NCBI RefSeq assembly: GCF_000816105.1 | Contig: NZ_CP007140.1 | Location: 372,001-436,000 of the forward strand | DNA from: Thermococcus guaymasensis DSM 11113 | GTDB taxonomy: Archaea > Methanobacteriota_B > Thermococci > Thermococcales > Thermococcaceae | Length of the DNA: 64,000 nucleotides | Direction of reading: 5' to 3' | Part shown: positions 1-64,000 of the stretch, piece after piece | Position numbering within the stretch: the first letter of the stretch is position 1 | How the letters are laid out: each line of letters starts with the position of its first letter | Notes under the pieces: model-generated | Seen by the model: the letters and a program-made list of their open reading frames with translations, nothing else | What the model was told of the DNA's origin: nothing | Databases searched by the model: none | Position numbers and translations under genes: made by a program

Positions 1-1
1 C

Positions 2-46
2 GCTATGATGGGCTGTCTAATCTTCTTGGTCATCCTCATCACCTGA
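2..46 (+). CDS. C-terminal end of a membrane protein (partial)
   Basis: The window opens inside a reading frame that runs 14 codons to a TGA at 44-46. The residues are almost all hydrophobic (AMMGCLIFLVILIT), which fits the last membrane segment of a protein. A hairpin overlapping the stop codon supports a real gene end. Nothing more can be said about its function. Confidence 0.45.
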   Translation, partial: AMMGCLIFLVILIT

Positions 47-60
47 GCATAACTCAGGTG
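40..60 (+). terminator. Hairpin over the stop codon, possible terminator
   Basis: CACCTGAG (40-47) and CTCAGGTG (53-60) form a perfect 8-bp inverted repeat with a 5-nt loop, followed by GGGTTTTTAAAG. It overlaps the stop of the preceding frame. The T-run also resembles the TATA box (about 65-75) of the next gene, so terminator and promoter may be packed together. Confidence 0.4.
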
Positions 61-124
61 TGGGTTTTTAAAGGGTTCGGGGCAAGGATTAAAAAGCCCC
101 ATAGTAACTCCCAACGGTGGTTGG

Positions 125-991
125 ATGATAGCGCTCGCACTCGGCCTGATCGTTGGCTTTGGACTCGCGTTCCTGCTTGGAAGGGGGAAGGGCAGGAAAT
201 CAGAGATGGCAACGACACTCGCGGTTCCGTTGATGGTATACGAAGTTGCAGAGGGCGTTTACGGAGGCTAGAGCGGAAACGTTTTCATTGCAACTCCCCT
301 TGGAGATTTCACACCTAAAGAGTTAATCGGGCTCGAAACTTTCTTAGCGCTTCTTGTGGTTCTCGTTTGCGTTCACCTCCGCGCGAGAGGGACCTTTGAG
401 ATAGACGAGTTCATAGGCTTCTCAACGTTTTTCTGGGCAATGGTTGGATTTGGAATTGGTCTCTCCGCAAGCGGCTGGTCCCTGCTGGCCATTCCGGGAC
501 TTATTCTATGGGGAATCCTTATGTGGATCTCACGAAGGAACCCTCTTGTAGGTCTAAGGGCCACGCCCTGTACGGACGGGCTGAGTGAACTGGTCAGTGA
601 AAGTGGCCTCAGATGCCTCACTGACGAGGAAAGCCTGGGAGTTTACAGAATCAACGGCTACCTTCTCGTGGGCGGGAAAATTGGAAACTTTCCCCGGTGG
701 AGGGAGATTGTCAGGTGCATTGCGATGGCCCCAGAGCAGAGAACTGTCCAAGGGGTGATAATTGGGCTCATCTACCTCCTTCCCGTCCCGGCAGGGATTA
801 TTCTGGGAGACGGTATCGTGACAGCACTGGCACTTCTGATTCTGGCGGTGTTAGACTACCTCACCGTGGCGTTTCTGAGCGTTAGGGTGTTTCAAAGGGC
901 TCTTCCCGAGGACTGCAGGGAGGTGATGGATGAATACAAGAAGTTCTTTAAGGAGAGCAAGAAGAGGGAAGGAAAACGGGTTATTGCCTGA
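125..991 (+). pseudogene. Membrane protein gene interrupted by an in-frame TAG
   Basis: A frame opens at ATG 125 after a GGTGG ribosome site, encodes a membrane segment (IALALGLIVGFGLAFLLG), hits TAG at 269-271, and continues in the same frame to TGA at 989-991. No base is inserted or lost. The downstream part has further hydrophobic segments (LETFLALLVVLVCVH; a pair around 425-540; another pair around 745-890) and a charged tail. The whole would be about 288 residues and its family was not recognised. Either the gene is inactivated by one nonsense change, or an internal start (for example ATG 356) makes a shortened product, or the base is a sequence error. Confidence 0.65.
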
Positions 992-993
992 TA

Positions 994-1518
994 TCACCTT
1001 TCAAGGCAGTCCATGCTGTCTAGGTACTCTCTCTTTGCCCTTGCGTGGGTGTGGTAGAACCAGTCCGCCGCTTTACAGTAGCTGTAGAGCTCCTCCGGCT
1101 TGAAGTAGAGGTTTATCTCCCTCTCGGCGCTTTCCGGGCTGTCCGAGGCGTGGATAACGTTGTAAATCGCATCGCCAACGTCGAGGCCGTAGTCACCCCT
1201 TATGCTTCCAGGCTCGGCGTCCTTCGGGTCAGTGGCGCCGGCCATCTTCCTGACGACGCTTATCGCGTAGCGCCCCTCAACGACCATGACGACGCTCGGG
1301 GCTTTGGTAATGTAATCTATCAGAGCCTCGAAGAAGGGCTTCCCTTTGTGCTCCTCGTAGTGCTTTTCAGCGAGCTCGCGGTCAATCCATATCATCTTCA
1401 TTCCCACTATCTTGAGGCCTCTCTTCTCAAAACGGCTTATGATTTCGCCTATGAGGCCTCTGACAACGGCGTCCGGCTTCAGAATCACGAGGGTTCTCTC
1501 TACCTTGTTCTCAGCCAT
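994..1518 (-). CDS. ndk: Nucleoside diphosphate kinase
   Basis: This 174-residue protein exchanges the terminal phosphate between nucleoside tri- and diphosphates in the cytoplasm. The N-terminal [10 protein letters not shown] strand and the active-site histidine in NVIHASDS are clear, and the protein has the extra length typical of archaeal Ndk. ATG 1518 is preferred over the upstream GTG because a GGTG site lies six bases before it. In related archaea ndk follows rpl7ae, rps28e and rpl24e. Here those genes begin only at 9691, separated by an 8-kb insert, so ndk must now use another promoter. Confidence 0.95.
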
Positions 1519-1629
1519 CGGCAACACCAGAATTGGTAGGAGTAGTGGTTAATAGGTTTTTTGGAACTATCGTGGAAGAAGCAGGGGTTGAAAGAAAGAA
1601 GAGACCCACCAACTTGCAGGAAAGTTGCC

Positions 1630-2343
1630 TTACGCTCGTTGTGCCTTTGCACCGCCCGTGAGCTCCTCCATCCAGGCCAGGTATTTCCGTGCAACTTCAT
1701 CGTTGTAGGGGCCGTTGTAGCTTAACTTTCCGCCCTCAAGGACGATCATCTGGTCTATCCCCATGTTCAGCGGGATGTGGCTGGCGATCACGAGGGTCGT
1801 CTTCTTCGGGAGGTCGGAAAGGGCGCGGGCTATGATTATCCTGCTTTCGGCGTCGAGACCGCTGAAGGGCTCGTCCATGAGGATGAGCTCCCTGCCGCTG
1901 GAGAGGGGTTCTATCATCGAGACCCTTCTTCTCAGCCCCTTTGACAGTTCGCCTATCCTCTTGAAGGTATGCTCTTCGAGTTTGAGCAGCTTTACGGCTT
2001 TATCTACCTTTGAGTCTCCGTAGATATCCGAAAGCATATCAATGACCGTTGAGACCTTAAGCATGTAAGGAATGTCCTCAACGTCCCTTGAGTACAGCAT
2101 CTTCGAGTAGAGCTCACCGCTCTCCCTGAAGGGGTCGTGGCCGAGTACCCTCACCGTGCCTCTCGTGGGCCGGAGCAGCCCTGAAAGAACGCGCATGAGG
2201 GTCGTCTTTCCTGAGCCGTTGGATCCGAGGAGGAGAACTCTACCCCTTCCAATCTCAACGGTCAAGTCTTCGAGGGCGACGTTGTAGCGGAACTTGACGG
2301 TGAGGTTCTTCACTGTTGCCACTGGCTCACTCCTTTTTGGCAT
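1630..2343 (-). CDS. ABC transporter ATP-binding protein
   Basis: A 237-residue ABC ATPase. Walker A is GSNGSGKTT near residue 40, the signature is a degenerate ELSKGLRRR, Walker B is LILMDEPFSGLD and the switch histidine lies in IASHIPL. It is the last gene of a four-gene minus-strand operon and its start overlaps the preceding gene by 17 bases. It would power the membrane protein at 2773-3528. No substrate-binding protein is present, so an export or membrane-protein-handling role is more likely than uptake. The substrate is unknown. Confidence 0.9.
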   Translation of the reverse strand: MPKRSEPVATVKNLTVKFRYNVALEDLTVEIGRGRVLLLGSNGSGKTTLMRVLSGLLRPTRGTVRVLGHDPFRESGELYSKMLYSRDVEDIPYMLKVSTVIDMLSDIYGDSKVDKAVKLLKLEEHTFKRIGELSKGLRRRVSMIEPLSSGRELILMDEPFSGLDAESRIIIARALSDLPKKTTLVIASHIPLNMGIDQMIVLEGGKLSYNGPYNDEVARKYLAWMEELTGGAKAQRA

Positions 2344-2776
2344 CTATCACCACCCCCGGGCCGTCCCTACTCGGGAGAACGGTGCAGCTGGGAGGGATCA
2401 CTAGCTTTACGTGGAAGTACATGAACGGATCCTTTCTCTCAATGACGAAAGAACTTATCTCCGTGCCGTTGAAGACCCTCCCATCCATGGTTACTATCTC
2501 GATGGTGTAGTTCTCCTTTGTGCAGGCGATGCCCTCGACCCATGCCTGCACTCTCGTTTTCCCCGGTTGCATGGGCCAGAAAACATCGAAGCTGTAGATC
2601 ACGCTCCTGTTCACAACACCTGCAAACTTGAGCAGCTGGTCGGCCGAGTCGAGCCTTATTCTAGCGTGGTTGGAAGCCTTAAGTGGAGTCCAATAAGCGA
2701 GGCCAAAAGCCGAAGAGAACGCTGAGAGGCTCAGAGACACTAGGAATATCACAGTGAGGGTTTTCTTCCAGCTCAT
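2327..2776 (-). CDS. Secreted or membrane-anchored protein of the ABC operon
   Basis: A 149-residue protein of unrecognised family. It begins with MSWKK and a hydrophobic segment of about 18 residues (a signal anchor); the rest is polar and predicted to be outside the cell, with two cysteines (IACTKE and PPSCTV) that could pair. ATG 2776 overlaps the stop of the preceding gene as ATGA, so translation is coupled. It could be an extracytoplasmic accessory subunit of the transporter. Confidence 0.7.
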   Translation of the reverse strand: MSWKKTLTVIFLVSLSLSAFSSAFGLAYWTPLKASNHARIRLDSADQLLKFAGVVNRSVIYSFDVFWPMQPGKTRVQAWVEGIACTKENYTIEIVTMDGRVFNGTEISSFVIERKDPFMYFHVKLVIPPSCTVLPSRDGPGVVIDAKKE

Positions 2777-3528
2777 ACCCGCATCAGCCTCCTCTGTGCC
2801 GCTATGACCATAACAAGCAGAATTCCCAGAGACGCTCCAAGATAAACCCACACGCTCCTCCACTCAAAGCCGAGCTTGCCGGAAAGACCGAAGGCAAGCA
2901 GGAGCGTGAAGACGAGGGCGAGATCAACCCTCCCCCACAGGATGTAGGTGGAGTAAACCGCAACTGTAAGGAGGAGCAGGAGGCTGAGCAGTATTGCGGC
3001 GAGCATCAGAAGGGAAGATGCCTCGATCCCAGAGAGCCAGTTCCTTTTGACCATGACGAGGGGCATTACCACGGAAGCGAAGAGGGGCAGGAGAAAGCCT
3101 AAGGAGAGCGCAAAGCCCTTAAGAACCAAAGAGACCGAACCGGTGCGCTCCCTGAAGAGCAGGGGCACGAAGGAGACCCTCATCCTGTACGCAAACGGAA
3201 ACAGGGCTATAAGAACTCCTATGGCATAGACAGCCGATAAGAGGCTTGAGTTGGACCAGACGAGCTTTCCAAACAGGCTGGCTATCCTCTCCTTTATGTT
3301 CAGGTACTGTTCGGCGTAATACTCCGGCGGTTTTTCAGGGCTCTGGCCGCTCAGCTGGCCGGGGGCACCGAGTATGGGTGTAACGGTGCCCCCCATTATG
3401 GAGGCCTTGTATATCGAGTCCGCTGATACGTAAGCCGTTACCGAACCTATCATTACCGCGGCCAAAACGACCGCCAGCACCTCAACAAAAAGGTAATCCG
3501 AGAGGGAATTTCGCAGGATCCATTTCAT
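2773..3528 (-). CDS. Multi-pass membrane protein, likely ABC permease
   Basis: A 251-residue protein with about six hydrophobic segments, starting with one after NSLSDYLFVE and ending with GASLGILLVMVIAAQRR. Its layout (a first membrane helix, a long extracytoplasmic loop of about 70 residues, then a bundle of helices) resembles ABC-2 type permeases. The ATG at 3528 overlaps the TGA of the CGP-CTERM gene (ATGA), so the two are translationally coupled. An open frame continues upstream, but the ATGA start with its neighbour is far more likely. Confidence 0.75.
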   Translation of the reverse strand: MKWILRNSLSDYLFVEVLAVVLAAVMIGSVTAYVSADSIYKASIMGGTVTPILGAPGQLSGQSPEKPPEYYAEQYLNIKERIASLFGKLVWSNSSLLSAVYAIGVLIALFPFAYRMRVSFVPLLFRERTGSVSLVLKGFALSLGFLLPLFASVVMPLVMVKRNWLSGIEASSLLMLAAILLSLLLLLTVAVYSTYILWGRVDLALVFTLLLAFGLSGKLGFEWRSVWVYLGASLGILLVMVIAAQRRLMRV

Positions 3529-5135
3529 TTCTTCCTCCACCTCCTGAGGATTAATGGGGCCACGGCGAGACTTACCAAGAAGGCTGGACCACAAATACCA
3601 TGATCCTTTTCCCCGGATTCTGAAGTCCCCTCCAAGCTCGCGCTTGGAGACGAACTGCTGTTCTCAGAGCCAACACTTGAGGTCACGGGAGTTGAAGTCT
3701 CCTCACTCACGTTGAAACCGCACTGCTCCAGCTTTTCCTTGACGTCGAAGTATATCTTCTCAAGCGCCGAAGTGTTTACCCCGGTCTCCTCGAATCTGCT
3801 GAGGGTGTTCATGAAGTCGTCCAGCAGGGCAGTCCTTATTAGGCTCATGCAGGGCGCTACCTTGCGCCACTCCTTCAAAAGCTCCTGCGGAGTATAAAGA
3901 GTGGGATCGTAATTGACCACGATAGTGTCATTGGTAAGCCACACAAAGTTCAGCATCAGGTATGAGGCGTTGAAGGCCCTGGCGTACTCACTTGGGAGGG
4001 GCAAGACGAGGAGCTTGGAACTCTTTGACGGCGGAAGCGTGAAGTCAACGGCAAGAACTTTCCTTCCGTTGCCCCATCCTGCAGAAAGGACGGGCAAGTA
4101 GACTTCCTCGTGGAAAATGTCCATAAGCACGAGCCTCTTAAGCTCGCTCTCGTTCGCTGTCCTCAAGTAGTCCATGAGCACCTTCCCAACGTATTCACCT
4201 GAAGACATGTTATCTATCCAGGAAGGCAAGTTAGGGCTTCCAGTTTGATACGTCCTTATCAAGTAGGTATAGTCAAGGGGCATTATGAAGTTCGGAACGC
4301 TGGAATACGAATCCAGGAGCATGGTCCTGCCGAGATAGACCACGCTGGAGAACATGACCTTGTCCGTCAGATTGGTCGCGAGGCCGCTAATCAGCTCCGA
4401 ATACTGCCTCGTGTTATTAGACAGTTTGGCCTTCTGGATAACGTCCTCAACAACCCAAGGATTAGCTTCGATGTAGTTCAAAACTTCTCGGAGGTTATGA
4501 AGGATGGACTTTGGGAAGTAGTCGGCGTTCGCCAAAGGGTTCCATAATGGGGTCACCCCAACGTACTTTTTCGTCCCGTTGTCAAGGAGGTAGCCCTCCC
4601 CCGTAAGCCTGTTTATGAGAAGCCTTATTGTCATGTTGGCGGGAAAGCCGTAGTCAAGGGGGTTGCGACTGTGGTAAACGTAATCCTCAATGCCATAACT
4701 CCAATACATCTCCAAGCCTTTTATCTCGACTGTAACCAGCTCGTAGGTTTCGTTGTACCTCTCGTAGGTTATCGTCACTCCCCTCGTCATAAGGCCAAGT
4801 GGCCAGTACTCCCTCTGGCCTGTTTTGACCGTGACGTTTATCGCGGTAACAGTCAGGTTGTACTGGGGGTAGGTCATGTTCTTAACGCCGTGTATTTCAA
4901 CGGTTATGTTCTCTACACCCGGACAGCCGACCAGTATCGGACCCGTCACGCCTATCCAATAAGTGCTGTTCACCTGATAAGCGAGCTCATGGATATCGTC
5001 TATGTGGGCGCACTCGGGTATTGGATAGGGGATCATCTTGAAGTCCTCTGTTAGGGGGTAAACATTCACCTGGGCTGAAGCGTAGCTTGAGGTCGTTATA
5101 AGGATGAAAAACAAAAAGGGGAGGAGCTTTTTCAT
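3525..5135 (-). CDS. CGP-CTERM surface protein, first gene of ABC operon
   Basis: A 536-residue secreted protein. Residues 1-21 are a signal peptide. The long central part is predicted extracellular with many N-x-S/T sites. Near the C-terminus comes a Ser/Thr-rich linker, then GICGPAF, a hydrophobic stretch and RRWRKK: the CGP-CTERM signal of Thermococcaceae, thought to direct processing or lipid anchoring at the cysteine. It has paralogues at 5373-6989 and 7549-9252. It starts an operon whose other genes encode an ABC transporter. The function of the central domain is unknown. Confidence 0.85.
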   Translation of the reverse strand: MKKLLPFLFFILITTSSYASAQVNVYPLTEDFKMIPYPIPECAHIDDIHELAYQVNSTYWIGVTGPILVGCPGVENITVEIHGVKNMTYPQYNLTVTAINVTVKTGQREYWPLGLMTRGVTITYERYNETYELVTVEIKGLEMYWSYGIEDYVYHSRNPLDYGFPANMTIRLLINRLTGEGYLLDNGTKKYVGVTPLWNPLANADYFPKSILHNLREVLNYIEANPWVVEDVIQKAKLSNNTRQYSELISGLATNLTDKVMFSSVVYLGRTMLLDSYSSVPNFIMPLDYTYLIRTYQTGSPNLPSWIDNMSSGEYVGKVLMDYLRTANESELKRLVLMDIFHEEVYLPVLSAGWGNGRKVLAVDFTLPPSKSSKLLVLPLPSEYARAFNASYLMLNFVWLTNDTIVVNYDPTLYTPQELLKEWRKVAPCMSLIRTALLDDFMNTLSRFEETGVNTSALEKIYFDVKEKLEQCGFNVSEETSTPVTSSVGSENSSSSPSASLEGTSESGEKDHGICGPAFLVSLAVAPLILRRWRKK

Positions 5136-5204
5136 CCGTTCACCTCCTCAAAGTTGAGTGGGACCACATTTCTTAGCTTCATTTTTAACATCACCTAGTG
5201 GCGA

Positions 5205-5299
5205 GGCACTGTACAGTGCCCTTAATGGCTTTGAAACTAAACCTTATAAGTTTTTCTACTGTGATGTGTAATTTTGCGGTAGTTGTAATCAATTACAAC
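5205..5299 (-). promoter_or_regulatory. CGP-CTERM promoter with two palindromic operator candidates
   Basis: Read on the minus strand, the TATA box CTTATAAG lies at 5250-5243. A perfect 16-bp palindrome GGCACTGTACAGTGCC (5205-5220) falls where transcription should start, about 25 bases downstream. Upstream of the TATA box is GTTGTAAT-CA-ATTACAAC (5282-5299). The same arrangement is kept in copy B. This fits a regulated promoter with a repressor site at the start and an upstream site; the binding protein is unknown. Confidence 0.6.
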
Positions 5300-5367
5300 C
5301 GCACATGCACGCAAATATTTTTGTTACAAAAACTGTGAATAAAGACCCATTAGAAAAATTGATGGAA
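5207..5367. repeat. 161-bp direct repeat, copy A
   Basis: This segment matches 9273-9433 over its full 161 bp with about ten substitutions and no gap. It carries the promoter of the CGP-CTERM gene to its left (minus strand) and ends only 5 bp from the stop codon of the next CGP-CTERM gene. The identity outside coding sequence points to a recent duplication or gene conversion of the promoter together with the gene. Confidence 0.9.
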
Positions 5368-5372
5368 GGACG

Positions 5373-6989
5373 TCATTTTCTCCACCTCCTGAGGATTAAT
5401 GGGACCACGGCGAGACTTACCAAAAAGGCAGGGCCGCAGATTCCATGTCCCTCTTTCTCTCCAGCGTTCTGAGTACTGGAGCCGTTTTTGAGCGAAGCAG
5501 TAGTGGGGGCCCTACCGTCACTCACTTCACCGCTTGAGGAAGTATCTGAGGTGTTTTGACCGAGGCATTGGGTCACGTCTTTCTTGACGGTCAGGTAGAC
5601 ATCATCGAGCTTGGTCTGGTTTATCCTCCCAGTTGCAAGTGCATCGTTCATAAAGCTCGAGAGGCTCTGAAAGAGGTCGCTCTCTATAAGAGGAACACAG
5701 GAGCCGTATCTCTTCCAGTCCTCCTCCGCCTTCTGGGGATTGAGGATCCTGGGGTCGTACTTAACGTGAAGGTACTGGCCGGAGCTTAAAGTAATGTAAA
5801 AGAGGATGTAGGACGCGTTCAGTTGTTCCTCGTACTCCCTGCTCAGTGGCAGAACCACGATATCCCCGGGCCTCGGAGGAACGTGTGTGACAATTAAATG
5901 GTTTGTGGACAGACCTGGAAGATACATATTTTTCCGGTACAGAGTGCGCCTTACTGCATCTCTGAGCGCGCTGGCATCCCCTGTTTTGATGTATTTTAAT
6001 ATGACTTTTACCGTCTCGTTGCTGTGTATCCTGCTTATGTTCACCCACGGCTTGGGCAGGATCATTGAAAAGTTAACCGCGGGAGCATAGACGGAGGATC
6101 CGTTTCCCCCTGCAACCAGTTTTATCGGTAGCCCAAGGTAGATGCCCTCAACGCTGAATATCCTATGTGTGAAGTTTAACGTCGCATTGGATATTACCGT
6201 TGAGATCATTGAGATATTGGAGCCATAGCTCATCTTCGCCTTGTTTATGATGCTCTCAATCACCCAGGGGTTCTCCTTTACCTGTCGAACAAAAGCCTGT
6301 GCGTTTTTAACCGCGCTGTTGAGGTAATTCGCGATATCGAACTGGGGCATCAGAAGCGGGAAGGCTCCGACGTACCTCTTCGAACCATTATCAATTAGGT
6401 ATGAGTCGCCGTTATCCATATTTACAAGAAATGAGAGCTTTATCTCCCTTGGCCAGCCGTATTGAGACGGGTCGAACGAGCCGAATACCCATCCTATGTC
6501 CGGAGAAACGGTCAAGTTGGAAAAAGTTACCTTTACAAGGGCATAGCTCTCGTTGTAGTAGTCGTATTCTATCGTCAGGTTTTTGGAGCGGAGTTCCTCA
6601 ACCGCTGGAAACGGCGTGTTCATGTAAATACTGAGCAGTATGGTTGTCCTTGTGTAGTTGTTCTCTGTTTTACTGTTTTCCCCTGTTACGACAATGCTAA
6701 CGTCGGTAACGTTTTTGCAGTTAACGTAGATGTTCCCCTTAACAACGACCGCTGAAGTTGAGTTGATGGTAACCCCCAAGGTTCTGTTTTCTCTGTATAG
6801 AACACAACCGTTTACGTGATATGGTATCACCTTAAAGCTTCCGTTCAATGGCCAGATAACGACCGGGAACGTTACGTTTTCATTTTGGTTAGTATCCTGA
6901 GCCGAGACAAAAGCGGAGGCAGTTAAGAATGTCTGAATAAAAAGAAGGAAAATAAGAAAAATGGCGGCAAAACCTCTTTCAATTTTCAT
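5373..6989 (-). CDS. CGP-CTERM surface protein, second paralogue
   Basis: A 538-residue secreted protein with an N-terminal signal peptide (FAAIFLIFLLFIQTF), a long Asn-glycosylation-rich extracellular part, a Ser/Thr-rich linker and the C-terminal GHGICGPAF plus hydrophobic segment plus RRWRK. Its last 100 bases are nearly the same as those of the 3525-5135 gene, while the N-terminal halves are much more diverged, which suggests conversion of the 3' ends. Unlike its two paralogues it does not have the 161-bp promoter repeat. Function unknown. Confidence 0.85.
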   Translation of the reverse strand: MKIERGFAAIFLIFLLFIQTFLTASAFVSAQDTNQNENVTFPVVIWPLNGSFKVIPYHVNGCVLYRENRTLGVTINSTSAVVVKGNIYVNCKNVTDVSIVVTGENSKTENNYTRTTILLSIYMNTPFPAVEELRSKNLTIEYDYYNESYALVKVTFSNLTVSPDIGWVFGSFDPSQYGWPREIKLSFLVNMDNGDSYLIDNGSKRYVGAFPLLMPQFDIANYLNSAVKNAQAFVRQVKENPWVIESIINKAKMSYGSNISMISTVISNATLNFTHRIFSVEGIYLGLPIKLVAGGNGSSVYAPAVNFSMILPKPWVNISRIHSNETVKVILKYIKTGDASALRDAVRRTLYRKNMYLPGLSTNHLIVTHVPPRPGDIVVLPLSREYEEQLNASYILFYITLSSGQYLHVKYDPRILNPQKAEEDWKRYGSCVPLIESDLFQSLSSFMNDALATGRINQTKLDDVYLTVKKDVTQCLGQNTSDTSSSGEVSDGRAPTTASLKNGSSTQNAGEKEGHGICGPAFLVSLAVVPLILRRWRK

Positions 6990-7061
6990 GTCTCGTTCAC
7001 CCCTTAACTTACCATTTCTCCCGTTATACCCTGAGTTTCCATATCAACATCCTCATAGCTG

Positions 7062-7069
7062 TATATATA
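7062..7069 (-). promoter_or_regulatory. TATA box of the second CGP-CTERM gene
   Basis: TATATATA at 7062-7069, about 75 bases upstream of the ATG at 6989, is the best TATA candidate for this gene on the minus strand. The CACTGTACAGTG palindrome found at the two paralogue promoters is absent here, so this copy is probably controlled differently. Confidence 0.4.
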
Positions 7070-7113
7070 GCCACTCTTCTCAAAGTCAAAGTGCTTATTG
7101 TGTCCACTCTCGC

Positions 7114-7515
7114 TGACCTCCTCTCCAGCTAGGGCGAGGGTTCCAACGAGTTAACCCCTCGCCAGTGGTGAGGAGGTTTGCGGGCTCATAACCTACTCGT
7201 GTTACCACTTTCGGCTCAACCCGCAGGCCCGGTCTCGGGCCCGTTACCCCTACCGCGCAGAGCGGTTCGGGGTTATTGCTTAGAGGCCACCTCACAGGGT
7301 TTTAACCGCCCAAGGGCGGTTTTTTGAAGGACGCTTAACAGCGTCAACCCTCCAACGGCAGAGGGTAACGTGAAACCCCTCACCTCATCGGGTTACCTTA
7401 CGATGGCCTCTTTGAGACCCTATTACATCGCAAGAGTTTAAAAGGATTTCGGTCTAAAGAGCTAAACCCTCAATTACCGCATCCCCGCCCTAAAGGGCGA
7501 GGCTTGAAAAAGAAA
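7114..7515 (-). mobile_element. Non-autonomous IS200/IS605-type element with omega-RNA-like segment
   Basis: One end begins TGACCTCCTCTCC (7114) and the other carries the ATCCCCGCCCTAAAGGGCGAGGCTT hairpin region (7481-7505); both match the ends of the TnpB element at 29829-31283. Segment 7114-7290 resembles the non-coding end of that element, sharing GTTAACCCCTCGCCA, GGCCCGGTCT, GTTACCCCT and TTCGGGGTTAT in the same order. There is no tnpB; the interior (about 7290-7480) holds further hairpins, for example AACCGCCC-AA-GGGCGGTT followed by Ts at 7305-7326. No protein gene is seen in this stretch. Confidence 0.75.
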
Positions 7516-7548
7516 AAAATATCATTTAAACTTTTGGGGTATGAAAAG

Positions 7549-9252
7549 TCATCCTTGTCTCCTCCACCTTCTTAACAATGGAACCATTATCAGACCCACA
7601 ACGAAAGCGGGACCGCACAATGAGCGAGTGCCCTCACTTGAAGTCACAGAATCACTGCTCTCAATCTGCATCACTGAGCTTGATGAAGTCAAAGCACTCG
7701 AAGTCGTTGAAACATCCTCCCCAGACGCATCCAAAAACCCACACACCTCCAGCCGGCCCTTAATGAAAGGATACAGCTCCTCAAAGGCCGTAGCGTTAAA
7801 ACCATTAACCCTCTGATCCGAAAGAACCCTCAAAAACCAATTCAACGTCTCCACTTTAAGGTTACTCAAACACGCACCAAGCTTCCCCCACCCCTCAATG
7901 ATGTCCTTAGGCGTGAAGAAGCTCGGATCATACTCCACTTCAAAAGCATCCCCATCCCCCATTAACACAAGCAAGTACGGAGAGTTAAAAGCCCGCGCGT
8001 ACTCCTCGGGAAGGGGAAGCACAAAGATGTAAGTTTTATTTATGTCCAGTGGCAGCGTCGAGTCCATTACAACCAAACTATCCCCCCACTGGTCAATCAT
8101 ACCCGGAACGTATCCGTCCTCAATATGGATGACACTCCAGATGAAGTCCTCGAGAATGCTCTGATTCCCCGTTTGAAGGAACTCCCGCAGTGCGAGGAGG
8201 GTATAATTGTAAGTTGGTATCCCACTGATATTTGAAGGCGGAGAATAATGGAGATACTTGGTGTGAACCAGATAAGGGCCCGGTATGGGCATTATGAACG
8301 TCGGCAGGTAATAATACCTGTTCGGCGTTATATTAACGCCCTCAAAGGTCATTTTACACTTGCTAAGATTGTAGAAATGAATCACCATGCGAGTTTCCCG
8401 CCCAAGGTAATTGAATTCCGTCTTGAATATCCGGTTGGTAAAGTCCTCCGCCAGCTCGTGAACAACCCTACTCGCCTCCGTCATGTTATTAGCCATCCTC
8501 GCCTTCTCCAAAACCTGCTCCACGACCCACGGGTTAGCCTTAATGTCCTCAATCAAGAGCCTCGTGTTGGTCAGAATCGCTTTGACGAAGTTCTCCTCTT
8601 TTAACAAAGGGTGCCAGAATGGCGTTACTCCCACGTACTTTTTCGTCCCGTTGTCAAGGAGGTAACCATCACCCGTTCGCTTGTCTATCAAAAGCCTTAT
8701 CGTAACATTCACAGGCCACCCATAATCCCGCGGATCCAAAGTACCATAAGCATCTTCGTACATAGGATCTGGAACTAGAGTGAGGTTTTTGAAGGAGAAG
8801 GTGATGAGTTCGTGAGTGGAATTATAAGGCGAATACTTAACTACCGCGTTCGGAGTTTTAAGTTCAATTGGCCTGTACTCCTGGTGGCCGAGCTTGACTG
8901 AGATGTTTATAGCCACTGCCGTAACGTTGACGAATCTGTCCCTTGTCCAGTCATAGACTTCTACTGTGCCGTTGCTGGTGTAGATTCCTTCAACTTCAAT
9001 GGAGGCGTTGTCCACTCCGGGGCAGTTCACGAGAACCCATCCAGTCAGCAAGGCGTAGTGAGTTTCATTTATTACTCCTCTGAATGGGAACTGGCCGAGG
9101 TACAGGGCTTTTCCGCACTCCGGGAAGGGGTAAGGAGTCATGGTCATATTCTCGGTGAGAGGATATATATGAGTGTGCAGAGTTGACATGGCGCTTGCCG
9201 CAGGGAGCATTAACAGTACGATAAAAAGAGAAAGAAGGGAGATCTTTCTCAT
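7549..9252 (-). CDS. CGP-CTERM surface protein, third paralogue
   Basis: The largest of the three paralogues, 567 residues. It has a signal peptide (LLSLFIVLLMLPAASA), an extracellular part sharing blocks with the first paralogue (YPLTEN, PYPFPECG, DYGWPVNVTIRLLI, GYLLDNGTKKYVGVTPFWHPL) and a C-terminal LCGPAF-hydrophobic-RRWRRQG signal. ATG 9252 follows GAGGTGAGG. Its promoter is the second copy of the 161-bp repeat. It stands alone, without transporter genes. Function unknown; probably displayed on the cell surface. Confidence 0.85.
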   Translation of the reverse strand: MRKISLLSLFIVLLMLPAASAMSTLHTHIYPLTENMTMTPYPFPECGKALYLGQFPFRGVINETHYALLTGWVLVNCPGVDNASIEVEGIYTSNGTVEVYDWTRDRFVNVTAVAINISVKLGHQEYRPIELKTPNAVVKYSPYNSTHELITFSFKNLTLVPDPMYEDAYGTLDPRDYGWPVNVTIRLLIDKRTGDGYLLDNGTKKYVGVTPFWHPLLKEENFVKAILTNTRLLIEDIKANPWVVEQVLEKARMANNMTEASRVVHELAEDFTNRIFKTEFNYLGRETRMVIHFYNLSKCKMTFEGVNITPNRYYYLPTFIMPIPGPYLVHTKYLHYSPPSNISGIPTYNYTLLALREFLQTGNQSILEDFIWSVIHIEDGYVPGMIDQWGDSLVVMDSTLPLDINKTYIFVLPLPEEYARAFNSPYLLVLMGDGDAFEVEYDPSFFTPKDIIEGWGKLGACLSNLKVETLNWFLRVLSDQRVNGFNATAFEELYPFIKGRLEVCGFLDASGEDVSTTSSALTSSSSVMQIESSDSVTSSEGTRSLCGPAFVVGLIMVPLLRRWRRQG

Positions 9253-9272
9253 TACCTCACCTCCTGTTCAAA

Positions 9273-9433
9273 CACTGTACAGTGCCCTTAATGGCTTTGA
9301 AACTAAACCTTATAAGTTTTTCTATTGCGATGGATAATTTTGCGGCAGTTGTAATTAATTACAACCGCGCATGCACGCAAATATTTTTGTTACGAAAACT
9401 GTGAATAAAGACCCGTTAGAAAAATTGATGGAA
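9273..9433. repeat. 161-bp direct repeat, copy B
   Basis: Second copy of the repeat at 5207-5367, about 94% identical by eye. It contains CACTGTACAGTG (9273-9284), the TATA box CTTATAAG (9309-9316) and the perfect 18-bp palindrome GTTGTAATTAATTACAAC (9348-9365), in the same spacing as copy A. It drives the third CGP-CTERM gene on the minus strand. Immediately to its right lies a degenerate gene remnant. Confidence 0.9.
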
Positions 9434-9456
9434 ACTAAGAGCGGAGAGGGCAGGAG

Positions 9457-9662
9457 CTACCCAACTTTCAGATTCCACGTCAGGGTCATTATGGCAGTGA
9501 GCCCCTCACCATCCAAGGGCACCACCCGAATGTTTGAAAAGAGCCGTGGAATGTTACCCTAACAGCGCTGTACCAATGCCCATTCCAGAAACGTGGACTG
9601 CTCCACGTCCACTTTTGAATAACATTGGTGCAAAAGGGATCATGCCGAGGAGAATTGGCCAG
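9457..9662 (-). pseudogene. Remnant of an unidentified gene
   Basis: The minus strand reads a hydrophobic, protein-like stretch (WPILLGMIPFAPMLFKSG to GIGTALLG) until a TAA near 9560. In a second frame starting at the same place it continues as NIPRLFSNIRVVPLDG to MTLTWNLKVG and a TAG at 9457-9459. Joining the two requires one frameshift. No intact start is present. It looks like the eroded end of a gene left between rpl24e and the island. Confidence 0.4.
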
Positions 9663-9690
9663 TTAGTTTAAAAATCGAAGAAAAAAGAAA

Positions 9691-9894
9691 TCACTTGCTC
9701 TTGGCCCTCTGGAGCCTGGCCTCCTGGAAGGCCTTGGTCCACTTGAGCTTCCTCGGGTTCCTGCCCATGAAGTAGAGCTTCTCGCACTTGCTGGAGCAGA
9801 AGAACAGGACTCTGCCGTCGTTCCTGACGTACATCTTGCCAGTTCCCGGCTCGAACTCCCTTCCGCAGTAGGAGCAGACGTTCCAGCGGGCCAT
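9691..9894 (-). CDS. rpl24e: Large ribosomal subunit protein L24e
   Basis: A 67-residue zinc-ribbon protein of the 50S subunit. The N-terminal CSYCG and the later CSSKC are the zinc-binding pairs, and the basic middle ([12 protein letters not shown]) is typical of the family. It is two bases downstream of rps28e in the same operon. In most relatives ndk follows next; here the 8-kb island comes first. Confidence 0.97.
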
Positions 9895-9896
9895 TT

Positions 9897-10109
9897 TCAG
9901 CGCCTCCTCCTGATTTCTCTCGCCTCTCTTTCGGTCTCCCTGAGGATAACTATATCGCCAACGCGAACTGGCCCTTTAACGTTTCTCCTGATGACACGAC
10001 CCTTGTCGCGCCCCTCAAGCACTCTAACCTTAACCTGGGTAACGCCGCCGGTGACACCGGTCCTTGCAACGATCTCGATGACCTCGGCGGGGTATCCTTC
10101 GTCGCTCAT
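9897..10109 (-). CDS. rps28e: Small ribosomal subunit protein S28e
   Basis: A 70-residue OB-fold protein of the 30S subunit, of the usual family length, with [21 protein letters not shown] near the start and the basic, conserved C-terminus [11 protein letters not shown]. It lies between rpl7ae and rpl24e, the conserved archaeal order, and is preceded by a GGGGTGTGAGGT ribosome site. Confidence 0.97.
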
Positions 10110-10180
10110 ACCTCACACCCCTTAAAACTCAACCTCGCGAGATGAACTTAAACCTTTCGTGATAAGGAAGGAAAAGGAGC

Positions 10181-10552
10181 TCACTTCATGAGCTCCTTGA
10201 CCTTCATGGCTATGTCCTCAACGAGCTCGCGGGCCTTGCCGGGCTCGATGATGGCAACGCTAGCAGCGGCGACCTCAAGCCCGGCGGCCGCACCGAGCTC
10301 CTTCTTGCTCGGAACGTAGATGTACGGGATCTCCTTCTCCTCGCAGAGCGGCGGAAGGTGGGCAACTATCTCCTCGGGGTCAACGTCCTCGGCAATTATA
10401 ACGAGCTTGGCCTGGCCCCTCTCGACGGCCTTGGTGGTCTCGTTGGTGCCCTTCCTTATCCTTCCGGTGTCGCGAGCAACCTCAACGGCCTCAAGGGCCT
10501 TCTCGGCAAGCTCCTGGGGAACCTCAAACTTTACGTAGCTCGGCTTCGCCAT
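10181..10552 (-). CDS. rpl7ae: Ribosomal protein L7Ae
   Basis: A 123-residue kink-turn RNA-binding protein. Besides its place in the 50S subunit it is a core subunit of archaeal C/D and H/ACA ribonucleoproteins and of RNase P. The RNA-binding block [14 protein letters not shown] and the following [10 protein letters not shown] are diagnostic. It heads the rpl7ae-rps28e-rpl24e operon. The two C/D guide RNAs and the RNase P gene in this window encode partners of this protein. Confidence 0.97.
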
Positions 10553-10628
10553 CTTTCATCCCTCCGAAACCTCATCGTTCATCCGGTTGTCAAGGTAGAA
10601 AGACGGATTGCGTTTTTAAACCTTTCCT

Positions 10629-11879
10629 TCAGTGATCCTTCATTATCTCCCTGAGCACGGTGGTTGCGTAAACCCCCTTCGGCAGGAAGAACCTGAAGCA
10701 CATGCCGATTTCGGGGATGTAGCCATAGGTCATGCCAATGGGCCGTATCAGGAGCTCCCTTCTGCCTCCAGGCTCTGCCATCGGCTTCGGAAGTTTCTTG
10801 AATGTCCCAAGCGTTATTCCTTCTTCCTCAAGGATTTCACTCTCAAGCTCGCCGGGTAATCCCTTCGCCCGCCTCATAGCAAATCCGAAGAGCGGGCCCG
10901 AGACCATAGCCTCGCCTTTCAGCACCTTCTCACGGACAAAGTTGATGTTCGTCTCGGTGACGCGATAAGTCCTGTCACGGTAGGGGATGCCCCCCTTGAC
11001 CTGGACGACTATATCGCCGACGAGGGGTTCACTTAGGAGGAGTCCTTCTTCGATCCTCCTTGAGAGGTAGAGGTTGAAAAGGTAGCTCTGGTAGGCGTGG
11101 ATGAAAATGCGCATTATTGGAAGGGGCAGGGAAAGGAAGGCCCTCTTCCAGTTCCCGGTCTTCTTGTATGTGTAAAGCAGCATCCTCTCATAGCGGAGGA
11201 AGCTAGGGAACTCCTCAAGGGCCCTTTCGACGTCACCGGTCTCCCAGAAGTTCTTCCTCGCCTCGTCGCCTTCCATACTCCCGTCCGCGTAGCCCAAAAA
11301 GAGCCTTGCAGCTTCATCAAACTTCCCCTGGAGGAGGAGCTTACCTATCAGGTGGTTCACCACCCTTCTCTCCCCAAAGCGCTGGTAGCCGAAGTAGTTG
11401 GGGAAGCCCCCCTTCCCGCGGAGCTCCCTCACTATCTCCTTTGTCTTTTCAAACGCGTCTTCCCCAACGTCCCTGACGATTACCTTGAACCTGTTGCCAA
11501 GTAAGTGTCCAAGCTTGATGAACCGTCCGTAGGAGACGAACTTGAGCTCGATGTCGCGGATTTGGACGGCTTCGACTTTCCCCTTTGCATCCGCCGGCAC
11601 GCTTATGTACTGGTAGGTTACGGCGTGCCTGTCCTTAGTGCCCGCAAAGCCTATGTCTCTGTGACTTATTCCCGCCCTCTTGGCTATCTCCTTGACGGCC
11701 GCCATCGTGTCCCAGTTGCGCTTTTTGAGGAGGAAAATCGCATGTTTCCTCCCTTCGAAGATTTGAGGAAGGGGATCCTCGATGACAACGAAGTCCTCGG
11801 GGAAAACCTTGATTCTGCCCCCTATCCCGGGCTTCTCGCTCAGATGACGAAACTGGGAAAAGAACTCGCGGTAGTCCAT
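10629..11879 (-). CDS. truD: tRNA pseudouridine synthase TruD
   Basis: A 416-residue enzyme of the TruD family, which converts uridine 13 of tRNA to pseudouridine. The catalytic motif [10 protein letters not shown] lies near residue 80 with its aspartate. The NxxFG-type regions ([10 protein letters not shown], and HAYQSYLFN) are also present. It starts three bases after the pth2 stop, so the two form an operon of tRNA-related functions. An insert before the last third is normal for the family. Confidence 0.95.
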
Positions 11880-11882
11880 GCC

Positions 11883-12239
11883 TCACACCAGCTTTAAGTG
11901 CCCTGTAACCTTGTCCACGAGCTCCTCCGGACCGGGCCCGATTGCAAGAACTGTAACGGTTCCAGGGGGAATCTCGGTTAGGCCCGCGTCCCTTATGAGT
12001 GTCGTTGGCAGTCCGAGCTTCTCAGCCTTTTCCTTGAGCTGGAACAGTTCCTCAAGGTTCTCGGCCTTGACGACGACCTTCTTCTGGCCCTCGTGGAACC
12101 AGGCCTTGAACCACTCCGGCTTCTCCTTCTGGGCTTTTATGGCGGCTGTCACTGCCCCGTGTGCGACCTGGACTGCGAACTTGCCCTTGCTCAGCTTTAG
12201 ATCCTTCCTCGCGACAATGACCTGCTTGTACTTGAACAT
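11883..12239 (-). CDS. pth2: Peptidyl-tRNA hydrolase Pth2
   Basis: A 118-residue enzyme that releases peptides from stalled peptidyl-tRNA. The Pth2 signature is clear: [16 protein letters not shown], then VQVAHGAV, and the C-terminal [25 protein letters not shown] 12239 is chosen rather than the GTG nine bases upstream, because the GGTGA ribosome site overlaps that GTG and gives normal spacing to the ATG. It precedes truD. Confidence 0.95.
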
Positions 12240-12286
12240 GAGTCTCACCTGAAAAAAGTTCTGAAGGACTTTAAAAAATTGAAGGG

Positions 12287-14407
12287 TCAGCGGCCCCCTT
12301 CGGGGGGCTTTCTTTCAGGGGGCATGTTTTCACGAACAACCTCCAACCTCAGCTCCCGGAGGAGTACCTCCAGCTCGTCCCGCTTCCACTTCCTGGGCAG
12401 CCCGCCGGGTCTGCTCTTCCTCTTCCGCAGGAGGAACTTCCTGAACGTCTGCACCTCGCGGTAGTAGCCGTAGGCAAGGTATCCTAGGATCAGGACGAGG
12501 ACGAGGAGAATTGCTGTGGAGAGCTTCCAGTAGTTTGTCTCCTTCGGTAGGTAGGGTTCTATGACGTTTGAGATGTCTTCTGCCAATGCTCCGGCATTGG
12601 TAGAGTTCTTGAGGGTCTCGTTAACGAAATCGGGGAGCTCCTCTTCGCTTGGATATACATGGATGACCTTCTCTTTGACGATCACTTCTGGTGGAACGGT
12701 GTCAATGACGAGGACTGTACCAAGGTCGAGCTCATGTTCCCCGCCGAGGGGGTCGCGGTAAACGAGCGACGCCCGTATCGGGAAGCGGCCGGTTTCGAGG
12801 GGCCTGACCTGGATGGTCTTCTCGATGTTGTTGCCAGCGCTCAGGTTTCCGAGTCCTATCAGCGCGGGCCCGACTACTCCCTGGGGGTAACTCAGGTGAA
12901 GTTCTGCGTCCGTTATGTACTCGAACCTGCCGTCGGTTCCAGTTGCTGTAACGTTGATGATGACCGAGACAGGGCTCATGTTTTCGGTATGGACGTATGA
13001 ATTCCAGCTTCCGCTGGAAGTTAAGTTTGAGCCGAGTATCGTGACGTGGAGGTCGGGAACATCGTAAACCCGGATTGGTATATCGGGCGTCGATTTCACC
13101 TGGACTTTCTCCCCGCTTTCAGCGTAGTACGTGGCGACGACTCCGGAGATAGTGAATTCTCCGGGGCTCGTGGGCCTGAGGACATAAACGATCGCTGGAA
13201 CCTTTGAATAAGGCGCGAGATCACCGACCGACCAGCCTGTCTCATTGCCAACCAGTTCGAATCCATTCGGGACAGGTGCCGCTATTACGAGGTTCTTCGC
13301 CTCTCCCGGGCCGTTGTTAGCAACGTTTATTGAGACCGCGACCATGTCCCCCGCCATCAGCTCCGTTGGGACGGCACTTATGGAGACCGAAACGTTGGCC
13401 GGCTCGGGAGGCTTTGAGGCGGCTGAGCCGAGGGGTGCGAGGACTTCGATAAGTGCTCTCCCATGATCCACCTCGGTTCCATCCACCGCCAGCATGATTG
13501 GGATGTCCCCAACATCTGTGACGCCCTCCCCAACGGGCACGGCGAGATCTTTAGTTACAGAACTGCCGTTTAAGAAAGTAAAGTTGACCGTAAACAGAGT
13601 TTTGTTGTGTGTCACATCCGTCACAAGTATGGTAGAAGTTCCCAGCGGGGTCTCAACGCTTAGTGGAATCCCCTGATGGAGATACCCCTCCCACACTTCC
13701 ACGAAGACCGTGGGCTCAGTTTCCACTGGCTTCGATCCGTTGGTCGCGGGTATCGTCTGCATGGTCAGGTTTTCGGCGTCAAGCTTAGGAAGGTAAACGT
13801 TCAGCCATGCCACGTCTTTTGAGACGCCCTGGAGTTCAACCTGAAGGTAATTCACATACATAACCCCCGGGGCAAGCTGGTAGTCGAATCCTCTGGACTG
13901 CCCAATGGTAAGGTTGAACACACTGAACTCGGTCAGTGGCGGCACCTTAACCCCGATCGTTGCCCCGTTCGCCCAGGAAGCAAGGAGACGCACCATGACG
14001 TTCTTGTTTATCACAACTGTTTCATTTGGAACCATCTGGAGGTTTTCTCTGACCTTAACGAGCGGTGAGACTACTGAAATGACTATAAGGCCGTTCTCCC
14101 TGTCTATAGAGTTAACGACGATTTCAAAGACCGCTGAATCTTGGGTGGGGAAATAGCCGATTTCTCCCTCCCGGAGGAAGAGCAACTGAACACTGTTTTG
14201 ATGCGCCACCCTGATCGTGACGAGGCTCCAGTTAGTGCTCACATCATAAAACTGGATGGTATAGTTAGCTATCCTAACGCTGTCCCCCAGCCCGAGGATT
14301 ATCGGGGAGATCTCGGCACTCCAGCTTCTCTCAGCGTGCACCTGCGGTGCGTAAATGGGCAACAGGAGAAAAATTAGCAGTACTGAAAGAGCCCTTCTTA
14401 AACCCAT
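12287..14407 (-). CDS. Large membrane-anchored surface protein with DUF11/CARDB-like repeats
   Basis: A 706-residue protein. Residues 1-26 form a signal peptide ending near VHA. The extracellular part contains at least two beta-sandwich-like modules; one (around residues 365-460) reads [20 protein letters not shown] then [11 protein letters not shown], typical of DUF11/CARDB adhesion-like domains. Near the C-terminus comes one membrane helix ([20 protein letters not shown]) and a basic cytoplasmic tail of about 60 residues. Function unknown; a cell-envelope role is likely. It lies 60 bases downstream of aspS on the same strand. Confidence 0.75.
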
Positions 14408-14466
14408 TTCACTCCCCCCTGTTAATGCTGAAATTAAAAGGGCAGAAAAGTATAAAGGAGTTTTGC

Positions 14467-15783
14467 TCACGGAACCAGCCTCTTCCTGTCCCTCGGGAAG
14501 AGGATTACCTCCCTAATGTTCGGCAGGTCGAGCATCTGCTTTATGAGCCTCTCTGCACCAAGGCCAAAGCCTCCGTGGGGCGGCATTCCGTAGCGGAAGG
14601 CCTTGAGGTAGAACTCGAAGGTAGCAGGGTTGAGGCCCTTCTCCCTTATCTGCTCGACGAGGACGTCGTAGCGGTGCTCCCTCTGGCCACCGGAGGTTAT
14701 CTCAACGCCTCTGTACTCGAGGTCGAAGGCCCTGCAGATTTCAGGCTTGTCGTCGTACTTCATTATGTAGAACGGCTTCGCCTCGCTCGGATACTTGTAT
14801 ATGAAGTAGAGCAGAGCGTTTTCGTTCTCCATCATGTACTTCCCAAGGAGCTTTTCACCCTCGGTGTCTATGTCCTCGCCCCAGGGGATTTCCTTACCGA
14901 GGTCGGCGAGGATTTCAAGGGCCCTGTCATAGCTGAGCCTCGGGAACGGGAGCTTTGGCTCCTCCAGCTCGAAGTTGAGGGTCTCAAGCTCCTTCGCGTT
15001 GTGCTCGCGGACGTAGTTTATCGCGTGGGCGACGAGCCTCTCAAGGAGCCCCATAACCTCCTCCTCGTTCTCGATGAAGGCCATCTCGGCATCAACGCTC
15101 CACGCCTCGTTGAGGTGCCTGGTCGTGTTGTGCTCCTCGGCGCGGAATATCGGGGCAATCTCATAGACCCTGTCGAGGCCGCTCGCCATCATTATCTGCT
15201 TGTAGAGCTGGGGGCTCTGGGCGAGGAATGCATCTTTCTCGAAGTACTTCATCGGGAAGAGCTCGGTTCCGCCTTCGGTCGCGGTGGCGATGATCTTCGG
15301 GGTGTGTATCTCTATGAAGCCGTTCTCGTGGAAGAAATCCCTGATCGCCTTGAAAACGCTGGAGCGTATCTTGAAGATGGCCATTACCTCTGGCTTCCTG
15401 AGATCCATGAAGCGGTTGTCGAGGCGCGTGTCGAGCTCTGCCTTTACCTTCCCCGTCGGGTCAAGCGGGAGCGGACTCTCGGCCCTGTTGAGGACTTCGA
15501 GCTTCTCCGGGAGGATTTCGAAGCCGAGCTTTGCCTTCGGGGTGAAGTTGACGATTCCCTCAACGGCCACAACGTCCTCGCCCTTGAGCTTCGGGATGAG
15601 CTTGAATATCTCGGGGTCAACCTTCTTCTTTGGAGCCGTAATCTGGACTATCCCCTCCCTGTCCTTGAGCCAGAGGAACTTTATTCCGCCCAGATCCTTG
15701 ACTTCCCACACCCAGCCGGCCACTTTAACGCGCTGGCCGTTGAGCTCCTCGGTTATCTCGCTTGAGTAATGCGTCCTGTACAT
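14467..15783 (-). CDS. aspS: Aspartate-tRNA ligase
   Basis: A 438-residue class IIb aminoacyl-tRNA synthetase that charges tRNA with aspartate. The N-terminal OB-fold anticodon-binding domain (VAGWVWEVKDLGG) is followed by motif 2 (FRAEEHNT) and motif 3 (GFGLGAERL) of the catalytic domain. The start at MYRTHY matches the usual archaeal length. Whether it is discriminating or also charges tRNA-Asn cannot be told from sequence alone. Confidence 0.96.
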   Translation of the reverse strand: MYRTHYSSEITEELNGQRVKVAGWVWEVKDLGGIKFLWLKDREGIVQITAPKKKVDPEIFKLIPKLKGEDVVAVEGIVNFTPKAKLGFEILPEKLEVLNRAESPLPLDPTGKVKAELDTRLDNRFMDLRKPEVMAIFKIRSSVFKAIRDFFHENGFIEIHTPKIIATATEGGTELFPMKYFEKDAFLAQSPQLYKQIMMASGLDRVYEIAPIFRAEEHNTTRHLNEAWSVDAEMAFIENEEEVMGLLERLVAHAINYVREHNAKELETLNFELEEPKLPFPRLSYDRALEILADLGKEIPWGEDIDTEGEKLLGKYMMENENALLYFIYKYPSEAKPFYIMKYDDKPEICRAFDLEYRGVEITSGGQREHRYDVLVEQIREKGLNPATFEFYLKAFRYGMPPHGGFGLGAERLIKQMLDLPNIREVILFPRDRKRLVP

Positions 15784-15869
15784 GGGCATCCCCAGAAGGA
15801 GTAGTGGTGGGCTTTTAAAGGTATTCGATTCGCGTGTGGACAATGTCAAAAGAAAGGACAAAGGGTCAA

Positions 15870-16382
15870 TCAGACAAACGAGATCGCGACCTCTTTGCCA
15901 ATTATCTGGCTCAAAACACTCTCCAGGATCTCCGGTTTCTCCGGAAGCTTCTTCCTTTCCCTGCCAAAGACGAGTATCTTGTAATAAGTCTCTCCCCCGG
16001 GCTTGTAAACGACGTTGACGCCGAAGACGCTCGCCGGGTAGAAGAGGTCGGTAGCAAGCTTCTTGATGTCCTCGGTGGTTTCAGCCCCAATGCCCTCTAT
16101 GACCCTGACCCTCTTTCCAAGCTCCTTTACGAGGGCCTTTATGTTCTTTCCACCCTTTCCTATGACAACGGGGACGTCTCCCTTGCCGACCACTATGACG
16201 ATCAAATCACCGGCCTCAACGGCTTTCTTGAACTCCACGTCAACGTCTCCGAGAAGCTTGTACAGCAGTCTCGCGACCTTAACGTCGAGTTCGGTGATTA
16301 TTCCATCTTGGAGCTTCTTCTCGTCAGCCGGGCAGAGAATATCGTCCGTCTTTAGGCAAACCTCACAGATCGGTGCCTTCAT
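15870..16382 (-). CDS. KH-domain RNA-binding protein, NusA-like
   Basis: A 170-residue protein with an N-terminal CEVCLKTDDILC cluster that probably binds zinc, followed by two KH-like regions. The second contains the GKGGKN loop (VVIGKGGKNIKALVKELG), the RNA-contacting GxxG motif. Archaea have small NusA-like KH proteins of this type, but this one carries the added zinc cluster. It is likely a transcription or RNA-processing factor; its exact role is not known to me. ATG 16382 follows GGAGGTGAGCAG. Confidence 0.75.
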   Translation of the reverse strand: MKAPICEVCLKTDDILCPADEKKLQDGIITELDVKVARLLYKLLGDVDVEFKKAVEAGDLIVIVVGKGDVPVVIGKGGKNIKALVKELGKRVRVIEGIGAETTEDIKKLATDLFYPASVFGVNVVYKPGGETYYKILVFGRERKKLPEKPEILESVLSQIIGKEVAISFV

Positions 16383-16476
16383 CTGCTCACCTCCCGCAGA
16401 ATGACCTTGAACGGCTAAACTAAATTTTGGAAGCCCTTTAAAAAGGTTATTATAAATCTGGTGGAACAGAAAAAAT

Positions 16477-17097
16477 TCACAGCTCGCCCTCGATCTCCCG
16501 TCTTATCCTCTCAATGAACTCGACCGTGAAGCGGTGTCTGTCATCGGCGATGCGCCTTGCGGTTTCTGTGTACATGAGGTCTTTGAGCTTGAGGATTTTC
16601 TCTTCGAAGTGCCTCAGAGAGGACTCTATGTCCCTTCCGTGCTCGCCGGAGTACATAAACACGCGCGCGATTCCAATGGCCCCTATCGCGTCGAGCTTGT
16701 CCGCGTCGCTGAGTATCTTGGCTTCAAGAGTCCTCGGCTCCGGGCCCCTTGAAAAGCGGTGGGCCTCTATCGCGTGGGCAACCGCCTCGGCCTTCTCCTC
16801 TGGATAACCGAGGCTCAGCAGGAAGCGTTTGGCAATCCTTGCTCCCTCTGCGGCGTGGTCTTCAACTTTGCCCGCGTCCTCAAGGGGCCTCGCTATGTCG
16901 TGGAGGAGCGCGGCCAGAGCGAGAATTTCGAGGTCGGCCCCTTCCTCCCTCCCTATGTGCAGGCAGAGGTTGAAGACCCTCTCCACATGGCTGAAGCCGT
17001 GCGTTCCCTCCCTCTCAAAGAAGCCCCTCGCGAACTCGCGCGTCCTCTCTATGAGCGCCCGGGTTTTAGGATCCGGTATGAACTCCTCAAGGTTCAT
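16477..17097 (-). CDS. HD-domain phosphohydrolase
   Basis: A 206-residue metal-dependent phosphohydrolase. The HD metal ligands are visible in order: FSHVERV (His), LLHDIARP (His-Asp), AIEAHRF (His) and LSDADKLDAIG (Asp). Members of this group act on nucleotides or cyclic phosphodiesters, but the substrate is not predictable here. It lies 39 bases downstream of the DUF4392 gene and may belong to that operon. Confidence 0.85.
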   Translation of the reverse strand: MNLEEFIPDPKTRALIERTREFARGFFEREGTHGFSHVERVFNLCLHIGREEGADLEILALAALLHDIARPLEDAGKVEDHAAEGARIAKRFLLSLGYPEEKAEAVAHAIEAHRFSRGPEPRTLEAKILSDADKLDAIGAIGIARVFMYSGEHGRDIESSLRHFEEKILKLKDLMYTETARRIADDRHRFTVEFIERIRREIEGEL

Positions 17098-17136
17098 GGC
17101 CTCACCGCTTGGAGAAAAAAGTATGGGTTTAAAAGG

Positions 17137-17958
17137 TTAGCCTACTCTGGAATCGACGACTCTCTTCAGAAGCTCTACAAGGGCGACGTGAACATCAATG
17201 GGAACCCCATCAACGCTGACTTCCTGCCTCTTGCTCACACCGTCTATGATACCGTTCTCCACGAGGAGCCTGACGACAAAGGCCTCGTCCCAGTCAGCGA
17301 GAAAGTTCTCTCCGAGCTCCAGGGAGGCCCGTGCTATCAGTCCGTAGGCCCCCCAATTGGAAACCGCTGAAACCACCAGCTCGTCGGTCTCAACGGTGCT
17401 GGCTATCCTCTCTCCAAGGGGAATGTGCTTAATGATCAGATCCCTGATTTTTCCCATCCCTACCTCGTTGCCTCCATCCCCAATTCCAATCGTTGGGACG
17501 CCGTAGTCCCTGGCCTCCTCAGCGATCCAGTCAAAAGTCTCTCCTTCTATTCTAAGGCCAGACATGGAATAATGGTTTCCGTCTCTGGCCCTTCCAGGGG
17601 TCTCAACAAAGATCACGAGATCGTAGTTTGGAAGGTCCGGATTTCGTGTGAACTTTACTGAGAACGACTTCTGAAGCGGTGCCATGGCGTTGATTACCGC
17701 CTCATGAGCGAGGATCTCAGCGCTTCCTCCGAGCTCTGTGATAAGTTTGCTGAGTGCGAGTGCTCCAGGGGGACCATCGGTCTCGGGGACGTTCATAGGG
17801 GGGATTGGAAACCCCGTTACCACCAGAACTCTTTCGGAGTTGTCAAGCAGGATTTCCGCCGCGTTTTCAAGGAAGCGAAAGTTGCGCTTTCGGTAATCAA
17901 GATAAAGGGAAAGTACCCCCCTGCCACCAATGTCCGTGTTTATGATGTGGGCTATCAT
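17137..17958 (-). CDS. DUF4392 (glutamate cyclase-like) protein
   Basis: A 273-residue protein. Blocks such as VLVVTGFPIPP, ETDGPPGA, IGDGGNEVGMG and AVSNWGAYGL match the DUF4392 family, whose mammalian member is the D-glutamate cyclase domain. The archaeal substrate is unproven. ATG 17958 overlaps the stop of the 59-residue gene upstream (ATGA), so translation is coupled. It is the fourth gene of the overlapping cluster starting at 19533. Confidence 0.8.
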   Translation of the reverse strand: MIAHIINTDIGGRGVLSLYLDYRKRNFRFLENAAEILLDNSERVLVVTGFPIPPMNVPETDGPPGALALSKLITELGGSAEILAHEAVINAMAPLQKSFSVKFTRNPDLPNYDLVIFVETPGRARDGNHYSMSGLRIEGETFDWIAEEARDYGVPTIGIGDGGNEVGMGKIRDLIIKHIPLGERIASTVETDELVVSAVSNWGAYGLIARASLELGENFLADWDEAFVVRLLVENGIIDGVSKRQEVSVDGVPIDVHVALVELLKRVVDSRVG

Positions 17959-18134
17959 TCTTCCACCTCGTGGACGACGATGCGGACTTTCCTGCCCTTG
18001 ATGGCCTCCTTGAGCTTCCACCACAGTTCGGTGGGCTCTTCACTCCTGTGGACAAGCTCGTGGCCATTTTCGAGCTTTACCCTTCTTTCATCGTACTTCA
18101 CAAAGACGCCCTCGGTCTCGAAAACCTTTGCCAT
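17955..18134 (-). CDS. Small 59-residue protein in an overlapping operon
   Basis: A short gene that fits exactly between its neighbours: its ATG (18134) follows the TAA of the HAD gene with no gap, and its TGA overlaps the ATG of the DUF4392 gene. The product begins MAKVFETEGVFVKYDERRV and is rich in charged residues with WWKLKEAIKGRKVRIVVHE. It has no membrane segment and no recognised family. The exact spacing on both sides is the main argument that it is real. Confidence 0.8.
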   Translation of the reverse strand: MAKVFETEGVFVKYDERRVKLENGHELVHRSEEPTELWWKLKEAIKGRKVRIVVHEVEE

Positions 18135-18779
18135 TTACACCACCTCCAGTACCTTTCTAAGCTCGTGAAGCGTTCTGATTTTGAAGTCGGGGAAGTGGAA
18201 ATCCTCACCTCCATCCCTTGCTATCCAGACGGTTTTCATTCCGACGTTTTTTCCACCGTAAATGTCCTGCCGAAGCGAGTCCCCCACCATAACGGCTTCC
18301 CGTGGGCTCACTCCCAGCTCTTCAAGGGCCCGAAGGAAGATCTTCGGCTCGGGTTTTATGGCTCCAACATCGTCTCTCGTCACGACCGCGTCGAAGTACC
18401 CCTCCAGACCGGTTAGTTCGAGTTTAAGCCTCTGGTAGGCCGGCCCGCTGGTCACGACACCGAGCTTGAGGCCTTTTTCCTTCAACCATTCGAGGGTGGG
18501 GACGGTATCGGGGTAAACATGGAGCTTGTGGGGATACCTCCTCAGCAGATCCTCGTACCTCAGATCGAGATCAAAGAGCCTGAAGAAAAAGTTCCAGTCG
18601 TGCCACTCATAGGTCTCTCTTCTTGCCAGGATCTCGCCGAGGAACTTATCTCTCGCTTCCTCCTTGTTGATCCCGAATTTCTTCGAGAGCTTCTCATAAA
18701 CCTGGGGGAGAAAGAGCTGGATAAGGGGCATCTCGGTAAGCAGCGTGTGATCGATGTCAAAGAGCACAGCCTTTATCAT
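18135..18779 (-). CDS. HAD-superfamily phosphatase
   Basis: A 214-residue haloacid dehalogenase-type hydrolase. Motif I is FDIDHTLL with the nucleophile aspartate, motif II the serine/threonine region GVVTSG, motif III the lysine in GAIKPEP, and motif IV VGDSLRQDI. The helical cap lies between motifs I and II. The start ATG 18779 follows a GGGGTGA site; the 5' end overlaps the FtsZ-like gene by 23 bases. The substrate is unknown; small phosphorylated metabolites are usual. Confidence 0.85.
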   Translation of the reverse strand: MIKAVLFDIDHTLLTEMPLIQLFLPQVYEKLSKKFGINKEEARDKFLGEILARRETYEWHDWNFFFRLFDLDLRYEDLLRRYPHKLHVYPDTVPTLEWLKEKGLKLGVVTSGPAYQRLKLELTGLEGYFDAVVTRDDVGAIKPEPKIFLRALEELGVSPREAVMVGDSLRQDIYGGKNVGMKTVWIARDGGEDFHFPDFKIRTLHELRKVLEVV

Positions 18780-19533
18780 CGCCTTCACCCCACTCCCTGA
18801 CGAGGAGTGCTATTACTTCCATCCCGCTTTTAACTTCTCTGTCAGTTGCCATCCCCCAGATGACGTCCTTTTTTCTCAGTATCACCTGAAACTTTCCGAG
18901 AACTTCGTGTGCCTCTTTTAAAGCCACATCGTCATGGGCGAGGGTTATTACGATCCCCCTGTCCCAGATCCCCCAATGCCAGCTCAGATCAACGCTCCTT
19001 AAGAGCCGAAGTATCCCAACGTTCCCTCCTCTGATGACTGAGAAAAAGTCCGCATAGTCAACATTTATGAGCATCTGCCCCTCAAGGGTTTTTATCAGGG
19101 TCGAGACCGCCCGGGCTATTGAGCCTGAGGCTTCGTCGTAGGCTTCGCTTAGAGGCTTTTTGTCGTCGAAGAATTCCCAGAGGGAATCGTAGAAAACCGT
19201 GTCAAAAAGCCCCGCCCATCCCGGCTTCTTCTCTTCCACGAGCTCCCTTGCGGGTGTAAAGACGTAGGCAAGTTTGATCGCCCTTTCGGGAACGCTGTTG
19301 ACTATCAGCCTGAGGATCTCCACGTTGATGGGCTTATCCTCCGTTAGGATCCAGACTATCGAGTCCTCTGGGATGGCTGAAAAGAAAAGGGGAACCCTTC
19401 TCATGTACTCCTCGGTTCTCAGAAGGTATCTTCCGGGGTTTATGGTAACCTTAACTGCGTCTACCGTTATCTTATTGACCACCTTTGAAGCGGCTCCCCC
19501 TATCCCAACAAAAACGTGCGTAAAGCCTACCAC
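18757..19533 (-). CDS. Divergent FtsZ/tubulin-like protein without the GTP loop
   Basis: A 258-residue protein. The N-terminus (THVFVGIGGAASKVVNKI) resembles the first strand and glycine loop of FtsZ. The second half resembles FtsZ too: INVDYADFFSVIRGGNVGIL aligns with the FtsZ INLDFADV..MSNGG region, and ITLAHDDVALKEAHEVL plus VIWGMATD with its C-terminal domain. The GGGTGTG tubulin signature for GTP is missing and the middle is short, so it probably does not hydrolyse GTP. It leads a cluster with a HAD phosphatase, a small protein and DUF4392. The assignment rests on eye alignment. Confidence 0.65.
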   Translation of the reverse strand: MVGFTHVFVGIGGAASKVVNKITVDAVKVTINPGRYLLRTEEYMRRVPLFFSAIPEDSIVWILTEDKPINVEILRLIVNSVPERAIKLAYVFTPARELVEEKKPGWAGLFDTVFYDSLWEFFDDKKPLSEAYDEASGSIARAVSTLIKTLEGQMLINVDYADFFSVIRGGNVGILRLLRSVDLSWHWGIWDRGIVITLAHDDVALKEAHEVLGKFQVILRKKDVIWGMATDREVKSGMEVIALLVREWGEGDDKGCAL

Positions 19534-19573
19534 TTCTCTTCCCGATAAGAGAAATGGGAAAAGGGTTAATAAA

Positions 19574-20794
19574 TCATTCGAGGGTCGCGTGCTTCTTCCT
19601 CATGTCTTTTTCGGTCTTCTGGAAGGTCGCCATGAGGAGCGCTATTATGCCGTCGAGGAATATCATGGTCGAATCCTCGAAGAGGGTACCCATCGGGGCT
19701 ATCCACTTGTACTTGGTGAGCATCTGCCTCGCTATGTAGTCCGTTGGGATGTCCGTCTTGGTCCTCCCCGGTATCTCTACCACGACGTCGGCGAGCTTTC
19801 CGAGCGTCGAGTTGGCATAGGAGGTTATGGCGGCGACCTTTCCGCCCTGGTCCTTGGCGATCTTGGCGGCCTCGACTATGCTCTGGGTCTCGCCCGAACC
19901 GCTTATTGCTATCAGGAGGTCTCCCGGTTCAAAGGCCGGCGTTATGGTCTCGCCAACGACGTAGACTTTGAAGTCGAGATGCATGAGCCTCATGGCGAAG
20001 GCCTTTCCAACGAGGCCGCTCCTTCCGGCGCCGTAGATGAATATCTTGTTGGCCCCTATCATTGCATCGACGAAGCCCCTGACCTGCTCCAGCTTGAGGC
20101 TGTCGGCGACGTTGTGGATGTGGTCGAGGATGTCGGTCATCGCCTTCCTTATCGTCATCATATACTCGCCCCAGAAGAGGTCTATTATCTGCCTCGTCAC
20201 CTTCTCCGGGTCTTTTGCCTTTGTTATGGCACCGCCTACGATGATTATCGTCGCACCCAGCTCAATGACCTTCGGGATGGTCTCAAGGTTCAGTCCGCCT
20301 GCAACGGCCACCGGGACGTTCACGGCCTTGACTACCTTTTCAAGGTCTTCGAGGGGGTTCTTGCCCTGCGCCTGCTCGTCTATGCCAGTGTGGACGAGGA
20401 TGTAGTGCACGCCCATCTTTTCGAGTTCCTTGGCGCGCTTGACCTTGTCCTTGACACCGATGAGGTCTACCATCACCCTGATTCCGTAGCGCCTTGCGAC
20501 CTCAACTGCGTCCTTTATCGTCTTGTCATCGGCGACACCGAGGATAGAAACGACGTCTGCACCGTGGCGGGCCGCCATCTCCACTTCAAGGGCGCCAGTG
20601 TCCATGGTCTTGAGGTCTGCAACGATCTTCCTGTCCGGGAAGCGCCTCTTGAGGATTTCAACAGCGCGCATGCCCTCCTTCTTGATGAGGGGAGTTCCAA
20701 CCTCAAGCCAGTGAGCCCCGCCGCGGGCGGCCTTCTCTGCGATAGAAATAGCCTGTTCAATGTCAGTTAAATCAAGGGCAACCTGGAGTATCAT
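19574..20794 (-). CDS. hps-phi: Bifunctional 3-hexulose-6-phosphate synthase/6-phospho-3-hexuloisomerase
   Basis: A 406-residue fusion. Residues 1-210 are the synthase (LQVALDLTD, VADLKTMDTGALE, VDLIGVKD, VAGGLNLET). The rest is the SIS-fold isomerase (FIYGAGRSGLVGKAFAMRL, ISGSGETQSI). In Thermococcales it runs in reverse to make ribulose 5-phosphate from fructose 6-phosphate, replacing the missing oxidative pentose phosphate pathway, and can also fix formaldehyde. The start is the second ATG, six bases after GGAGG. It supplies RpiA (33758-34438). Confidence 0.96.
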   Translation of the reverse strand: MILQVALDLTDIEQAISIAEKAARGGAHWLEVGTPLIKKEGMRAVEILKRRFPDRKIVADLKTMDTGALEVEMAARHGADVVSILGVADDKTIKDAVEVARRYGIRVMVDLIGVKDKVKRAKELEKMGVHYILVHTGIDEQAQGKNPLEDLEKVVKAVNVPVAVAGGLNLETIPKVIELGATIIIVGGAITKAKDPEKVTRQIIDLFWGEYMMTIRKAMTDILDHIHNVADSLKLEQVRGFVDAMIGANKIFIYGAGRSGLVGKAFAMRLMHLDFKVYVVGETITPAFEPGDLLIAISGSGETQSIVEAAKIAKDQGGKVAAITSYANSTLGKLADVVVEIPGRTKTDIPTDYIARQMLTKYKWIAPMGTLFEDSTMIFLDGIIALLMATFQKTEKDMRKKHATLE

Positions 20795-20933
20795 CCCCAT
20801 GCCTCCGAGGATTTTTCAGTGATGGGTTATCAAGTTCTCTTTTAAACCTTTGGTGTGAATGCTGACTTTGTACAACTTTCCGTCAAAGAGGACTGGCCAC
20901 ACTTTCACAGAAGAGAATGAAAACAAAAAACGC

Positions 20934-22142
20934 TCAGTAAAGCATGACCTCGAAGCCGAGCTCACTCAGCAGATCCGCCAGCTCCTCGCTGTCAACGTAA
21001 GCCAGAAGGTGGTGGTTCCCTATTGTTCCATCAACGAAGTCCTTGGCTTCCTCGACTCTAAGCTTCACCTGAGTCCTGCACCTGTTCTCGCTCTTCTCAG
21101 TTCTGACTACCTCAACACCCGCTACAACGGCCCTCCTACCGCGTATCTTCAGCAAAGATGCCTTGCCTTTTGGCAGTTCCACGGCAACGCCGACACCCGT
21201 TCCGCTCTCGAAGTGAGTCCTAAGAATGTACCTTCCAAGGATCGGCGCAGTGCAGTGGGCAAGGAGCACGTAATCGTCGCCGTAATCCGCTATGTTGCCC
21301 ATGAAGGCCGGTTTGTCAAAGAACTTTCTTATCACTGCCATTCCGAGCAGAGAGTTTAGCTCACCCTCACAGGCCGCTGGAATTCCCTGAGTGTTGAAAA
21401 TAGCAAGGGCCAAGCACGGTGTTGTCCCTATCTTCCCAATGAGGTCAAAGCAGCCTATTGTGAAGCCGTCCAGCCGGTAGTCATCGATGATCCTCTTCAA
21501 AGCTATGTAAACGCGCCCCGCTTTCGCCAGAGCTTCTCTTGTGGGTTCCTTAATCTCAATGGCATCGTCAATGATGTCCTCTATTGCCTCAAGGCCTTCT
21601 TCATCCGTGACTGAGTCGTAGTACTCGTAGAACTTCTTCAAGCTGATGTGGACGTATGGAAGCTCGAACCGTTCGTTGATGAGCCACGGTGATGTTCTGC
21701 CTATCAGGCCGAGGCGCATTCCAAGGAACTTTTCAAAAAGCTCCGAGGAGTCTTCGTATCCAAGCAACGCCGCCTTGAGTTCGTTTCGGTCTTTAATAAG
21801 GGTAGCGGGGATAAGCCTTTCCCTGAAGTATTCCCTCAACTCGATGCCCGCGGCGATGGAGTTGTTAAATGGATCACCGTAAATTATGACTGGTTTTCTG
21901 TAAACTGCGAATTCCTTGAGCCCGTTCTCAGTCCCCCCTGTTAGAGGATAGAGCACCAGAACGTCCGCTTTGTTTAGATCAACTTCCTCTTTGACCCTCT
22001 TGAAGTCTGACTTCTTCGAGACGAAGAGGCCACCCATTATGTCATGATCCTCTGCAAGGGAGCTCAAGAACTCGGAGGCCTTTCCCTCAAAGGCCCTGGG
22101 ATCGGCCAGCTCGCTAACTCCAAAGATAATCCCGACTTTCAC
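20934..22142 (-). CDS. L-fucose/arabinose isomerase-family protein
   Basis: A 402-residue protein related to the sugar isomerase superfamily: an N-terminal Rossmann-like domain (KVGIIFGVSELAD) and a C-terminal part with FDLIGKIGTTPCLALA, ACEGELNSLLGM and LAHCTAPILG, positions where the family binds metal. The start is taken as GTG 22142, directly after GGTGATacc. The true substrate is uncertain, since close archaeal members are uncharacterised. It is a single gene near the sugar-phosphate gene hps-phi. Confidence 0.7.
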   Translation of the reverse strand: MKVGIIFGVSELADPRAFEGKASEFLSSLAEDHDIMGGLFVSKKSDFKRVKEEVDLNKADVLVLYPLTGGTENGLKEFAVYRKPVIIYGDPFNNSIAAGIELREYFRERLIPATLIKDRNELKAALLGYEDSSELFEKFLGMRLGLIGRTSPWLINERFELPYVHISLKKFYEYYDSVTDEEGLEAIEDIIDDAIEIKEPTREALAKAGRVYIALKRIIDDYRLDGFTIGCFDLIGKIGTTPCLALAIFNTQGIPAACEGELNSLLGMAVIRKFFDKPAFMGNIADYGDDYVLLAHCTAPILGRYILRTHFESGTGVGVAVELPKGKASLLKIRGRRAVVAGVEVVRTEKSENRCRTQVKLRVEEAKDFVDGTIGNHHLLAYVDSEELADLLSELGFEVMLY

Positions 22143-22223
22143 GGTATCACCGTCCAAGTCTCAATTAACCAGCTAACAGGGGCAAATCAGAAGAGGACTA
22201 TAAAAAGTTAAAGGGGCAGTGGA

Positions 22224-22649
22224 TCACTTCAGCCTCTCAAGTATTATCGCCGGGCAGACCTTGGTGACGCCATCAATCTTTCCGATTTTGTTGGAGATTA
22301 TGTCGGACAGGTCGTTTCCGTCCTTGGCCCATACCTCCGCCATTATCATGTGATCCCCGCTCGTGAGGTAGACGCTCCTCACGAACTCGAACTCCTTGAG
22401 CTTGCTGGCGACCTCGAATATTTTCTCCGGGAGCGTGTCGATCCCAGTTAAGCTTACGAGGTTGTAACCGAGCTTTGATGGGTCAATAACAATGGTGTAC
22501 TGCTTGATAACTCCCGCCTCTTCAAGGGCCTTAACGCGCTTTCTGACGGCGGTCTCGCTTATCCCAAGAACCTTGGCTATCTCGGTGAAGGGTGTTCTTG
22601 CATCCTTGGTGAGCATCTCGATTATTATCCTGTCCCTCTCGTCGAGCAA
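22224..22649 (-). CDS. lrpA: Lrp/AsnC-family transcription regulator LrpA
   Basis: A 141-residue regulator with an N-terminal helix-turn-helix ([20 protein letters not shown]) and a C-terminal RAM ligand domain. It resembles P. furiosus LrpA, which is 141 residues long and represses its own promoter by blocking polymerase. A TTG start at 22649 is chosen because GGAGGTGA lies seven bases before it and gives this length; the GTG at 22658 is part of the ribosome site. Likely autoregulated. Confidence 0.88.
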
Positions 22650-22710
22650 CTTTTTCACCTCCTGCCTAATATCGAACTGGGATGTTATGATTTATTAACT
22701 TAGCGGTTCT

Positions 22711-23976
22711 TCAATTGAATCTCTGACGTCTTAGCTCAACCACAACCTCGACATGCGGTGTGTGAGGAAACATGTCGAGACCCGTCATGTGAGTTATCGT
22801 ATAGGCCTCCTCAAGCTCGCTGAGGTCGCGGGCGAGGGTTTTGGGATTGCAGGAAACATAGATGAGTTTTTCAGGTCCTTTTTGGACGAGCCGTTTTACG
22901 AGTTTTGGATGCAAACCGGCCCTAGGGGGATCGACGATTACGGTATCATAAGCCCCAAGGTTTTCAACGTCTCTGTCTGCACCGACTTTAAATTTTGCGT
23001 CCACACCGTTCAGCTCGGCATTCCTGTTGGCCATCTCGACCGCGAAGGGGTTGAGCTCTATGCCCTCGACGGAAAAGCCTTCCCTGGCGAGATAGACCCC
23101 AAATGTGCCGACACCAGAGTACAGATCCAGAACCCTGCCTCCTTCGACCCTCTTCGCCACTTCCCGTAAGAGCTCAACGGCGGCGTAGCTGTTCGTTTGG
23201 AAGAAGCTGTTTGGATGGATCAGATATATGGTCCCGTCGAGCTTTTCTCTTATGAATTCCCTGCCCCAGAACCTCTCAATTTCACCGTAGGAGACATCAC
23301 TGGGCGTTCTGTTAACGCTCCAGTATATTGAATCCGCGTATGGGAAGTACCCTGGAAAGTCCTCTGGAAGCTCTCCAGGGCCGGTCACAAGGTTCACCAC
23401 GAGGTCTCCGGTAAACTTCCCCTCCCGGATCACGATATACCTCAGAAATCCCTCGTTTTTCCCAATTTCGTAGAGGCTCACTTTATGATCCTCGATGAAC
23501 TCGCGGAGGGACTTCAAAACCTTCTTTGAGGAGGGGCCGAAGACGGGGCACCACTCGATATCCACAACGTCCCACCATGTGCCGTATCTTCTGAACCCGA
23601 TGCCCTTTGTCGAAATGACAACATCAATTCTGTTTCTATGTCCAAATATCTTTGGTGATGGTATAATCTCGACGTCTTCGTTCAGGATCGCGTTAAGCTT
23701 GGATCTCTTGAACTCGAGCTGGTCCCGGTAGTCCAGATGCTGAAGCAGACAGCCACCGCACCGTCCAAAGTACTCGCATCTGGGCTCTTTTCTAATTGGG
23801 GAGGGCTCGAGGATCTCAAACCTCTCCGCGATGATTTTTCTCTTTTTCTTTCGCGTTCTCTCTATCCTAACCCTGTCCCCCGGAGCCGAGAACGGGACAA
23901 GCACCCTCCTCCGCCCCACCTTCACAATCCCGAGGCCGTCCTCGTTGAGCTCCCTAACGGTTCCTTCAATCGTCAT
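22711..23976 (-). CDS. RNA m5U methyltransferase, TrmA/RumA family, with TRAM domain and Fe-S cluster
   Basis: A 421-residue SAM-dependent RNA methyltransferase. An N-terminal TRAM domain (EGTVRELNEDGLGIVKVG) is followed by the Fe-S cysteines (CEYFGRCGGC plus one upstream-type site), the SAM site (VLDLYSGVGTFGVYLA), DPPRAGL and the catalytic cysteine in VSCNPKTL. Thermococcales have two such paralogues, one acting on tRNA U54 and one on 23S rRNA; I cannot assign this copy. A TATA box GGTTTATAAACC near 24000 suggests a short leader. Confidence 0.9.
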   Translation of the reverse strand: MTIEGTVRELNEDGLGIVKVGRRRVLVPFSAPGDRVRIERTRKKKRKIIAERFEILEPSPIRKEPRCEYFGRCGGCLLQHLDYRDQLEFKRSKLNAILNEDVEIIPSPKIFGHRNRIDVVISTKGIGFRRYGTWWDVVDIEWCPVFGPSSKKVLKSLREFIEDHKVSLYEIGKNEGFLRYIVIREGKFTGDLVVNLVTGPGELPEDFPGYFPYADSIYWSVNRTPSDVSYGEIERFWGREFIREKLDGTIYLIHPNSFFQTNSYAAVELLREVAKRVEGGRVLDLYSGVGTFGVYLAREGFSVEGIELNPFAVEMANRNAELNGVDAKFKVGADRDVENLGAYDTVIVDPPRAGLHPKLVKRLVQKGPEKLIYVSCNPKTLARDLSELEEAYTITHMTGLDMFPHTPHVEVVVELRRQRFN

Positions 23977-24087
23977 TGGAGCCCTCTAGCGGGTTTTGGT
24001 TTATAAACCCTTGGCCCGTCGCGGTGACGATTTTTGTCCAGAAAAGTTTATTTACGTGGAGCGATAACTATTATCGGTGCTCTTCCC

Positions 24088-24303
24088 ATGTTCGGTAGGA
24101 GCAAAGATTTCGTTTATAAGGTTCTGGCAACAAAAAAGAGGGCCGTTGCCCTCCAGCACCTGAGTTCGGAACTCGAAACCCCGATGCCGGCACTTCTCTC
24201 GACGGTAAAGAAACTTGAGTCCGACGGCCTGGTTGAGGTGTTCTACGGCCGGGAAAAGGCAAACATCATGGTGAAGGCCAAAACCCTTGAGGACTACGTT
24301 TAA
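24088..24303 (+). CDS. Small winged-helix DNA-binding protein
   Basis: A 71-residue protein made of one winged helix: AVALQHLSSELETPMPALLS then TVKKLESDGLVEVFYGREK is the helix-turn-helix and wing, as in MarR-like domains. ATG 24088 follows a GGTG site and a TATA box AAGTTTATTTA at about 24046. It runs divergently from the methyltransferase gene and convergently with pyrE. Its target is unknown. Confidence 0.75.
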   Translation: MFGRSKDFVYKVLATKKRAVALQHLSSELETPMPALLSTVKKLESDGLVEVFYGREKANIMVKAKTLEDYV

Positions 24304-24312
24304 TCCCTCCCT

Positions 24313-24882
24313 CTAATCCGATTCCCGCCCTTTGGCCGTTTCTTTTCTTTCAAGGAGCTCAGAGACCCTGATAACCGGCAGAAAAGTGTAGCCCTTTGAG
24401 GTTATCATCTCTTCCGCGCCCTCTTCCCTGTCAACAACGACTGCTATGGCCGCTATTCTTGACCCGAGGGACTCAAGCACCTCGGCAGCTCTAAGGACAC
24501 TTCCCCCTGTGGTCGTCACGTCTTCGACTAAGAGGATTCTGTCGCCCTCCTTGACATCCCCCTCGACCTGACTCCCGGTACCGTACCCCTTGGGCTTCTT
24601 TCTGACTATAACGAGGGGCTTGCTGGTTTTGAGAGAAACTGCCGTTGCTATCGGCACAGCCCCCAGTTCCGGGCCGGCAACTCGATCAAAGTCAATCCCA
24701 GCCCTCTGGACGAGGTCTGCTATCAGCCCGGCTATAAGCTCAAGGGCTTCCGGATCCGTCACGACTTTCTTCACGTTAATGTAGTAGTTGCTCTCTTTTC
24801 CTGAAGCAAGCACGAAGTGCCCAAAGAGAACAGCTCCGGATTCAAGCATCTTTTTTATCAGCAGATCCTTTCTCCCCTCCAT
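24313..24882 (-). CDS. pyrE: Orotate phosphoribosyltransferase
   Basis: A 189-residue enzyme joining orotate to PRPP in pyrimidine synthesis. The PRPP motif ILLVEDVTTTGGSV is complete, and SGKESNYYINVKKV near the start and VRKKPKGYGTG in the catalytic loop are typical of PyrE. It stands apart from other pyr genes in this window and is 9 bases from the convergent winged-helix gene. Confidence 0.95.
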   Translation of the reverse strand: MEGRKDLLIKKMLESGAVLFGHFVLASGKESNYYINVKKVVTDPEALELIAGLIADLVQRAGIDFDRVAGPELGAVPIATAVSLKTSKPLVIVRKKPKGYGTGSQVEGDVKEGDRILLVEDVTTTGGSVLRAAEVLESLGSRIAAIAVVVDREEGAEEMITSKGYTFLPVIRVSELLERKETAKGRESD

Positions 24883-24955
24883 GATGACACACCCGTATAA
24901 ATTCTCCTCTGAAATTCCGCTGAAATTGACAGAAAAGAGTTTAAAAAAGTTGGCC

Positions 24956-25759
24956 TCACTCGGAGGCCTTCTCTTCGACCATCTTCTTCACGGCCTTCCC
25001 CGCGTCGGCAAAGCTCTTGAAGAGCTTGAGCATCTCCATCGGAAGCGGCAGGACTATGACGTTGCTCTTGTCGCTGGCCACGTCGCTTATCGTCTGGAGT
25101 GTCCTGAGCTGGAGTGCCATGGGGTGTTCGCTGATAATCTCGGCCGCCTCGCGGAGCTTCTCCGCCGCCTGCCTCTCGGCCTCTGCAAGGGTGATCCTCG
25201 CTCTCCTCTCCCTCTCCGCCTCTGCCTGCTTTGCCATTGCCCTCTGCATTCCTGCCGGTAGCTCAACGTCCTTTATCTCAACGGTCGTCACTTTAATTCC
25301 CCAGGGGTCAGTTGCCTCGTCGATTATCTTCTGGAGCTCCATATTAAGCTTCTCCCTCTCACTGAGCAGCTCGTCCAGGTGGGCCTGACCGATAACGCTC
25401 CTCAGAGTCGTCTGGGCGATCTGGCTCGTCGCGACGATGTAGTTTGCGACCTGGGTAACGGCCTTTACTGGGTCAACAACCCTAAAGTAGACGACCGCGT
25501 TCACTTTAACCGGGACGTTGTCCTTTGTTATTGTCTCTTGAACCGGAACGTCGAGAACCCGGGTTCTAAGATCCACAATGTAGGCCTTTTCGAAGATTGG
25601 GATTATGAAGAACAGTCCCGGACCTCTGGCACCGACGACCCTACCGAGACGGAATATAACGGCCCTCTCGTACTCCTTGACTATCTTTATGGCGTTTGCC
25701 AGTATTATCAAAACAAAAAGCAAAACAACTCCAATTATCAAAGTTCCTACACCAGCCAT
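24956..25759 (-). CDS. Prokaryotic stomatin (SPFH/PHB-domain) protein
   Basis: A 267-residue membrane protein with an N-terminal hydrophobic helix ([18 protein letters not shown]), the SPFH domain ([34 protein letters not shown]) and a long coiled-coil helix. It lies 3 bases after the NfeD-type protease gene, the arrangement known from Pyrococcus, where the protease cleaves the C-terminal hydrophobic region of the stomatin (here [12 protein letters not shown] nearby). They probably act together in membrane quality control. Confidence 0.93.
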
Positions 25760-25762
25760 CCT

Positions 25763-27130
25763 TCACACCTCCTTTTTCTCATCGGGGTGCTCCCCCTCAC
25801 GGACGACGATGAGAGTTAGCCCCCTAACTTCAACAACCCTGACCTTTTCTCCAACCCCTATCCTCTCTCCCGTCTTGCTCTCGGCCCTCCAGAGTTCACC
25901 CCGAATCCTTATCATTCCCTCCGGGTTGAGCTCCTGAACGACCTGGCCGACTTCTCCGATCAGCTCCTCCTTTCCTGTTTGGGCCTTTCTCCTCCTGTCC
26001 CTTATCACGGCGCTAACCCCAAAGGCAAAGAACAGCGCCAGCAAAACTGCTATTACGATTATCACCAGCCTGAGAGTTGAAAACGTTGAACGCTGTATGA
26101 GATACTCGTTCCCACCACCAAAGAGGAGTATTCCACCGAGTATCATTGTCACCGCCCCTGCTACTGTAAACAGGCCAAACGTTGGTGTCAGGGCCTCTGC
26201 GATGAAGAACAAGATTGCGAGAATTAAAAGTATCAGACCCGCCGCATTGTATCCAAAGTACCCGAGACCTATGATACCGAGAACGAGAAGTATGGCCCCC
26301 ACCGTCTCTGGGACATGCCACCCGGGCGTTAGGAAGCCGAAAATCAGGCCGAGCATCCCGATGTTTATGAGGATGTATGCCACCGTCGGATCCGATATAT
26401 ATTGCACGATTACGTCCTTAAAGGACGGTCCGATCTCTACGATCTTAACGTCAGTGAAATTGAGCGTCACGTAGCCTTTTCCCTTCACGGGAATTTTGGT
26501 CTTCATTCCGTTGGCCTTTTTGAGCAGATCTGAAACGTCGTTGGCTACGAGTTCTATGACGTTAGCCCTAAGAGCTTCCTCCGGAGTGAGGCTCAGGTCT
26601 TCTGTTATAAACTTCTCGGCGGCGGTCACGTTTCTTCCGCTTTCCTCTGCAAGGCTTTTGATGTAGGCTATGTAGAAGTTGCGAATTTTTTCTGGAGCTT
26701 TAACTATGCTGCCGTTGGAGGAATAGCCGAGGATAGGCTCGCAGGCCCCTATGCTCGTGGAGGGGGCCATCGCTATTAGGTGAGAGCCCAGAGCTATGTA
26801 CGTGCCTGCTGAAGCAGCGATCGCTCCGGGTGGATAAACGTATATTATCACCGGAACCTTTGATTCCTTGATCCTCTGGATTATCTCCTGCATGGCCTGA
26901 CCGTTTCCGCCAGGAGTGTCAATCTCAATAATCAGGGCCTCTGCGTTGTTTCTTTCAGCGGTCTCAATGTACCTGGAGAACTGATCCACTGAATAGCTCG
27001 TGATCACCCCCTCGAACTTGGCAACGTAGACAACCTTCTGATTGGGTGAGGCCAGAACAGAGGGGAGGAGCAGAGCAATAATAAGAAGTATGAGACCCAA
27101 CCGGGCAGTGCTTTTAGTCCGCATCATCAT
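25763..27130 (-). CDS. NfeD-type membrane serine protease (stomatin operon partner protease)
   Basis: A 455-residue membrane protease of the ClpP fold. After a signal segment (LGLILLIIALLLPSVLA) comes the protease domain with the catalytic serine in AIAASAGTYIA and a candidate catalytic lysine in FYIAYIKSLAEE, then four to five membrane helices and a C-terminal NfeD OB-fold (IGEVGQVVQELNPEGMIRIRG). A TATA-like CTTTTTAAAC near 27155 puts the predicted transcript start close to the ATG, so the mRNA may be leaderless. Cotranscribed with the stomatin gene. Confidence 0.92.
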   Translation of the reverse strand: MMMRTKSTARLGLILLIIALLLPSVLASPNQKVVYVAKFEGVITSYSVDQFSRYIETAERNNAEALIIEIDTPGGNGQAMQEIIQRIKESKVPVIIYVYPPGAIAASAGTYIALGSHLIAMAPSTSIGACEPILGYSSNGSIVKAPEKIRNFYIAYIKSLAEESGRNVTAAEKFITEDLSLTPEEALRANVIELVANDVSDLLKKANGMKTKIPVKGKGYVTLNFTDVKIVEIGPSFKDVIVQYISDPTVAYILINIGMLGLIFGFLTPGWHVPETVGAILLVLGIIGLGYFGYNAAGLILLILAILFFIAEALTPTFGLFTVAGAVTMILGGILLFGGGNEYLIQRSTFSTLRLVIIVIAVLLALFFAFGVSAVIRDRRRKAQTGKEELIGEVGQVVQELNPEGMIRIRGELWRAESKTGERIGVGEKVRVVEVRGLTLIVVREGEHPDEKKEV

Positions 27131-27221
27131 CGCCAGATATATATACTCATTAAAGTTTAAAAAGATTGCACCGCTGGAAACAGTTTTATATATCACCCAC
27201 TTAAATTCTCAAGGGAGCCCA

Positions 27222-27572
27222 ATGGGAGACCTGAGATCTCTGCTGAGGAAATATAAAGCTGCAAGGGGAGAAGAGAAAGTAGAGATTGCGTGGGAAATAG
27301 TACGAAAAGCTTCGAAACATTCGGACAGTGAGCCCTTCTGGGAGGTTCTAAAATCCAGAGGAGTGAATCCCGAGGGCATTAAAGATGCAATGCGGTTTCT
27401 TGAGGAGGTCGGAGAACTGCAAATAAAGCGTTCTATTGATGGAAGAAGGTTGTATGTATCGACCCTCAAAGACATCAGGAGAAACCCCATTAAACTTGAC
27501 AGGTGGCTTAGTCCTCCATACGGCGGAGGAAGGCAAACTCTCTCTCGTTCCACACGGAAGGCTCGGTTATGA
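27222..27572 (+). CDS. Hypothetical protein, possibly winged-helix
   Basis: A 116-residue basic soluble protein of unrecognised family. The middle (VNPEGIKDAMRFLEEVGELQ and IKRSIDGRRLYVST) has the feel of a winged helix. ATG 27222 follows GGGAG, and a TATA box TTTATATA lies at 27185-27192, divergent from the protease gene. The last 65 bases overlap the end of the DUF835 gene on the other strand, so the C-terminal tail (PYGGGRQTLSRSTRKARL) could be poorly conserved. Confidence 0.6.
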   Translation: MGDLRSLLRKYKAARGEEKVEIAWEIVRKASKHSDSEPFWEVLKSRGVNPEGIKDAMRFLEEVGELQIKRSIDGRRLYVSTLKDIRRNPIKLDRWLSPPYGGGRQTLSRSTRKARL

Positions 27573-27960
27573 GGTAGATCCTGCTTTCCATGAGCATCGC
27601 ATGGTCGCGGAGGGCGTTTAAAAACTTGAAGAAGCCCCTGAACCCGTTGTGCAGGGCGAGGTACTCAGGACATTCAATAACGACTGCCGTCCCTGGGTTT
27701 TTTCTCAGTTCGTCTATAAGAGTATGGAGAAGTTTTGGGAGCTCCCTGGGGTCTAAGAAGCCGGGAAGAGTGCTCACAAAAAGAGCCTTCCATCCAAATG
27801 GAGCCTCTTTCCCCGGCCGGGTTACGAGAAGGACGTTCCTCTCCCTAACGGCCTCCCGGGAGCTCACTATGTTGAAATAGCCCGGCTCCTGGAGATAGAT
27901 AGAATGAGAACTTTCGGTCCGCACTTGGATGAGCAGCGAAGCGATCGTCTTTATTGCCAT
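27508..27960 (-). CDS. DUF835-domain protein
   Basis: A 150-residue protein that matches the DUF835 pattern: SIYLQEPGYFNIVSS, then VLLVTRPGKEAPFG, AVVIECPEYLALHNGF and MLMESRIYLITEPSVWNE. Many Thermococcales members carry N-terminal membrane helices; here an in-frame stop about 55 bases upstream of ATG 27960 excludes an extension. Function unknown. The 241-base gap upstream contains a C/D guide RNA on the same strand. Confidence 0.75.
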   Translation of the reverse strand: MAIKTIASLLIQVRTESSHSIYLQEPGYFNIVSSREAVRERNVLLVTRPGKEAPFGWKALFVSTLPGFLDPRELPKLLHTLIDELRKNPGTAVVIECPEYLALHNGFRGFFKFLNALRDHAMLMESRIYLITEPSVWNEREFAFLRRMED

Positions 27961-28039
27961 GTCCCTTTCCCCTTTGATAGCACTTCTTGGGAATATAAGT
28001 GCCTTTTTTGTAAGTGGTTATGTAGGTGCATGTGCAGGC

Positions 28040-28093
28040 CCTCAGTCAAGGCCGATGTCATCACATATCAGCCGGTTAATCCTTCGTCATCGG
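28040..28093 (-). ncRNA. C/D box guide sRNA
   Basis: The minus strand carries the four boxes in order with archaeal spacing: C (ATGACGA, one mismatch, 28090-28084), a 12-nt guide AGGATTAACCGG, D' (CTGA, 28071-28068), a 3-nt spacer, C' (GTGATGA, 28064-28058), a 12-nt guide CATCGGCCTTGA and D (CTGA, 28045-28042). Such RNAs guide 2'-O-methylation with L7Ae, Nop5 and fibrillarin. Targets would be complementary to the two guides; I could not place them. The rest of the 27961-28201 gap shows nothing else. Confidence 0.75.
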
Positions 28094-28201
28094 AGCCAAC
28101 TACTAAAAGATGGGGAACTTTAAAAACCTGCTGGGACCAGAAAACTCCAGGAATAACAGAAATAACTTGAAAACCATTATAACCGTGTTTTAAGGCCAGC
28201 A

Positions 28202-28861
28202 TTAATCCTCCAACATCTCCTTTACGAGCTCCACAAGCTCCCAAAGGTCGTTCACGTAGTAATCTGCACCTTCAACCTTTCCGAAGCGCGTGACGTTGAC
28301 AACTTTCATGTCAGCGCGCTTTCCGGCGAGGACGTCGTGGTGACTGTCGCCAACCATCAGGGCTTCCTGAGGTCTTAAATCCAGCGCTTTGAGGGCCTTT
28401 TTGACGAGATAGGGGTCAGGCTTGACGCCATCAAGGTTTGAGTAATCCTTGCCGTAAATAACGTCGAAGTATTTTCTCAGATTGAAGAGGTTCAGAACGA
28501 ACTCGGTACACTCCTGGGAGGCGTTGCTCACTGCAGCAAGCTTCAGCCCCATCTTTTTGAGCTCTTCGAGGGCATCAACGTCGGGGAAGGGCTTTATCCG
28601 CCCAAGCTCTGCCATTCTCTTGCGGTACTCAAGGTTTACACTATCAACAATCCGCCAGAACTCCACGTGGTCTATCCCAAAGCGCTCGACATAGCTCCTT
28701 GGAAGCTCGCCGGTTACGGTCTTTCTGTAGGTCTCGTAGTCCAGCTCGATGCCTCGCTCTCGAAGGGCCGGCATAACCCACTTCTCGTACCATTCGCGGT
28801 GGTCGTAGCCCTCGTAGTAAACCAGCGTCTCGTCAACGTCAAATATCAGCGCCCGTAACAT
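28202..28861 (-). CDS. HAD-superfamily hydrolase
   Basis: A 219-residue phosphatase-like protein. Motif I is FDVDETLVY, motif II region LAAVSNAS, motif III lysine in DGVKPDPYL, motif IV MVGDSHHDVLAG. It differs from the HAD gene at 18135-18779 in the cap region. The second of two adjacent ATGs (28861) fits best, six bases after GGGGGA. Substrate unknown. Confidence 0.85.
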   Translation of the reverse strand: MLRALIFDVDETLVYYEGYDHREWYEKWVMPALRERGIELDYETYRKTVTGELPRSYVERFGIDHVEFWRIVDSVNLEYRKRMAELGRIKPFPDVDALEELKKMGLKLAAVSNASQECTEFVLNLFNLRKYFDVIYGKDYSNLDGVKPDPYLVKKALKALDLRPQEALMVGDSHHDVLAGKRADMKVVNVTRFGKVEGADYYVNDLWELVELVKEMLED

Positions 28862-28880
28862 CATCACTCCCCCGGACACA

Positions 28881-28932
28881 CCTCAGATAAGCCATGCGTC
28901 ATCATCTTTTCAGTGGGTTGATCCATCATCGG
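28881..28932 (-). ncRNA. C/D box guide sRNA likely targeting 16S rRNA
   Basis: On the minus strand: C (ATGATGG, last base off consensus, 28929-28923), guide ATCAACCCA, D' (CTGA, 28913-28910), spacer AAAG, C' (ATGATGA, 28905-28899), 12-nt guide CGCATGGCTTAT, D (CTGA, 28886-28883). The second guide is complementary to TAAGCCATGCG, which occurs in the 5' domain of archaeal 16S rRNA (GACTAAGCCATGCGAGTC, from memory). The methylated base would be the G of TAAG. The first guide has a weaker match to GGTTGATCC at the 16S 5' end. Confidence 0.85.
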
Positions 28933-28964
28933 CATAGAAAGTGAGAAAGGGAAGTTAAAAACCT

Positions 28965-29693
28965 TCAGAACAGCTCCTCAAGCTTCACGTCGATCTTGTC
29001 CGGGTTGAACGGGAGGACGTGCCTGGTGGTCTTCGGGGAGTAGACCTCACCGCGCTTGACGAGCTCCATGACCTCCTCCTTGGTCGGGGCCTTCCTGATG
29101 AAGACGTAGTCAATCTCGCCCTTCGCCATGTCCTCTCTGGCGTCCTCCTTGAGGCCGTAGTAGATGAGTTCTACCCTGCCTTCTTGGTTCATCTCGTCGA
29201 GAACCTTGCTGACCTTCTTCTGCTCCTCAAGGCCGCCCGGAATGGCAAAGGCCTTCTCACCAACGATGGCGAAGGCTATCTCACCCCTCTCGGCCTTCTC
29301 CTCGGCCTCGGGGTCCTCTATGACATCAAGCCCCTCGGCCTTGAGCCTCTCAAGGACTTCATTGAGGTCGCCCTTGAAGGCCGGATACCAGGTGTAGACC
29401 TTCACGTCGTCGCTGAAGTAGTCGAGAATAACCGAGGGGGCCCTCTTCGCGCCGAGCTTCTGGAGGCCCGCCCAGCGGTGGTGGCCATCAACTATGAGGT
29501 ACATATCTTCACCTGGAACCTTAGCGAGGAGCATGGGCTTCCAGAAGATGCCGGAACCTGTAACGCTCTCAATGAAGTCCTCAAGCTCCTTCTGGACGAG
29601 CTGCTCGTGCGGCTTCATCTTGTCGAGCTCAATGAAAACGTAGTCAACCTTGATGGTCGGTATATCGTACTTCGGAACTTTTTCAACTCCCAT
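28965..29693 (-). CDS. serK: Free L-serine kinase (ParB-like fold)
   Basis: A 242-residue protein matching SerK of Thermococcus kodakarensis, which uses ADP to phosphorylate free serine to O-phosphoserine for cysteine synthesis. The ParB-like core is visible: YVFIELDKMKPHEQLV at the N-terminus (containing the catalytic glutamate region) and LIVDGHHRWAGLQKLGA. GGGTGGAAA precedes ATG 29693. It is a single gene between a C/D sRNA and the insertion sequence. Confidence 0.9.
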   Translation of the reverse strand: MGVEKVPKYDIPTIKVDYVFIELDKMKPHEQLVQKELEDFIESVTGSGIFWKPMLLAKVPGEDMYLIVDGHHRWAGLQKLGAKRAPSVILDYFSDDVKVYTWYPAFKGDLNEVLERLKAEGLDVIEDPEAEEKAERGEIAFAIVGEKAFAIPGGLEEQKKVSKVLDEMNQEGRVELIYYGLKEDAREDMAKGEIDYVFIRKAPTKEEVMELVKRGEVYSPKTTRHVLPFNPDKIDVKLEELF

Positions 29694-29828
29694 TTTCCAC
29701 CCTCCGCAACCTTAAACACTGCAGACCGATATGGATAGGGAGGATAAAAAAGCTTTCCTTTTCCATTTGACCAGGTTTTCATGTGATAGTCCCCAGCCTT
29801 CAAGAGATTGCACGAAGATTTTTCTGAA

Positions 29829-30000
29829 CTGACCTCCTCCCCACCGTGAAGGGTTAACCCCTCGCCATTGACGGGGAGGTTTGAGGGGTTCCATTCAAAC
29901 CCGCTGAAAAGCGGGTCTTCAACCCCTCTGGCCCGGTCTTAGGCCAGTTACCCCTCCCCTGGGCAAACAAACCGCCCAAGTTCGGGGTTATGGTTCTCAC
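29829..30000 (-). ncRNA. Predicted omega RNA (reRNA) at the TnpB element end
   Basis: The 3' part of tnpB and the following non-coding end are rich in hairpins, for example ACCCGCTG-AAAA-GCGGGT and TGGCC-...-GGCCA, and end at the element boundary where the guide part of a TnpB omega RNA lies. A related segment is kept without the protein gene at 7114-7290. Transcription is inferred from the family, not shown by the sequence. Confidence 0.6.
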
Positions 30001-31164
30001 AACCTTCTTCAAAATGTTGAAAGCACCAACCAAGTCCGCATTAAAGACAAGCCCCGTCGCGGGACACTTAAATAACCCCCTAACAAAACGAGCCCCTTCG
30101 TGAGGCTTCCCGCAAACGGGACAAACCTTAGAAGTGAAAACCTCATCAACAACCACAACACGAACACCATACTCTTCAGCAACTTCCCTAAGACGCTTAA
30201 TAACCGTATTGAACCGCCAAACGTGAGAAAGGAGAAAATTCTGTCTACTGCCTTTATCAGCGTTCCGAGCTATGCCTTTTGGGTAGCCAACCACTATTTT
30301 AGAAACGCCCAAATCGTAAAGCTTCCTAACCGTTCCTCTTACGGCAGTGTTGATATAGTGCTTTGCCTGAAGTTTGGCCTTTTCGTGCATTCTTCTGAGT
30401 TTTCTACTCGTCTTAGCTCCGCTCTTGTTGAGTTTTGACTGGTAGTCAGCAATCTTCTTCCTCCAGTAGAAGTCAATGCTCTTTAACGGTCTTCCATTGA
30501 CCAGGAAACTTTCTCCATTTTCCACGTAAACGGCCATGAGGTTGTTCACTCCAAGGTCAATTCCTGCAGAGAGGTTTCCTCTTGGAGTTCTTGGGAGTTT
30601 AATCCACTCTTCACCCTCAAGCTTTTCCTCGACGTTAAAACTCAAGTGAGCGTACCATTTCCGTCTAACGGGGTCGTAGGTTATCTCTAACCGCCCCTGC
30701 CTGCCCTTCAGGTGAATTCTACCCTTAAACTGGACTTCAAGGCGTTTGAATTTGCCGAGGCCTTTGAGGATTAGTTTATTGCCCTCAATCTTGTACTGGT
30801 CGTTCCTGAGAACGATTAAGGGTTTCCTCCGCCCGTCTTCTTTCAAGTAGTTCGGTGGTTTTGGCTTGAGCCAGTTGGGGAGTTCTCCATTACGCTTTTT
30901 TCGAAGGAGTGAGAAGAAGCTCCGCCAGGCTTCAGCGTTTTTCCTCGCTATCTGTTGAACCGTGGCGGAACCGATTTCCCGTTTAAACTCCTCATAAATG
31001 GTCTTCTCGGTTTTGTTGAAGTCCACGATTTGTTCTTGGAAGAATTCTTGTCGCCTCAGATAATTCACTCGGTTCCAGGTTTTAGCTCCAGTATCGGCTA
31101 ATTTGAAGAGGATTTTTGCTTGTTCTTTTGAGGGTTGGAGTTTTACTGTTACTGTTCGCTTCAT
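29854..31164 (-). CDS. tnpB: TnpB RNA-guided endonuclease (IS1341/OrfB type)
   Basis: A 436-residue TnpB. The RuvC-like catalytic residues are all present: Asp in AGIDLGVNN, Glu in VVVDEVFTSK and Asp in FNADLVGAFN. The zinc ribbon begins CPVCGKPHEG and has a third cysteine (FKCPATG), but the usual fourth cysteine is replaced by threonine. It is full length with no stop, so it could be active as an omega-RNA-guided nuclease that keeps the element in the genome. Confidence 0.93.
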   Translation of the reverse strand: MKRTVTVKLQPSKEQAKILFKLADTGAKTWNRVNYLRRQEFFQEQIVDFNKTEKTIYEEFKREIGSATVQQIARKNAEAWRSFFSLLRKKRNGELPNWLKPKPPNYLKEDGRRKPLIVLRNDQYKIEGNKLILKGLGKFKRLEVQFKGRIHLKGRQGRLEITYDPVRRKWYAHLSFNVEEKLEGEEWIKLPRTPRGNLSAGIDLGVNNLMAVYVENGESFLVNGRPLKSIDFYWRKKIADYQSKLNKSGAKTSRKLRRMHEKAKLQAKHYINTAVRGTVRKLYDLGVSKIVVGYPKGIARNADKGSRQNFLLSHVWRFNTVIKRLREVAEEYGVRVVVVDEVFTSKVCPVCGKPHEGARFVRGLFKCPATGLVFNADLVGAFNILKKVVRTITPNLGGLFAQGRGNWPKTGPEGLKTRFSAGLNGTPQTSPSMARG

Positions 31165-31316
31165 TTCAAGGTATGGTGTGAAGTTTAGGCTTTAAAACAG
31201 TTTTGCTTTCCTGTTTAAAGGCCGGTTGGGTTGTTTGTTGCATCCCCGCCGTGAACGGCGAGGCTTTCAAAGAGAAAAAAGTAACCGTTAAAACCCCGAT
31301 CAACGAAGTATGGCCG

Positions 31317-32462
31317 ATGAGAAACATCGCGGACTTGCCCCTTCACGGTGGCCATGTGCCCCACTGGCTGGCTCAAAAGATGAGGAAGCTCACCCGGTTA
31401 GTGCTGATTCTGGCGGTTGAGGAGTACGGCACAAAGGGCCTTCTTGAGCGACTCTCCGACCCGATCTGGTTTCAGGCCTTCAACAACGTCATCGGGATGG
31501 ACTGGGACTCGTCCGGTTCGACCACTGTAACGGCGGGTATGATAAAGGACGCTCTCTGGAAAGAGGAGCTTGGCGTAAAGGCCGCAGGGGGTAAAGGAAA
31601 GAAAAGCAGGGCAACGCCGGAGGAGCTAAGGACTATAGCTGAACTCTACGAACTCGACCCCGAACCCTATGTAAGAACCTCACGGCTGGTGGCGAAAGTG
31701 GACACGGTCGCGCTTCAGACGGGCTACCAGCTCTATCATCACGTCTTCTTCCTCGACGAGGAGGGCAACTGGGCGGTTATACAGCAGGGCATGAACGAGC
31801 GGGAGAGAATGGCAAGGCGCTTCCACTGGTTTGAGACGGAAAACTTTACCCTAGACCCACACAAGGCCATCTCCGGGCTCAAGAGGGAGTTCGCACTCAA
31901 CACGGTCTCAAAGGACTCGAAAGAGTACCAGAAGACTCTACTTGACGTGGTTCAAGAGAACCCTGTCAAGATAGAGCGCGAGCTTGAGGGCCTCAAGGCG
32001 ATAGCTAAGGGCTATCGTCCGCTGGTTTACTACAAGCCCCGCGATGTGGACGAAGGTTCCATTCTGAGGCGCTACGAAAGCCTCGGAAGGTTTGAACTGA
32101 ACAAAAGGGCCCTTGAGTTCGCCCGGGAGCTGAGCGTGAATAACTACGAAGAGTTCCTCCTCCTAAAGGGCCTTGGGCCGAGCACGCTGAGGGCCCTATC
32201 GCTCGTCCTTGAGCTTGTCTACGACGTCCACCCAAGCTGGAAAGACCCAGTGACTCACCCGCCAGATCCTTTCAAGTTCACGTACGCCGTCGGCGGGAAG
32301 GACAGGGTGCCGTTCCCCATAGACAAGCCCGCCTACGATGAGCTGATTTCCTTCCTTGAGGAACTCGTCTCAAGACACCCTGAGGAAAAGAGCCTCGTGC
32401 GGAACGTGAGGAAGATAACCAAAAACTGGAAGTTCCCGGAGTGGGAAAAGAGACCCACCTAA
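31317..32462 (+). CDS. DUF763-family protein
   Basis: A 381-residue protein of the DUF763 family, recognised from LPLHGGHVPHWL near the start, GTKGLLERLSDPIWFQAF, QTGYQLYHHVFF and LLLKGLGPSTLRALSLV (a helix-hairpin-helix-like segment). Function unknown; the HhH hints at DNA or RNA contact. No clear ribosome site precedes ATG 31317, but a TATA-like CCGTTAAAACC lies about 28 bases upstream, which suggests a leaderless transcript. That promoter touches the end of the insertion sequence. Confidence 0.8.
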   Translation: MRNIADLPLHGGHVPHWLAQKMRKLTRLVLILAVEEYGTKGLLERLSDPIWFQAFNNVIGMDWDSSGSTTVTAGMIKDALWKEELGVKAAGGKGKKSRATPEELRTIAELYELDPEPYVRTSRLVAKVDTVALQTGYQLYHHVFFLDEEGNWAVIQQGMNERERMARRFHWFETENFTLDPHKAISGLKREFALNTVSKDSKEYQKTLLDVVQENPVKIERELEGLKAIAKGYRPLVYYKPRDVDEGSILRRYESLGRFELNKRALEFARELSVNNYEEFLLLKGLGPSTLRALSLVLELVYDVHPSWKDPVTHPPDPFKFTYAVGGKDRVPFPIDKPAYDELISFLEELVSRHPEEKSLVRNVRKITKNWKFPEWEKRPT

Positions 32463-32464
32463 AA

Positions 32465-33310
32465 CTACCGAGAGCGAATACAGAGCAGGCTCCCCTGTGG
32501 TACGTTGAGCTCCCTCGCTATCGGCCTGCACTTGGCCTTCAGGAGGTAGAAGACCCTCTCATCTTTCCTCTCGCTCAGGGTTTCAAAGTTCCCCTGTCCC
32601 TTCGCTATTATCACGTCTGCCCTCTCAAAGACTTCCATGAACTCCTTTGAAACACGTCCAAACGGAACCCCCACTATACGCGTGCCCGTTGAGACTATCT
32701 CGCCGACTTCTTCAAATCCTGCCCTCTTGAGGTCGTCCCCGGTGGCGTCGTTTATTATCGGCCCCTCCTTTGCCGCGACATATATTTTTAGGTGCGAAAA
32801 AGCTTTCCTGATCTTTCTCAGAAAGAGCAGGTCGAAGTATATCTCGCCGCAGTTGTCCGTGAGATAGAGGAGTCTCTTCGCCCTTGAAAGTTCCCTGAAT
32901 AGTTCTTCAGAGTCGTCCACGTAGAGCTCTTCCTTCATCATCGCTCTTACGTCGTTCTCCAGCTTCTCCGGTGAGTAACCGACGGCGAAGTCCACCACGT
33001 TTCCTATGATAGCAAGCTTGAGGGCCTCCTTAAGGCCAACGTCTTCGAAATCCTTCACAATTTCCTCTGCGAGCCTGTTGGACAGCTCCTTGTATTCTTT
33101 GAACGGGTCGTCGTTCCCAACAACCCTATAAACACCCAGGAACACCTCACTCCCAAAGATCGCTGGGATCGAGTTTTCGTTGATGGAACTCATTAGTCTA
33201 GCAGCTTCTATGACGCCCTTTTTCCTTAGCTCCAGGTCATCCGTCGCCATTTCCACTATCTTCTGGCACTGGTTCGCGGCACAGGCGAAGCACTCATAGT
33301 GGACCTTCAT
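32465..33310 (-). CDS. DUF89 family protein (damage-control phosphatase-like)
   Basis: A 281-residue protein of the ARMT1-like/DUF89 family. The N-terminal CFACAANQC cluster and the metal-site region LYLTDNCGEIYFD followed by AAKEGPIINDAT and VIIAKGQGNFETL are typical. Family members are metal-dependent phosphatases that remove damaged sugar phosphates; this archaeal member is not characterised to my knowledge. It is convergent with the DUF763 gene, with 2 bases between the stops. Confidence 0.82.
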   Translation of the reverse strand: MKVHYECFACAANQCQKIVEMATDDLELRKKGVIEAARLMSSINENSIPAIFGSEVFLGVYRVVGNDDPFKEYKELSNRLAEEIVKDFEDVGLKEALKLAIIGNVVDFAVGYSPEKLENDVRAMMKEELYVDDSEELFRELSRAKRLLYLTDNCGEIYFDLLFLRKIRKAFSHLKIYVAAKEGPIINDATGDDLKRAGFEEVGEIVSTGTRIVGVPFGRVSKEFMEVFERADVIIAKGQGNFETLSERKDERVFYLLKAKCRPIARELNVPQGSLLCIRSR

Positions 33311-33480
33311 CTCACCACCCAACACTTAGCACTGCACGTGGGCTTAAATGGTTTTGCGCAATCAAAGAAACCTTGTCCTCGCAAAGTTTCATCAAGAAGG
33401 CGAAAAGAATGCCTTTCTCAATAAACGGGTGAAAGCCGGTCGCGCACTCTCGAATTAGGCTATTCAAGACAAGCTTAACC
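33311..33480. other. Intergenic stretch without recognisable gene
   Basis: Between the DUF89 start and the palindromic element lies about 170 bases. It should hold the DUF89 promoter (minus strand). I see no convincing frame, guide RNA boxes or strong hairpin. The gap continues beyond the element at 33481-33527 up to the tRNA at 33637, again with no gene. Confidence 0.5.
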
Positions 33481-33527
33481 TTTTTCTTTTGAAAGCCTCG
33501 CTCTTCAGGGCGGGGAGGAGGTCAGGC
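33481..33527 (-). repeat. Minimal IS200/IS605-derived palindrome
   Basis: On the minus strand: TGACCTCCTCCCC joined directly to GCCCTGAAGAGCGAGGC and TTTCAAAAGAAAAAG. The first block is the right end and the second the left-end hairpin of the TnpB element at 29829-31283, with everything between deleted. Similar copies lie at 45671-45718 and 60761-60806. Confidence 0.75.
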
Positions 33528-33636
33528 AGAAACTCAACTTAAAATTGGCAACTTTAAAAAAGCACCTAACCTTCCGCCATCCGTCAAGGACGTTCGAACG
33601 GCAGCGAAAACGGCGCTTTCGAAGAAAGGGCTGTTA

Positions 33637-33724
33637 TGGTGCGGGGGCGGGGATTTGAACCCCGGAACCCCTACGGGACGGGACCCTGAATCCCGCGCCT
33701 TTGACCAGGCTCGGCAACCCCCGC
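33637..33724 (-). tRNA. tRNA-Leu (anticodon CAG)
   Basis: The minus strand folds as a class II tRNA: acceptor GCGGGGG pairs with CCCCCGC, the anticodon loop TTCAGGG gives CAG, a long variable arm CCCGTAGGGGT follows, and the T loop is GGTTCAAATCC. The CCA end is encoded. A TATA box in TTTATAAAC (about 33748-33757) lies about 25 bases upstream. Confidence 0.93.
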
Positions 33725-33757
33725 GCAAGGTATGGAAAGTGACGGACGTTTATAAAT

Positions 33758-34438
33758 TTAACGTTCAAGCTTTTTAACGCCGTCCCTCGTGCCCACAAGC
33801 ACAACGTCGGCTATATCCGCGAAGATGCCGTTCTCAACAACACCAGGGATAGTGTTGAGCTCGATTTCCATGTCGAGAGGATCCTCTATCCTCTCGAACT
33901 TGGCATCGAGGATGAAGTTTCCGTTGTCCGTGATAACGGGCCCATCCTTTTTAACCCCCATCCTGAGCTCTGCTTTGGCGTTGAAGACCTCCAGCTCCTC
34001 GGCTATAGCCCTCCACGCGGCAGGGATTACCTCAATTGGAACCGGCATTTTTTCGCCTAGCCTCTCGACGAGCTTGCTCTCATCGACGAGGACTATGAAG
34101 GTGCCCGCGCGGTACTCGATTATCTTTTCCATCGTAAGGGCCGCGCCCCTGCCTTTAATGAGGTTGAGATTGGGATCCACTTCATCGGCCCCGTCCACCG
34201 CTATGTCAATGGCGTCGGTCTCGTCAAGAGATATCACCGGAATCCCGCTTTCAATGGCGAGAAGCCTTGACTGGTGAGAGGTTGGTATCCCATAGACCTC
34301 AAGCTCTTCCTCTCTGATGAGCTCCCCAAGGAGCTTTATGAAATATGCAGTAGTCGAGCCAGTCCCAAGTCCTATAACCATATCGTCATCGACAAAAGAG
34401 AGTGCCTCTTTTGCGACGGCTTTTTTTAGCTCCTCCAT
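33758..34438 (-). CDS. rpiA: Ribose-5-phosphate isomerase A
   Basis: A 226-residue enzyme that interconverts ribose 5-phosphate and ribulose 5-phosphate. The substrate loop VIGLGTGSTTAYFI, the DGADEVDPNLNLIKGRGAA block with the catalytic aspartates, and the basic DESKLVERLG are complete. In this organism it links ribulose 5-phosphate from HPS-PHI (19574-20794) to nucleotide synthesis. The end lies 33 bases from the tRNA-Leu gene, and the start 9 bases from the next gene upstream. Confidence 0.96.
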   Translation of the reverse strand: MEELKKAVAKEALSFVDDDMVIGLGTGSTTAYFIKLLGELIREEELEVYGIPTSHQSRLLAIESGIPVISLDETDAIDIAVDGADEVDPNLNLIKGRGAALTMEKIIEYRAGTFIVLVDESKLVERLGEKMPVPIEVIPAAWRAIAEELEVFNAKAELRMGVKKDGPVITDNGNFILDAKFERIEDPLDMEIELNTIPGVVENGIFADIADVVLVGTRDGVKKLER

Positions 34439-34447
34439 GCTCTCACC

Positions 34448-34804
34448 TCAAGACGAGTTCATCATTTGAGCAAGCAAACTCTGGTTGTTATAAGGAACTG
34501 GCTTGAAATCTATCCCTATGGTATAGACGAGCATCGTGAAGTACAGCCAAAACAGGAGCCAGCCCCAGAAAGCTTTTTTGAGAATGGCGACCCTGAGTGC
34601 CCCTCCATCAAGTGCTTTAAGCTCTTCAGGGAAATCTCCCCTTAAAACTGCCTTGATGAAAACGTCGCTGAGCAGGAACATTAGGGCTCCAATAATCCAC
34701 GCGGCCTTATTCTGGACAGACAGAGCACCACTGATTATCCCCGTGATCGCTCCCCAGAGGTATACAGCAAGGGCAAACTTATTATCAGCTCTCAATTTTT
34801 CCAC
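34448..34804 (-). CDS. Small membrane protein, EMC6-like candidate
   Basis: A 118-residue protein with three to four membrane helices (FALAVYLWGAITGIISGALS, AAWIIGALMFLLSDVFI, KKAFWGWLLFWLYFTMLVY). Size and topology resemble the archaeal EMC6-like family, but I cannot confirm it. It lies 9 bases upstream of rpiA on the same strand and is probably cotranscribed. Confidence 0.6.
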   Translation of the reverse strand: MEKLRADNKFALAVYLWGAITGIISGALSVQNKAAWIIGALMFLLSDVFIKAVLRGDFPEELKALDGGALRVAILKKAFWGWLLFWLYFTMLVYTIGIDFKPVPYNNQSLLAQMMNSS

Positions 34805-34971
34805 CCACTATCCCTCCGGCTTCACTTTTAAAATCTTATCCCTAGGGTTAGACGAAGATTTTATGAGCCTCATATTGAACCACAAAAGATAAAAGCTTTA
34901 ACCTCCTAATGGCCTGTAGACTGATTTCCATTAAGATTCCCGATTGAATCACAGCGTGGGAGGTGTAACTC

Positions 34972-35751
34972 TTGGAAGGCCGCTCTATAGTTTTTGCATC
35001 CGGAAAAGGCGGTACGGGAAAAACAACCACTGTTGCAAATCTGGGTGTTGCATTAGCCCAGTTCGGAAAGGAAGTCATCATGATCGATGCAGACATTACA
35101 ATGGCAAACCTCAGCCTCGTCCTCGGTATGGAGGACATCCCCATAACCCTGCATGACGTTCTGGCAAGGGAGGCAGATCTCAAAGATGCGATCTATGAAG
35201 GGCCAGCGGGCGTTAAGGTAATTCCTGGTGGGCTGAGCCTTGAGAAAATCAAAAAGGCAAAGCCCGAGAGGCTCAGGGAGGTCATTAGGGAGATAAGCCA
35301 GATGGCTGATTTCATCCTCATAGATGCTCCCGCGGGTCTTGAAATGACGTCTGTTACCGCCCTTCTCATTGGTAAGGAGCTCATAATCGTCACAAATCCC
35401 GAGATTTCAGCCATCACGGATTCCCTTAAGACAAAGCTCATAGCTGAGAAGCTTGGAACGCTTCCTCTGGGCGCCGTGCTCAACAGGGTAACCAACGAGA
35501 AAACCGAGCTCAGCCAGGAGGAGATAGAGGCCATTCTCGAAGTTCCAGTCCTCGAGGTAATTCCAGAGGATCCGGAAGTAAAGCGTGCCTCAGCTTATGG
35601 GATACCCCTCGTCATCAAGAACCCCACAAGCCCTGCCGCAATAGCGATCAAACAGCTGGCAGCCAAGCTCGCTGGCATTAAGTGGGAGCCGCCACAGCCC
35701 GAGAGCCCAATTAAGAGGGTCTTCAAGGCAATATTCGGCAGCAGGAGGTGA
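34972..35751 (+). CDS. MinD/ParA-type ATPase
   Basis: A 259-residue deviant Walker ATPase. Walker A is GKGGTGKTTT with the signature early lysine, the A' motif is IMIDADITMAN, and Walker B is FILIDAPAGLE. The start is TTG 34972, fixed by GGGAGGTG six bases upstream. The likely coupling to the small membrane protein that follows (6 bases later) suggests ATP-driven membrane positioning. Archaeal MinD homologues without MinE act on cell polarity or surface machines; the role here is open. Confidence 0.88.
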   Translation: MEGRSIVFASGKGGTGKTTTVANLGVALAQFGKEVIMIDADITMANLSLVLGMEDIPITLHDVLAREADLKDAIYEGPAGVKVIPGGLSLEKIKKAKPERLREVIREISQMADFILIDAPAGLEMTSVTALLIGKELIIVTNPEISAITDSLKTKLIAEKLGTLPLGAVLNRVTNEKTELSQEEIEAILEVPVLEVIPEDPEVKRASAYGIPLVIKNPTSPAAIAIKQLAAKLAGIKWEPPQPESPIKRVFKAIFGSRR

Positions 35752-35756
35752 AGAGC

Positions 35757-36005
35757 ATGGATTCATCAGTACTTTACGTTCTAGTTATAGTCTTGGGTTT
35801 CCTAAACCTCATGCTCCTCCTGCTCTACATCTCAGCCAGGAAGAACCCCTACTATGTGGTCTACGACGAGGAGACTAAATCGGCACTCAAGCGCCGTGTC
35901 ACAAACCTCAAGGAGGAGCTTGAGGAGGAACTTGTTGACTTCGACGTCGAGGAGTGGGAGAGGGAACTTGAAGAGAGCATAGACGAGGAAGTCAAGAACC
36001 TCTGA
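35757..36005 (+). CDS. Small single-helix membrane protein next to MinD
   Basis: An 82-residue protein with one N-terminal membrane helix (LYVLVIVLGFLNLMLLLLYI) and an acidic, probably coiled-coil cytoplasmic tail (LKEELEEELVDFDVEEWERE). GGAGGTGA overlaps the end of the MinD-like gene and gives the ATG 35757 start. It could be the membrane partner of that ATPase. No family recognised. Confidence 0.75.
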   Translation: MDSSVLYVLVIVLGFLNLMLLLLYISARKNPYYVVYDEETKSALKRRVTNLKEELEEELVDFDVEEWERELEESIDEEVKNL

Positions 36006-36073
36006 CTTAATATCCTTTTCTGTTCCATTAAGTTTTTAAAGTTACTTCTTGTTCCAAAAAATGGGTGGGGCGC

Positions 36074-36325
36074 ATGGTGGTGAGGCTAGGGTACAAAGAC
36101 AAACTGGTCTATGTAGAGAACAGCAGGGTTTATCTCTTCAAGGGAAGGCTGTACAGCGCCCCACTCGAAGAAGCTCTGCGAGCAGCATATTCCGAAGACG
36201 CCTTGGTTCCGCCGGAGATCAGAGAAATAGCCCCAGACCTCGCAGAAGTTTTGGGCACTGTCCCGAGAACCAGCGAGGAGAGACAGATCATTGAGGGCAT
36301 CCCCCGAGAGCAGGCCTACGCCTGA
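36074..36325 (+). CDS. Hypothetical 83-residue protein
   Basis: A small soluble protein (MVVRLGYKDKLVYVEN, then a region ending in PREQAYA). GGTGGGG sits four bases before ATG 36074, and a TATA-like TTTTTAAAG lies near 36030. No family recognised. It lies between the MinD cluster and AMP phosphorylase. Confidence 0.6.
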   Translation: MVVRLGYKDKLVYVENSRVYLFKGRLYSAPLEEALRAAYSEDALVPPEIREIAPDLAEVLGTVPRTSEERQIIEGIPREQAYA

Positions 36326-36433
36326 CTACTCCTTTTTCAAAATTCTTAGGTTGGTAGAGTGCCTATTCTGAGCGAAGGAGTTAAAAACCAATCCATCCTA
36401 TTTCTATGCCACCAAAAACTTGGAGGGGTGACT

Positions 36434-37945
36434 ATGAGGGCAAGGGTTAAGATATTGGACGTCTTCAGCGGCAGGTATTCAGTCTTCATAAGCGAAGAAG
36501 AAGCAAAGAAGGCAAAGCTGCACCCAGATGACCTCGTCAAAGTGGAGTCAGGGAAAAAGACGATCTACGGAAGCCTTGTCATAAGCAACCTGGTTGGATC
36601 CGGTGAGATCGGAGTAAGCAAAGACGTTCTCCAGCTCCACAGCCTCTCAGAGGGCGAAGTCGTCACGGTCACGCCGGTTGGCACCCCTGAGAGTGTCAGG
36701 TACATCAAGAAGAAAATGCACGGCGAAAAGCTCCGCAAAGTCGAGATCGAAGCCATAGTCAGAGACATCGTTGACAGAAAGCTCAGGGACATTGAGATAA
36801 GCTCCTTCGTGACCGCACTGGAGATAAACGGCCTCGACATGGACGAGATAGCTGCCTTGACAGTAGCAATGGCTGAAACGGGGGACATGCTCGACATCGA
36901 CAGGAAGCCAATCATGGACGTCCACAGCATCGGTGGCGTTCCCGGCAACAAGACCAACATCCTCGTGGTTCCGATAGTTGCGGCGGCGGGCCTCACCATT
37001 CCAAAAACGAGCTCAAGGGCAATAACCAGCGCCGCCGGAACGGCCGATGTTGTGGAGGTCTTCGCCAACGTCAGCTTCTCGCTCGACGAGATCAAGAGGA
37101 TAGTTGAGAAAGTTGGAGCCTGCCTCGTCTGGGGTGGTGCACTTAACCTCGCGCCGGCCGATGATATAACAATAAAATCCGAACGCGCCCTAAGCGTTGA
37201 CCCACCGGGGCTGATGCTTGCGAGCATAATGTCCAAGAAGTACGCGATGGGCAGCCAGTACGTTCTTATCGACATACCCACCGGCAAGGGCGTCAAGGTC
37301 GAGACCATGGAAGAGGCAAGATCCCTCGCGAGGGACTTCATAGAGCTTGGAAAGAGGCTCGGCCAGTACGTGGAGGTTGCCATAACCTACGGCGGCCAGC
37401 CTATTGGGCACACTGTCGGGCCTGCCCTTGAGGCCAGGGAAGCCCTCTCCGCCCTGATGACGGGAAAAGGGCCTGGAAGCCTCATAGAGAAGGCCACAGG
37501 TTTGGCCGGAATCCTGCTTGAGATGGGAGGAGTTGCTCCAGCCGGGATGGGCAAGAAGATGGCCAAAGAAATCCTTGAGAGCGGAAAGGCGTGGGAGAAG
37601 ATGAAAGAGATCATTGAGGAGCAGGGCGGCGATCCAAACATCAAACCCGAAGACATACCGATAGGGGACAAGACGTACACATTCACCGCACCCACAAGTG
37701 GTTATGTTACCTGGATAGATAACAGGGCAATAACTGGTATCGCAAGGGCCGCTGGAGCACCTGAGGACAAAGGCGCGGGTCTGGAGCTCTACGTCAAGGT
37801 CGGCGAGAAGGTCAAGGAAGGCGACCCGCTATTCACGATCCACGCCGAGAGCGAGGCCAGACTCGATCAGGCAATAGTCTTCGCCCGCAGGACAGAACCC
37901 ATCCGGATCGAAGGAATGGTTCTCCAGCGAATCGGGAACATCTGA
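36434..37945 (+). CDS. deoA: AMP phosphorylase
   Basis: A 503-residue enzyme. It is longer than bacterial thymidine phosphorylase owing to an N-terminal domain of about 85 residues, as in the Thermococcus AMP phosphorylase. [19 protein letters not shown] is the phosphate/pyrimidine-type signature, and [14 protein letters not shown] forms the active site. It splits AMP with phosphate into adenine and ribose 1,5-bisphosphate, the first step of the archaeal route through R15P isomerase and type III RubisCO. ATG 36434 follows GGAGGGGTG. Confidence 0.94.
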
Positions 37946-38012
37946 CTTTTCTCTTTCATTTTGGTGGTGACCGCAAAATTTATAAACCCGCCCCGGTAGG
38001 TGATAACGGCGT

Positions 38013-38090
<78 letters not shown>

Positions 38091-38101
38091 ACATTTGGGC
38101 T

Positions 38102-38179
38102 GGGCCCGTGGTCTAGACTGGTTATGACGCCACCCTGACAAGGTGGAGGTCCGGGGTTCGAATCCCCGCGGGCCCACCA
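38102..38179 (+). tRNA. tRNA-Val (anticodon GAC)
   Basis: Acceptor GGGCCCG pairs with CGGGCCC, anticodon stem CCACC/GGTGG with loop CTGACAA gives GAC, T loop GGTTCGAATCC, encoded CCA. No separate promoter is visible in the 11-base gap after tRNA-Ala. Confidence 0.95.
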
Positions 38180-38216
38180 GCTCTTTCTCGAAACTCGTTT
38201 CTTGAGTGCAAAACAG

Positions 38217-38236
38217 CTTTGTACATTCGTACAAAG
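38217..38236. terminator. Hairpin between convergent genes
   Basis: CTTTGTAC and GTACAAAG form a perfect 8-bp stem with an ATTC loop, between the tRNA pair and the end of the next minus-strand gene. Another imperfect palindrome (CTCGAAACTCGTTTCTTGAG, 38187-38206) lies just before. It may end transcription from either side; archaeal terminators do not need a hairpin, so this is tentative. Confidence 0.35.
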
Positions 38237-38279
38237 ATCAAGAGAAATGCAGAAAACAAGAAAGAAGAACAAATCGCGC

Positions 38280-39110
38280 TCAGAGATCCCTGAGCTTTCT
38301 CAGTTTTCCACCCTTCACCTGGAGATAGCCCCTCTTCTCAAGGAAGCGAATCAGCTCGTCAAAGGACTCCTTGGAGGCGTGGACCACTAAGGTTCCCTTC
38401 TCAGTGGGTATCTGAAGGGGAAGCGCCCTTAGAAAGCTCTTCCTGAAGTTTTCCACTTCAACCTTCTTCTCACCGAGGGCTTTCAGGATCTCCCCCGCCA
38501 AGATGGCCCTTCCAACGAGGGCGAAGTAGGCCTTGAGGACGTCCTCTTCCTGGAAGTATTTGCTCGCGATCCGTCCAAAGGCGTTGATCTTCTCCATTCT
38601 CAGTTCGTGCACCTCAAACTCCCATTCCGGCACCAGATCAACAAAAACAAACTGCTTGGCGACTTTTTCGATTCCCTCTGGGTTCGTCACAAGGTTGAAT
38701 GGAAACTTGAACTGAAACTTCAGCTGAGAAATATCGACTCCATCCTTCAACTTTAGGAAATTGCCCTCCGGGCTGTAATCGAGGGCTCCGGCATTGTAGA
38801 GTTGGTCGAGGACGTCCGCAACCCATAGGCCCTCGGAAAGGAGCTTATCTGCCGACTCCCCCGCTTTCAAATGGTCAAGTATGTGCTCAACACTGGCCTT
38901 GAACGATTCAAATCCCTCCACAAGGGCTTCTTTATCCACGCCCTCCATTGCATCGATCTTCGCCCTTATCTCCTCAAGCGTTCCCTCGATCACGTAGCCA
39001 ACAAATGTCTCGTGGGACTGCCTCTCCACCACACTAAAGCTAACTCCCTTCCCCCTCAGGTCAGCGGAAAAAGCTTCTTTAACCGTCGGACTTTTAGTCG
39101 TGAGCCTCAT
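38280..39110 (-). CDS. Conserved hypothetical protein, 276 residues
   Basis: A soluble alpha/beta protein of unrecognised family. Visible pieces: an N-terminal beta-rich region (FSVVERQSHETFVGYVIEG), a helical region rich in acidic residues, and a C-terminal lysine-rich end (LQVKGGKLRKLRDL) that looks like a winged helix (SFDELIRFLEKRGYLQVKGG). No signal peptide or membrane helix. It is divergent from the LSm gene. Confidence 0.7.
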   Translation of the reverse strand: MRLTTKSPTVKEAFSADLRGKGVSFSVVERQSHETFVGYVIEGTLEEIRAKIDAMEGVDKEALVEGFESFKASVEHILDHLKAGESADKLLSEGLWVADVLDQLYNAGALDYSPEGNFLKLKDGVDISQLKFQFKFPFNLVTNPEGIEKVAKQFVFVDLVPEWEFEVHELRMEKINAFGRIASKYFQEEDVLKAYFALVGRAILAGEILKALGEKKVEVENFRKSFLRALPLQIPTEKGTLVVHASKESFDELIRFLEKRGYLQVKGGKLRKLRDL

Positions 39111-39170
39111 AGTACCACCGGTCGGTAAAGGCTAAAAAGCCTTATAGACTTTTGGATTTGGGTGGGAGAA

Positions 39171-39392
39171 ATGAGCGGAGAGGGAAAGCAGTACCTCCTC
39201 GACAGAACTCTGGAGAGATGGAAGGGGAAGCGGGTTGCCGTTGGAATCGGCAGCGAGACCAGCTTTTCTGGAATTCTGGCGGACTTCGATGAGGAGGTAA
39301 TCCTGCTGAGGGACGTGACGGACTACACAGGAAACCGGACGAAGGAACTCATAGCGAAGATCGACGACATAAACTGGATAACCCTGCTCTGA
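39171..39392 (+). CDS. LSm-like protein
   Basis: A 73-residue Sm-fold protein. The Sm1-type pattern is KRVAVGIGSETSFSGILADF then EEVILLRDVTDY, with the short Sm2-like end LIAKIDDINWITLL. GGTGGGAG precedes ATG 39171. It differs from the canonical archaeal SmAP1, so it is probably a paralogue binding small RNA. The mobB-like gene starts 10 bases downstream. Confidence 0.75.
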   Translation: MSGEGKQYLLDRTLERWKGKRVAVGIGSETSFSGILADFDEEVILLRDVTDYTGNRTKELIAKIDDINWITLL

Positions 39393-39402
39393 GGTGAGGG
39401 AA

Positions 39403-40137
39403 GTGAGAGCAGTTGCCTTCGTTGGCTTTAAAAAAAGCGGTAAAACGACAACCGTTGAGGCGGTCGCTAGAGTCCTCAAGGAGCGTGGCTACCGCGTCGC
39501 GATAGCAAAGAGCATGCACGCGGACTTTGACAGGGAGGGCAGCGACACTTGGAGGTTCTCAAAAGTGGCCGATGAGGTCATAGTCAGGGCACACGACACC
39601 AATGCACTCCTCTTCAAGGCGAAAGACATAAACGCGCTTTTCTCTATGGTTTCAGCAGATTTCCTCCTCCTTGAGGGGTTTAAATCTATCCAGCACGTTC
39701 CCAAGGTGATATGTGCGAGGAACAAAGAAGATGTAAGAGAACTCAATGACGGTCTCGCCATCGCGGTTAGTGGGGTCATTGCGTCAAGTGACGTTGATGA
39801 AATAGACGGCCTTCCAGTTATTGACGCAACTAAAGAGCCTAACAGACTCGCCGATCTCGTAAAGGAGAGAGCATTCATGCTCCCCAACATTGACTGTGGC
39901 CTCTGTGGTTTTAAGTGCTCAGAGATGGCAAGGATGATCGTCAGGGGTGAAAAGACCATTAAAGACTGCGTTGTCCTCAGCTCGAAGCCTAAAGTTACCG
40001 TAAAAATAGACGGTCAGGTTCTCCCGATGAAAGACTGGGTGCAAGAGCTGGTCGAGAAGACGATAAAAGGCATGCTCTCGGCGATGAAAGGCTACCGCGA
40101 GGGTAGGAGAATAGAGATTGTGATTAAGGAAGATTGA
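39403..40137 (+). CDS. mobB: MobB-like GTP-binding protein fused to an Fe-S domain
   Basis: A 244-residue protein. The N-terminal part is MobB (VAFVGFKKSGKTTTVEAVAR is the P-loop), which helps attach GMP to molybdopterin for tungsto- or molybdoenzymes. At about residue 165 follows DCGLCGFKCSEMARMIVRG with a fourth cysteine in IKDC, the pattern of the RnfB/CODH-type 4Fe-4S domain. GTG 39403 is preferred, after GGTGAGGGAA. The role of the added cluster is unknown. Confidence 0.85.
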   Translation: MRAVAFVGFKKSGKTTTVEAVARVLKERGYRVAIAKSMHADFDREGSDTWRFSKVADEVIVRAHDTNALLFKAKDINALFSMVSADFLLLEGFKSIQHVPKVICARNKEDVRELNDGLAIAVSGVIASSDVDEIDGLPVIDATKEPNRLADLVKERAFMLPNIDCGLCGFKCSEMARMIVRGEKTIKDCVVLSSKPKVTVKIDGQVLPMKDWVQELVEKTIKGMLSAMKGYREGRRIEIVIKED

Positions 40138-40226
40138 AACAGAGACCACGTCAGCTCAGCAGTTCATACAGTGATCCAATGGAAAACGTTTAATCTTTTC
40201 TCCTCCCATGATATCCGGTGGCGAGT

Positions 40227-41708
<1,482 letters not shown>

Positions 41709-41754
41709 CGAAAAGGTTATTACCCTTTTCTCCCAAATCCTTTTCGGTGAGAAA

Positions 41755-41958
41755 ATGGAGACCGTAGAGGCTGTTTATGAAGGGGGTGTCTTGAAGCCCC
41801 TAAAAAAAGTGAATCTCAGAGAGGGAGAGAGGGTAACCGTCGTTATAAAAAGAGACGTTTTGAAGCTCGCTGGGAGCGTTAAGAGGGCTATTACCATGGA
41901 AGAGCTGGAGGAGGCATACCATGAGTACGTTCTCCACAGGGGAAAGGGTCTTTCTTGA
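41755..41958 (+). CDS. VapB-type antitoxin, AF2212/DUF104 family
   Basis: A 67-residue protein with the family pattern [21 protein letters not shown] followed by RVTVVIKRD, a small beta-barrel-like DNA-binding domain. The C-terminal half would wrap the toxin. GGTGA lies four bases before ATG 41755. It overlaps the toxin start by 38 bases. The pair sits between glpK and the glycerol-3-phosphate dehydrogenase genes. Confidence 0.85.
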
Positions 41959-42384
41959 TACTTCGTTTATCCTGAACTTCCTTTCGGAGACGAGAGAGCG
42001 GTAGTTGCGCTTGAAAAAATGATTGACAAAGGAACGAGGTTCTACGTCAACCCAACAGTCATCGGTGAAGTGTGGTTTCAGCTCATGGCCAACGAGTATG
42101 TGAAAAAGCACGGAAGGTACTCCACCCATGGTATACGAGAAAAAGTTCACGAGGTTAAAGAAGCAATCAATGTGGCCAATGAGTTCTTTAGTGCACTTCC
42201 AGAGCTTGAAGTAGTTGAGATAACGGAAAGAACCGTGGAAATAGCAAGAGACCTTATCGAGAGCTATAACCTGCTTCCAAATGACGCCGTGATCCTCGCC
42301 TCGTGCATTCAGTACGGGATTAAAAAGCTTGTCACATTCGATTCAGACTTCAAGAAGTTCTCAGGGATTGAGATACTGCCATGA
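41921..42384 (+). pseudogene. VapC PIN-domain toxin with a frameshift
   Basis: The frame from ATG 41921 gives [18 protein letters not shown] and a TAG at 42002. The rest of the PIN domain continues one base out of frame (AVVALEKMIDKG to FDSDFKKFSGIEILP, ending 42384). One lost base near 41995-42003 explains it. All four acidic PIN residues (LDTSF, VIGEVW, LPNDAVI, FDSDF) remain, so the loss is recent or a sequence error. As written, no full toxin is made. Confidence 0.8.
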
Positions 42385-42540
42385 GGAATAGACAACCCTG
42401 TTCACTCAAATACTGTTCGCCTCTGTCCTTTTTTCTAATGTCCTAAAAAGTCCTTTCCAGGCTTTTTTCAGCAAACTAAAGGTTAAGGAAAGCTTTAAAA
42501 CACCCAGCACCGTTTCTGAGGTAAGATTGAGGTGACCCTT

Positions 42541-44031
42541 ATGAAGACGAAAGTCGCCATAATAGGCGCGGGTATTAGCGGTGCGAGCATAGCGAGGGTT
42601 CTCAGCAGGTACGAGAACCTCGAAGTCCATCTGATAGAGAAAGCCCCGGACGTCGGCTGGGGCGTGAGCAAGGCCAACACGGCTCTAATCCACGGCGGCT
42701 ACGACGACGACCCCGAGAAGTACCCGATGAGGGCGAAACTGTGCATAGGGGGAAACAGGCTCTGGCACCAGTGGGTCAAGGAACTTGAGATCCCACACGT
42801 CTGGAACGGGGCTCTGATAGTCGCTTTGAAGGAAGAGGACTTCGACGAGCTTGAGAAACTCCTTGAGCGCGGGAGGCAGAACGGCGTCCCGGAGATGAGG
42901 ATCGTTGACCGGGAGGAGGTCTTCCACCTGGAGCCGAACCTCACGAGGGAAGCAATCGGTGCCCTCTGGGTTCCGATAGTGGGACAGATCGGGCCGATTC
43001 CAGCGGTCATTGCCATAACCGAAAACGCGGTGGCGAACGGGGTTAAGACCCACCTTGAGACAGAGGTCAGGGGGATAAAGGTCGAGAACGGCGAGGTTAA
43101 GGGTGTTGAAACAAACAACGGCTTCATTGAGGCTGACATCGTCATCAACGCCGCGGGCCTCTACGCCGACGAGATAGCTAGAATAGCGGGCATAGATTAT
43201 TTCGAGATTCACCCGAGGAAGGGCGAGTACTGGCTCTTTGACGACACCGTTCCCGGGCCGAGGCGCGTCCTCTTCCCGACGCCGACGCCGATAAGCAAGG
43301 GTATCGTCGTCACGACCGAGGTTTCCGGGCACCTTATGATTGGACCAAACGCCCAGGATTTACCGCCCGAGGAGAAGGACAACCTCGCGACAACCAGAGA
43401 GGGCCTCAAAGAGGTCTGGGAAGGGGCGAAGAAGCTCTGGCCCCAGCTCCCGCCGAGGAGCAGGGTCATCAGGACGTTTGCTGGCTTAAGGCCAGAGCCG
43501 ACGGGAGGGGACTTCATAATCAAAGCCGAGGAAGAGGTCTGGGGCTTCATTAACGTCGCCGGAATACGCTCACCCGGCCTGACGAGCGCTCCTGCAATAG
43601 CCTACGAGGTAGCGGAGATTATAAAGCGCGACCTCGGGATCGAGCTGAGGGAGAAGTCAAAGTGGAACCCCTACAGGAAGGAGATTACCCACTTCTTCAT
43701 GATGACTCCTGAGCAGGCGAACGAGGCCGTAACGAAGAACCCCGCCTATGGAAAAATCGTCTGCAGGTGCAACAACGTCAGCGAGGGGGACATTCTGGAG
43801 GCCATCGAGAGGATGAAGTTCATCGGCGTTAAAACACCGAGCGTGGATTCTGTCAAGTTCAGGACAAAGGCCACAACCGGAACCTGTCAGGGAAGCTTCT
43901 GCAGGCCGAAGATAATACAGCTCCTAGCCAGGGAGTACGGCGTCGAGCCGTGGAAGGTCACGCTGAAGGGTAAGGGAAGCGAGATTGGAATAGGAGACGT
44001 CAAGGCCCTTCTCAGGGGGGAGGAAGCATGA
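42541..44031 (+). CDS. glpA: FAD-dependent glycerol-3-phosphate dehydrogenase, large subunit
   Basis: A 496-residue flavoprotein. The FAD site is VAIIGAGISGASIARVL, followed by a DAO-type fold, and the C-terminus has a BFD-like [2Fe-2S] domain (VCRCNNVSEGD with a second pair in GTCQGSFCRP). It oxidises glycerol 3-phosphate to DHAP. ATG 42541 follows GGTGA, with a TATA-like AGCTTTAAAAC at 42490-42500. It starts the glpA-oxidoreductase-DUF1667 operon. Confidence 0.88.
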   Translation: MKTKVAIIGAGISGASIARVLSRYENLEVHLIEKAPDVGWGVSKANTALIHGGYDDDPEKYPMRAKLCIGGNRLWHQWVKELEIPHVWNGALIVALKEEDFDELEKLLERGRQNGVPEMRIVDREEVFHLEPNLTREAIGALWVPIVGQIGPIPAVIAITENAVANGVKTHLETEVRGIKVENGEVKGVETNNGFIEADIVINAAGLYADEIARIAGIDYFEIHPRKGEYWLFDDTVPGPRRVLFPTPTPISKGIVVTTEVSGHLMIGPNAQDLPPEEKDNLATTREGLKEVWEGAKKLWPQLPPRSRVIRTFAGLRPEPTGGDFIIKAEEEVWGFINVAGIRSPGLTSAPAIAYEVAEIIKRDLGIELREKSKWNPYRKEITHFFMMTPEQANEAVTKNPAYGKIVCRCNNVSEGDILEAIERMKFIGVKTPSVDSVKFRTKATTGTCQGSFCRPKIIQLLAREYGVEPWKVTLKGKGSEIGIGDVKALLRGEEA

Positions 44032-45293
44032 TGGAGCCGTTCCCCCAGATTCCGATGCTGAGCTACGACGTCGTTGTAATAGGCGGCGGACCTGCTGGAA
44101 TGGCCGCCGCGGTGAGGGCTAAGGAGCTCGGCCTTAACGTCCTTTTACTCGATGAGAATGACTATCTCGGCGGAATACTCCCCCAGTGCATTCACCCAGG
44201 ATTCGGGCTTCACTACTACAAGGAGGAGCTGACCGGGCCTGAGTTTGCCTCGCGTCTCGCCAGGAAGCTTGTCGAGCTGGGCGTTGAGTATAAAACGGCC
44301 GCGAGGGTTCTGGAAATAAAGAACTACTCCGACCTAGAAAAGGTTGTAATATTCACCTCGCCGACTGGAGTCTACCAGGTCTGGGCTAAGGCCATTATTT
44401 ATGCGGCGGGAGCTCGCGAAAGACACGCCTTCGAGATTGGAATCGTCGGCGACAGGGTTTCGGGAATCTACACGGCAGGAGAGGCCCAGACGCTGATGGA
44501 CATCTACGGGATACTGCCCGGCAAAGAGGTCGTCATCGTCGGCTCTGGAGACGTTGGGCTGATAATGGCGCGTCGCTTTGCCCTCGAAGGCGCGAAGGTC
44601 AAGGCCGTTGTCGAGCTGATGCCCTATCCCGGAGGACTGGCGAGAAACGTGATGATTCTCAGGGACTTTGATATTCCTCTCTACCTGAGCCACAAGGTCG
44701 TGGAAGTCCGCGGAAAGGGCCGCGTTGAGAGGGTAAAGGTTGTCAGGGTCGACGAAAACCTCAACGAAATTCCCGGAAGCGAGTTCTGGATAAGCTGTGA
44801 CACTCTGATTATCTCCGCCGGTCTCGTCCCGAACGTTAAGAAGCTGGAAGCAATAGGGGTCGAGATTGACCCCGCGACCGGCGGACCGGTCGTGAACGAC
44901 AGGCTTGAAACCAGCGTCCCCGGAATCTTCGTTGCCGGGAACTCGCTCCTGATAAACGACCTCGTTGACTACGTCGCAGAGCAGGGTGAATTAGCGGCGG
45001 AGGGAGCCAAAGAGTTCATCGAGAACGGCGGAATAGAGAGCAGGAAATGGATTAAAGTGGAGAAAGGCGAGAACGTCCGCCTGATTGCGCCCCACTACCT
45101 AAGCGGGGACAGAGACGTTTACCTCTATCTCCGCGTTGCCAGGCCGATGGAGGACGTTGAGCTCAGGATTCCAGAGATAGGCAGGAAGATGAGGCTCCCT
45201 GTCGTCAAGCCGGCGGAGATGCTCAGGGTAAAGCTGAAGGCAGAGGAAATCAAAAATGCCGAGAGGCTCACAGTGGAGGTGGTGGAGGCATGA
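44028..45293 (+). CDS. FAD/NAD(P)-binding oxidoreductase of the glycerol-3-phosphate dehydrogenase complex
   Basis: A 421-residue pyridine nucleotide-disulfide-type flavoprotein: FAD site VVVIGGGPAGMAAAVRA, a second dinucleotide site VVIVGSGDVGLIMARRFA, and a C-terminal FAD contact GIFVAGNS. It overlaps glpA by four bases (ATGA) and the next gene likewise. It probably passes electrons from the GlpA flavin onward, possibly to NAD(P). The exact electron acceptor is not known. Confidence 0.88.
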   Translation: MMEPFPQIPMLSYDVVVIGGGPAGMAAAVRAKELGLNVLLLDENDYLGGILPQCIHPGFGLHYYKEELTGPEFASRLARKLVELGVEYKTAARVLEIKNYSDLEKVVIFTSPTGVYQVWAKAIIYAAGARERHAFEIGIVGDRVSGIYTAGEAQTLMDIYGILPGKEVVIVGSGDVGLIMARRFALEGAKVKAVVELMPYPGGLARNVMILRDFDIPLYLSHKVVEVRGKGRVERVKVVRVDENLNEIPGSEFWISCDTLIISAGLVPNVKKLEAIGVEIDPATGGPVVNDRLETSVPGIFVAGNSLLINDLVDYVAEQGELAAEGAKEFIENGGIESRKWIKVEKGENVRLIAPHYLSGDRDVYLYLRVARPMEDVELRIPEIGRKMRLPVVKPAEMLRVKLKAEEIKNAERLTVEVVEA

Positions 45294-45637
45294 CGACCTA
45301 CCGCTTCACCTGCATCGTCTGCCCCCTTGGCTGTTCAATCGAGGTCGAGGTGGAAAACGGGGAGGTGAAGGGGGTCAAGGGATGCAGGTGTCCACGCGGT
45401 AAGGAGTGGGCGATTCAGGAGGTTACAAACCCGAAGAGGGTCGTGATGAGCGTCGTGCCGGTGGAAGGAGGGGCTTTGCCTACCGTGAGCGTCAAGACTG
45501 CCGAGCCCGTTCCAAAGGAGAAGATACCGGAGCTCATGAAGTTTCTGGCGAATCTGAAGCTCAAGGCGCCGGTGAAGGTCGGAGAAACGGTGGCCGAGTG
45601 GGAAGGAATAAAAATAGTGGCTACGAGGGGGGCCTAG
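45290..45637 (+). CDS. DUF1667 protein, third subunit of the glycerol-3-phosphate dehydrogenase
   Basis: A 115-residue protein. Five cysteines near the N-terminus (CIVCPLGC, then GCRCPRG) probably hold an Fe-S cluster, as in the family. It overlaps the preceding gene by ATGA. The glpA-oxidoreductase-DUF1667 order is the archaeal/clostridial type of the three-subunit enzyme. Its role is likely electron transfer. Confidence 0.85.
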   Translation: MTTYRFTCIVCPLGCSIEVEVENGEVKGVKGCRCPRGKEWAIQEVTNPKRVVMSVVPVEGGALPTVSVKTAEPVPKEKIPELMKFLANLKLKAPVKVGETVAEWEGIKIVATRGA

Positions 45638-45670
45638 CCCCCACCAGAAGCCCTTCAATACAGGTTTTGA

Positions 45671-45718
45671 CTTTCTTCTTTTTTCAAGCCTCGCCGTTCA
45701 CGGCGGGGAAGAGGTCAG
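45671..45718 (-). repeat. Minimal IS200/IS605-derived palindrome
   Basis: On the minus strand TGACCTCTTCCCC is joined directly to CGCCGTGAACGGCGAGGCTT and an A-rich tail: right end plus left-end hairpin of the TnpB element without any interior. The hairpin CGCCGT-GA-ACGGCG is the same as that of the full element at 31247-31260. It lies just after the glycerol operon. Confidence 0.75.
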
Positions 45719-45786
45719 CATTATCCGCACACTAAAAAGTTGCAAAAAGTGAAGAAGTCGGGTACACCCTAACTAAAACGCGGGAA

Positions 45787-47241
45787 TCACCTTTCAGACT
45801 TTGGAAGTTCAATATTGCCGTTGACGTCCCAGAATCTGCCAGTCAGATCGTATATCATCTCTGCATCAATAAAGCCGTTCCTGAGGGTGTACGTGGCGTG
45901 TATCCGATATGAGACTGGCAGGAACTCGGCGGTAAAGTTGGCTTCTAGGTAACCGTTGAAGTCAGTGACGCCAGCGTTTTCTCCAGTGCTTATTGTACCT
46001 AATGCCTTCCCCTTAGAGTTCACAAAATCAAAAAATTTTGCAGGGGTGTTCGTTAGGTTCAGGTAAACCCTGTATCCCTCGTCAGTCTTCTCCATGGTAA
46101 AGTTTGAGTGTAACAGCATGTCCAAGAGGATCTCCTGGGTAAGGTGGGAGTACACAGAACGTCCGCTCCATGAGACGTTTTCGATTGAGAACAGATCATT
46201 CTCATCGGATGTCATGGTAAGCCGTCCGTTCTTCTCGCTTATCGTGCTGTTAAAGAGAACCATCCTACCTCCGAGGAGGGGATCTTCAACGACAACGAGA
46301 ACGTGCGAAACGGAGCCGTTTTCGTTGACCCAGCTTAGAACTTCCGAAGTGGAAGTGGTCACATATGTGAATGGTGTCAGGTTTTGGATGCACTCAACCC
46401 TGAGGGTTAGGTTGGAGCGGTAGGATTTCATATCTTCCAGGGGTTCAAGGAGCTTTTGCCGCTTTATGAACTCCCGAAGATCCGAGGGAATTTCTACCTC
46501 AATGGGCTCGTTTATATTTTTCAGGGTTATCTTCATGTTGACGGTCATGTTAACCAAGAAGCCCTTCCCAGACACCGACATTTCAGCATGCTCCCCCATG
46601 TAGTAGGGTGTGCCCTCTTTCGTGAAGTTTGCCTCCAGCCATCCGCCCTTGACGGTTACCCCGGAGGTATTGCCACTAAAAAGGGGAGCCAACTCGTCAC
46701 CTGTAAGTCTAACAAAAAGGTAATACCCGTTATCGGTTTTATTTAACGTCACATTCTTGCTCTCCAGAATTTTTTCAAGGTAGTTGAGCTGGGATGAAAC
46801 GTTGGTAGCACTAGTAATGCGTGTCCTGAAGGTGAGGGTCTCGTTTTTAACAGAGGTTTTCAGGGTGATGGGAGTCGCCTCCTGCCATTCCCCGTGAAGC
46901 TTCATGTAAACCTCACTCCCGTTGATAAAGTAGGGCACGGAAAGGTTCACAGTCCCTTCAGGCAGCGTTGTATTTAACCTCAGGGTGAGGTTGCCCGCTG
47001 AAAGGTTCTTGGATCTATGGAACACTCCCCGGACAGTTAGAAGCTCAGTCCACTTCCCACTCAGGTTGAGGGGCTGGTAGAGGTAGGTTGCATTTACAGA
47101 GGACACTAAGGAGTACTCTCCAGTTTTAACATTGTTGAGGGAGTCTCGGATCTTTTCTGACGAGAGAGAGGCACTGGTTCCAACACAGCCACCTGCCAAT
47201 ACCACGACGAAAACCATCAAGACTGACACCAGTCGTTTCAT
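45787..47241 (-). CDS. Lipoprotein with two LolA/LppX-like repeats
   Basis: A 484-residue protein with a lipoprotein signal (VLMVFVVVLAGGC), so it would be lipid-anchored outside the membrane. The rest is beta-rich with many N-x-S/T sites. Two homologous halves are visible: GVTVKGGWLEANFTKEGTP near residue 205 and GVTDFNGYLEANFTAEFLP near residue 435, each followed by similar strands. This resembles the LppX/LolA fold, which binds lipids; that is inference. Start ATG 47241 is five codons inside the longest frame. Confidence 0.7.
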   Translation of the reverse strand: MKRLVSVLMVFVVVLAGGCVGTSASLSSEKIRDSLNNVKTGEYSLVSSVNATYLYQPLNLSGKWTELLTVRGVFHRSKNLSAGNLTLRLNTTLPEGTVNLSVPYFINGSEVYMKLHGEWQEATPITLKTSVKNETLTFRTRITSATNVSSQLNYLEKILESKNVTLNKTDNGYYLFVRLTGDELAPLFSGNTSGVTVKGGWLEANFTKEGTPYYMGEHAEMSVSGKGFLVNMTVNMKITLKNINEPIEVEIPSDLREFIKRQKLLEPLEDMKSYRSNLTLRVECIQNLTPFTYVTTSTSEVLSWVNENGSVSHVLVVVEDPLLGGRMVLFNSTISEKNGRLTMTSDENDLFSIENVSWSGRSVYSHLTQEILLDMLLHSNFTMEKTDEGYRVYLNLTNTPAKFFDFVNSKGKALGTISTGENAGVTDFNGYLEANFTAEFLPVSYRIHATYTLRNGFIDAEMIYDLTGRFWDVNGNIELPKSER

Positions 47242-47349
47242 CTTCACCACCCACATCTACTGAAGTAAGTATGAAAGCTATGCTTAAATATTTTTCCTAT
47301 TCATGTTTTAAAAACTACTAGCCATGGTATGCAAAAAGAGAAAAGGTAC

Positions 47350-47580
47350 TCAAGGATGCCCCTCATGTAGGGACTCAAGTTTTTGAAGGAATATCCTGAG
47401 GTCGGTCTTGAATGGCTCTTCCGCCTCCAGAACCGCAGCCTCAACCTTCGAAATGAGTTCCTCCAAACTGTTAACATCCTTCAAAAGGGAAAACACTTCC
47501 CCCCTAAGTCTGTCGTAGTATTCAACGTATGGCCGAGCCTCAAAGAGGGCCTCCTCAACGATGTCCCTGAGCACAGCCAT
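47350..47580 (-). CDS. Hypothetical 76-residue protein
   Basis: A small helical, acidic protein (VLRDIVEEALFEARPYVEYY, ending LESLHEGHP) with a coiled-coil look and no recognised family. ATG 47580 follows GGAGGTGGtagc. It begins one base after the stop of the PrsW-type gene and is thus probably cotranslated with it. Confidence 0.7.
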   Translation of the reverse strand: MAVLRDIVEEALFEARPYVEYYDRLRGEVFSLLKDVNSLEELISKVEAAVLEAEEPFKTDLRIFLQKLESLHEGHP

Positions 47581-47581
47581 G

Positions 47582-48292
47582 CTACCACCTCCACATCTCT
47601 CTAAGCGCATAGTACCATCTCCTCTGCTCATCCTCTGCACGACCGAGGAGGATGAAGTACCTCAGGATTGTCAAATTGAGGAGCAGGAGAAAGATGAGCA
47701 TGATATCGTAGGCAGGAACGGCCACGCTCATGAAGGCGAAGTAGTCCCAGAGAAAGTGCAGGAACATTGCCGTGAAGAGAAAGCTTCCGACGGATTTCGC
47801 TTTCCCCTCAGAGACGAGCCCATATCCAACCCCGACTATTGCGCTCCAGGTGCCGTGTGCAAGGGGAGTCAGGAACGCCCTAAAAACAGTCGTTGGAAGG
47901 CCGTAGCCCAGCCCGTAGAGAAAGTTCTCGGTCGCGGCAAATCCTAGTCCAGCGGCTACTCCGTAGACAACACCGTCCATGATACCGTCCATCTGCCCTG
48001 CCCTGAAGGGGTACAATATAGCGAGGGCCTTTGAGGGCTCCTCTACAAAACCTGCGACAAGGGCCATATAAAAGGAACTTAGGGGAAGGAGGTAAATCCC
48101 CCTGCCCCATCTCGGGGTAAGAATGGCCTCTATCACAAAGGCGACGCCTACAGAGAGAGTTGCGCCCAAGAGAAACGTTGCAATGACGTACCTCTTTGGC
48201 TCAGGCTCCAGTTTGTCCTCATGATAGAAGTACCACAGGAGTATCAAGGCCGGCACATACGCGAAGAACACTATTGACGCTATGATGCTCAT
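47582..48292 (-). CDS. PrsW-family intramembrane protease
   Basis: A 236-residue protein with about eight membrane helices. The PrsW signatures are in order: EDKLEPEPKR, FVEEPSKAL, GFAATENFLYG, HGTWSAIVG and HFLWDY, with the two adjacent glutamates and the later histidines as likely metal/catalytic residues. Bacterial PrsW cuts an anti-sigma factor; archaeal substrates are unknown. ATG 48292 follows GGTGA. Confidence 0.88.
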   Translation of the reverse strand: MSIIASIVFFAYVPALILLWYFYHEDKLEPEPKRYVIATFLLGATLSVGVAFVIEAILTPRWGRGIYLLPLSSFYMALVAGFVEEPSKALAILYPFRAGQMDGIMDGVVYGVAAGLGFAATENFLYGLGYGLPTTVFRAFLTPLAHGTWSAIVGVGYGLVSEGKAKSVGSFLFTAMFLHFLWDYFAFMSVAVPAYDIMLIFLLLLNLTILRYFILLGRAEDEQRRWYYALREMWRW

Positions 48293-48427
48293 GCTATCAC
48301 CCTCAACAGTTGAGAATTCGATCTTTTTAATGTTTTCACGATTTCGAGTGATTACCATGACCAGGCGTTAGTACCTGCACAAAAAATATATCAACTCTAG
48401 GGTTAAACTTTCTTATCAGGTGGTGGT

Positions 48428-48988
48428 ATGGACAGAAAGATCACGATCATCGTGGTGTCACTCTTCATTTCCGTGGCCCTCGTTGGGACTTTCTGGGGGG
48501 ACATCCTTGAAAGAGCTAATCCCTCCCCCCCGAGGCTCGTGGACATTGAGCTGAAAAGGGGTACTTTCTCAGGCCCCGAGGATGATGGAACGTACTATGT
48601 TCAGGGCAACCTCCTCTCAAACTGCACCGTTGCCTTCACTTACCTCCTCCCCAAACAGGGAAAACTTGAAGTCTACGAGCTCGACGCGGCAACGTACAAA
48701 GCTCTTACTGACAACGACACCAGGAAAAACTGTTCTGATGAGCTCCTAGAGGGGACGCTGAAAGTCCAGTTTGACCAGGAACTTGAATCCCTATCCATTC
48801 AGGTGTGGAGCGGCAAACTCTCCGAGGACGGGGCCAACGTCTACTTCAGGCTCCTCGGAACGTGGCAGTTCTTTGATAATCTCTCTGCCGTTTATGTGGC
48901 ACCCTCCCCGGACAAGGACTACAAGCTCATGACCATTAAGGAGCTGGAAGAAATAGTTCAGGCCAACGGAATCCACCCAGTTGGGTGA
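48428..48988 (+). CDS. Membrane-anchored hypothetical protein
   Basis: A 186-residue protein with one N-terminal helix (ITIIVVSLFISVALVGTFWG) and a soluble domain, probably outside, with two cysteines (LSNCTVAF and RKNCSDEL) that may pair. No family recognised. GGTGGTGGT precedes the ATG, and a TATA-like AAAATATATC lies near 48387. It is divergent from the PrsW gene. Confidence 0.7.
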   Translation: MDRKITIIVVSLFISVALVGTFWGDILERANPSPPRLVDIELKRGTFSGPEDDGTYYVQGNLLSNCTVAFTYLLPKQGKLEVYELDAATYKALTDNDTRKNCSDELLEGTLKVQFDQELESLSIQVWSGKLSEDGANVYFRLLGTWQFFDNLSAVYVAPSPDKDYKLMTIKELEEIVQANGIHPVG

Positions 48989-49019
48989 GTGCAGGAACGC
49001 AACCCTTAAAAACCAACCC

Positions 49020-49075
49020 TCGAAACCCAACCGACTAGGCGGGTTCGCCCGCGGGATGTTCCGCTCTGCGGAGAA
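49020..49075 (+). other. Structured leader of the L15e gene
   Basis: Two strong hairpins can form: GCGGG-TTCG-CCCGC (49035-49048) and GTTCCGC-TCT-GCGGAgAAC (49060-49078). An alternative pairs GGTTC with GAACC and CCGC with GCGG across both, ending directly before ACA. A TATA box CCTTAAAAACC at about 49002 predicts transcription start just before the first hairpin, so this would be in the mRNA leader. Autoregulation by L15e or an H/ACA-like RNA are possible explanations. Confidence 0.4.
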
Positions 49076-49101
49076 CCACAAACGTGGAAGGAGGGTGCAA
49101 G

Positions 49102-49686
49102 ATGGGAATGTACAAGTACATAAGGGAAGCCTGGAAGAGCCCCAAGAAGAGCTACGTGGGAGAGCTCCTCAAGAAGAGGATGATAAAGTGGCGCCGTGAG
49201 CCTGTCGTGGTGAGGATTGAAAGGCCGACGAGGCTCGACCGTGCCAGGAGCCTCGGATATCAAGCAAAGCAGGGATATGTCGTCGTCCGCGTCCGCGTCA
49301 GGCGCGGAGGAAGGAAGAGACCCAGGTGGAAGGGAGGAAGGAAGCCGAGCAAGATGGGTATGGTCAAGTACTCGCCAAAGAAGAGCCTCCAGTGGATAGC
49401 CGAGGAGAAGGCCGCGAGAAAGTTCCCGAACCTTGAGGTCCTCAACAGCTACTGGGTCGGCGAGGACGGAATGTACAAGTGGTTCGAGGTCATAATGGTT
49501 GACCCGCACCACCCGGTCATTAAGAGCGACCCGAAGATAGCCTGGATCACAGGTAAGGCCCACAAGGGTAGAGTATTTAGAGGTCTCACCAGCGCTGGCA
49601 AGAGGGGCCGCGGCCTGAGGAACAAGGGTAAAGGAGCGGAGAAGGTCAGGCCCAGCGTGAGGGCCAACAAGGGCAAGACCAAGTGA
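49102..49686 (+). CDS. rpl15e: Large ribosomal subunit protein L15e
   Basis: A 194-residue very basic 50S protein. [20 protein letters not shown] at the start, [20 protein letters not shown] in the middle and the rich basic tail are diagnostic. ATG 49102 follows GGAGGGTGcaag. The leader is structured. The following vapC gene is convergent, 8 bases away. Confidence 0.97.
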
Positions 49687-49694
49687 TTTCCCCT

Positions 49695-50066
49695 CTATTC
49701 TTCTTCCGGTTTTTCGAGCTTTATCCTCCTGATTCCCAGCCTGTCAAAGGCCTTATCCGAGCTGATTATCGTCCCCCCGCACTTTGCCGCGTGAACAGCG
49801 TCGAAAGGATTTAAGTCATGCTCCTTCATGTAGTAGGCCGCCCGAAGGTAGTCCTCGTTTTCCTCTTCGATTATGGCCATCACGGCCGATAGTAGTCTAA
49901 CGGGATCAAGGCCGAACTTCTTTGAGAGTATCAAAAGCTCAAGGAAAGTTGCCTCCGAGGTCTTTATCTGCCCTTTATATTTCTCATAGAGCCTTTTGGC
50001 GTTCTCCTTCAGCCAGTCGTTGGGTTTGAGAAGGGCAAGGAAAAAATCGGTGTCTGCGTAGAGCAT
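49695..50066 (-). CDS. vapC: VapC PIN-domain toxin
   Basis: A 123-residue PIN-domain ribonuclease. The acidic residues are in MLYADTDFFLALL, TFLELLIL, NPFDAVHAA and ISSDKAFDRLG. Unlike the VapC at 41921-42384 it is intact. Its ATG (50066) lies one base after the stop of the antitoxin gene, the usual VapBC arrangement. Confidence 0.9.
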   Translation of the reverse strand: MLYADTDFFLALLKPNDWLKENAKRLYEKYKGQIKTSEATFLELLILSKKFGLDPVRLLSAVMAIIEEENEDYLRAAYYMKEHDLNPFDAVHAAKCGGTIISSDKAFDRLGIRRIKLEKPEEE

Positions 50067-50067
50067 C

Positions 50068-50298
50068 TTACCCACCCGCGAGCTTCTCCGCCTCTTTCAG
50101 GATTTCCCTTCTAAGCTCTTCGATGGAAACGTCTGGGAGCTTCTTTCCGAGTTCCTCAAGCTCCCTCAGCGGGTCCTCCGGCTTGGGCACTATGAGAATG
50201 CCCTCCGACACTCTGACGAGGTAAACCTCACCCGAAATGTCCCTCCTGAGCTCCTTGGGTATGTAGAGCCTACCCCTTGAGTCCACCTTTGCAAGCAT
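50068..50298 (-). CDS. vapB: VapB AbrB-type antitoxin
   Basis: A 76-residue protein with an N-terminal swapped-hairpin DNA-binding domain (AKVDSRGRLYIPKELRR) and an acidic helical C-terminus that would bind the toxin. It is of a different family from the antitoxin at 41755-41958. Its promoter contains an inverted repeat that may be its own operator. Confidence 0.9.
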   Translation of the reverse strand: MLAKVDSRGRLYIPKELRRDISGEVYLVRVSEGILIVPKPEDPLRELEELGKKLPDVSIEELRREILKEAEKLAGG

Positions 50299-50317
50299 TT
50301 TCCCACCATTTGAATTT

Positions 50318-50349
50318 GAGTGGGAGTATACTTATAGTTTTCCCCACTC
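50318..50349 (-). promoter_or_regulatory. vapBC promoter with inverted repeat
   Basis: GAGTGGG (50318-50324) and CCCACTC (50343-50349) flank the minus-strand TATA candidate ACTATAAGTATAC by an equal distance. Such a repeat around the TATA box suits autorepression by the VapB-VapC complex. The exosome-like gene on the plus strand starts just beyond, so both promoters may share the site. Confidence 0.4.
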
Positions 50350-50392
50350 ATCTTTTTAAATCCCTCCTCCAAAGGAGTTCGGGTGAGAGAAG

Positions 50393-50851
50393 ATGACGCT
50401 CAGGGCACACCACGTCAGGCTTACGACGTTCATTCAGGCCACCGAGGACGAGGACAAGGTCTTGGAGGCGATAGGAACATTCATTCCTGAGGAAATTGAT
50501 GACGAGGACATTCACTTCGACATCATTGAGACGGAGGGCTTCTTCGGTAACCCAATTAAGGTCGTTAACGTTGAGATAAAGAGGAGTAAAGCCGTGAAAG
50601 CATTCCTCAGGCACTTCAAGGAGCTCCTTGACGAGAAGGCAAGGCGCTACATCCTTGAGAACCTTGAGGAGAAGGTGGACGAAGAGGGGACGCTCTACGT
50701 CCGCTTCAACAAGCAGAAGGCATACCTCGGCGAGCCCGAGATAGATGAAGGTGGAGACACGATTCAGGTCAAGATTAAGGTCAAGGCCTTCCCGATGAGA
50801 AAGGAGACCGTCGTAAAGGCCGTAAGGGAGTGGCTGGAGGAGAAGGAATGA
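50393..50851 (+). CDS. RNA-binding protein of the COG1325 (exosome-associated) family
   Basis: A 152-residue protein starting with HHVRLTTFIQATEDEDKVLEA and containing EGFFGNPIKVVNVEI and LYVRFNKQKAYLGEPE, typical of PF01877. The family is linked by gene context to RNA processing; no biochemical role is firm. It overlaps the RNase P gene by ATGA, and that pairing is common in archaea. Confidence 0.85.
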   Translation: MTLRAHHVRLTTFIQATEDEDKVLEAIGTFIPEEIDDEDIHFDIIETEGFFGNPIKVVNVEIKRSKAVKAFLRHFKELLDEKARRYILENLEEKVDEEGTLYVRFNKQKAYLGEPEIDEGGDTIQVKIKVKAFPMRKETVVKAVREWLEEKE

Positions 50852-51492
50852 GCGAGAGGGACTACTTCGTCGAGATGGACGTCAGGAGCGTGGAAGCATA
50901 CGAGTTAGCCAAAGAATGGTTCGACGAGGTAGTCTTCACAAAAAAGCTTGTCCTCAATGCCGAGCCCGACTGGGACTCGCTGAAGGAGGAGCTCAGGGAA
51001 CTGAGGAGAACCTACGGGAAGGTCGCCCTCCTGCTCGTAACCAAGAAGCCGAGCCTGATAAGGGCCTTCAAGGCCAGGAACCTCAAGGCTTTGCTCTACG
51101 TTCAGGGGGGCGACATGAGGGTCAATAGGATGGCCATCGAGGCCAGGGCGGATGCCCTTATAAGCCCCTGGCTTGGCAGGCGGGACTACGGCTTCGACCA
51201 CACCCTTGCTGGAATGGCGGGCAGGAGGGGCGTTGCAATCGGCTTCTCGCTCTCGCCGCTTTTGAGGGCGAGCCCTTACGAGCGAGCCTTAACTTTGCGC
51301 TTCATGGCCAAAGTCTGGGAACTCGTCAGGAAGTACCGCGTGCCCAGGTTCATCACCAGCTCGGCGGAGAGCAAATGGGAAGTCCGCGGGCCGAGGGGCT
51401 TGATGAGCCTTGGAATAAACATAGGAATGGAGGTTCCTGAGGCAAGGGCAAGCCTGAACTTCCACCCCAGGCGGATTCTCGGCAAACTCTAG
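50848..51492 (+). CDS. rnp3: Ribonuclease P protein component 3 (Rpp30)
   Basis: A 214-residue protein with a TIM-barrel-like PHP-derived fold. FVEMDVRSVEAYELAKEWFD, ADALISPWLGRRDYGFDHTL and FITSSAESKWEVRGPRG are typical. With Pop5 (Rnp2) it supports the catalytic RNA in maturing tRNA 5' ends. L7Ae encoded at 10181-10552 is another RNase P subunit. ATG 50848 overlaps the previous stop. Confidence 0.94.
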   Translation: MSERDYFVEMDVRSVEAYELAKEWFDEVVFTKKLVLNAEPDWDSLKEELRELRRTYGKVALLLVTKKPSLIRAFKARNLKALLYVQGGDMRVNRMAIEARADALISPWLGRRDYGFDHTLAGMAGRRGVAIGFSLSPLLRASPYERALTLRFMAKVWELVRKYRVPRFITSSAESKWEVRGPRGLMSLGINIGMEVPEARASLNFHPRRILGKL

Positions 51493-51504
51493 TAGGTGTT
51501 GGCG

Positions 51505-52506
51505 GTGTTAAGGATCGAAGTCACCTGCGGGCTCGACGAGCTGGAAAAGCTTGAAGAGGTTCTGAAAAAGTGGGGCGTCCCCTTCTACACCGAGGAAGTG
51601 AAGGTTAACGGAAAGAGTGCCCTCAAGGTCACGGCCTTTGCGCCCGACTTCGTGATAAACGACCTCGTTGACGAGCTCGTCAGGGCCGTCGACATGAGGA
51701 AGGGCCACGCCTCGATAACATGGTCGCAGGTCAGCGGGAGGTCAGTGCGCTACTCCTCTGCGGTTAAGTCCCTTGAAAAGTTCCGGGGCAAGTGGACGGT
51801 TGCCGACATCGAGGGCCTCATCGAGAGCGCCAACTCCCAGGCGAGGGTTGATCCGATTCAGCTGACGCTTGGAGCGGTCGCCTCAATGGTTGCCCTCTTC
51901 GGCCTGATAGGCAACAACATCGTCATGATTATTTCCGCGATGCTCCTCTCGCCAATCCTCGGTCCACTCTACGGCTTCTCGCTCAACGTTGTCATGGGGC
52001 GGGGGAGAAACGCTTTAAACGCCGTCTCCTCGATTCTCAAGCTCCTGACGGTTATATTCACCTCCGCCTTCGTCGTCTCCCTTCTCCTGAAGCTCTTCGG
52101 CTTCATGCCGGCCGAACCAACGAGAGAAATCCTCATCAGGGGGGATTCTGGAGTTATCTACATCCTCCTTGCGGTTCTCCTTGGCTACGCCGGTGTGGTT
52201 GCAATAGTGAGCAGAATTCCGGAGATTCTTGCGGGAGTCTCGATAGCGGCCGCCCTCGTGCCCCCGACAACCGTTGTGGGAATTTCGCTCGCGATGGGCT
52301 GGTGGGGCATCTTCTTCGGCTCGCTCCGCCTCACTGTCGAGAACGTCCTCGGTCTGCTCATAGGTTCGCTTCTCGGTTTCTACATCCTCAACGTCTCGCC
52401 GAGGAGCTACTATGAGAAGAGGGCCGCAAAGCTATATACGAAGAGAACGATTGCCGTTCTCGGACTTATGCTGGCAGTCCTCATCCTGCTGGAGACAATA
52501 AAATGA
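51505..52506 (+). CDS. DUF389-family membrane protein
   Basis: A 333-residue protein. The N-terminal 115 residues are soluble and ACT-like; then come about six membrane helices with the family pattern LTLGAVASMVALFGLIGNN, MLLSPILGPLYGFSLNV and GVSIAAALVPPTTVVGISLA. GTG 51505 is the best start, six bases after GGTG at 51495-51498; the earlier GTG 51496 is part of that site. Function unknown, possibly transport. Confidence 0.85.
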   Translation: MLRIEVTCGLDELEKLEEVLKKWGVPFYTEEVKVNGKSALKVTAFAPDFVINDLVDELVRAVDMRKGHASITWSQVSGRSVRYSSAVKSLEKFRGKWTVADIEGLIESANSQARVDPIQLTLGAVASMVALFGLIGNNIVMIISAMLLSPILGPLYGFSLNVVMGRGRNALNAVSSILKLLTVIFTSAFVVSLLLKLFGFMPAEPTREILIRGDSGVIYILLAVLLGYAGVVAIVSRIPEILAGVSIAAALVPPTTVVGISLAMGWWGIFFGSLRLTVENVLGLLIGSLLGFYILNVSPRSYYEKRAAKLYTKRTIAVLGLMLAVLILLETIK

Positions 52507-52509
52507 AAA

Positions 52510-53832
52510 TCAGCCGAGGGCAGGGAAGTAGTCCGGCTCGTAGTCCTCCAGCTTTCCGTCGAGGTAGTCCTCGTAGCCCTTGAGGTCGAGCAGGCCATGA
52601 CCGCTGAGGTTGAAGAGTATCACTTCCTCCCTCCCTTCTTTCTTCGCTTCCAGCGCCCTGGCTATGGCGGCTCTTATGGCATGGGAGCTCTCCGGGGCGG
52701 GGATTATCCCCTCAGTCTTCGCGAACAGCTCCACCGCCCAGAACACTTCTGTCTGGTGGTAGGCGAGGGGTTTAACAATACCGTGGTTTATTAGGACGCT
52801 CAGGGTTGGAGCTAAGCCATGGTAGCGCAGTCCACCCGCGTGAATCGGCGGGACGTAGTAGGTGTGCCCCAGTGTGTGCATCTTCATCTTCGGCGTGTAG
52901 CCACCAGAATCGCCGAAGTCATACTTATACACTCCCCTCGTCATGCTCGGCGCTGCCCTCGGCTCTACCGCTATGAACTCGTAGTCAGCCTTTCCGCTCA
53001 GGACGTCTCTCACAAAGGGATATGCAAGGCCAGCGAAGTTGCTTCCACCTCCGACGCAGCCGATTATGACGTCTGGCTCTTCAAACTTCTTCATCTGTTC
53101 CTGGGCCTCAAGGCCTATGACAGTCTGGTGCATGAGGACGTGGTTTAAAACGCTCCCGAGGGCGTAGCGAGCCTTTTCATCCTTCAGGACGTCCTCGATG
53201 GCCTCGCTTATCGCTATTCCAAGGCCACCCGGATGATTGGGGTCTTCGCTCAGGAACTTCCTGCCTATCTCCGTTCTGTCGCTTGGACTTGGGTAGATTT
53301 CCGCTCCATAGAGGCGCATTATAGTCTTCCTGTAGGGCTTCTGCTGATAGCTCGCGCGCGCCATGTAGACCCTGATTTTAAGGCCGAGCAGGGCTCCCGC
53401 TAAGCTCAGAGCAGTTCCCCACTGGCCCGCTCCCGTCTCAGTTACAAGTCTCTCGATGCCCTGCTCCTTGGCGTAGTACGCCTGGACAAGGGCCGTGTTT
53501 ATCTTGTGGCTCCCCGTCACCGTTGCCCCCTCGTACTTGAAGTAAATCCTCGCCGGTGTTCCGAGGGCCTTTTCGAGGTTTGTCGCGCGGAAGAGTGGTG
53601 TTGGGCGGCCTATCTTGGCGTACAGCTCGCGGACTTTCTTTGGAATCTTGATGTACCTTTCCGTGCTCATCTCCTGCTTCACGAGCTCCTCTGCGAAAAT
53701 TCTCAACAGCTTCTCCGGCTCCATCGGTTCATCCGTCTCCGGGTCGAGTGGCGGAGCGAGGGGCTCCGGAAGGTCGGGCAGTATGTTATACCACCTCTTC
53801 GGTATCTTAGAATCGGCTAGAACGGCTTTCAT
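52510..53832 (-). CDS. trpB2: Tryptophan synthase beta-like protein TrpB2
   Basis: A 440-residue PLP enzyme of the TrpB2 group, recognised by the longer N-terminus, [20 protein letters not shown], the PLP lysine in [12 protein letters not shown] and [16 protein letters not shown]. TrpB2 makes tryptophan from indole and serine (or phosphoserine in some archaea). No trpA or other trp gene lies nearby, fitting an indole-salvage role. It is convergent with DUF389. Confidence 0.93.
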
Positions 53833-54155
53833 TCTAACACCTCCATGGTTTTTATAGTTTTGAGAAGTCCCAAAGGATGAGGGAATAAGAGCGTGAGGAC
53901 TAAGCCAGCGACATGAGTCTTAAGAGTTCCAAAAACAACCCCTCCTCAGGTTAGAACCGCCAAAAACAATCCCGCCCACAAATCTTTAGACTAACTGTCA
54001 CTATGAAAAGGGCCCCACCAAAGCCAAAAACAATCACTCCTGAGCATCATAGACTATCAAAACTCAAATTGAGCCTTCGATTAAATAAATTTCGATTCAA
54101 AATTAGACTTTATGACGATCTCTGTTGGGGCACAGTGGGTTTAATTGTCACTTTA
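53833..54155. other. Intergenic region with repeated CCAAAAACAA
   Basis: This AT-rich 323-bp gap holds no convincing gene. On the minus strand it should contain the trpB2 promoter (AAAACTATAAAAACC at about 53846-53860). The decamer CCAAAAACAA occurs three times (53929-53938, 53960-53969, 54024-54033), at spacings of 31 and 64 bp, upstream of that promoter. A short open frame from 54003 lacks a ribosome site and runs into the next gene antisense. Confidence 0.4.
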
Positions 54156-54575
54156 TCAAGCCGGCTCGGTCTGGTCGTAGGGAGAGTCCCCCCTCATGTG
54201 TCTTATTAGCAGGTCGTAAACGAACTCCTTAACATCTGGGCTCATTTCATCGTAAAGGATCACCGGCTCTTCGAGGGTCTCGGCATTTATTGCCTTAATG
54301 AGCTCTTTAACCACCGGGACAGTCCTCCGGAGAGTTTCCTCTACCAGTTCTGGGTACTCGTCCTCACCTATTTCCTCATCGCTCTCGAATGCAAGATAAA
54401 CGATCGCCCTGCCGATATGAAGCTGGAGCACGAACTCGTTCTCAGTTATATCGAAGAGAGAAAAGTTGTAGCTCTTCTTGGCGGCCTTGGTTACGAGGAT
54501 CCCCGTGAGACGGGGCTCTTCCTCCTCGTTAAACAGTGAAATGAGTTCAACTGTGGCCTTCCTCACTCTCTCCAT
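54156..54575 (-). CDS. Hypothetical 139-residue protein
   Basis: A soluble acidic alpha/beta protein (GILVTKAAKKSYNFSLFDIT, YLAFESDEEIGEDEYPELVE, PDVKEFVYDLLIRHMRG) of unrecognised family. The longer upstream frame is not believed because a GGGAGGAGAT site precedes ATG 54575. It is divergent from the membrane gene at 54757. Confidence 0.7.
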   Translation of the reverse strand: MERVRKATVELISLFNEEEEPRLTGILVTKAAKKSYNFSLFDITENEFVLQLHIGRAIVYLAFESDEEIGEDEYPELVEETLRRTVPVVKELIKAINAETLEEPVILYDEMSPDVKEFVYDLLIRHMRGDSPYDQTEPA

Positions 54576-54756
54576 ATCTCCTCCCACTTTTCTCCTCTCC
54601 ACGCTAGAATAAAAGGATTTTGACTGGAAAGAGGAGGCAGGATAAAAAACCTTTTCGAAACTCCACAAAGAAGTACGCGGAATTATGGCATCTGAGTAAT
54701 TTTGGGCCGAAAGACTCATAAAGGGGCCCATTAGAGTCCCCTTGAGGGTAGAGAAG

Positions 54757-55212
54757 ATGAGGCCCATCCCATTCCTAGCAGCACTCCTTGTCCTCGTGGC
54801 AATGGGCATGCCCTGGTTCACCCCTCAGTATAGCCCAGAAAGAGTGGTAGCGTACGCTATTGACTACAACAGTACTGTGTCCAACAGCTCCCTGAGCTTT
54901 GTAGATATCGTCAGAGGACTGTATCTCCATAGGGATGAGATAAGAGACTACTTCCATATCGCCACAAAAGATATTCCAATAAATGAAATCCTATCACTAA
55001 TCTCCATTCCTCTCATCCTGTTAGGCGCGGTCATAGGGCTATTTAATGGAAAATTAGGACACGGTGTTGGGTTGATAGGCATGACTTTGCTGACCATTGG
55101 GCTACTCCCCTGGGGAACAGAGAACAGCACTCTGAGCGTTGGAATGGGATACCTGCTGGCGTGGGTTGGGTTTTCAGTGGGGTTTGTTTCCGCAGTAGGC
55201 TCGAAGAAGTGA
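54757..55212 (+). CDS. Small membrane protein
   Basis: A 151-residue protein with a signal anchor (IPFLAALLVLVAMGMPWF), a 55-residue outer loop with N-x-S sites, then three close membrane helices (LISIPLILLGAVIGLF, GVGLIGMTLLTIGLL, GYLLAWVGFSVGFVSAV). No family recognised. A strong hairpin with a T run follows the stop. Confidence 0.65.
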   Translation: MRPIPFLAALLVLVAMGMPWFTPQYSPERVVAYAIDYNSTVSNSSLSFVDIVRGLYLHRDEIRDYFHIATKDIPINEILSLISIPLILLGAVIGLFNGKLGHGVGLIGMTLLTIGLLPWGTENSTLSVGMGYLLAWVGFSVGFVSAVGSKK

Positions 55213-55224
55213 GTTAGACGCCCC

Positions 55225-55260
55225 CTTCCAAAGCTTTTTCTGACTCTTGGAAGCCTTTTT
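55225..55260 (+). terminator. Hairpin followed by a T run
   Basis: CTTCCAA (55225-55231) pairs with TTGGAAG (55247-55253), followed by CCTTTTTATG. It lies 13 bases after the stop of the membrane gene and is a good terminator candidate. Confidence 0.5.
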
Positions 55261-55340
55261 ATGATTTCATACCTTCAAAAGTCCCAATCACCAAAAGTGT
55301 CCAAGTTCTCAGAACTGAAAAATAACTAAAAAAGGAAAAA

Positions 55341-57242
55341 TCACTCCTCAACCACGTAGATCGGCACCTTGCCGTGCGGTATGCCATATTTCTTGCCGTA
55401 CCATTCGCTGAGGAAGTACCACGCAGCCACGAGGAGCACTATTCCAATCGGAAGTAGGATGATCCAGCTCCTGACTCCGAGGCCGAAGAGGACGTAGAGG
55501 AAGAGGCCTACTGCAGATGCGGTAACTGCATAGGGCACCTGCGTTGTTACGTGGTCTATGTGGTCAGAACCAGCGAACATCGAGCTCATGATGGTCGTAT
55601 CGCTTATCGGGGAGCAGTGGTCACCGAAGATACCGCCGGCGAAAACGGCACCGATGCTCGCGAAGACTTCCGGACCGACATGTCCAGTGACACCGTAGGC
55701 GAGGGGGATGGCTATGGGCATCATGATACCGAAGGTTCCCCAGCTTGTCCCCGTCGTGAAGGAGATGAACATCGCGGATAGGAAAACTATTATCGGCACC
55801 CAGCCACCGCTGAGCCCAGCGCTCTTGGCGAGTCCAACAACATAGTCGGCAGTTCCAACGGCACCGGTGGCGCTCTTTATGCTCCATGCAAGCACGAGGA
55901 TTGCTGTAGCGAACATCATCTGCTTCATACCTTGAACCAGTGTGCTCTCAAGTTCCTCGAACGTCATCTGCCTCTGCAGCCCGATGATGAGTATTGCCGT
56001 CAAGAGCATCGCGAACGAGCCCCACAGAAGGGCCGTTGCCGCATCCGAGTTGCTGAGGATGTCCATCACGGCGGGAGACCCGTAACCCTCAAGGGTAAGA
56101 CTCTCTATCCTGTAAGGCTTCCCTGAGTAGAGCTGCTCGAATATAGCTTTCCTATTTTCTTCACCGAGTATCCCTGCAGCGTTCAGGACTTTCTTAACGG
56201 AAGAATTATACGCTTCCTGTGCGGCTTCGCTGTCCACATAGAAGAACTTCTCAATGCTTTCGTTGTAGGGCATTATCTCCACGTTGTGGAGAGTAACGTC
56301 CTCTCCCGCCATAAGCTGGTCAATTATGTCGCTTCTGTCCGCGAGACCTATGACGTTGAGGATGTCTTGGTTATCTGAAATGAAGGAGTCCCTGTACGTG
56401 TTTGCACCCGTGTACCACATGCCGCCGAGAGTTACGAGAACTAACATTGCTATTGGCAGGACGAAGTTCCAGACGGTTCCACCTTCCTTTGGCTGCCCGA
56501 GGTCAATCTCTGTGGTCATCATCGGTTTTGCCCCATCGCGGAGCACCTTCCCAGTCGTCCTGGCACGGTACTCGGCTTTCAGCATCGGTCCGTAATGCCT
56601 GTGAGTATATGCAACGATGAAAACGAGTACGATTGCAAGTATCGAATAGAACCTGTAAGGAACGCTGTGAAGCCAAGCGTAGTACTCACCTGTGCTTACA
56701 CCAAGGTCAACGAAGGCCTCCTTTATGAGGCCGAGCTCGTAGCCAATCCACGTTGAGACCAGAGCTATTCCGGCCACGGGGGCGGCAGTTGAGTCATCTA
56801 TGTAGGCCAGCATCTCTCTTGAAACCCTTGTCCTATCAGTTATAGGCCTCATGGTGTTTCCGACGATAATGGTGTTGGTGTAATCATCGAAGAACACCAG
56901 GACACCGAGGAGCCACCCGAGAACCGATGCGTCCCTGCTGCTCCTAACTCTCTTCGAAAGGGCCCTTGCAACTGCGTGGACGCCGCCGGATTTGTAAATG
57001 AGACCAACACCGGCGCCAATGAGCAGGTCAAACACCAAGATTGTAGCGTTCCAACTGTCGGTGATGTTTTCAATAATCCAGCTCCAAGTCTGGATTGTCC
57101 CGGTTACTGGATTCCATCCGGATACCATAGTTCCTCCAATCCAGACACCAGCAAACAACGCAAATAGAACTCTCTTTGTCCATATCGCCAAAACAATCGC
57201 AACCAGCGGTGGAAGCAGAGACAGCACTCCAAAGTCCGACAT
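55341..57242 (-). CDS. nhaC: NhaC-family Na+/H+ antiporter
   Basis: A 633-residue membrane transporter with about eleven helices. The NhaC hallmarks are VFFDDYTNTIIVGNTMRP, FTTGTSWGTFGIMMP and GDHCSPISDTTIMSS. Between the two halves (about residues 275-410) lies a charged domain of about 130 residues rich in N-x-S/T sites, probably outside the cell; many family members lack so long an insert. It would exchange Na+ for H+ in salt and pH balance. Confidence 0.88.
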   Translation of the reverse strand: MSDFGVLSLLPPLVAIVLAIWTKRVLFALFAGVWIGGTMVSGWNPVTGTIQTWSWIIENITDSWNATILVFDLLIGAGVGLIYKSGGVHAVARALSKRVRSSRDASVLGWLLGVLVFFDDYTNTIIVGNTMRPITDRTRVSREMLAYIDDSTAAPVAGIALVSTWIGYELGLIKEAFVDLGVSTGEYYAWLHSVPYRFYSILAIVLVFIVAYTHRHYGPMLKAEYRARTTGKVLRDGAKPMMTTEIDLGQPKEGGTVWNFVLPIAMLVLVTLGGMWYTGANTYRDSFISDNQDILNVIGLADRSDIIDQLMAGEDVTLHNVEIMPYNESIEKFFYVDSEAAQEAYNSSVKKVLNAAGILGEENRKAIFEQLYSGKPYRIESLTLEGYGSPAVMDILSNSDAATALLWGSFAMLLTAILIIGLQRQMTFEELESTLVQGMKQMMFATAILVLAWSIKSATGAVGTADYVVGLAKSAGLSGGWVPIIVFLSAMFISFTTGTSWGTFGIMMPIAIPLAYGVTGHVGPEVFASIGAVFAGGIFGDHCSPISDTTIMSSMFAGSDHIDHVTTQVPYAVTASAVGLFLYVLFGLGVRSWIILLPIGIVLLVAAWYFLSEWYGKKYGIPHGKVPIYVVEE

Positions 57243-57547
57243 GGATTCACCTCCAGCGGGTTTTGGACCCATAAATATCGGCAATTTATAAATCTTGTCG
57301 CAACATTTTTGGCATATGGTCAGTTCTTCGAAAATATTACCGGACTGCTGTGGTGGTTGATGGCCTTATGTTGCATAGTTTAGTATGTATCAATGCTGTC
57401 TTGCATCACTGGGTGCTTTCAAGTACTATATTGCCCTCCAGCATCATAAAAACCTTTCCCGAAAAATTCCGCAGAAGGTCGAAAAAACCATGACAAAAGT
57501 CCGACAAGGCTGGTTCACTTAGAACAGTAATCTCAAATGTGAAAAGG

Positions 57548-58141
57548 TCATAACGCAGAGTTTAGGAGCCCCTTCAGCTTCTGGAAGTCCTTTCTGAGCT
57601 CCTCCTTTATTGGCGGTCTGTAGAGTGCTGCGGCCGGGTGATACATAGGCATTATGACTATCTTTCCGAAGAGAGTCCGTGCCTCGAAAGTCTTTCCATG
57701 GATTTTACTTATCGGCTCTGCCTTGAAGCCGAACTTCTCAAGGATGTACTTCATCGAGTGCCTGCCGAGCGGGACTATCACCTTCGGCCGTATTATGTCA
57801 ATCTGCCTGTCGAGGTAGGGGGCACAGGCTTTTATTTCATCTTCAGTTGGGTCGCGGTTTTCTGGGGGCCTGCACTTGACGATGTTGGTAATATAGACCT
57901 CATCTCTGCTGAGGCCTATCTCAGCCAGAAGCTCGTCGAGAACCTTTCCTGCCCTGCCGACGAAGGGCAGGCCCTTCTGGTCCTCCCAGTAGCCGGGTGC
58001 CTCTCCGACGAACATGACTTTGGCGTCGTAGCTCCCCGCTCCCGGAACAGCGTTCGTTCTGAGCTGGCCGAGGGGACACTTCTGGCAGTTCCTGATCTTC
58101 TCCTCAAGTTTTTTCATAAGCTCTTCCTTCCCCATCGGCAT
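57548..58141 (-). CDS. udg: Uracil-DNA glycosylase, family 4
   Basis: A 197-residue DNA repair enzyme. Motif 1 is GEAPGYWEDQKGLPFVGRAG, the 4Fe-4S cysteines are in NCQKCPLG, VKCRPPEN and KACAPYL, and motif 2 is MYHPAA. It removes uracil from DNA, important at high temperature where cytosine deaminates fast. Its ATG overlaps the stop of the gene upstream by one base (TGATG), so they are coupled. Confidence 0.95.
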   Translation of the reverse strand: MPMGKEELMKKLEEKIRNCQKCPLGQLRTNAVPGAGSYDAKVMFVGEAPGYWEDQKGLPFVGRAGKVLDELLAEIGLSRDEVYITNIVKCRPPENRDPTEDEIKACAPYLDRQIDIIRPKVIVPLGRHSMKYILEKFGFKAEPISKIHGKTFEARTLFGKIVIMPMYHPAAALYRPPIKEELRKDFQKLKGLLNSAL

Positions 58142-58491
58142 CACGCGAGTGTCTTCTGGCTCAGGTAGGCTTTCAGAAACTCACTCCAGGCTGTATAATA
58201 ACCCCTCTCGTAGTCGTCGCGGAAGTCCTGGCCGGCGAGCTTTGAGTAAGTCTCAAGAAGCTCCTCTGCTCTCTCCCTGTCGTTGCTTGAAATCAGCTGA
58301 ACGATTAAAGAGTCCGTATCGTTGTCCTTGAGGGCGTTCATTATTCCTTCCACGGCCCTCGAATAACCCCTGCCCCATTCATTGCTGCCAGCTATCTTGA
58401 TGAGCTTCTCCATATGCCCTTTTGCCCTGTTAAAGTCCCTTCTGAGGAGGGCCCTGACAAACATCTCCATCCTCATCTCGCGAGCCGGCAT
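58141..58491 (-). CDS. Hypothetical 116-residue helical protein
   Basis: An all-helical protein (EMRMEMFVRALLRRDFNRAK, RGYSRAVEGIMNALKDND, YERGYYTAWSEFLKAYLSQ) of unrecognised family. Its TGA overlaps the ATG of the uracil-DNA glycosylase gene, suggesting cotranslation and perhaps a role tied to DNA repair. No membrane helix or signal. Confidence 0.75.
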   Translation of the reverse strand: MPAREMRMEMFVRALLRRDFNRAKGHMEKLIKIAGSNEWGRGYSRAVEGIMNALKDNDTDSLIVQLISSNDRERAEELLETYSKLAGQDFRDDYERGYYTAWSEFLKAYLSQKTLA

Positions 58492-58646
58492 CCTACCACC
58501 CGAGCTTCATTGTCAGGAGGACTTTTAACCTTAGTGACTTCACTTGCTTTGGGCATACCTATGAAAGAAAACCTTCATATTTACGCAAAAGCTTTTATAC
58601 TCCCCGATTGAATAGAGAACAGATGTGAAGTTAGAGGTGAAGCCTT

Positions 58647-60419
58647 ATGGCGGAGAACATTGGCGAAATCCCAAGCGGCGAGAGAGAGTTCGCCGAGTCA
58701 ACCAAGAAAATAAGAGATATCGTAGAGTTTCCAGAAATAAGCGAGGAAGAGTTTGAAGAGATGCTTAAAGCCGCAAGTAGGGCCTATGGCAGCCCTCTCC
58801 CCCATAGGACTTACTCTCTCTGCCCAGAGACAAGGCGCGTCGTTCCCGCCCTCGTTTGGGAGAAGGATGGAAAGGTCTGGATAACCAAGAAGTGCCCGGA
58901 GGGCACGATAACCGACCTCTACTATGAGAGCGTTGAAGCATACAACCGCTTTAGGAAGTGGTTCTGGAGCAGAAAGAAGCTTTACAGCGCAAACGTTGAA
59001 AATACTGGCTCCAACTGTCCGTTTGATTGTGGACTGTGTAGCAGGCACCGCTCCCACACGAGCCTCATCAACATCGTCCTGACCAACCGTTGCAACCTCT
59101 CCTGCTGGTACTGCTTCTTCTACGCCAAGGAAGGCCAGCCGATTTACGAGCCGACGCTTGAGCAGATACGCATGATGCTCCGCAACGCCAAAAAGGAGTA
59201 CCCAATCGGCGCTAACGCCGTCCAGTTCACCGGCGGTGAGCCGACCCTTCGTGACGACCTGATCGAAATCATCAAAATAGCCAAGGAGGAGGGCTACGAC
59301 CACGTCCAGCTCAACACCGACGGAATAAGGCTTGCCTTCGAGCCGGAACTCGTCAAGAAAATCCGCGAGGCCGGAACGAACACCCTCTACCTGAGCTACG
59401 ACGGAATGACACCCCAGACCAACTGGAAGAACCACTGGGAAATTCCCCTCATCTTTGAGAACGTGAGGAAGGCTGGAGGGCCAGGAATAGTCCTCGTGCC
59501 GACAACCATTAGAAACGTCAACGACCACGAGCTCGGCGCGATAATCAACTTCGGCCTCAACCACCTCGACATCGTTAGGGGAGTAAACTTCCAGCCAATC
59601 TCGCAGGTCGGCAGGGTTCCCAAGAAGGAGCGCCAGCGCTTTAGGATAACGATTCCGGGAGTTATAAATCGCATAGAGGAGCAAACGAACGGCGCCATAG
59701 CCATGGAGGACTGGTATCCAATTCCAATAGCCGGTCACATAGCGCGCTTCTTCGAGGCCTTCGCCGGAAAGCGCTACTACATGACCAGCCACTTCGCCTG
59801 CGGTGCGGCAACTTACGTCTTCCTCGACCGCGAGAACAAGCGCGTCGTCCCGATTCCGCGCTTCATCGACGTTGAAGGCTTTGTTGAGTACCTTGAGGAG
59901 AAGGCTGAGGAGATAGAACAGTGGAACAGCATGGGTAAGCTTAAGAAGCTCAAGCTTGGAGCTGAGATATTCCTTAAGTTCAAGAGCTTCTACGATGAGA
60001 AGTACGCACCGAAGGGGCTGGACGTTCTCGGCCTCATAAAGAATGCCTTCGTTCACGGCACTTACGATGCCCTCGGCAAGTTCCACGAAAAGACCCTGTT
60101 CATTGGGATGATGCACTTCATGGACGAGTACAACTACGATGTTGAGCGCGTGGAGCGCTGTGTAATTCATTACGCCATGCCAGACGGCAGGATAGTGCCG
60201 TTCTGTACCTTCAATGTAATCCCAGAAATCTACCGCGACAAGGTTCAGGCGCAGTTCAGCTACACCTGGGACGAGTGGAAGAAACTCCACCCCGACTGGG
60301 ACTACAAGAAGGACAAGTACTTCAGGAGCAAGGAGTTCGTCGAGAAGATGAAGAAGAGCGAGCTCTATAGGAAGACCTACATTGACATAGAGGACTACTT
60401 TGGACTCGCAAATGAGTGA
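58647..60419 (+). CDS. tes: Radical SAM enzyme, probable tetraether lipid synthase (Tes)
   Basis: A 590-residue enzyme. The SAM-binding cluster is CNLSCWYC (CxxxCxxC), preceded by NIVLTNR. Extra cysteines lie at CPETRRVVPA, KKCPEG and CPFDCGLC, and a later set at HFACGAA and FCTF. This arrangement matches Tes, the multi-cluster radical SAM protein that joins two archaeol tails into the C40 chain of tetraether lipids. GGTGA precedes ATG 58647. A membrane enzyme role is inferred from the family; the identity is by eye. Confidence 0.72.
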   Translation: MAENIGEIPSGEREFAESTKKIRDIVEFPEISEEEFEEMLKAASRAYGSPLPHRTYSLCPETRRVVPALVWEKDGKVWITKKCPEGTITDLYYESVEAYNRFRKWFWSRKKLYSANVENTGSNCPFDCGLCSRHRSHTSLINIVLTNRCNLSCWYCFFYAKEGQPIYEPTLEQIRMMLRNAKKEYPIGANAVQFTGGEPTLRDDLIEIIKIAKEEGYDHVQLNTDGIRLAFEPELVKKIREAGTNTLYLSYDGMTPQTNWKNHWEIPLIFENVRKAGGPGIVLVPTTIRNVNDHELGAIINFGLNHLDIVRGVNFQPISQVGRVPKKERQRFRITIPGVINRIEEQTNGAIAMEDWYPIPIAGHIARFFEAFAGKRYYMTSHFACGAATYVFLDRENKRVVPIPRFIDVEGFVEYLEEKAEEIEQWNSMGKLKKLKLGAEIFLKFKSFYDEKYAPKGLDVLGLIKNAFVHGTYDALGKFHEKTLFIGMMHFMDEYNYDVERVERCVIHYAMPDGRIVPFCTFNVIPEIYRDKVQAQFSYTWDEWKKLHPDWDYKKDKYFRSKEFVEKMKKSELYRKTYIDIEDYFGLANE

Positions 60420-60431
60420 GGGGGTGGTTAA

Positions 60432-60731
60432 ATGGTTGTTAATCCTGATAAGAAGCTCACCAGGCTTGAACTTGAATTCGATAAGGGGAACTGGGAGCTT
60501 GCAACGGCAAAGCAGTACGAACTCCTGACGAAGGCCGAGGTCTGGAGGGCGTTCCTCAACAGCTACACGGGCAAGGGCTTCGTAATCTTTGATGAGGATG
60601 CACTTCCGAGGGAGAAACTACTTGAAACCCTGAAGGAGCTCAACGCCAAGGTTGTGGGTGAGAAAAAGCTGACCATCGCGGAGCTCGTCGAGAATAGCAT
60701 GAGCTGGAACAACGTGTTCGGGGAGAGCTAG
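60432..60731 (+). CDS. Small protein downstream of the Tes gene
   Basis: A 99-residue soluble protein (KKLTRLELEFDKGNWELATA, then GKGFVIFDEDALPREKLLET) of unrecognised family. It begins 12 bases after the Tes stop with GGGGGTGG before its ATG and so is very likely cotranscribed. It may be a partner of the radical SAM enzyme. Confidence 0.75.
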   Translation: MVVNPDKKLTRLELEFDKGNWELATAKQYELLTKAEVWRAFLNSYTGKGFVIFDEDALPREKLLETLKELNAKVVGEKKLTIAELVENSMSWNNVFGES

Positions 60732-60760
60732 ATTTCACATTTTTCTTCCTCTTTCTGTTC

Positions 60761-60806
60761 TGACCTCCTCCCCGCCCTGAAGGGCGAGGCTTGAGAAAGA
60801 GAAAAG
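60761..60806 (+). repeat. Minimal IS200/IS605-derived palindrome
   Basis: TGACCTCCTCCCC joined to CGCCCTGAAGGGCGAGGCTT and AGAAAGAGAAAAG. The stem CGCCCT-GA-AGGGCG lies at 60773-60786. It is the right end and left-end hairpin of the TnpB element with no interior, inserted after the Tes operon. Orientation is opposite to the other two minimal copies. Confidence 0.75.
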
Positions 60807-60853
60807 TCAAGGAAGGCCTCCTCAACAAATTTAAACTGTAAAAAAAGGAAAGT

Positions 60854-62320
60854 TCAGCGAAGCTCTATTCTTGCTTTTCCTTTCACATCATCTTTTTCCA
60901 GCTCAAAGCTGACGATTCCGCTGAATGAGCTTAGGTCAATGACGTTTCTGCCCGCCTTCACGTCAAATGTCTCTGAGACGGCCTCTCCTGCCGGCAGTGA
61001 GAGCTCGTACTCGTGGACGGTCAGTTTGTTGTCCCTGCTGAGGTGGAGAACCATTCTCGGCTCGCGATAGCCGTCAAGCGGGACTCCTCCGAAGGTTCCC
61101 GCACTAGTTTTCTTTGTCATGCTCGGAAGCGAGAGCGGAACCGAGAAGCTCACCGCCGGGGGCCTCTCCTGGATGATCTTCTCGTCGAGAACCACTACCT
61201 CCCTGCTGCCGGTGTCGAAGGGCGTCGCCTCAGTTGCGCCGGTGTTCGGGGTCGTGTTCGTGGCGACGAGGAGCTTTCCATCAACTTTCTCGATGCTCGT
61301 GACCCTAGCCCCGAAGGCGCCCACTATCTTCACCATCGGCGGGGCGACGTAGAGGAGGACGCTCGGCCCGGATATCGTGTTAGTTGTGGCCCAGTGAACG
61401 CCGGCGTCCTCGGGGCTGGGGCGGTATGAGGCGTCGTGGTGGGCGTTGTATGCAGTGAGGATTCCTCCGCCGACGTTTATCGCGTTCACTCTGAACGGGG
61501 CGTAGAAGGTGTAGAACTCGAAGAGGCGGAAGAACCGGAAGTCCTCGCCCATGAAGGGGTTGCCTGCCAGTATGCCCCCGCGAACGAAGGCAAACGCCCT
61601 GTTGTAGGCTGAAGCCATTGCCCCCAGCTCTGGCCTTAGGTATGGCCTTCCATCTACGCTTTTGCCTGGCTTAAAGGTCTCCCACCTCCCGCTTATCAGG
61701 TCGAGGGCCTTTATCTCTCTCAGGCCGCCTGTGAAGTTGTTCCCGACGCCGAAAAACGCAGTGTCGTGAACCCTCGTCCCCTTCGGCGAGGGCTCGTTGA
61801 GGAGGGCTTCAGCCTTACCGGTTCTCCTGTCGAGGGCGTAGACGCCAAGGTTCGCGTGGCCGTCCTCCCTCGCGAGGAGTAGCCTGTCGTTGGCGGGGTC
61901 GTAGATAATGTCGCTCACCTCGCCGGCCCAGTCTGTCTCGTGGTGGATTGAGTCCTTCCAGAGGAGCTTTACCGTTCCCTCCTCGGTGTCGTAGACGTGG
62001 ACGTGGGAGTACTTGTTGTAGAAGAGTATCCTCCCCTCCTCGCGGTAAACGGCCGGCGCGTGAACCCAGCCGCCGAAGTAAATGAACTCGTCAACCGTCT
62101 CAACCGCGTTGTAGGTGTCGCCACCGCTCGTCGGGGCATTGCCAAGAAGTGTGAAGTCGTAGACCTTTTCCTCACCGCTCTTCGCGTCTATGAAGTGCGC
62201 CTCCGCCTCGAAGGCGAGGGTAAAGTAAAGCATCCCGTTGTGGTACCTCAAGCCGAAAATTCCACCGCTGCCCCACTCCGGGCCATATCCTCCAGGGAAC
62301 CGGTAGTTCTTCAGGAGCAT
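60854..62320 (-). CDS. DUF2139 beta-propeller-like protein
   Basis: A 488-residue protein of the DUF2139 family, with repeated blade-like strands (GMLYFTLAFEAEAHFIDAKS, EFIYFGGWVHAPAVY, DIIYDPANDRLLLAREDGH, LDLISGRW) and a C-terminal beta domain. It has no signal peptide, so it probably acts in the cytoplasm. Function unknown. GGGTGATacc precedes ATG 62320. Confidence 0.78.
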   Translation of the reverse strand: MLLKNYRFPGGYGPEWGSGGIFGLRYHNGMLYFTLAFEAEAHFIDAKSGEEKVYDFTLLGNAPTSGGDTYNAVETVDEFIYFGGWVHAPAVYREEGRILFYNKYSHVHVYDTEEGTVKLLWKDSIHHETDWAGEVSDIIYDPANDRLLLAREDGHANLGVYALDRRTGKAEALLNEPSPKGTRVHDTAFFGVGNNFTGGLREIKALDLISGRWETFKPGKSVDGRPYLRPELGAMASAYNRAFAFVRGGILAGNPFMGEDFRFFRLFEFYTFYAPFRVNAINVGGGILTAYNAHHDASYRPSPEDAGVHWATTNTISGPSVLLYVAPPMVKIVGAFGARVTSIEKVDGKLLVATNTTPNTGATEATPFDTGSREVVVLDEKIIQERPPAVSFSVPLSLPSMTKKTSAGTFGGVPLDGYREPRMVLHLSRDNKLTVHEYELSLPAGEAVSETFDVKAGRNVIDLSSFSGIVSFELEKDDVKGKARIELR

Positions 62321-62397
62321 GGTATCACCCGGAGTGAGTATGAGTTTCCCTTTATTGCCCTTTCGGAGTTGGGTTTTTATACGGTGGGGCCCTATAG

Positions 62398-62751
62398 ATG
62401 ATTATGAGGCCGTATCGAGGACTGGCTATAATATTTGGCTTCTACGCACTGGGCGAGTTCACAAGTTCGGCTCTTGACCTGCCTGTGCCGGGTAGCGTGC
62501 TCGGAATGCTCTTTCTCCTCGCGACACTCCTCTCGGGGGCAGTTAAGCTTGAGTGGGTAGAAAGTGAGGCAGAGCTCCTCGTGAAGAATATGAGCGTCAT
62601 GTTCATTCCACCAGGGGTTGGGATAGTCACTTACACCGCCCTCATAAAGAGCCAGGCCGTGCCAATCGTGGGAGCGCTCGTCATCAGCTTCCTCGTGACC
62701 CTCGTGGTGACTGCAAAGACCGTTGAAATCCTCAGGAGGGAAAGAGAATGA
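62398..62751 (+). CDS. lrgA: LrgA/CidA-family membrane protein
   Basis: A 117-residue protein with four membrane helices. LGEFTSSALDLPVPGSVLGM and MSVMFIPPGVGIVTY are the family signatures. It resembles holin-like LrgA, now linked to export of small metabolites such as pyruvate. The start is ATG 62398 or 62404. It overlaps lrgB by four bases (ATGA). Confidence 0.88.
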   Translation: MIMRPYRGLAIIFGFYALGEFTSSALDLPVPGSVLGMLFLLATLLSGAVKLEWVESEAELLVKNMSVMFIPPGVGIVTYTALIKSQAVPIVGALVISFLVTLVVTAKTVEILRRERE

Positions 62752-63419
62752 ACCCGTACGGGATAACCCTGACCCTCGTCGTGTTCTACCTGTTCTCTGA
62801 GCTCCACGCAAGGAGGAAGGCGTTTTACACGAACCCCGTCCTCCTTTCGATAGCCACAATAGCAGGCATCCTTAAGCTCGGCGGCTTCTCCTACGACTCC
62901 TACATGGAGAGCGCAGTCTTTCTCAAGTTCCTCCTCGGGCCCGCTGTGGTCAGCCTGGCAGTTCCCGTCTATAAAGGCAGAGATAAGATAAAGGCGTATG
63001 TTAAAGAGATAGCGCTTGGGATAGCCGTCGGCGGGACAGTTGCAATTCTAAGCGCGTTCTACATTGCCGAACTCTTGGGCGGGAGCAGGGAAGTCCTCCT
63101 GAGCATTGCCCCGAAGAGCGTTACCACCGCCATAGCAATAGGCGTGAGCGAGGAGATAGGGGGAATTCCAGCACTAACCGCAGTCCTAGTGGTGCTTACC
63201 GGGCTTCTCGGCAATGCCTTCGCACCTGAGCTCCTGAACCTCTTCAAAGTCAGAGACAGAATAGCAAGGGGTTTGGCGACTGGCGTTAGCTCCCATGGCC
63301 TTGGGACTGCAAGAATAATAACAGAAGACGAGTTAGCGGGAGCCGTCAGTGGCCTAGCAATGGCACTAAATGGCGTTTTCACTGCGCTGATACTCCCTTA
63401 TCTCATCGAAGTCCTCTAA
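62748..63419 (+). CDS. lrgB: LrgB-family membrane protein
   Basis: A 223-residue protein with about six to seven membrane helices. LLGPAVVSLAVPVYK, LSIAPKSVTTAIAIGVSEEI and GVSSHGLGTARI are LrgB signatures. It pairs with LrgA by translational coupling. Its last 54 bases overlap the end of the Tfx-type gene on the other strand. Confidence 0.9.
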   Translation: MNPYGITLTLVVFYLFSELHARRKAFYTNPVLLSIATIAGILKLGGFSYDSYMESAVFLKFLLGPAVVSLAVPVYKGRDKIKAYVKEIALGIAVGGTVAILSAFYIAELLGGSREVLLSIAPKSVTTAIAIGVSEEIGGIPALTAVLVVLTGLLGNAFAPELLNLFKVRDRIARGLATGVSSHGLGTARIITEDELAGAVSGLAMALNGVFTALILPYLIEVL

Positions 63420-63827
63420 TATACACTCGCTTATCCTCAGTCTGTCCTTGGCGTCGAGGAAGAGCGTGAAGTCGCGCTTCGCTATCCTGTCGCTTATCGG
63501 GGCGTGTTCCACGAGGAAGGCAATTATCTCTGCTGTGTTGTACGGCACCTTGACTCCGAGCTCGTCGGCCTTCCTGAAGAGCTTATCGGGAATCTCAAAG
63601 ATGTCCTCTCCGCGCTTGACCTCAACGCTTACTTTTGAGTTGATCTGTTCCCAGATTAAGAGGGTGTTTCTAGCCTTCTCAATCTTTTCAAGGGCCCTTC
63701 TCTCAAGAATGCTAACGTTAGCCCGGCTCGTTCCGAGCATCTCGGCTATCTCGCTCTGTTTGAGGCCCATAGCCCTTAACTGGAGAATCTTAATTTGGTG
63801 ATCGGTAAGAAAGCTCTTCGGTGACAT
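63366..63827 (-). CDS. Tfx-family DNA-binding protein
   Basis: A 153-residue protein. The helix-turn-helix FLTDHQIKILQLRAMGLKQS followed by EIAEMLGTSRANVSILERRA is the Tfx pattern; the C-terminal part is a family-specific domain. Tfx of methanogens binds the promoter of molybdenum formylmethanofuran dehydrogenase; the target here is unknown. Start ATG 63827 is preferred. It is convergent with lrgB and overlaps it. Confidence 0.82.
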   Translation of the reverse strand: MSPKSFLTDHQIKILQLRAMGLKQSEIAEMLGTSRANVSILERRALEKIEKARNTLLIWEQINSKVSVEVKRGEDIFEIPDKLFRKADELGVKVPYNTAEIIAFLVEHAPISDRIAKRDFTLFLDAKDRLRISECILEDFDEIREYQRSENAI

Positions 63828-63918
63828 CTTAAACACCAAAGTTTAACAAAGCGCCAAATATTAAAAGAGTTTCGGGAGCCGAAAGGTTTATAATTTTCGG
63901 CTGGCTCCTTAGATTGGT

Positions 63919-63995
63919 GCCCCGGTAGCCTAGCCTGGCGGGGCGGCGGACTTGTAATCCGCCGGTCGCGGGTTCAAATCCCGCCCGGGGCTCCA
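63919..63995 (+). tRNA. tRNA-Thr (anticodon TGT)
   Basis: Acceptor GCCCCGG pairs with CCGGGGC, anticodon stem GCGGA/TCCGC with loop CTTGTAA gives TGT, T loop GGTTCAAATCC. CCA is encoded. A TATA box in GGTTTATAATTTTC lies about 30 bases upstream (63886-63899). Confidence 0.94.
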
Positions 63996-64000
63996 TATTC

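What the first reader, a model, noticed from the sequence alone, without database searches (positions are those of the whole stretch)
18757..19533. FtsZ-like protein lacking the GTP-binding loop
Both ends of the protein align by eye with FtsZ (VGIGGAASKVVNKI; INVDYADFFSVIRGGNV; ITLAHDDVALKEAHEVL; VIWGMATD), but the GGGTGTG signature and much of the nucleotide domain are missing. A tubulin-superfamily member that cannot bind GTP would be a scaffold or an FtsZ regulator. It may belong to distant FtsZ-like groups reported in archaea; I cannot verify which.
Basis: partly seen in the sequence, partly recalled or inferred. Interest (0 to 1): 0.6.

Follow-up and report, generated by a model that had tools for sequence, protein, structure and literature searches.

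The report
FtsZ relative without GTP pocket
Heat-loving archaea of the order Thermococcales carry a shortened relative of the cell-division protein FtsZ that has lost the pocket for its fuel GTP but has kept, without exception, the part that triggers GTP burning in a neighbouring FtsZ, so it looks like a built-in cap or brake for the division filament, although nobody has tested it.

Summary
The gene at 18757-19533 (-) is an intact 258-aa protein of the FtsZ superfamily. Profile-profile comparison aligns it end to end with FtsZ2 (E 1.4e-11), and its alignment-based AlphaFold model matches only FtsZ among the best 50 PDB hits. None of 56 distinct orthologs has GGGTGTG, and T2-T6 are deleted or replaced. 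The gene is under strong purifying selection. It is present in every Thermococcales genome where its locus is assembled, always between hexulose-6-phosphate synthase/isomerase and a HAD phosphatase gene. The new point is asymmetry: the T7 synergy-loop residues (N157, D159, D162), which in FtsZ catalyse GTP hydrolysis in the adjacent subunit, are invariant in all 56 orthologs, whereas 14 of 15 other FtsZ-invariant polar residues are lost. A second loop-less FtsZ-like family in a sister lineage shows the same pattern. Best mechanism (inferred, untested): the protein docks its T7 face on the GTP face of a true FtsZ, probably FtsZ2, and caps the filament or triggers terminal GTP hydrolysis, while its own rebuilt upper face binds something else. 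A 2023 survey noted an extra divergent member in two strains and called it likely strain-specific; that is very probably this protein, and it is order-wide.

The parts
18757..19533 (-). GTP-loop-less FtsZ-like protein (called ZL here), 258 aa
19474..19512 (-). T1-loop remnant FVGIGGAASKVVN (residues 8-20); G10 and G12 invariant, the rest of FtsZ's GGxGxN mostly lost
19171..19206 (-). Family-specific conserved block FDTVFYDSLWEF (residues 110-121) at the T6 position of FtsZ; the most conserved stretch of the family, a candidate new binding site on the former nucleotide face
19048..19083 (-). T7 synergy loop EGQMLINVDYAD (residues 151-162) with the catalytic NxDxxD pattern N157, D159, D162, invariant in 56/56 orthologs
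18958..18987 (-). WHWGIW block (LSWHWGIWDR, residues 183-192), lies where FtsZ has the H9 region; W185, W187, G188, W190 invariant
18847..18870 (-). FtsZ C-domain strand KDVIWGMA (residues 222-229), W226-G227 shared with all FtsZ
19574..20800 (-). Bifunctional hexulose-6-phosphate synthase / 6-phospho-3-hexuloisomerase (HxlAB), directly upstream in nearly all ortholog loci examined
18135..18788 (-). HAD hydrolase of family TIGR02253, overlapping the end of ZL; directly downstream in all ortholog loci examined
17137..18024 (-). D-glutamate-cyclase-like C-terminal domain protein (PF14336), next conserved gene in most loci

Best explanation
An FtsZ paralogue (most likely from the FtsZ2 side) turned into a one-sided FtsZ partner. 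Shown: FtsZ-type sequence and predicted fold; loss of GTP-binding loops T2-T6; invariance of the T7 catalytic loop; lack of the C-terminal tail motif that anchors archaeal FtsZ through SepF; strong purifying selection; fixed operon position. Inferred: its T7 face docks on the GTP-bearing face of a real FtsZ subunit (FtsZ2 first choice, then FtsZ1), completing that subunit's active site. Because it offers no GTP face of its own, no further subunit can add, so it caps the GTP-exposed end of a filament or sequesters and discharges GTP-FtsZ monomers. It would be the geometric opposite of SulA and MciZ, which occupy the T7 side of FtsZ (own knowledge). The former nucleotide face carries a new invariant patch (FYDS) that probably binds a second partner or ligand. 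The operon with the pentose-supplying HxlAB enzyme suggests, weakly, that this partner or ligand links division to metabolism.
For: N157, D159 and D162 are invariant in 56/56 orthologs although overall identity falls to about 44%. Of FtsZ-invariant polar positions, T7 keeps 3/3 and the rest 1/15 (Fisher p=0.005). The same 3/3 versus 1/15 is seen in the loop-less FtsZ-like family of a sister lineage. In FtsZ these residues act on the GTP of the neighbouring subunit, and mutating any of them suppresses assembly (PMC8936486). dN/dS is about 0.08-0.14 against the nearest homologs. FtsZ1, FtsZ2 and CetZ are present in the same genome as possible partners. The SepF-binding GID-type tail (PMC8178401) is missing from the window protein. 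Precedent for an FtsZ regulator acting on FtsZ2 and raising its GTPase: chloroplast ARC3 (title of Shaik et al. 2018, seen as a reference; negative regulation of assembly in PMC5471200).
Against: No interaction, GTPase or localisation data exist, and no complex could be modelled here. The C-terminal domain of the model has low confidence (residues 181-236, pLDDT about 40-57). Other contacts of the FtsZ bottom face (H10, S9) are not visibly FtsZ-like, and FtsZ1 positions G274, A276 and G279 just after T7 are replaced by N, G and R in all orthologs aligned. The p-value treats related columns as independent and rests on few columns. The operon partners are metabolic, not division genes. A role of the T7 acids in metal binding or in a homodimer is not excluded.
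Confidence: 0.5

Rival explanations
1. Metabolic rival: the FtsZ fold was recruited for a job with its operon mates (RuMP enzyme HxlAB, HAD phosphatase), for example as an assembly factor or a sugar-phosphate or nucleotide sensor, and has nothing to do with division.
For: Operon order HxlAB-ZL-HAD in every ortholog locus examined, with gaps of a few to about 55 nt or overlaps in most, apart from a phosphoglycerate mutase gene inserted in three. The most conserved block (110-121) lies on the former nucleotide face. No division gene is in the neighbourhood.
Against: It does not explain why exactly the FtsZ catalytic N, D, D are kept while nearly all other FtsZ-invariant polar residues are lost. 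Archaeal ftsZ genes commonly sit among unrelated genes, ftsZ1 with translation genes for instance (PMC8178401).
Confidence: 0.2
2. Co-polymer or side-binding scaffold: the protein inserts in or beside FtsZ filaments and bundles or curves them rather than capping ends.
For: FtsZ-type fold; invariant WHWGIW block; heteropolymers of FtsZ paralogues are known from chloroplasts (PMC5471200).
Against: Insertion inside a protofilament needs a nucleotide face for the next subunit, and that face is gone. No lateral-contact data.
Confidence: 0.13
3. It still binds a nucleotide in a changed pocket and forms filaments of its own.
For: G10-x-G12 of T1 is invariant, G15 and the T2 asparagine are mostly kept, and the Rossmann-like N-domain is well predicted.
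Against: T3, T4 and T5 deleted, the H7 guanine-contact Asp replaced by S/A/T, the T6 Asn lost.
Confidence: 0.1
4. Decaying pseudogene or strain-specific relic.
For: A related divergent protein was called likely 'strain-specific or redundant' in PMC9856176. One assembly (G090) holds a second, frame-disrupted copy.
Against: dN/dS about 0.08, all 56 orthologs used are intact, order-wide distribution. Genomes without it lack the whole locus or end in it at a contig edge.
Confidence: 0.01

Closest known systems
Archaeal FtsZ2 (and FtsZ1), TIGR00065
   Same: End-to-end profile alignment, FtsZ fold, T7 NxDxxD loop, C-domain IWG strand
   Different: No GTP loops T2-T6, no H9, no C-terminal SepF-binding tail, 32.8 bits against a cut-off of 295.2
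'Additional highly divergent TSF protein' of T. gammatolerans EJ3 and Thermococcus AM4 (Brown & Duggin 2023, PMC9856176)
   Same: Very probably the same family: genomes with matching lengths have no other extra FtsZ relative
   Different: That paper reports it in two strains only and proposes strain-specific or redundant roles; the present data show it throughout Thermococcales. No accession could be compared.
CetZ
   Same: Tubulin superfamily, also present in all Thermococcales
   Different: CetZ keeps the GTP signature (GGGTGAG) and has a different T7 (TLDASD); both are separate genes in this genome (L013)
FtsZ-like family of a sister lineage (L115, L116, L117, L118; found here)
   Same: GTP signature lost, T7 NIDFAD kept
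   Different: About 310-340 aa, N-domain length nearly kept, different neighbours (STT3-like membrane protein, ITPase-like, rpS15-like), still 95.8 bits to TIGR00065
Chloroplast ARC3
   Same: FtsZ regulator reported to inhibit FtsZ assembly and raise FtsZ2 GTPase
   Different: Plastid protein with a MORN region; ZL is one short FtsZ-like unit in archaea. Similarity of action is a proposal, not a test.
SulA and MciZ (bacterial FtsZ inhibitors, own knowledge)
   Same: Proposed one-sided binding at the FtsZ polymerisation interface
   Different: Unrelated to FtsZ in sequence and occupy its T7 side; ZL would offer a T7 side and occupy the GTP side

Membership tests
FtsZ (functional GTPase, TIGR00065) | Score over the curated cut-off of 295.2 bits | tested here: not met
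   32.8 bits
FtsZ (functional GTPase, TIGR00065) | GGGTGTG tubulin signature (T4) and the other GTP loops | tested here: not met
   0/56 orthologs; T3-T5 deleted, T6 Asn and H7 Asp replaced
FtsZ (functional GTPase, TIGR00065) | T7 synergy loop NxDxxD | tested here: met
   56/56
FtsZ (functional GTPase, TIGR00065) | C-terminal SepF-binding (GID-type) tail | tested here: not met
   Absent in the window protein; loose match in 3/56 orthologs; motif from PMC8178401
FtsZ (functional GTPase, TIGR00065) | GTP binding, hydrolysis and polymerisation | not testable with these tools
   Needs purified protein
Tubulin/FtsZ superfamily (fold) | FtsZ fold by structure comparison | tested here: met
   Model pTM 0.74; the 50 best PDB hits are all FtsZ, best E 2.1e-8, TMq 0.66; C-domain confidence low
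Tubulin/FtsZ superfamily (fold) | Full-length sequence homology | tested here: met
   hhalign against FtsZ2 E 1.4e-11 over 235 columns
CetZ | CetZ-type GTP site and T7 | tested here: not met
   FtsZ-type T7 and no GTP site; CetZ itself is L013
FtsZl1/FtsZl2 families of Makarova & Koonin 2010 (PMC2875224) | Membership by profile or tree | not tested
   Sequences not at hand; the text passages found describe no such Thermococcales member
ARC3 | MORN region beside the FtsZ-like domain | tested here: not met
   258 aa, aligned with FtsZ over residues 8-246; no other Pfam domain

The most novel reading that the evidence does not exclude
Archaea have evolved, possibly twice, dedicated non-GTP-binding FtsZ paralogues that keep only the catalytic T7 face: a trans-acting GTPase activator and end cap for the division filament. 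In Thermococcales it is tied by a fixed operon to pentose-phosphate supply.
Probability: 0.35. Interest if true: 0.85.

Novelty: new variant of a known kind. Interest (0 to 1): 0.6.

Why it matters
How archaeal Z-rings are regulated is largely unknown: SepF is the established anchor and few regulators are described. An order-wide FtsZ paralogue that has lost its own GTP site but keeps the residues that fire its neighbour's GTP would be a natural, genetically tractable version of a one-sided filament cap, testable in T. kodakarensis. It would also correct a published reading that took such a protein for strain-specific.

Tried and rejected
Single-sequence AlphaFold gave a useless model (pLDDT 32), replaced by an 11-sequence alignment. 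Chance resemblance: rejected. Pseudogene: rejected. Linkage to ftsZ2: about 41 kb away in this genome and in two near relatives, but not conserved elsewhere. Phylogenetic origin: the tree puts the family on the FtsZ2 side of the FtsZ1/FtsZ2 split, next to the sister-lineage family, but with a branch of 5 changes per column, so long-branch attraction cannot be excluded and one or two origins stay open. Viral contigs hold no relative of the sister-lineage family. Literature: locus-tag guesses for the neighbourhood found nothing; the FtsZ-like papers read do not describe this family except, probably, the two-strain remark in PMC9856176. Distribution beyond the class: the peptide-pattern scan of genome contigs with the window protein found only Thermococcales records, which cannot exclude distant relatives elsewhere.

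Full report
WHAT IS THERE. The window lies in a 1.92-Mb Thermococcus genome (genus judged from the named close relatives). The reported ORF is exact: GTG at 19533, stop ending at 18757, minus strand, 258 aa. I call it ZL. Pfam is silent on the window protein, but NCBIfam's ftsZ model hits it at E=4.6e-8, far below that model's cut-off. When orthologs are pooled, M. jannaschii FtsZ appears in the PDB at 4e-7. Profile-profile comparison aligns ZL residues 8-246 with FtsZ2 at 1.4e-11 and with FtsZ1 at 1.4e-8. AlphaFold on one sequence failed (pLDDT 32). With 11 orthologs it gave pTM 0.74 and mean pLDDT 69.6, with a very confident N-domain and a weak C-domain. The 50 best PDB matches of that model are all FtsZ, the best at E 2.1e-8, probability 1.00, TM 0.66.

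IT IS A REAL, CONSERVED GENE. A search of 115 genomes of the class found one clear ortholog in nearly every genome of family f1 (Thermococcales, judged from the named loci), across six genera, at 44-83% identity; other lineages gave only ordinary FtsZ matches. The f1 genomes without a full ortholog (G056, G070, G077, G082, G084, G085) either also lack the upstream hxlAB gene or have it cut at a contig end, so these absences look like assembly gaps. All 56 distinct ortholog sequences used are open reading frames, with dN/dS about 0.08-0.14 against the nearest homologs. Gene order hxlAB - ZL - HAD phosphatase is found in every ortholog locus examined, usually with gaps of a few to about 55 nt or overlaps; in three loci a phosphoglycerate mutase gene sits between hxlAB and ZL.

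WHAT WAS LOST AND WHAT WAS KEPT. Aligned with 27 FtsZ1/FtsZ2/FtsZ3 sequences of the class, ZL keeps 13 of 65 FtsZ-invariant columns. The T3 region, the T4 signature GGGTGTG, part of T5 and helix H9 are deleted. The T6 Asn, the H7 Asp that touches guanine and the T1 Asn are replaced. The C-terminal tail is gone. The kept polar residues are the three of the T7 synergy loop (N157, D159, D162; 56 of 56 orthologs) and one Thr. The contrast of 3/3 in T7 against 1/15 elsewhere has Fisher p=0.005; columns and sequences are related, so I treat it as indicative. In S. aureus FtsZ the corresponding N208, D210 and D213 act on the GTP held by the adjacent subunit, and changing any of them suppresses assembly (PMC8936486). 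Three stretches are the most conserved of the family: residues 110-121 (FDTVFYDSLWEF) at the T6 position, the WHWGIW block, and T7. So the nucleotide face is not merely decaying; it has become something else.

A SECOND CASE. Nine of ten genomes of a sister genus carry another FtsZ-like protein (about 310-340 aa; L115-L118, L164-L167) without the GTP signature but with T7 NIDFAD, in a different neighbourhood. The tree joins it with ZL, but on branches of 2.9 and 5.0 changes per column, so one or two origins cannot be decided.

MECHANISM. Shown: homology, fold prediction, losses, retention of T7, selection, operon. Inferred: ZL offers its T7 face to the GTP face of a real FtsZ subunit and, having no GTP face itself, ends the chain there, possibly firing the terminal GTP. 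FtsZ2 is the first-choice partner because ZL profiles score most Thermococcales FtsZ2 above FtsZ1 and the tree puts ZL on the FtsZ2 side; FtsZ1 is the alternative. CetZ is less likely because its own T7 is of another type. The role of the new conserved face and of the metabolic operon is open. A nutrient-to-division link is attractive but only suggested by gene order. Rivals are a purely metabolic function, a scaffold, and residual nucleotide binding.

WHAT IS KNOWN. Brown & Duggin 2023 (PMC9856176) mention an additional highly divergent tubulin-superfamily protein in T. gammatolerans EJ3 and Thermococcus AM4, 'likely strain-specific or redundant'. Two genomes here with lengths 2,045,438 and 2,086,428, which match those strains from memory, have FtsZ1, FtsZ2, CetZ and ZL and no other FtsZ relative. 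So ZL is very probably that protein, and the present data show it is order-wide. Other papers read do not describe it. Chloroplast ARC3 is the nearest functional precedent: it negatively regulates FtsZ assembly (PMC5471200) and, by the title of Shaik et al. 2018 seen in a reference list, enhances FtsZ2 GTPase.

VERDICT. A real, conserved, non-canonical FtsZ paralogue: a new variant of a known kind. Identity is near certain. The cap/activator mechanism is about even odds and directly testable.

Noticed in passing
L115:6028-7017, L116:4466-5455, L117:979-1950, L118:4776-5840: A separate FtsZ-like family in a sister genus (9 of 10 genomes) also lacks the GTP signature but keeps T7 NIDFAD; conserved neighbours are an ITPase-like gene, an rpS15-like gene and an STT3-like membrane protein gene (named by eye).
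   Followed up: partly
L161, L162, L150: Another lineage of the class (f4) has a third FtsZ with an intact GTP signature and a divergent sequence; its tail does not look like the usual SepF-binding tail.
   Followed up: no
L019, L021, L022: In three loci a phosphoglycerate-mutase-like gene (named by eye) is inserted between hxlAB and the FtsZ-like gene.
   Followed up: partly
L174:2445-3232: Genome G090 holds a second copy of the locus in which the FtsZ-like gene is split into two overlapping frames and hxlAB is reduced to a C-terminal remnant; duplication or mixed assembly.
   Followed up: partly
window 14347-15765 (+) and 19274-20770 (+): Very long open frames (472 and 498 aa) lie antisense to the aspartyl-tRNA-synthetase-like gene and to hxlAB plus the start of the FtsZ-like gene; probably mechanical, not tested.
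   Followed up: no
window 17137-18024 (-): A D-glutamate-cyclase-like (PF14336) protein follows the HAD gene in most Thermococcales loci; its link to the operon is unexplained.
   Followed up: no
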